NCBI GenBank assembly: GCA_019307645.1
Contig: JAFDJF010000222.1
Span: forward strand, 1-5,393
Direction: 5' to 3'
DNA length: 5,393 bases
From: Deltaproteobacteria bacterium
GTDB lineage: Bacteria > Desulfobacterota > DSM-4660 > Desulfatiglandales > Desulfatiglandaceae
Translations under genes and position numbers: made by a program
Shown here: piece after piece, positions 1 to 5,393 of the stretch
Numbering within the stretch: the stretch's first letter is position 1
How the letters are laid out: every line of letters starts with the position of its first letter
Notes under the pieces: generated by a model
The model's input: only the letters and a program-made list of their open reading frames with translations
What the model was told of the DNA's origin: nothing
Database searches by the model: none

Positions 1-1
1 G

Positions 2-646
2 TTTGCCGATGCTATGCAGCGCCTGGTGGAGGCTGGGGTCGTCACCAACCGTCACACATTCATCCACGTCAACTGCGCCATGTCCTCGATCTTCCTGTCC
101 AGCGACCAGGAAGGTTACGACTGGCTCGACTACAACTCTTCGGTGCAAAGCCGCCCCTGCGACTACACCAACAGCGTCCTGAACATCGCTCGCGAGCCCG
201 ACATGGTGGCCATCAACGGCGCCATCGGGGTAGACCTGCACGGCAATATCTGGGCCGACTCGCTGCAGGCCCGGCGGATTTACAGCGGGGTGGGCGGCCA
301 GTCGGACTTTCTGCGCGGCGCCGCCCTGTCCCGCGGCGGCGTGCCCATCATCGCCCTGAGATCCACCACGGAAAAGGGCATCAGCAAGGTCGTCGAAAAG
401 TGTCCCGAGGGGATCACAACCACAGCGATTGCCGCCGACCAGGTGGTGATTGTCACCGAACACGGCGCCTTCGATCCGCGGGGCCTGGGCTTTTCTGAAC
501 GGGTCGTGGCAATCGCCTACCTGGCAGGACCGGAAACGCGCCAGCAGCTGCTCAAGCAGATCTACGACAGCCCCGAGTATCACCACCCGGCGGAAGCGCT
601 GAAAGATGGAGTGCCAAAAGGGATAAGACCTTATCAAGAGGCATAG
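2..646 (+). CDS. Acetyl-CoA hydrolase/transferase family protein, C-terminal half (5' end outside window)
   Basis: This is a cytoplasmic CoA-transferase of the acetyl-CoA hydrolase / 4-hydroxybutyrate (butyrate) CoA-transferase family, which moves CoA between an acyl-CoA and a free acid such as acetate. The frame is open from base 2 (FADAMQRLVEAGVVTN), so the ATG at 14 is an internal Met, not the start. About 214 of the usual ~430-450 residues are present. Family hallmarks visible are DYTN (about residue 55), VAINGAIGVDLHG, the glycine-rich SGVGGQSDFLRGA loop (about residues 96-108) and VVIVTEHGAFDPRGLGFSER near the end. In this family the catalytic glutamate lies just before the LVEAGVV segment, so it should be just outside the window. 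The substrate cannot be read from this half. The gene is visibly more GC-rich than the DNA that follows. No convincing terminator is seen after it. Confidence 0.9.
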   Translation, partial: FADAMQRLVEAGVVTNRHTFIHVNCAMSSIFLSSDQEGYDWLDYNSSVQSRPCDYTNSVLNIAREPDMVAINGAIGVDLHGNIWADSLQARRIYSGVGGQSDFLRGAALSRGGVPIIALRSTTEKGISKVVEKCPEGITTTAIAADQVVIVTEHGAFDPRGLGFSERVVAIAYLAGPETRQQLLKQIYDSPEYHHPAEALKDGVPKGIRPYQEA

Positions 647-1197
647 AAGTCGACATCGATATCAGCGCCTTTGATGATTGAAGTATGGCTACTGGTTGTC
701 CATAAGTCTGATACATTGACCTGCATCTTCAGAATACATTTTCTGGCGATTTAAAATCCGCGAAATATCCGCGCACTGCATAAGGATCCGTCTCATATGT
801 ACATGAGATCCTAAGGGAATGAGGATACCACCAACATCTGGTAGGCGGCAATTTCGCCCAAATGACGTTATGTCGGAAGATATTGGTCGATGGAAGCTCA
901 CCTATCAACCTATTTAATTCTTAAGATATCCAAAATAAATCTTCCTAAAATGGTCTAAAATTAAGGAGGAAACAATAGGAATATCGGCGAGCCAAGAAAA
1001 TAGATTCCGGATGCTATACGTAATGAGAATGTTTTCGCTTCTCGACATCTCTGACAAACTATCTCTGACTACGTGCTGCGGTATTTCAGGCATGATACCT
1101 GCCACCTTGAGGTTAATCTATTTTATCTTGCCGGGGCTATTGCCGGCCTCGAATTTTCAAAAATAGTATCTTCAGGGGAAGGATAAAGGATCTGTCA
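647..1197. other. Gene-free AT-rich stretch after the CoA-transferase
   Basis: About 550 bases with no supportable gene. Minus-strand open frames at 689-901 and 914-1105, and a plus-strand 32-codon frame at 819-917, have no recognisable motif and no good ribosome binding site. There is a weak GC stem (GCCGG 1130-1134 with CCGGC 1143-1147, 8-base loop) without a following T-run. Base composition drops sharply compared with the preceding gene, which suggests decayed or acquired DNA, but no parent gene was recognised here. Confidence 0.5.
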
Positions 1198-1338
1198 ATG
1201 GGAAAAGCAACTTTTCGTTTCTATGAAGAATTAAACGATTTTCTACCAAACCATAGGCGTAAGGTGGATTTTACGGCTGAATTCAAAGGAAAAAAATCTG
1301 TAAAAAATATGACTGAAGCGCTCAGGGTTCCTCATTAG
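1198..1338 (+). pseudogene. Mut7-C ubiquitin/RNase-domain protein, N-terminal remnant
   Basis: A 46-codon frame begins MGKATFRFYEELNDFLP and continues through an RRKVDF / FKGKKSVKNMTEAL stretch to RVPH, then TAG. I recognise this as the start of the N-terminal ubiquitin-like domain (Ub-Mut7C) of Mut7-C proteins, which normally run on through about 250 residues with a PIN-like RNase domain and zinc-binding cysteines. Family members typically read ALGVPHTEVDL at this point, so the stop falls immediately after the conserved VPH. The ribosome binding site is intact (AAAGGA at 1185-1190, 7 bases before the ATG), so a short peptide could still be made. All RNase catalytic residues are missing. A possible second piece lies in another frame around 1343-1410 (reads PQILYEPRFGILD). 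The identification is from memory of the family, not a search. Confidence 0.72.
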
Positions 1339-1609
1339 GATTTTGTCACAACCACAGATATTGTATGAGCCTCGATTTGGCATTTTGGATTTTAGACGTC
1401 GGGTAGTGGCAAAAACCACACAATTTTATTACTCCCATTTCTTTGAGATAACCATTATAAATCATCATAGGCTAATTTCCTTGGTCGTTACCAATTTTTC
1501 AAATTCTTCAAGGCACTACCGCCATCAGCTGATTTGACAACTCAATAATCGATAATGGATACAGGATAAAAAAATCTTGGCAAAAAACCTTGAAAATAGT
1601 AATTGCTAA
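1339..1609. other. Degenerate DNA after the Mut7-C fragment
   Basis: There is no intact gene. The plus frame starting near 1343 (TTG) is open to 1537. Its first ~15 residues, QPQILYEPRFGILD, resemble the PQPLREPRFVLD-type junction between the ubiquitin-like and RNase domains of Mut7-C proteins, but the rest of that frame is not recognisable. This would fit a Mut7-C gene with an internal deletion plus frameshift. A minus-strand open frame at 1508-1702 carries no motif and is treated as chance. Confidence 0.35.
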
Positions 1610-1717
1610 TGCACTGTTTGTGAATACCTGATTCCGGAACTCAATTATGCGGATCACGTCTTTCGGGATATGACTTCTGATCGTCCGACCCTGATCTTCC
1701 AATCAGAAACTTGCCAT

Positions 1718-1747
1718 TTGACAGAGGTCCCATGGAACGAATTGCAT
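1718..1747 (+). promoter_or_regulatory. Weak candidate promoter for the TetR gene
   Basis: A perfect TTGACA lies at 1718-1723. The hexamer 18 bases downstream is TTGCAT (1742-1747), only three matches to TATAAT, so the -10 is poor. Its position just upstream of the ribosome site would fit a short leader. The hexamer is inside the unidentified open remnant, so chance is a real possibility. Confidence 0.2.
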
Positions 1748-1750
1748 AAA

Positions 1751-1757
1751 AAGGTGA
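1751..1757 (+). promoter_or_regulatory. Ribosome binding site fixing the TTG start of the TetR gene
   Basis: AAGGTGA ends 4 bases before TTG at 1762. In the same frame a TAA lies at 1747-1749, and the first in-frame ATG is codon 53, inside the recognition helix. TTG is therefore the only start that keeps the DNA-binding domain whole. Confidence 0.65.
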
Positions 1758-1761
1758 TCTA

Positions 1762-2391
1762 TTGAATATTCTGGAAAAAACAAAAGCGAAATACAGGGAA
1801 TATGAGGATCGTCATAAGCAGATTCTAAAAGCTGCTATCCGTCTATTTAACGAGAGCGGCTACCATGCCACCACAACGGCATCCATTGCTCTTGAGGCAG
1901 GTGTTCATGAGCCTACCATGTATAAACATTTCTCGAAAAAGAGAGAGCTTTATATGGCTTGCTTTCAGTCAATTGTTGACCAGTTGTCAACGAAATATCG
2001 CTCGGCCTATAAAGAAAACAAAGACGATGTCATTGCTTACATATCAAGTGTTAATAAAATATATCTAGATTTTGTGGAGCAAAATCCCCATAAATCCATG
2101 TTACCAATTCATTTGCTAAGCAACCGAAATGATCCGTTGTTTTTTCAAATGTTTAAGGATTTTATGGAAAAAAATATTGAGGCAGTTGAAAGGGTATTAA
2201 CCTCAGCTTCCAAAAAGAAAAAAATCAAGTTAAAATCGATTAGCCAGCATGATATTCGGTTGCTGGCCTCTCTTTTTGTTTGTCAGTTTTTCTCTGTTGT
2301 TGCTGTTCGTGATTTCGTCGAATCCGAATCTCTAAATAGTGATACTATTCTTAATTCTATGATTGGAATGTTGCAGCTTTCTGGCAAATAG
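1762..2391 (+). CDS. TetR/AcrR-family transcriptional regulator
   Basis: A 209-residue protein, normal for the family, and a likely dimeric DNA-binding repressor released by a small ligand. The N-terminal domain is typical: RHKQILKAAIRLFNESGYHATT (about residues 17-38), then the helix-turn-helix TASIALEAGVHEPTMYKHFSKKRELY (about 39-64) with the conserved Y-KHF of the recognition helix end. Residues from about 65 form the variable ligand and dimer domain, with a lysine-rich patch (KKKKIKLK, about 151-158). Translation starts at TTG with AAGGTGA in front. The gene is AT-rich, like the decayed DNA on both sides and unlike the GC-rich CoA-transferase. The neighbours it might have controlled are now fragments, so its target is unknown. 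TetR proteins near acyl-CoA genes often govern fatty-acid metabolism, but that is only context. The family call is firm; the ligand and operator are not visible. Confidence 0.92.
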   Translation: MNILEKTKAKYREYEDRHKQILKAAIRLFNESGYHATTTASIALEAGVHEPTMYKHFSKKRELYMACFQSIVDQLSTKYRSAYKENKDDVIAYISSVNKIYLDFVEQNPHKSMLPIHLLSNRNDPLFFQMFKDFMEKNIEAVERVLTSASKKKKIKLKSISQHDIRLLASLFVCQFFSVVAVRDFVESESLNSDTILNSMIGMLQLSGK

Positions 2392-2533
2392 GGACATGGC
2401 AAGAATAAAATACACAGAGATGACGCCGGATTTTTGTTCGCCGTTTTTATATAAGGGTCTTTTCGGTTCCATAACTGAGTGCATAACACACTAGTAAGAA
2501 AAATCTAGATTTATTTTCAATTATTTCAAATAG
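2392..2533. other. Short AT-rich spacer after the TetR gene
   Basis: About 140 bases without a gene. CGCCG occurs twice around a T-run (about 2423-2450), but as a direct rather than an inverted repeat, so it is not a convincing terminator. Confidence 0.4.
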
Positions 2534-2872
2534 TTACGAGTTAACCTGTTTTATCAATGTTTTCAACCGGTTATGGGTGTTTGGAATGACTCTCAAACCC
2601 CCTGAATGGGTATCTTTAATCAGGTCGTATTCTTGTAGCAGCGGTTCTTTAACATGCATAACCATTTCCGAAAGATTGAAAATCTCTTGAGGAGTATTTA
2701 CGATCTCAGCCCCGGCTATTTCATAAGCCGAATCTTCAAATTCGCTACCATTTCCGGCGTTTTTTTCTACCCTAACAGTATGTCCATTAGCGACCATGAC
2801 TTCGACACCAACGGGGGTCATGCAAACGCGATTCTCATCTGTTTTGATCTCTTTTAATATGCCATAATTTCT
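2534..2872 (-). pseudogene. ald: Alanine dehydrogenase, N-terminal fragment
   Basis: The minus-strand frame reads NYGILKEIKTDENRV, MTPVGVEVM, a GHTVRVEKNAG / FEDSAYEIAGAEIV stretch and MVMHVKEPLLQEYDLIK. This is the N-terminal part of alanine dehydrogenase, which interconverts alanine and pyruvate plus ammonia with NAD. The full enzyme has about 370 residues; about 85 with clear homology remain (about 2615-2866). The Arg of ENRV and the Lys of HVKEP match the substrate-contacting Arg15 and Lys75 of the Mycobacterium tuberculosis enzyme. The fragment ends just before the catalytic His segment (FTYLHLAA), and the whole NAD-binding domain is missing. The last ~26 codons (after YDLIK, about 2534-2614) do not look like Ald and are probably foreign sequence read to a chance stop. 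The only nearby start is a GTG at 2888-2890, inside the aminotransferase fragment and without a ribosome site. No function is expected. Confidence 0.85.
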
Positions 2873-2978
2873 TTTTACCCACCACAGCACTCAACGGCAT
2901 CCCGGCCGCAAGGCTCTTTGCAACTGTGGTGATATCGGCTTCCACATTCCACTGTTCCAGGTTAGTTTTCCCCCTGTG
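2871..2978 (-). pseudogene. Class III (GABA-type) aminotransferase fragment containing the PLP-lysine motif
   Basis: Read on the minus strand from 2978, the frame gives HRGKTNLEQWNVEADI, then TTVAKSLAAGMPLSAVVGKK. This matches the active-site region of 4-aminobutyrate aminotransferase and related class III PLP enzymes (consensus DLITxAKSLAGGMPLSAVVGR); the Lys codon at 2916-2918 corresponds to the PLP-binding Lys268 of E. coli GabT. HRGK looks like the remains of the preceding GRTGK motif. About 35 of ~430 residues survive, and an in-frame TGA sits at 2979-2981. Homology ends at about 2871-2876, exactly where the alanine dehydrogenase fragment begins in another frame. The frame itself runs on to a TGA at 2835. 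A GABA or beta-alanine:pyruvate aminotransferase beside alanine dehydrogenase makes metabolic sense, since alanine would be recycled. Other class III enzymes (ornithine, acetylornithine, taurine aminotransferases) fit the motif less well. Confidence 0.75.
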
Positions 2979-3001
2979 TCAGGCGGAGATCTGTTTTATG
3001 G

Positions 3002-3031
3002 TTGACAATTACTCAATACTTTGAGTAAATT
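3002..3031 (+). promoter_or_regulatory. Candidate sigma70-type promoter of the ATPase gene
   Basis: A perfect TTGACA (3002-3007) is followed after 18 bases by TAAATT (3026-3031, four of six matches to TATAAT). A start of transcription near 3038 would leave a leader of about 35 bases to the ATG. The spacer and -10 are covered by the repeated half-sites described separately, so a protein bound there would block RNA polymerase. Confidence 0.5.
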
Positions 3032-3051
3032 TACTCACCATGCTGAGCAAA
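3009..3051. promoter_or_regulatory. Operator-like array: four alternating half-sites at 11-bp spacing
   Basis: ACTCA at 3011, TGAGT at 3022, ACTCA at 3033 and TGAGC at 3044 alternate in orientation with start-to-start steps of exactly 11 bases, about one helical turn. They form two dyads, TTACTCA-6-TGAGTAA (3009-3028) and TTTACTCA-6-TGAGCAAA (3030-3051). The middle pair makes a perfect 16-base palindrome TGAGTAAATTTACTCA (3022-3037). The array overlaps the candidate -10 of the downstream gene. The layout is that of a cooperative repressor operator. No separate repressor gene adjoins it, so the binding protein is unknown. Confidence 0.65.
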
Positions 3052-3073
3052 TTGTAATCGCATAGGATTTCAA

Positions 3074-4261
3074 ATGTTTAAAAGACCCATTCATCGCGTG
3101 CTAATGGAAAGAATGCTTGAGCAGAGACGGTTCATGCAAGTACTCTACGGCCCCAGGCAAACAGGCAAGACGACCCTTGCCCACCAGGTAATGGCTGATC
3201 TTGAGATTCCCAGCCACTATGCTTCCGCAGATGAGCCCACCTTAAAGGATAGGATCTGGATTGAACAGCAATGGGAAATAGCCCGGCTTAAGGTGGAATC
3301 TGAAGAAAAAGCGTTATTTGTCCTGGATGAAGCCCAAAAAATCGACGGCTGGTCAGAAACAGTGAAAATGTTGTGGGACGAGGATACCGCGAAAAGTCTA
3401 CCACTGTGCGTAATGCTGTTGGGGTCATCCCCGCTATTGGTGCAAAGGGGTTTGACCGAAAGCCTGGCAGGACGATTCGAAGTCATCCCGGTCTCGCACT
3501 GGTCATTTACGGAAATGCGAGAGGCTTTTGATTGGGGTTTAGATGAATACATATTCTTTGGAGGCTATCCCGGCGGGGCTGATCTGATCAATGACCCAAA
3601 AAGATGGTCTAACTACATCAAGGATGCCCTTATCGAGACCACAATCTCACGAGATATTTTGCTGATGACCCGGGTTGATAAACCCGCACTTCTCCGTCGC
3701 CTATTTTACTTAGGCTGTTCATATTCAGGCCAAGTGCTCTCATATCAGAAGATGCTCGGTCAGCTCCAGGATGTCGGCAATACCACTACACTTGCTCACT
3801 ATTTGAATTTGCTGGAGGGCGCAGGGCTTATTGCGGGATTGTCCAAATACGCGGGCCAGCGTGTTCGGCAACGGGCGTCAAGCCCTAAACTCCAGGTGCT
3901 CAATACCGCTTTAATAGCTGCGCAATCTCAACTTACCCTGGAGGAAGCGAAGCAGGATACTGAATATTGGGGAAGGCTGGTTGAATCAGCTATTGGGGCA
4001 ACCTTGATGAACGGTATCAGAGGGGAGAATATCGAAATTTTCTACTGGTCCAGCCGTAATCGTGAAGTGGATTTCGTGCTCTCCCGGGGGAACGCTTTGG
4101 TGGCCCTGGAAGTAAAAAGCGGACACAGAAAAGTTACATTGCCCGGTATGGAAACTTTCTCAAAAGAATTTCCAGTAACGAGGAAATTGTTAGTAGGAGC
4201 ACAAGGGATTCCAGTGGAAGATTTTCTCCTCACGCACCCTCGCAAATGGATTTCACAATGA
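3074..4261 (+). CDS. AAA_14 ATPase with C-terminal DUF4143 (PD-(D/E)XK-like) domain
   Basis: A 395-residue cytoplasmic protein of the common AAA_14/DUF4143 family, complete in length. Walker A is GPRQTGKTT (residues 26-34), Walker B ALFVLDEAQ (80-88), a sensor-1-like LLGSS (115-119), and the family motif SLAGRFEV (130-136) supplies a likely arginine finger. FFGGYPG follows at 162-168. Residues about 210-258 (SYSGQVLSYQKM... TLAHYLNLLEGAGLI) look like a winged helix. The C-terminal domain has YWGRLVES (298-305), then REVDFVL (330-336) and LEVKSG (345-350), the E...D...EVK layout of a PD-(D/E)XK nuclease fold. It starts at ATG with AGGA at 3064-3067, 6 bases upstream. It has no operon partner: gene fragments lie upstream and a convergent gene downstream. 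The family is widespread in anaerobes and archaea, patchily distributed and of unproven function; ATP-dependent DNA handling or a mobile/selfish role has been suggested. ATPase and fold calls are solid; nuclease activity is inferred. Confidence 0.93.
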   Translation: MFKRPIHRVLMERMLEQRRFMQVLYGPRQTGKTTLAHQVMADLEIPSHYASADEPTLKDRIWIEQQWEIARLKVESEEKALFVLDEAQKIDGWSETVKMLWDEDTAKSLPLCVMLLGSSPLLVQRGLTESLAGRFEVIPVSHWSFTEMREAFDWGLDEYIFFGGYPGGADLINDPKRWSNYIKDALIETTISRDILLMTRVDKPALLRRLFYLGCSYSGQVLSYQKMLGQLQDVGNTTTLAHYLNLLEGAGLIAGLSKYAGQRVRQRASSPKLQVLNTALIAAQSQLTLEEAKQDTEYWGRLVESAIGATLMNGIRGENIEIFYWSSRNREVDFVLSRGNALVALEVKSGHRKVTLPGMETFSKEFPVTRKLLVGAQGIPVEDFLLTHPRKWISQ

Positions 4262-4347
4262 TGAAACCCCGGCTTTTATCGCGCAGCTTTTACGGAACGT
4301 ATTTTTGACAATTGCTATAAAATCTCCCGGAAAATTCCTTGTTCGGG

Positions 4348-4773
4348 TTATCGTTCCACTGCCTTCACCCAGTCCGGCACCCGTACATCCCCGTCCCGTT
4401 TCCGGCTGGGAATATAGCATTTTATATCGATCACCGGAGATTGATCAAAAGCGTCGATCTCGTCGATAATGACGGTAGTCCCCTCGATCGCTACAACTTG
4501 GCATAGGGAGATCGCAATCAAGTTGGGCCTTTTGGGTGAGTGGGTGGCAAAAACCCCGGTGAGGGGATTTTTCCTGTCTCCCCGGGGATGAACCTGAAGC
4601 ACGCCCCTTCCCTCTGTCGTATCGTTTTTTTCAAACCAGTAGCAGACGACGATATGGGAGAAATTTTCAAGACCCATAAGGGCCTCCCGATACTGCTCCT
4701 TGATCTCAATCCGGCCCGTGTGCCCCTGCTTTCTGATCACACCGATGGGATATATCTGATATGCTTCAACCAT
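4348..4773 (-). CDS. trmO: TsaA/TrmO-family tRNA methyltransferase homologue
   Basis: A 141-residue protein of the TsaA (UPF0066) beta-barrel family; E. coli TrmO uses SAM to N6-methylate t6A37 in tRNA-Thr. Features from the chosen start are YQIYPIGVI near the N-terminus, GRIEIKEQYREALMGLENFSH (about 20-40), the family signature TGVFATHSPKRPNLIAIS (72-89; usual form TGVFATRSPxRPNPIGLS) and FDQSPVIDIKCYIP near the C-terminus. The Met at 4771-4773 was chosen because homology begins there. The frame stays open back to 4896, but those 41 extra residues include a hairpin sequence and do not resemble the family. The ribosome site before 4773 is weak (GCGGGGG), so the start is likely rather than certain. 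The short length matches archaeal and deltaproteobacterial members, which lack the E. coli C-terminal extension. His replaces the usual Arg in the ATRSP motif. The methylation target in this lineage is inferred. It is convergent with the ATPase gene (86-base gap). Confidence 0.88.
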   Translation of the reverse strand: MVEAYQIYPIGVIRKQGHTGRIEIKEQYREALMGLENFSHIVVCYWFEKNDTTEGRGVLQVHPRGDRKNPLTGVFATHSPKRPNLIAISLCQVVAIEGTTVIIDEIDAFDQSPVIDIKCYIPSRKRDGDVRVPDWVKAVER

Positions 4774-4800
4774 GATGCCCCCGCAAAAACATTGTTCATT

Positions 4801-4819
4801 AGGTGAAAAGATTTTACCT
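4801..4819. repeat. Short hairpin/dyad in the trmO upstream region
   Basis: AGGTGAAAAGATTTTACCT folds into an 8-pair stem (one G-T pair) with a 3-base loop, about 28 bases before the trmO start. As DNA it could be an operator; as RNA it would sit in the leader. No U-run follows on either strand, so it is not an obvious terminator. Confidence 0.45.
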
Positions 4820-4890
4820 AAATTGAGCGATTTTCGAGTTTGCCGCAGATACAAGGAAAATGTCGTTACGCTATAGTCCTCTATGCGAAA

Positions 4891-4914
4891 CGGCATCTGA
4901 CGCAGTAGATGCGG
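4891..4914. repeat. Small inverted repeat GCATCT / AGATGC
   Basis: GCATCT (4893-4898) and AGATGC (4907-4912) form a 6-pair stem with an 8-base loop, and C4891/G4914 could add an outer pair. It lies at the far end of the open extension before trmO, which argues that the extension is non-coding intergenic DNA. Confidence 0.4.
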
Positions 4915-4935
4915 TGAAATCGGAAATCCCGTAGG

Positions 4936-5012
4936 GTTTCAAATTTTTGACACCCCAATGAGCAGAATTCCTTTAAATTATTATTCAACTCGCCATGTCA
5001 AAAATTTGAAAC
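4936..5012. repeat. 17-bp perfect inverted repeat with 43-bp spacer
   Basis: GTTTCAAATTTTTGACA (4936-4952) is repeated perfectly in inverse at 4996-5012. The arms are AT-rich, each nearly palindromic inside (TCAAATTTTTGA). Each arm ends inward in TTGACA, and TTTAAA (4972-4977) lies at the centre, so the element contains two inward-facing -35-like hexamers. The minus-strand one (TTGACA at 5001-4996, TTTAAA 18 bases on) could drive trmO. The 77-base element could instead be a small MITE-like repeat; no clear target-site duplication is visible. It sits between two minus-strand genes. Confidence 0.75.
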
Positions 5013-5052
5013 GCTCAGCCTAGGTTTTATTTGTATATTGGATAATACCGAT

Positions 5053-5393
5053 TCATCGGATGAAATCTCGAATGACCCGTACAAAGGCAGAGGGTTGTTC
5101 AAGGGCCATCATGTGCCCGGCCCGGTCAATGACAGCCAGCCGGGAATCCGGAATACGGCTTATCAAAAATTCTCCGTATTTTACCGGTGTCATCCTGTCT
5201 TCAGAACCGCATACGATCATCGCAGGGAGTTTGATTTCTCCCAGGCTTTTCGTAACATCAAACTTGTCACAGGCACTCAAGTCATCATGGGTGACTGTCG
5301 GGGGTGTTTTGAGAAAATCCGCCTGGGCAGCCGCTACCAATGAGGACGGCGCATCCGGCCCAAACATCATCTCTACCATGAGCCCGATGGTTT
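5053..5393 (-). CDS. Alpha/beta hydrolase, C-terminal part (5' end outside window)
   Basis: The frame is open to the window edge, so the ATG at 5377-5379 is internal. About 112 C-terminal residues are present out of the usual 250-280. The two triad residues expected in this half are visible: the Asp in LPAMIVCGSEDRMTPVKYGE and the His in IDRAGHMMALEQPSAF. The nucleophile Ser (GxSxG) and oxyanion loop lie beyond the edge. This arrangement, with GSEDRMTP then AGHMMALEQP, is typical of AB hydrolase-1 esterase or carboxylesterase-like enzymes of broad substrate range, so the substrate cannot be named. The lid region before it (FGPDAPSSLVAAAQADFLKT) is variable in the family. It ends at TGA (5053-5055), about 280 bases upstream of trmO on the same strand, with an inverted repeat in the gap, so shared transcription is uncertain. 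Confidence 0.88.
   Translation of the reverse strand, partial: TIGLMVEMMFGPDAPSSLVAAAQADFLKTPPTVTHDDLSACDKFDVTKSLGEIKLPAMIVCGSEDRMTPVKYGEFLISRIPDSRLAVIDRAGHMMALEQPSAFVRVIRDFIR

Follow-up and report, generated by a model that had tools for sequence, protein, structure and literature searches.

The window, by which we mean the whole 5,393-nucleotide stretch of DNA analysed here, carries a gene for a 395-residue ATPase and, in front of it, an array of short half-sites that overlaps a candidate promoter. Its features are, by position:

1762-2391: TetR-family regulator gene, about 620 bases upstream of the array
2995-4260, plus strand: stretch held in common with locus L001 at 83% DNA identity, with no further match in the flanks
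3002-3007, plus strand: candidate -35 hexamer TTGACA, a consensus match
3009-3052: entire candidate operator array, two 22-bp units
3011-3015, plus strand: half-site 1, ACTCA, read from the sequence
3022-3026, minus strand: half-site 2, TGAGT (ACTCA on the minus strand), read from the sequence
3022-3037: perfect 16-base palindrome TGAGTAAATTTACTCA, the centre of the array and its most conserved block
3026-3031, plus strand: candidate -10 hexamer TAAATT within the central palindrome, a consensus match only
3033-3037, plus strand: half-site 3, ACTCA, read from the sequence
3044-3048, minus strand: half-site 4, TGAGC (GCTCA on the minus strand), read from the sequence
3074-4261, plus strand: ATPase gene, 395 aa, with AAA_14, a predicted winged helix and a PD-(D/E)XK-like DUF4143 domain
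3149-3172, plus strand: Walker A loop, residues 26-33 (G-P-R-Q-x-G-K-T)
3683-3847, plus strand: predicted winged-helix domain, residues 204-258, from an AlphaFold2 model
3782-3820, plus strand: predicted recognition helix, residues 237-249 (TTTLAHYLNLLEG, TTTLAHY...), the third helix of the winged helix
4064-4117, plus strand: PD-(D/E)XK-like motif, E331-V-D333 ... E346-x-K348

An earlier note, made from the sequence alone, had claimed four half-sites of alternating orientation at 11-base steps around a perfect 16-base palindrome, and both are found as described, with starts at 3011, 3022, 3033 and 3044 and the palindrome at 3022-3037. The flanking dyads that it also proposed hold at the half-sites themselves but not beyond them, since 3009-3028 is not perfectly palindromic. 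The outermost copy is indeed the variant TGAGC; the same site reads TGAGT in most relatives, with T as the final letter in 80% of 55 relative loci. The array can also be read as a 22-nt direct repeat (3009-3030 and 3031-3052, 73% alike), and inverted repeats were detected as well. Shuffle tests of the window bore out the claim that such regularity is improbable by chance. The window is one mismatch off a perfect four-site array, while the best place was more than three mismatches off in 300 of 300 dinucleotide-preserving shuffles, and a free search (any 5-base half-site, step 8-15, at most one mismatch) found one array in the window and an array in 1 of 100 shuffles. The array is real, and chance falls far short of explaining it.

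The two candidate promoter hexamers (TTGACA-N18-TAAATT, 3002-3031) match 10 of 12 consensus positions with a spacer of 18 and overlap the array, and the -10 lies inside the central palindrome, in agreement with the proposal that the array covers it. Promoter-like sites number 2 in the window against 0.6 expected from shuffles, which is weak evidence alone. Among 58 clade loci, TTGACA with at most one mismatch is found 16-18 nt 5' of the core in 21, against 2.85 expected; only these 21 have a good -35. The distance from the core centre to the start codon in the 58 loci has a median of 44 bases (range 24-114). In three members of a sister group (L184, L188 and L189) the array lies, by eye, upstream of promoter-like sequence, so that simple steric repression may fail there and either activation or docking is possible. 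A structured leader RNA was considered and rejected: no Rfam match was found in the window, and the RNA fold of 3032-3073 has a z of -0.30.

That no regulator is adjacent, as the note had stated, is correct for the immediate neighbour only, because the TetR-type gene stands about 620 bases upstream; this family does not recur among the genes that flank the relatives most often. At 2534-2890 on the minus strand, the window also encodes the N-terminal part alone of an alanine dehydrogenase/PNT protein (118 aa), likely a remnant.

The ATPase matches Pfam AAA_14 (E 2.1e-21) and DUF4143 (E 8e-25), and residues 1-392 match the PADLOC PDC-S01 model PDLC04791 (E 1.8e-176). Walker A and Walker B are both intact across the 145 aligned members, with G26, R28, G31 and K32 as well as D85 and E86 invariant in all 145. 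The nuclease-like residues are kept in 143 (D333), 141 (E346) and 137 (K348) of these 145. The AlphaFold2 model (whole-protein mean pLDDT 88.9) places helices at 204-216, 224-231 and 237-249 and a strand at 253-258, an order from which a winged helix is predicted and which matches the winged-helix-like stretch placed by the note at about residues 210-258. Structural matches to the model span residues 1-286. Pfam run on the winged-helix segment alone returned DUF4143 and no named HTH family, and a PDB sequence search gave only P-loop and other weak matches and no close relative. We rejected a viral origin for the gene, as four viral-contig stretches fit the peptide pattern and none of them encodes a relative. 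Relatives occur in 6 of 50,697 phage records at E 1e-10 (one at 49% identity, five at 21-27%) and in 4 of 72,556 plasmid records at E 1e-40 or better.

Scanning genome contigs, we recovered 70 loci that encode relatives at 45-88% identity in the best segment, mostly on MAG contigs; the closest, L001, is a deltaproteobacterial MAG contig with 88% protein identity. Five loci in which the match does not start near residue 1 (L055, L065, L067, L069 and L070) were left out, and the other 65 together with the window make up 66 upstream regions. Because start codons were set by a rule based on their distance to Walker A, the bounds of some upstream regions may be off. The ACTCA/TGAGT dyad at an 11-base step is present in 60 of the 66 regions, with both dyad types in 50. 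Absence of the motif from all close homologues, which the note had named as speaking against its reading, was therefore not what we found. Successive half-sites of opposite orientation lie exactly 11 bases apart in 131 pairs, the next commonest spacing class holding 3, and the 409,357 bases of these loci yield only 2 more dyads. At least two half-sites were found in 64 of the 66 pieces, with a maximum of seven. When loci were sorted by the NCBI phylum of their record titles, 59 of 63 had the phased pair. These comprise every member of 14 of the 16 named phyla and 5 of 6 loci without an assigned phylum; the two remaining phyla, Armatimonadota (0 of 1) and Bacillota (0 of 2), have none. Among 2187 control pieces, 10 contain the phased pair. 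Across 55 loci the clade consensus is TTGAGTAAAnTTACTCA for the central block and nnnAnTTnCTCAnnnTnTTGAGTAAAnTTACTCAnnATATTGAGTAAATTGT for the array.

We also searched 18 genomes picked because they hold a member of the clade. Each has 1 to 18 DUF4143 matches, more than 120 altogether, of which 85 were read. Among the matches listed, which cover 17 of the 18 genomes (G018 is absent), all 11 exact core palindromes lie at a DUF4143 gene, as do 7 of the 10 that have one mismatch; the other three are at G008:C19:2155, G012:C41:206864 and G017:C66:7388. The exact core palindrome occurs once per genome among these matches, at the clade gene. With up to two mismatches the pattern is unclean (80 forward matches against 47 for a reversed control), and about 20 of the 80 belong to a repeat in G003. 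Only one of 75 other DUF4143 genes read from the 18 genomes, L093, has a phased ACTCA pair. Equal arrays scattered through the genome, which the note had counted as evidence against its reading, were therefore absent from the loci and genomes examined.

Two observations from these genomes stand apart. At L093 (G016:C76:2398-2413), the array, a start codon and a few further codons lie directly before another DUF4143 gene, and look like what is left of a disrupted clade member at its 5' end. The G003 repeat, with the sequence TGCGAAAAATTACTCA, accounts for about 20 two-mismatch matches, many of them at contig ends (for example L160 at 173 and 4021, and L142 at 3086); as an operator it looks unrelated and was rejected, and we regard it as a candidate dispersed repeat.

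Neighbouring genes were counted from 515 flanking frames at 59 loci, after six loci with near-duplicate surroundings had been left out. No neighbour is widely shared in this set: the commonest flanking family, which resembles another DUF4143 ATPase, is found at 8 of the 59 loci, and the next, at 4 of 59 (L001, L039, L062 and L066), is presumably AbiE-like, judged by eye.

We compared the letters of the half-site with the predicted recognition helix in a set of 145 members. Three phylum-wide searches, with matches at the chosen cut-offs in 38 of 395, 9 of 299 and 36 of 247 genomes, supplied distant ones. The set excludes 2 of the 65 loci (frames of at most 250 aa), L182 and L196 (no start), L198 (one internal stop), and L207, L224, L230, L233-L235, L237 and L243 (frame not recognised). 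Of the 129 members whose helix is of the core type, 120 have phased ACTCA and nine lack the pair, against 2 of 16 with other helices. The two helix classes were defined after helices and sites had been seen, and the rule was fixed beforehand only for the new-phylum sample described below. The two exceptions among the other helices, L228 and L229, are GTGAG arrays that contain TGAGC by accident. Under a strict dyad rule the counts are 110 of 128 against 1 of 17 (Fisher p 4e-11, relatedness ignored). Both the core helix type and ACTCA are kept in proteins as distant from the window's as L192 (43% identity) and L154 (47%), and valine at 237 alone (GNVTTLAHY, in L041 and L236) leaves the half-site unchanged.

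Several of the other helices come with other letters. Of 17 rows tested for step-11 arrays at a threshold of p 0.05, five reached it with three sites and 12 did not; with four sites it was reached by L156, L193, L228, L229 and L239. L039, whose helix is GNTDVLAGY, has GGGGT-N6-ACCCG-N6-CGGGT (p 0.015 with three sites, 0.169 with four), whereas the core-helix protein closest to it, at 64% identity, has ACTCA. L156 (GNTDLIKYY) has ACTAG-N6-CTAGC-N6-ACTAG-N6-CTAGT (p 0.005 with three sites and also below 0.05 with four), and L195 (GNVTTIKHY) has AGGAG-N6-CTCCT-N6-AGTAG (p 0.005 and 0.204, respectively). L193 and L194 resemble L195; the former has p 0.139 with three sites and 0.010 with four, the latter 0.119 with three. 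The GTGAG arrays of L228 and L229 accompany the helix GNAATIA (three-site p 0.010 and 0.005, with the four-site test also significant), and a Bacteroidota group with longer proteins, L239-L249, missed p 0.05 with three sites. Thermus oshimai L250 is a counter-example: its helix is GNTVTLAHY, yet it has two ACTAG sites and one ACTCA. This relative is plasmid-borne (pTHEOS01, 240878-245026) and lies, with its mixed ACTAG/ACTCA array, between ABC transporter genes.

In the new-phylum sample, 20 of 296 genomes had a match and 14 loci were read; L256 and L259 (already used) and L254, L258, L269, L270, L272 and L274 were left out. Of the 11 core-helix members, 8 have the pair; none of the 3 others does, and one of those, L271, has no readable helix. 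By eye, the sites of the three core-helix members that lack the pair are degenerate. L267, with the helix GNTDTIAHY, carries GCTAG-GATATC-CTAGC. On a protein tree computed with the winged-helix columns left out, we counted 7 changes of helix class and 9 of operator class; among independent pairs on supported branches, 2.5 agree in direction and 0 disagree (p 0.25), too few for significance. Altogether, the association is strong before correction for the tree and not significant after it, and the half-site letters may tend to change with the first residues of the predicted recognition helix, with the 5-N6-5 geometry kept in several helix variants.

The block common to the window and L001 runs from 2995, just ahead of the candidate -35, to 4260, and L002 and L005 are 98.6% identical over 1296 bases that end at the stop codon. 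Such alignments suggest that promoter array and gene move between genomes as one unit. The genes apparently carry their control along with them, and their spread over phyla would be easier to explain on that account. Two Desulfobacterales contigs, L002 (1-2027) and L004 (5147-7176), share the ATPase unit at 97%; a second block common to both is found on one side of the unit in one contig and on the other side in the other, as might result if the unit had moved or its surroundings had been locally rearranged.

Repeats are also frequent upstream of DUF4143 genes outside the clade. From the 18 genomes we took 84 DUF4143 genes, window-clade members included (4 of 89 loci had been left out, then one more for a short upstream part), and compared the 130 bases upstream of each with 60 shuffles, using 120 of 222 control upstreams. 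At p 0.05, a repeat of either kind, direct or inverted, is present at 50 of 84 genes against 24 of 120 controls, and a direct repeat alone at 34 of 84 against 18 of 120; the controls themselves exceed the nominal rate at p 0.05 (direct 18 of 120, inverted 11 of 120). The 34 direct repeats are spaced by 22 (12 genes), 23 (2), 32 (3), 33 (12) or 44 bp (1), with 4 at other values, whereas the 18 control repeats are scattered, with 3 at 22 or 33. Without the window clade, 75 genes fall into 56 clusters at 45% identity; 33 of these have a repeat, and 19 of the 22 direct-repeat clusters are spaced by 22, 23, 32 or 33 bp. A second sample from two other phyla, which had no controls of its own, retained 39 of 57 loci (L275-L331) after filtering and gave a direct repeat at p 0.05 in 17 of 39 genes, spaced by 22 (4 genes, among them L298, a window-clade member), 23 (5), 33 (2), 34 (2) or other distances (4). 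The spacings in both samples suggest that many family members set their repeats two or three turns apart, with letters that vary from clade to clade. Other DUF4143 clades probably use the same control with a site of their own, at 22-23 or 32-34 bp. One paralogue, L075, has a 9-base tandem repeat (GTAACGNAG) just 5' of its start and no spaced repeats.

We consider it likely that the ATPase gene has its operator in the array and is regulated by its own product, through a cooperative autoregulation that would most likely be autorepression. The note had suggested self-control through the winged helix; an array that accompanies this gene in 14 of 16 named phyla and the altered half-sites of several members with an altered helix both argue for it. 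Its suggestion of cooperative binding on one DNA face is likewise supported as a reading by the conserved 11-base phasing. The winged helix of each protomer would read one 5-base half-site, and protomers would pair on the dyads and align along one face of the DNA, two per 22 bp, such that four span the two 22-bp units. Cooperativity would probably come from ATP-dependent contacts between AAA+ domains. The assembly would cover the promoter, block RNA polymerase and repress the gene, and a self-contained nuclease-like ATPase would be held at a low level; we infer repression because of the position of the array over the promoter-like sequence.

The array could instead serve a protein other than the ATPase. 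ACTCA-N6-TGAGT resembles an ordinary dimer operator, and either a host transcription factor encoded outside the locus or the TetR-type protein encoded 620 bases upstream might bind it and control the ATPase gene. Such a factor, however, would have to be identical in 14 phyla yet spare the paralogues, given that the phased pair precedes the gene in 14 of 16 named phyla and is absent at 74 of 75 other DUF4143 genes. No neighbour family occurs at more than 8 of 59 loci, exact core palindromes are found once per genome at the clade gene (among the matches listed), and the site tends to vary with the ATPase's own helix, all of which makes an outside regulator very unlikely.

The protein might also use the array for something other than transcription. 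The conserved nuclease-like residues and the prediction that this is a defence gene would fit a DNA dock or lock that holds the ATPase-nuclease inactive, or that senses competing (phage) DNA, with promoter control secondary. So would the two or more half-sites, up to seven, in 64 of 66 upstream pieces, and the persistence of the array while its position relative to promoter-like sequence varies (by eye). In the window clade, however, the array mostly sits near the start codon (median 44 bases), as an operator would, and we find a role mainly as dock or lock rather improbable. As a mobility or recombination site, with which the ATPase-nuclease would move its one-gene unit, the array would account for shared DNA that in close relatives starts a little ahead of the promoter and ends at the stop codon, and for a family scattered over phyla. 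But it stands at the 5' end (by eye, none in the 90 bases past the stop in the window and 30 relatives) and overlies a promoter-like pair, and gene-sized blocks of homology also arise from ordinary transfer with diverging flanks; we give this use hardly any credence. Autoregulation by the ATPase is the reading that we carry forward. A wider version of it is speculative and in our view doubtful: the superfamily of AAA+ nuclease-like ATPases, which ranks with the most frequent predicted defence genes of prokaryotes, may consist of one-gene units, each with a private two- or three-turn array read by its own winged helix, where the array would be operator and docking platform at once. The bound ATPase would then form an ORC/STAND-like row that silences the gene and restrains the nuclease until foreign DNA or the ATP state releases it.

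The DUF4143 ATPases are widespread, little studied and uncharacterised. A conserved, clade-specific putative operator would offer a molecular handle on them, because it implies that the protein reads a defined DNA sequence and names the residues that probably do so, and the helix-site relation predicts swaps between variants that can be tested.

Among known systems, the nearest by sequence is PDC-S01, a PADLOC putative single-gene defence candidate that we take to be a COG1373-like ATPase. The available part of its published description, where it is one of the candidates from guilt-by-embedding, presents it as an ATPase fused to PD-(D/E)XK and as the fourth most common defence across all prokaryotes, and states that most such candidates still await validation (PMC12988326). 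The window ATPase matches PDC-S01 over its full length and is thus predicted to be a defence gene of this type; that part of the description mentions no operator, autoregulation or helix-site relation. The archaeal AAA+ ATPases PABY2304 (2qen) and SSO1545 (2fna) are also among the closest known systems. The top Foldseek ranks go to ORC subunits and to A. pernix ORC1 with DNA (2v1u), with TM-scores near 0.3 only. Orc1/Cdc6 initiators consist of AAA+ then a winged helix and bind repeats near their own gene; the model of the window ATPase has the same order of domains, but the protein differs in its C-terminal PD-(D/E)XK-like domain.

The comparison extends to regulators of their own genes. RptR, an autorepressor from a phage-defence island, is described in the accessible portion of its report as a separate helical repressor with 6-bp sites, and three 9-bp direct repeats overlap the -10 box of its own promoter (PMC12255303). 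The window, by comparison, would join regulator, ATPase and nuclease-like domain in one protein, with half-sites phased by 11 bp. Iteron-binding plasmid initiators have repeats of about 22 bp before their own gene and autoregulate; we noticed no replicon context in the loci, however, and relatives occur in 4 of 72,556 plasmid records (E 1e-40). Searches of the open-licence literature returned no printed description of the array motif and, in a broader search, no title on the DUF4143 ATPase family among the matches listed. The logic of a self-bound operator is thus already known; what would be new here is its seat in an AAA+ nuclease-like ATPase, the 11-bp phasing and the clade-private diversity of its sites.
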